Positions 1-6,457 of a stretch of 6,457 nt of DNA are shown here, piece after piece; position 1 is the stretch's first letter; each line of letters opens with the position of its first letter. The DNA is from Chloroflexota bacterium (GTDB lineage Bacteria; Chloroflexota; Chloroflexia; JAMDCE01), in the NCBI GenBank assembly GCA_023489135.1, contig JAMDCE010000608.1:1-6457 (forward strand), given 5' to 3'. A program made the position numbers and the translations under genes. Below the pieces are notes generated by a model, which ran no database searches, had not been told where the DNA came from, and was given only the letters and a program-made list of their open reading frames with translations.

Positions 1-1
1 G

Positions 2-589
2 ACTCGCGATGCTAAGGCTCAAATGAAGAAAGCCGGCGTCAAGGTCGTCCTCAACACCGAAGTCACGGCCGACACGGTCTACCAGAAGAAGCCTGACGCT
101 GTGGTGGTCGCCGCTGGCTCCTATCCCGTCAAGCTGGGCCTCGCCGGCGCGGACAAGAAGCACGTGGTGACCGACGTAGACGTGCTGGAGGGACGCGCCC
201 AGGTGGGCAACAAGGTGGTGGTCTATCGCGGCAAGAGGAACGGCTGCCAGGTGGCCGAGTATTTGACCAAGGAGGGGAAGGAGGTCATCGTCATCGAGCC
301 CACCGGCCAGTTCATGTCCGACACCGGCTTCACCATCTTCCTCCCCTACCTGGAGAGGGCGGCCAAGAATTCCAGGCTTCAATTGAAGGCCAACACCAGT
401 ATCGAGGAGATCAAGGACAACTCGGTGATCGTCCAGAGTGATGGGAATAGAGAGGAAATCACCGGAGTGGATAGCGTCGTCTTCTCCTGGGCGATGAACG
501 CCAACAATGCCAAGATCGGCGACAACCGCCTACCTCGCGACGCCGTGGACGCCATCCGAGAGGGCTGGGAAGTCGGAGTTCGCATTTAG
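2..589 (+). CDS. FAD/NAD(P)-dependent oxidoreductase, C-terminal part (5' end outside the window)
   Basis: The reading frame is open from the first complete codon, so the gene starts upstream and only its last 195 codons are here. The piece matches the C-terminal pyridine-nucleotide-disulphide-oxidoreductase half of the 2,4-dienoyl-CoA reductase / NADH:flavin oxidoreductase (FadH/BaiCD, Old Yellow Enzyme fusion) family. Family-like blocks in order are AGVKVVLNTEVT, PDAVVVAAGSYP, VGNKVVVYRG, NGCQVAEYL with EGKEVIVIEP, and a terminal IGD...LPRDAVDAIREGW that resembles the FAD-contacting IGDC..PRR..DAI segment. In the family this half binds NAD(P)H and FAD and passes electrons to an N-terminal FMN barrel; the substrate cannot be inferred here. 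Two oddities stand out. The usual GxGxxG dinucleotide motif reads RGKRNG. A segment of roughly 15-20 residues between the 'PN' turn (here ANN) and IGD is missing. The frame is otherwise intact, so it may be a diverged or early-decaying copy. Codons favour G/C at third positions, unlike genes further right. Confidence 0.8.
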   Translation, partial: TRDAKAQMKKAGVKVVLNTEVTADTVYQKKPDAVVVAAGSYPVKLGLAGADKKHVVTDVDVLEGRAQVGNKVVVYRGKRNGCQVAEYLTKEGKEVIVIEPTGQFMSDTGFTIFLPYLERAAKNSRLQLKANTSIEEIKDNSVIVQSDGNREEITGVDSVVFSWAMNANNAKIGDNRLPRDAVDAIREGWEVGVRI

Positions 590-598
590 CATCTCTTT

Positions 599-723
599 CA
601 CCGCAGAGACGCAGAGGGCGCGGAGCTCAAGGGGTTAGGGGCTATGAACGACTTAACGTTGAAAACGTTCGAACGTTCCTTATCCCTATTTTCCTCCTCT
701 GCGTTCTCTGCGCCTCCGCGGTG
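599..723. repeat. 125-nt imperfect palindromic (MITE/REP-like) repeat
   Basis: The left arm, 599-625, starts CACCGCAGAGACGCAGAG. It is nearly the reverse complement of the right arm, 696-723, which ends CTGCGCCTCCGCGGTG. The few differences are mostly transitions that still allow G-U pairing. Pairing continues inward (TTAGGGG...GAACG against CGTTCC...ATCCCTA) to a tip where two AACGTT copies (655-660 and 664-669) flank a 3-nt loop; a 14-nt perfect palindrome sits at 664-677. The whole element could form one long hairpin. 'Cctctgcg...ctctgcg' palindromes of this kind are, from memory, dispersed in many environmental bacterial genomes and yield spurious small ORFs. The short ORFs across it on both strands are judged to be by-products. 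It begins 10 nt after the oxidoreductase stop and ends 13 nt before the tRNA promoter. Confidence 0.75.
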
Positions 724-736
724 CGACTCATTTTTC

Positions 737-765
737 TTGACAAGGGCGCCGAACTTGGCTATAAT
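737..765 (+). promoter_or_regulatory. Perfect sigma70-type promoter of the tRNA operon
   Basis: TTGACA at 737-742 and TATAAT at 760-765 are separated by exactly 17 nt, so both hexamers and the spacing match the consensus. The predicted transcription start is near 771-773, about 95 nt before the first tRNA. Such strength fits a stable-RNA promoter. No other good promoter lies between here and the tRNAs. Confidence 0.88.
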
Positions 766-801
766 GACAAAGGCCTTGAGGGAAGAGGACATCTGGGAGC
801 C

Positions 802-828
802 TGCCGACGTACGGGCGTCGGTATTTTT
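802..828 (+). terminator. Leader hairpin with T tract: possible attenuator or end of a short leader RNA
   Basis: CCGACG (804-809) pairs with CGTCGG (816-821). The stem extends through G803-T822 and T802-A823, giving 8 bp around the 6-nt loop TACGGG, and T824-T828 follows directly. This is terminator-like, yet it stands about 30 nt after the predicted start and 38 nt before the first tRNA. It could attenuate the operon, end a leader RNA of roughly 55-60 nt, or simply be a processing hairpin with a chance T run. The stem is strong but the T tract is short, so partial read-through is plausible. Confidence 0.5.
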
Positions 829-865
829 GTCGCTCTTTGCCTATCCTTAACATCGATCGCAGCGC

Positions 866-937
866 GGCGGAGTAGCTCAGGGGTAGAGCAGGGGACTCAT
901 AAGCCCTTGGTCGTAGGTTCAAATCCTACCTCCGCTA
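866..937 (+). tRNA. tRNA-Met (CAT), elongator
   Basis: This is a full cloverleaf of 72 nt. The acceptor GGCGGAG pairs with CTCCGCT (G1-U72 wobble). The D stem is GCTC/GAGC, with C11-A24 reading as the pyrimidine-purine pair expected of an elongator. The anticodon loop CTCATAA has CAT at 898-900, and the T arm is GTAGG/CCTAC. The anticodon stem has four pairs plus an A31/G39 mismatch. The discriminator is A and the next bases are CCC, so CCA is not fully encoded. The GGCGG...CCGCTA acceptor favours Met, but a lysidine-type tRNA-Ile2(CAT) cannot be excluded because the anticodon arm resembles that class too. Confidence 0.85.
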
Positions 938-946
938 CCCTTTCGA

Positions 947-1021
<75 letters not shown>

Positions 1022-1054
1022 ATTCTCTTGACGTCTTAGGGCTGGGGTTGAATT

Positions 1055-1128
1055 GCGCCCGTAGCTCAGTGGTACAGAGCAAACGCCTTATAAGCGTTAG
1101 GTCGCAGGTTCGATTCCTGCCGGGCGTG
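1055..1128 (+). tRNA. tRNA with anticodon TAT: nominally tRNA-Ile(UAU), with a tRNA-Arg-like body
   Basis: The cloverleaf is well formed. The acceptor GCGCCCG pairs with CGGGCGT, the D stem is GCTC/GAGC, the anticodon stem AACGC/GCGTT is fully paired, and the T arm is GCAGG/CCTGC. The loop CTTATAA places TAT at 1089-1091, so by anticodon it reads AUA (Ile). The acceptor, the T arm and discriminator G73 look instead like bacterial tRNA-Arg(UCU), which would have CTTCTAA in the loop; one base (position 35, C to A) separates the two. Ile tRNAs normally carry A73, and most bacteria read AUA with a lysidine-modified CAU tRNA. It could be a remoulded tRNA, a mutated Arg tRNA, or a sequencing error. 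Bases after the discriminator read CCG, so CCA is not encoded. Confidence 0.85.
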
Positions 1129-1139
1129 CCGGAGCTCTT

Positions 1140-1156
1140 GCCCGAGGGTTTCGGGC
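1140..1156 (+). other. Small spacer hairpin between the third and fourth tRNAs
   Basis: GCCCGA (1140-1145) and TCGGGC (1151-1156) can form a 6-bp stem around a 5-nt loop. No T tract follows, so it is not a terminator. It sits in the 55-nt spacer between tRNAs and may only mark the processing region. Confidence 0.3.
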
Positions 1157-1183
1157 TAGACTCGGCGCCACCGAAGACATCGT

Positions 1184-1259
1184 GGGGGTGTAGCTCAGTT
1201 GGGAGAGCGCAACACTGGCAGTGTTGAAGTCAGGAGTTCGAGTCTCCTCATCTCCACCA
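1184..1259 (+). tRNA. tRNA-Ala (GGC)
   Basis: The acceptor GGGGGTG pairs with CATCTCC and includes the G3-U70 wobble that is the main alanine identity element. The D stem is GCTC/GAGC. The anticodon stem CAACA/TGTTG is fully paired, and the loop CTGGCAG has GGC at 1217-1219. The T arm is AGGAG/CTCCT. The discriminator is A and CCA is encoded at 1257-1259. Confidence 0.95.
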
Positions 1260-1264
1260 AATCT

Positions 1265-1341
1265 GGAGCGTTCGTCTAGTGGCCTAGGACATCACCCTTT
1301 CAAGGTGAAGATCATGGGTTCGAATCCCATACGCTCTACCA
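1265..1341 (+). tRNA. tRNA-Glu (TTC)
   Basis: The acceptor GGAGCGT pairs with ACGCTCT, the D stem is GTCT/GGAC, and the anticodon stem TCACC/GGTGA encloses loop CTTTCAA with TTC at 1299-1301. The T arm is ATGGG/CCCAT and CCA is encoded at 1339-1341. It lies 5 nt after tRNA-Ala and is the last gene of the operon. No second copy of its 3' end was seen in the window, so nothing shows that it served as an integration site. Confidence 0.95.
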
Positions 1342-1357
1342 AACACGAGCAACGCAA

Positions 1358-1394
1358 GAAGCCCTTCTCTGATTGAGAAGGGCTTCCGTCTTTT
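1358..1394 (+). terminator. Rho-independent terminator of the tRNA operon
   Basis: GAAGCCCTTCTC (1358-1369) and GAGAAGGGCTTC (1375-1386) form a perfect 12-bp stem around the 5-nt loop TGATT. CGTC and then TTTT (1391-1394) follow. It lies 16 nt after the CCA of tRNA-Glu and ends the tRNA transcript. Confidence 0.92.
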
Positions 1395-1848
1395 CTCCTC
1401 GCTCAGATCTCCAGGGCCGTCCCCGATGTTGGCCCGCCGAATCGGCACCGCCTGGCCGAGCTTGTTGGCGCTCGCTTCTGGGGCCCCGGCCGGTTCCGGC
1501 CGGCCCTAAATTCGGCGCTCGCCCAAGGGAGCATTACCAAGATCGGGCGAGGTCTCTACGGCCCGACCTAATCGCCCGAATCGATCACCATTTTGAGCGC
1601 TATTCCCTTAAATCCCGGATTGCAAATGCTTGCCAAGCCACCTTGCGCTCAGCAAGCCATCGTAGTACGATTTAGTGCAGCAGGAGGAGGGCAACACGCC
1701 GACCTGCGCAAGGTGGTTTTCGTTTTCGAGGCCACTTGTTATACCGTCCCTAGAAGGTCGATCATGAGCTTATTCGACGAGTTCTTCGCCCAGTTCGGGG
1801 TTGAAGCTTAGCGCTGCGTCTGCACCTGTGTTGTGTGCCAGCCGGCGT
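1395..1848. other. Gene-free stretch with a GC-rich hairpin
   Basis: I find no convincing gene here. Open frames are short, lack good ribosome binding sites and show no recognisable family blocks. The one clear structure is CCGGCCGG (1486-1493) followed after TT by a second CCGGCCGG (1496-1503); both are self-complementary, and outer GGG/CCC pairs can extend the stem to 1481-1506. No T tract follows. A 15-codon ORF at 1764-1811 (MSLFDEFFAQFGVEA) has only a weak Shine-Dalgarno and is not called. This stretch separates the housekeeping and accessory segments. Confidence 0.5.
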
Positions 1849-1854
1849 GAGGAG
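1849..1854 (+). promoter_or_regulatory. Ribosome binding site deciding the start of the Ymh-family gene
   Basis: GAGGAG lies 12 nt before ATG 1867, slightly long but the only good purine-rich site nearby. The frame stays open upstream to a TTG at 1801. That longer start adds 22 residues with no family resemblance and no matching site, so ATG 1867 is preferred. Confidence 0.6.
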
Positions 1855-1866
1855 AGACAACTACCC

Positions 1867-2664
1867 ATGTCCATCCCTTCTTTCACCGAAACACACTTGT
1901 GGCAACTTTCAGAACTGCTAGATACCGCTGTAACTCACAAAGAGCTTAACGCTATCTTCTATCAGCTAGAGATAGCTAGCGATAGTAGCGGCTCGAAACA
2001 GCATCGCATTTTCTCAGCGCTTCGTGAGAGGCAAAGAAGGGATCGCTGCGGAAACAACGTGGCGAAGTTTCTCGAAACAGTAATCGACCCGGCTAGATTC
2101 AGAGGCGATCAAGCGTCTTTCTCTGACTATCGAGACGAGGTGAACATGATCCTTGCCTTCAGTGGCTTGCATTTGCGGGAGTCGGGAAAACTGGCGGAAG
2201 TCGCCGCTGCTCAGAGCCTTGCTCAGGCACACGAGAGAGTTGGCAGACTGCGGACCGAGCTAATCCGTAGGCAGGTCCACCCTGATGTCCTCAGGTTTTG
2301 TCGGGCGGAGTTGCTTCAAGAGAACTACTTCCACGCCGTACTGGAATCGACTAAAAGTGTGGCCGTGAGGATCCGCGAGATGGCGGACTTGACCAACGAC
2401 GGCTCGGAGTTGGTAGAGCAGGCGTTCGGAGGTAGTCACCCGATTCTGGCCATCAACACTCTGAGCACCGAAACCGAACGATCGGAGCAGAGAGGATTCA
2501 CTAACCTCTTGAAGGGCGTATTTGGCATTTTTCGCAACGTGACCGCGCATGCACCTAAGGTCGCTTGGCCTGTAAACGAGCAAGATGCGCTCGACTTACT
2601 CTCGCTGCTGTCCTATGTTCATCGCCGCCTAGATTCTGCTGTCGTCGTGCCGAGAGTAACCTAG
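1867..2664 (+). CDS. TIGR02391 (Ymh) family protein with HEPN-type Rx4H motif
   Basis: The product is 265 aa, about full length for TIGR02391/Hypoth_Ymh as I remember it. An N-terminal helical domain (about residues 8-80) carries a K-H-R-I-F-SAL-ERQ-RDRCGN pattern typical of this family's front domain. A middle helical region follows (AFSGL near 97-101, VHPDVLRFCRAELL near 137-150). The conserved Ymh block runs from about 153 to 257: FHAVLESTKS, AINTLSTETERSEQRGF, LLKGVFGIFRN, TAHAP, EQDALDLLSLLS. R223-N-V-T-A-H228 fits the Rx4-6H signature of HEPN ribonucleases, with the usual polar residue after the arginine. Family membership is clear. The RNase role is inferred from the motif and from HEPN toxins in abortive infection. 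No signal peptide or membrane segment is seen. It stands alone with no adjacent antitoxin candidate. Codon use is more A/T-rich than in the oxidoreductase gene. Confidence 0.88.
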   Translation: MSIPSFTETHLWQLSELLDTAVTHKELNAIFYQLEIASDSSGSKQHRIFSALRERQRRDRCGNNVAKFLETVIDPARFRGDQASFSDYRDEVNMILAFSGLHLRESGKLAEVAAAQSLAQAHERVGRLRTELIRRQVHPDVLRFCRAELLQENYFHAVLESTKSVAVRIREMADLTNDGSELVEQAFGGSHPILAINTLSTETERSEQRGFTNLLKGVFGIFRNVTAHAPKVAWPVNEQDALDLLSLLSYVHRRLDSAVVVPRVT

Positions 2665-2701
2665 CGTCGATGTCTCTGGGAGGACGGACATAAGGTGCCA
2701 G

Positions 2702-3098
2702 AACACCACCTCCCTCATTGAAGCCGAATGACTTTACGCGAACCTAAAGCGCTTCTTGGCCCGCGACGACCTGCTGGAAGCCCAGCCTGTCCTGTTTGCT
2801 AACCTGCAGCAGTGGTGTGGTCAGTATCATCCAAGCAACTGACCCAGTAAGGTAGGGTCGGAGACGCAATGCGCGGGCCTGAAGCTATTGCCCTATTCGG
2901 TGCCATCCAATGAACTCGTGCCGCGCCTCCAGGACCTCTGGACGGCCCTGCAGGAAACCGGGCTTGATCGGCCACTCCAACGCCCCCGACAGCAAGGAAC
3001 CAAGCGAAGAAGACTTAGAGTTGGTATGCTGGGAGTTGGTGCTGACGCCGGAGAAGCTGAGGGAATTGGCGACGCCAAGTGAGACTAGTGAAGGCTAA
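2702..3098 (+). pseudogene. Decayed coding remnant of unknown family (two in-frame stops, one frameshift)
   Basis: One frame reads as protein-like text in pieces. NTTSLIEAE is followed by a TGA at 2729-2731; LYANLKRFLARDDLLE and LFANLQQWCGQYHPSN end at a TGA at 2840-2842; then VPSNELVPRLQDLWTALQ and ETGLD follow in the same frame. After about 2970 this frame becomes Arg/Gly-rich nonsense, while the frame that starts at 2910 turns protein-like (SNAPDSKEPSEEDLELV, then TPEKLRELATP) and stops at 3096-3098. The pattern suggests a gene broken by two nonsense changes and a frameshift. I do not recognise the family, and chance coding-like text is the alternative. It lies between the Ymh gene and the convergent RelA/SpoT operon. 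Confidence 0.4.
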
Positions 3099-3225
3099 AG
3101 GTTGTTGCCTGCGCTTTGCTACCTGGGAGTAAACTGATCCTCCAGCACTCGTCCGTGGGTGTATCGCTCAGTTAAGTCTCGGGAGTAACCTTCAGGGTCG
3201 CAAGGCGCACCGACAACGTGTCCCG

Positions 3226-4200
3226 TCATTCCAGAGACAGGCCCCAGGCCAGCGCTAGGTGTTCAAGAAACAACCGCGGGTACCACTGCTCCCACAGATC
3301 GGTCAATGAAAACTGGTCCACTTCAAAACGATGGAAAACCAGAAGGCTCTCGGGCTGGTGCACAAACAAGCTCTCGGTCCTATCGTCGCTCTGGTAGGCC
3401 CGATAAACTTGCTCAAGCTTGGCGCGCTGGACATTTGCAAAGACGTCCATCGTGGCCCCTCGTTCTTCTGCGCTTGCACCGCCATACAGCGGCGTAAGGC
3501 GGCTGATGACTTGAAGCGACAATTCTTTATCAAAACGGCTGTGCGCTAAACCATAGAAGTGGCGCTCGAGATGAACGAGTACTTGTGCCTCCTTGAATCC
3601 AGCCATAGTCATCACCTCTTGTCTCACCCGTGAGACTTCGTCATCGAACAACTCGGTCAAAGCCACTAGCCGGTTAAGCGCCCTCTCCAGCTTGCGCGGG
3701 ATCTCGCCAGGCGGCTTATAAGAAAGATCGTGAGTGGTCTCGCTCCAGGCATGTTGCGCGCAAGTGTGTATTTGAATCTCGCAATTTAATCCAAGAAAGT
3801 CGCTGATCGCTGGACCACCGTCATCGGGCTTGAGCTGGACCTGGCAGTGAATTCCACTATAGCCAAGCTTGTCGACCCCGAGGCGCTCCATTTTGTCTTC
3901 ATACTCAAGCACGTCGAAAAGATTGTAGAGCAATTCCTCCGTCGGTTCCCGATGATCTTGGTAGAGCAGCACTATTCTGACACCCGCCTTGTCTGTAATC
4001 TGCCTGATAGGATCTGCGTAACCCTTCCGAACTGCCTTCTTAACCAAACTATCGAGGGCCTTTGCCCGGTAAGATGTTTCACACGGTATGCCAGCGTCGC
4101 ACAGGCCGCCAAGCAGGCGCTCGTGCACATGCTTGGCAAAGCTTTCGTAAAGCGCCTTGTTCTCAATCCAAAAAGATCGCAGAGCTCCTAACTCCATCAT
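3226..4200 (-). CDS. RelA/SpoT-fold nucleotide pyrophosphokinase-like protein with C-terminal extension
   Basis: The product is 324 aa. Residues about 40-200 match the RelA/SpoT synthetase fold (PF04607): Y44-R45-A-K47...S51...K54 (ATP-side basic patch), ITDKAGVRI (D70, G73, R75), K111-LGY (113-114) with H118, and EIQIHT (E141, Q143) followed by AW and H157 D L S Y161 K162. No HD hydrolase, TGS or ACT domain is present, so it is a small alarmone synthetase-like enzyme rather than a full RelA or SpoT. Family members make (p)ppGpp or ppApp, or, as toxSAS toxins, pyrophosphorylate tRNA 3' ends. Which applies here is unknown. Substitutions are noteworthy: GYSG for the usual GYRS, H145 for the Arg of EIQIRT, and T156 for the usual Glu before the conserved His. 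Residues about 200-324 form an unassigned extension. The start ATG overlaps the upstream NA37 stop as ATGA; MM at the start leaves the second ATG possible. Confidence 0.87.
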   Translation of the reverse strand: MMELGALRSFWIENKALYESFAKHVHERLLGGLCDAGIPCETSYRAKALDSLVKKAVRKGYADPIRQITDKAGVRIVLLYQDHREPTEELLYNLFDVLEYEDKMERLGVDKLGYSGIHCQVQLKPDDGGPAISDFLGLNCEIQIHTCAQHAWSETTHDLSYKPPGEIPRKLERALNRLVALTELFDDEVSRVRQEVMTMAGFKEAQVLVHLERHFYGLAHSRFDKELSLQVISRLTPLYGGASAEERGATMDVFANVQRAKLEQVYRAYQSDDRTESLFVHQPESLLVFHRFEVDQFSLTDLWEQWYPRLFLEHLALAWGLSLE

Positions 4201-5246
4201 CGTCGGCCTCGGACATTCCTGAGCCGGTCCTCAAATTCCACCTTCGTCAGCCCACCATCCTGTTCGATCAAGTGGACTTTATTCGAGAAAACCTCACCCG
4301 GAGCGGTGATCGATATGCCGGTTTCGAAATCCATCTGCATCCGTTGGATTCGCGTCCGAATTAAGCCGAGATCTTTATCTATCGCTTCATTAGCAACTTG
4401 CGATGACTTAAGATGATCGATGAATAACTGCCGATCTTCGGTCTCAAGGTGCGTGTTGGCGAACTGTTTTGGGTTGAGCGTTGCCTGGTTGCTATTCATC
4501 TCAGCTAACAACGCTGTCTGATATCGGCCTTTGCGCAGAGGATCGCTAACCACGTCATTAATGAAGTCTTCGGCAGCATCGAGAAATCGTTTGGTCGTGA
4601 CCTCGGCAGCCTCTGCGAGTTGGCAGCCCAGAAACTTCTTTAGGAAGAAATCGGCGATCTCATATCTTGGGAGGCGGCCACGCTGATGGTCGGATACGAC
4701 TCCGTCAATATCTTCAACGCCCGGACCGTGGTGCAGGAACACGCCAGCCTTAAACACCTTAGTTCCTTGGGTGAGCATAAGTTCGCGAATGTGCTCGATG
4801 CGAAAGGTCTTTCGCCCGTCGATGTTGCTCTGCTCTACCCTAACACCGATCTCCCGTTCTAGTTTGAGAATCCCTACAGCAGGCATCCCTCCGATGGCAC
4901 AGTCGACCACCGTAATTAGCCCCTTTGAATTCACGCCGGTTTGGGTCTGAAACAGATGATCAGCGATCCGCTGTGAAAATGTGACAAAGTCCATGCCATC
5001 ACTATCGAGAAACCGTGTGATCCCCTGCGGAACCGGAGATGAACTCGACAGGTCGAGGGACACTTTGAAAGCACAGGAAGAGCACGCGCTCTGAGTTATC
5101 TTCTCCTTGATGTAAAGCCTAAGCTCATCCGTGAGGGGACTCGCTACCTCGCTGAGTACGGGCAGTGTCCCGTTGTCAGCACGCCGAATGGGAACTTCGT
5201 GGACGATTACCTGCCGCACATCAAGCGTCGCGAAATCGAGTGCCAT
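4197..5246 (-). CDS. NdpA/YejK-like nucleoid-associated protein (NA37 family)
   Basis: The product is 349 aa, close to the roughly 335 aa of YejK. It follows the NA37 (PF04245) layout. An N-terminal strand-rich start (VRQVIVHEVPIRRADNG) leads to a helix and Phe-rich segment (near 78-100). A central core follows: GLITVVDCAIG, VGILKLE, a ligand-type run KTFRIEHIRELMLTQGTKVFKAGVF (spread over 146-170), then a VVSDHQRG motif (183-190). The hallmark IADFFLKKFLGC is at 197-208. The C-terminal third is helical. NA37 proteins bind the nucleoid or DNA, and their precise function is poorly known. Here it is the first gene of a two-gene operon: its TGA overlaps the start of the RelA/SpoT-like gene by 4 bp, so translation is probably coupled. 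That makes it a candidate regulator, sensor or antitoxin partner (inference only). The ATG start at 5246 has a strong Shine-Dalgarno. No signal peptide or membrane segment is seen. Confidence 0.8.
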   Translation of the reverse strand: MALDFATLDVRQVIVHEVPIRRADNGTLPVLSEVASPLTDELRLYIKEKITQSACSSCAFKVSLDLSSSSPVPQGITRFLDSDGMDFVTFSQRIADHLFQTQTGVNSKGLITVVDCAIGGMPAVGILKLEREIGVRVEQSNIDGRKTFRIEHIRELMLTQGTKVFKAGVFLHHGPGVEDIDGVVSDHQRGRLPRYEIADFFLKKFLGCQLAEAAEVTTKRFLDAAEDFINDVVSDPLRKGRYQTALLAEMNSNQATLNPKQFANTHLETEDRQLFIDHLKSSQVANEAIDKDLGLIRTRIQRMQMDFETGISITAPGEVFSNKVHLIEQDGGLTKVEFEDRLRNVRGRR

Positions 5247-5255
5247 AATACACAG

Positions 5256-5263
5256 CCACCTCC
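5256..5263 (-). promoter_or_regulatory. Strong ribosome binding site of the NA37 gene
   Basis: On the minus strand GGAGGTGG lies 9 nt before the ATG at 5246. This is near-ideal spacing and fixes the start of the operon's first gene. I could not find a convincing -10/-35 pair between here and 5500 on this strand; a lone TGTAAT-like box near 5480 has no matching -35. Confidence 0.75.
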
Positions 5264-5329
5264 AGGTTGAAATGGAAATACCCGGGCCGTTGTCATCTGT
5301 GAATACTCATTGCAATCAGCTTCCAGACG

Positions 5330-5387
5330 TTACGCCTGTGGGACGATCTACCGATGCTTGCCTAGGAAACTACGAGCGTAGGCGTAA
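5330..5387. repeat. Inverted repeat upstream of the NA37-RelA/SpoT operon (possible operator)
   Basis: TTACGCCT (5330-5337) and its exact complement AGGCGTAA (5380-5387) are 42 nt apart. A tight second inverted repeat, CTACG-AG-CGTAG (5370-5381), overlaps the right arm. They lie 84-141 nt before the NA37 start, where a regulator of the operon could bind. Arms of 8 bp at this distance can arise by chance, so this is tentative. The rest of 5264-5506 holds no gene I can support. Confidence 0.3.
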
Positions 5388-5506
5388 TGCCGCTTGAGGA
5401 CCCTTTCCTGCCTTCAATCCGATGGAACTAGCCTCGTACCGATGCGGCCTTTAGAAAACGGTGCAGTCCCATGATTACAATGTCGTGTTGAAATTGACAT
5501 TTTGCC

Positions 5507-5758
5507 TCACGCTAATGGACGGCGCTTTCCTGCACCAATCTTCTCAGCCCGATCCTGGCGAGTGGCTTTGCCTATTATCTGGCTCCTACGATCTCTTACT
5601 CCTTTGAGTAAAACGGAAGCAGCATAACCTGCCCGTTTGGATCGCGCATGAACTAGAAACCTTAGGCTTGCCAACTCTCGCTCCATATCTCGACAGAATT
5701 CCTCCGTTACATCGTTTTCAAGACGGGATGGCAATCGACGTACGGGCAGCTTGAACAA
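5507..5758 (-). CDS. Small hypothetical basic protein (doubtful)
   Basis: This is an 83-codon minus-strand ORF with a TTG start and no Shine-Dalgarno. An internal ATG at 5686 would give 59 aa; its GGAGG lies 14 nt upstream, which is too far for comfort. The text looks protein-like (TEEFCRDMERELASLRFLV, then an Arg/Lys-rich tail), and the frame stays open upstream to a stop at 5798-5800, beyond the TTG. I recognise no family. It would lie upstream of the NA37 gene on the same strand, 260 nt away, and abut the start proposed for the plus-strand ORF. It may be real, a truncated remnant, or chance. Confidence 0.3.
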   Translation of the reverse strand: MFKLPVRRLPSRLENDVTEEFCRDMERELASLRFLVHARSKRAGYAASVLLKGVRDRRSQIIGKATRQDRAEKIGAGKRRPLA

Positions 5759-6457
5759 GTGATCTTCAAAGGCAAGACAGAGGGTGTCTATGATTCTTTA
5801 CTTGCGCCGTCGGAAGATTTGTTTCTCGATGAGGAAACGGAGCTAGAAGAGAAGCTTCGAGACTCTTTCAGGCTGCATGATCAGGAAAACACCCCACATA
5901 GTTCTCCCTCAATTCAAGATTACGATGGCCGAAGTTGGGAGGACCAGGTTCCCCAATATGCTCCCGTATACGCGCTAGACTCACCGCTGCGAACGCAAAC
6001 GGGTCTTGCAGAACCTGTTCCTGGATACGGACAGTTCGATCGAATAGAGTTGAATTATCAGGCCTCCGGTGGTTGGTTCAGCAGAAAACACTATTTGGAA
6101 TTGCAGACTAGCAGGTCCGCAGAACTTGGAGTGGCAAAGGCAATCTGGAGCCTATGGAAAGGCAGCCGTAACAAGATTTGGATGATTCTTCAAGAATGGG
6201 TTCTGGGGGATCCGACGCTCCTTGACGCAAGCCGCGAGATTCTTAGAACTGGGCTGGAAAGTGATCATATCTCAGCGGAAGAGGCGCTGTCAATATTGGA
6301 GACTTGGCTCCTGAGCGATGAACGCGATCATCAAGTTGCCGCCGCTCAACTTCTGAAGGTAATTCCGCCTGATTACCTCTTTCCTGCCACGATGGGATGG
6401 AAATCCAGATTTGAGGAGAGGCACCGAAATGCTCTTTCGATGGTAATGCGCCCGTCG
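5759..6457 (+). CDS. Unrecognised helix-rich protein, 3' end outside the window
   Basis: The frame is open from just after a TAG at 5663-5665 to the end of the window, over 260 codons. The first usable start is GTG 5759, which gives at least 233 residues; no good Shine-Dalgarno precedes it, and TTG 5819 is an alternative. The N-terminal 75 residues are acidic and low in order (SEDLFLDEETELEEKL). Residues about 90-140 are aromatic-rich (GGWFSRKHYLELQ, AIWSLWKG). From about 140 the sequence looks like repeated amphipathic helices (WMILQEWVL, SREILRTGLE, ALSILETWLLS, AAAQLLKV), of the kind seen in HEAT-like scaffolds. I do not recognise a family. It is divergent from the NA37-RelA/SpoT operon and could be another island gene; partnership with them is unproven. 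Confidence 0.55.
   Translation, partial: MIFKGKTEGVYDSLLAPSEDLFLDEETELEEKLRDSFRLHDQENTPHSSPSIQDYDGRSWEDQVPQYAPVYALDSPLRTQTGLAEPVPGYGQFDRIELNYQASGGWFSRKHYLELQTSRSAELGVAKAIWSLWKGSRNKIWMILQEWVLGDPTLLDASREILRTGLESDHISAEEALSILETWLLSDERDHQVAAAQLLKVIPPDYLFPATMGWKSRFEERHRNALSMVMRPS

Follow-up and report, generated by a model that had tools for sequence, protein, structure and literature searches.

Our data indicate that two overlapping genes within a 6,457-nucleotide stretch of Chloroflexota DNA (referred to here as the window), which encode an NA37-family protein and a RelA/SpoT-fold enzyme, form a candidate mobile two-gene anti-phage module of the abortive-infection type. We estimate the probability of this reading at approximately 0.6. 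The pair is probably an uncharacterized phage-defense or growth-arrest system, and we favor a conditional growth-arrest or defense module since the two genes are paired across phyla, the enzyme is intact, the pair is sparsely distributed on islands, and defense genes lie nearby at some loci. The features of the window are collected in Table 1.

Table 1. Features of the window, with positions counted from its first nucleotide.
Feature	Position	Strand	Remarks
NA37 (PF04245) gene	4197-5246	minus	349 aa, intact, first in operon
RelA/SpoT-fold enzyme gene	3226-4200	minus	324 aa, intact, second in operon
ATGA shared by the NA37 stop and RelA start codons	4197-4200	minus	from ORF calls
GGAGGTGG stretch	immediately 5' of NA37 ATG	minus	read from sequence
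TIGR02391/PD-Lambda-3_B-like gene	1801-2664	plus	context; candidate member of the system only
Cluster of five tRNA genes	866-1341	plus	near the region with the NA37-RelA pair

Both open reading frames (ORFs) are present as the earlier note had described them, including their ATGA overlap, and Pfam confirms the identities of both as NA37 and RelA_SpoT. A 4-nt overlap between the two genes was also found at loci L003, L006, L016, L041, L043, L047, and L049, and other copies either overlap by 1 nt (L044) or are separated by gaps of at most about 45 nt. At gathering thresholds, Rfam returned nothing besides tRNA in the window. The window contained no att-site repeats except tRNA similarities and chance-like pairs, and its promoter-like matches were at the level of shuffled sequence (2 vs. 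1.6 expected); terminator-like matches numbered 6 vs. 2.6 expected.

Enzymes of the RelA/SpoT fold include stress synthetases as well as toxins from toxin-antitoxin and secretion systems. The window enzyme scores above the Pfam RelA_SpoT cut-off (PF04607; 51.6 vs. 27 bits) and consists of a synthetase domain (residues ~1-199) followed by a C-terminal helical part (residues ~200-324) with a QPE motif. The catalytic residues of the synthetase domain (i.e., R45, K47, K55, D70, G73, R75, Y114, H118, E141, and Q143) are invariant in 30 of 30 enzymes and align with those of RelQ. By both sequence and fold, the enzyme core is nearer to RelQ and RelP than to CapRel or FaRel2; the CapRel alignment spans residues 1-189 of the enzyme model only, and the C-terminal part lies outside nearly all structural matches. 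The solved chains of RelQ/YjbM and RelP/YwaC (approximately 210-255 residues) align to only the first ~200 residues of the window enzyme, which differs from these proteins further in that it falls below the NCBIfam YjbM (RelQ) equivalog cut-off (45.9 vs. 320 bits), occurs sparsely, and is paired with NA37. The enzyme also resembles the PADLOC candidate PDC-S33 (34.3 bits), a partial match that covers profile positions 62-175 of 349 and falls within the synthetase part. In common with toxSAS (FaRel2/ATfaRel2, FaRel, PhRel2, and the fused CapRel), it has a RelA/SpoT synthetase domain and an operon partner. Unlike toxSAS, it carries the extra C-terminal helical part and a core closer to RelQ/RelP, and Pfam shows NA37 alone in its partner rather than pZFD, Tis1-like, PanA, or a hydrolase, the known antitoxin types (PMC11782079). 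The antitoxins of toxSAS block the donor or acceptor site (PMC11782079). No test based on residues of the enzyme was found to distinguish among GTP, ATP, and tRNA as acceptors. Since the enzyme core is nearest to the (p)ppGpp-making RelQ and RelP, our data suggest that a tRNA acceptor is not favored over a nucleotide product. The earlier reading of the genes as a defense or toxin-antitoxin pair is supported in part, by the conserved operon and the island setting described below; the toxicity, neutralization, and phage sensing that it entertained are putative, and the tRNA pyrophosphorylation is not preferred.

NA37 proteins are known nucleoid proteins. The window NA37 protein scores above the Pfam NA37 cut-off (53.2 vs. 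24.6 bits) and below that of the NCBIfam YejK equivalog (19.8 vs. 341 bits), so that its earlier description as NdpA/YejK-like is correct for the family and does not extend to YejK itself. YejK is nevertheless the best fold match, with a loose structural alignment (15% identity, rmsd 8.8), and the two differ further in that the window protein shares an operon with a synthetase. The match to the KwaB fold of Kiwa is weak, an unrelated human kinetochore chain ranks fourth among the matches, and the likeness may reflect just a common arrangement; moreover, no KwaA-like gene adjoins the pair in the window, where a RelA-fold enzyme is found instead. An argument for DNA binding based on charge was unsupported: the window NA37 protein contains 42 K+R vs. 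49 D+E, and D+E exceeds K+R in both the NA37 and RelA proteins of all six copies counted. Bulk DNA binding by NA37 is not favored because the protein is not basic. PADLOC gave no match for the two NA37 proteins scanned.

We gathered 65 NA37 and 35 RelA homologs, from which we built a RelA alignment (A1; 31 of 35 rows, four short rows omitted) and an NA37 alignment (A2; 40 of 65 rows, those omitted being short or close to others). Scanning genome contigs with A1 identified 17 RelA loci, titled Actinomycetes, Armatimonadetes, Planctomycetota, Dormiibacterota, Chloroflexi, Phormidium, Streptomyces, and uncultured Bacillus. NA37 lies directly upstream on the same strand at 16 of them, and the exception (L005) starts inside RelA at a contig end. 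Fifteen of these 17 genomes contain one NA37 match, G001 contains two pieces of a split gene, and G005 contains none. For the reverse test, A2 was run on 1781 genomes (392, 251, 246, 244, 249, 201, and 198), 40 of which had a match that was either strong (at least 200 bits; 22 genomes) or weak (below 110 bits; 18 genomes). A RelA gene adjoins NA37 in 21 of the 22 genomes with a strong match; by comparison, a RelA-fold enzyme was paired with NA37 in 0 of the 18 genomes with weak matches only (approximately 1.5 kb searched on each side, less at contig ends). Eleven of the strong-match genomes had come from the RelA scan, and 10 of the other 11 are paired (eight Streptomyces and two in the phylum of the 'Bacillus'-titled locus). 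Since the pairing holds at 16 of 17 RelA-seeded loci and for 10 of 11 independent NA37 matches, it is not due to chance. The earlier note had proposed that rare adjacency of the homologs would speak against the pair; what we found is a conserved operon in unrelated genomes of several phyla.

The divergence of the two proteins is correlated. Their distance matrices gave r = 0.955 for 30 pairs and r = 0.893 for 18 dereplicated pairs, values that were reached by 0 of 2000 permutations and that, being computed for this gene pair alone, may reflect plain shared descent in part. Split or cut genes (L001, L005, L007, and L047), the near-identical L013 and L045, and repeat fetches were left out of these matrices, and one of the 30 pairs (P0002 and P0068) was paired by inference, as both proteins were reported from a 144,305-base contig. 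In a plasmid collection, 32 records matched the window RelA and five matched NA37. Among the 20 of the 32 RelA matches listed, three reached at least 75% query coverage, all with NA37, and the other 17 reached at most 64% coverage, none with NA37; the remaining two plasmid NA37 records are Neisseria and are among the 12 RelA matches outside the best 20. Within this collection, adjacency to NA37 tracks the full-length enzyme. A profile search with A3 identified 1318 proteins at E <= 0.001 among 7996 candidates scored, the weaker of which may be other synthetases; Klebsiella, Raoultella, Pectobacterium, Enterobacter, Pantoea, Vibrio, Acinetobacter, and Yersinia are found among the 120 matches listed.

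Two further arrangements of NA37 were observed. The sole unpaired strong match (L065:1498-4035) is a close NA37 with no RelA within 1.5 kb on each side; as judged by eye, a small ORF whose N-terminal part is hydrophobic overlaps this NA37 gene, and an integrase-like ORF follows the NA37 gene. Separately, a distant NA37 is directly followed by a different partner at L032-L036, L039, and L051, which come from the phyla of the Chloroflexota, cyanobacterial, and 'Bacillus' loci, respectively. The partner in this second NA37 pair measures at least 349-486 aa, each copy running past the end of the stretch examined, and yielded no Pfam match above cut-off (six scanned) and no PADLOC match (three scanned); by eye, the longer copies have a hydrophobic stretch near the stretch end.

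The NA37-RelA pair is sparsely distributed. It was found in 12 of 392 Streptomyces genomes and in 3 of 5426 complete Escherichia coli genomes (SCU-102, KFu023, and BEC1-S17-ESBL-07), where it is always chromosomal. In E. coli, the pair resides on an island between tRNA-Thr (which we take to be thrW)/proA and other chromosomal genes, together with a tyrosine recombinase gene that is a pseudogene in L044; the operon adjoins the recombinase in SCU-102 and lies several kilobases away from it in the other two. Plasmid-borne pairs were found in Klebsiella pneumoniae (L041), Ochrobactrum quorumnocens (L043), and Streptomyces (L042). A pair is also present at L047:6001-8047, on a chromosome-sized Neisseria gonorrhoeae record that is labeled a plasmid and has no annotated features listed there. 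Scans of viral contigs with A1, A2, SCU-102 RelA, and SCU-102 NA37 found no relatives. Among phage records, the Klebsiella-type NA37 had no match and the Klebsiella-type RelA matched three, at a coverage of 54-56% only.

Known defense genes accompany the pair at some of these loci. We scanned the neighbors of the pair with PADLOC at 15 loci (the window, L003, L004, L006, L008, L009, L010, L012, L014, L016, L017, L041, L042, L043, and L046), taking one to six genes per locus that were hand-picked by size and nearness (25 of 106 candidate ORFs). A named defense or restriction match lies nearby at six of the 15 (the window, L003, L012, L017, L043, and L046). PsyrA (563 bits) and PsyrT (1045 bits) follow RelA in SCU-102 (L046), JetA, JetB, and JetC of Wadjet are found at L012, a PLD-SNF2 helicase and a type IIG restriction enzyme at L003, and a weak LmuB-like match (47.6 bits) with a weak TnsB-like match at L017. 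Only generic helicase matches were found at L016 and L041, and the neighbors scanned at the other seven loci (L004, L006, L008, L009, L010, L014, and L042) gave no match of weight. In the window, the TIGR02391/Hypoth_Ymh gene matches PADLOC PD-Lambda-3_B (261.5 bits) and also carries a match to the Aga_HEPN label (43.3 bits); no other PD-Lambda-3 model was matched among the four window proteins scanned. The neighboring HEPN-type gene of the earlier note is therefore present as a TIGR02391/PD-Lambda-3_B gene, which we take to be HEPN-type in view of the Aga_HEPN match. The island setting claimed for the pair was borne out by islands and plasmids with known defense genes near the pair at some loci. 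Given that the neighbors were hand-picked and lack a matched background, they support a defense role and do not prove it.

Some neighbors recur. On the Ochrobactrum plasmid, a TIGR02391/PD-Lambda-3_B-like gene (L043:10223-10783) is located at a distance of ~3 kb from the pair, and such genes are therefore near copies of the pair, in the window and L043, that are very distant from each other. Downstream of the Streptomyces operon, a gene with ResIII and 'helicase associated' (HA) domains recurs by Pfam in L012 and L016, and PADLOC matches at L017 are similar to those of this helicase.

Broken copies of the pair were also found. The N. gonorrhoeae record (L047) has an open NA37 and a RelA split between two frames; in L001, a low-coverage assembly, NA37 is the split gene and RelA is not. 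The split RelA of L047 and the absence of RelA at L065 are what one would predict if the cost of the pair lay with its second gene. Extra short ORFs lie beside the pair at L006:6275-6883 and L007:3744-4208, with RelA profile scores of 40.6 and 49.6 bits, respectively; that of L006 resembles the C-terminal part of RelA by eye. These ORFs appear to be relics or detached pieces of RelA.

We considered whether the pair might be a plain toxin-antitoxin or stabilization module, in which NA37 would be an antitoxin that keeps plasmids and islands without phage sensing. The bicistronic arrangement, in which the proposed toxin comes second, the 4-nt overlaps in several copies, the location on plasmids and integrase islands, and the correlated divergence of NA37 and RelA are all consistent with such a module. 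However, NA37 is large (~350 aa) and structured, unlike typical labile antitoxins, and neither the defense neighbors at some loci nor the optional membrane partner described below fits it well. We regard this reading as possible on balance, though not probable; it has the step of restraint in common with the anti-phage module that we prefer, so the likelihoods that we attach to the two are not exclusive.

Some operons contain a third gene that encodes a predicted membrane protein. The three E. coli operons and that of the Klebsiella plasmid start with a gene annotated as DUF4231 or SLATT, upstream of NA37, with one or two transmembrane (TM) segments predicted in the three tested (L041, L044, and L046) by a simple hydropathy rule of our own that was used throughout. 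The SCU-102 gene matches the PADLOC '2TM Effector' (24.6 bits) and the Klebsiella plasmid gene matches DUF4231 (36.7 bits). At seven Streptomyces loci (L010 and L012-L017), an ORF of ~200-230 aa lies directly downstream of RelA, with 4-nt overlaps in L012, L013, L016, and L017; it has three predicted TM segments in six of the loci and one in L015. The downstream ORF at L002 and L005 has two predicted TM segments. Within 700 bp of the pair, no same-strand multi-TM ORF of at least 70 aa was found in the window, L003, L004, L008, L011, or L043, and in the window no same-strand ORF of this size had any predicted TM segment. We therefore place the membrane gene outside the core, and its candidacy as a universal third part was rejected. 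This optional partner of other copies was not visible to the earlier note.

The membrane gene bears on the alternative that the pair operates by CBASS-style signaling, in which NA37 would sense infection and the enzyme would make a diffusible alarmone-type nucleotide that gates the SLATT or 3-TM effector. This would account for the SLATT/DUF4231 genes annotated directly upstream in the enterobacterial operons, for the 2TM Effector match, for the 3-TM gene directly downstream in Streptomyces, and for an enzyme core closest to the nucleotide-making RelQ and RelP. DRT10 is an experimentally tested precedent: its defense depends on a SLATT protein (PMC12632851). The likeness to DRT10 and CBASS 2TM effectors lies in the SLATT/DUF4231 gene that opens the enterobacterial operons seen; unlike those systems, these operons have no annotated reverse transcriptase or CD-NTase, and the window copy has no SLATT gene. 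Given that the membrane gene is missing near at least six copies and that a messenger role of the product is putative, we hold this alternative to be doubtful; it overlaps in part with our preferred reading, and the two are likewise not exclusive.

An ordinary stress regulator, i.e., a (p)ppGpp synthetase of the RelQ kind that responds to the state of the nucleoid, would agree with the RelQ/RelP-like core and with relatives that are named GTP pyrophosphokinase in databases. We find it improbable: the low frequency among Streptomyces and E. coli genomes and the location on islands and plasmids do not fit a housekeeping role, the enzyme has ~120 extra C-terminal residues, and the YjbM equivalog is missed by a wide score difference. 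Chance neighbors or an annotation artifact can be dismissed, as they are refuted by the adjacency counts, with adjacency kept across phyla, and by the correlated divergence.

Returning to the anti-phage module, we propose that NA37 binds the enzyme, perhaps through the extra C-terminal helical part, and keeps it off. NA37 would then read an infection signal and release the enzyme; a nucleic acid or DNA-topology state is our leading guess for this signal because the NA37 fold is nearest to the nucleoid protein YejK. The freed enzyme would use ATP to pyrophosphorylate a purine nucleotide, tRNA being less likely on present evidence, and this would stop growth. The membrane protein added in the copies seen from enterobacteria and Streptomyces would probably serve as a second effector. 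Precedents exist in the toxSAS systems, in defense of the CapRel type that phage proteins trigger (PMC9712102, which reportedly concerns CapRel, and PMC13423816), and in a (p)ppGpp-making enzyme that can by itself inhibit growth (PMC12691689). Against a defense module stand the empty viral-contig scans, the seven of 15 loci whose scanned neighbors gave no match of weight and the two with generic helicases only, an NA37 that is not basic, the loose YejK fold, and the split NA37 of L001. A more speculative extension is that NA37 senses the state of the phage or nucleoid and that the RelA-fold product both starves the cell and opens the SLATT/3-TM effector where present, with the second NA37 pair as a possible sister system; we consider this scheme unlikely as a whole.

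The claim that no named system has this composition agrees with our searches: we found no named NA37-RelA system in the literature or in PADLOC (2023), a search that may miss recent naming. The literature searched held nothing that joins toxSAS with a nucleoid-associated protein, SLATT with a GTP pyrophosphokinase, or a nucleoid-associated protein with a pyrophosphokinase and phage defense, and NA37 with defense returned only unrelated papers. The effector fold is one known in immunity, whereas no named system searched has such an NA37 partner with its SLATT and 3-TM additions. The natural E. coli operons make the proposed system directly testable in laboratory E. coli. If the pair works as proposed, NA37 would add a type of regulator that restrains RelA/SpoT-fold enzymes and would gain an immune role, and alarmone-type nucleotides would possibly gate SLATT membrane effectors. 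Should the extended scheme be true, a CBASS-like pathway would use alarmone-type nucleotides as its second messengers, and NA37 proteins would act as immune sensors.
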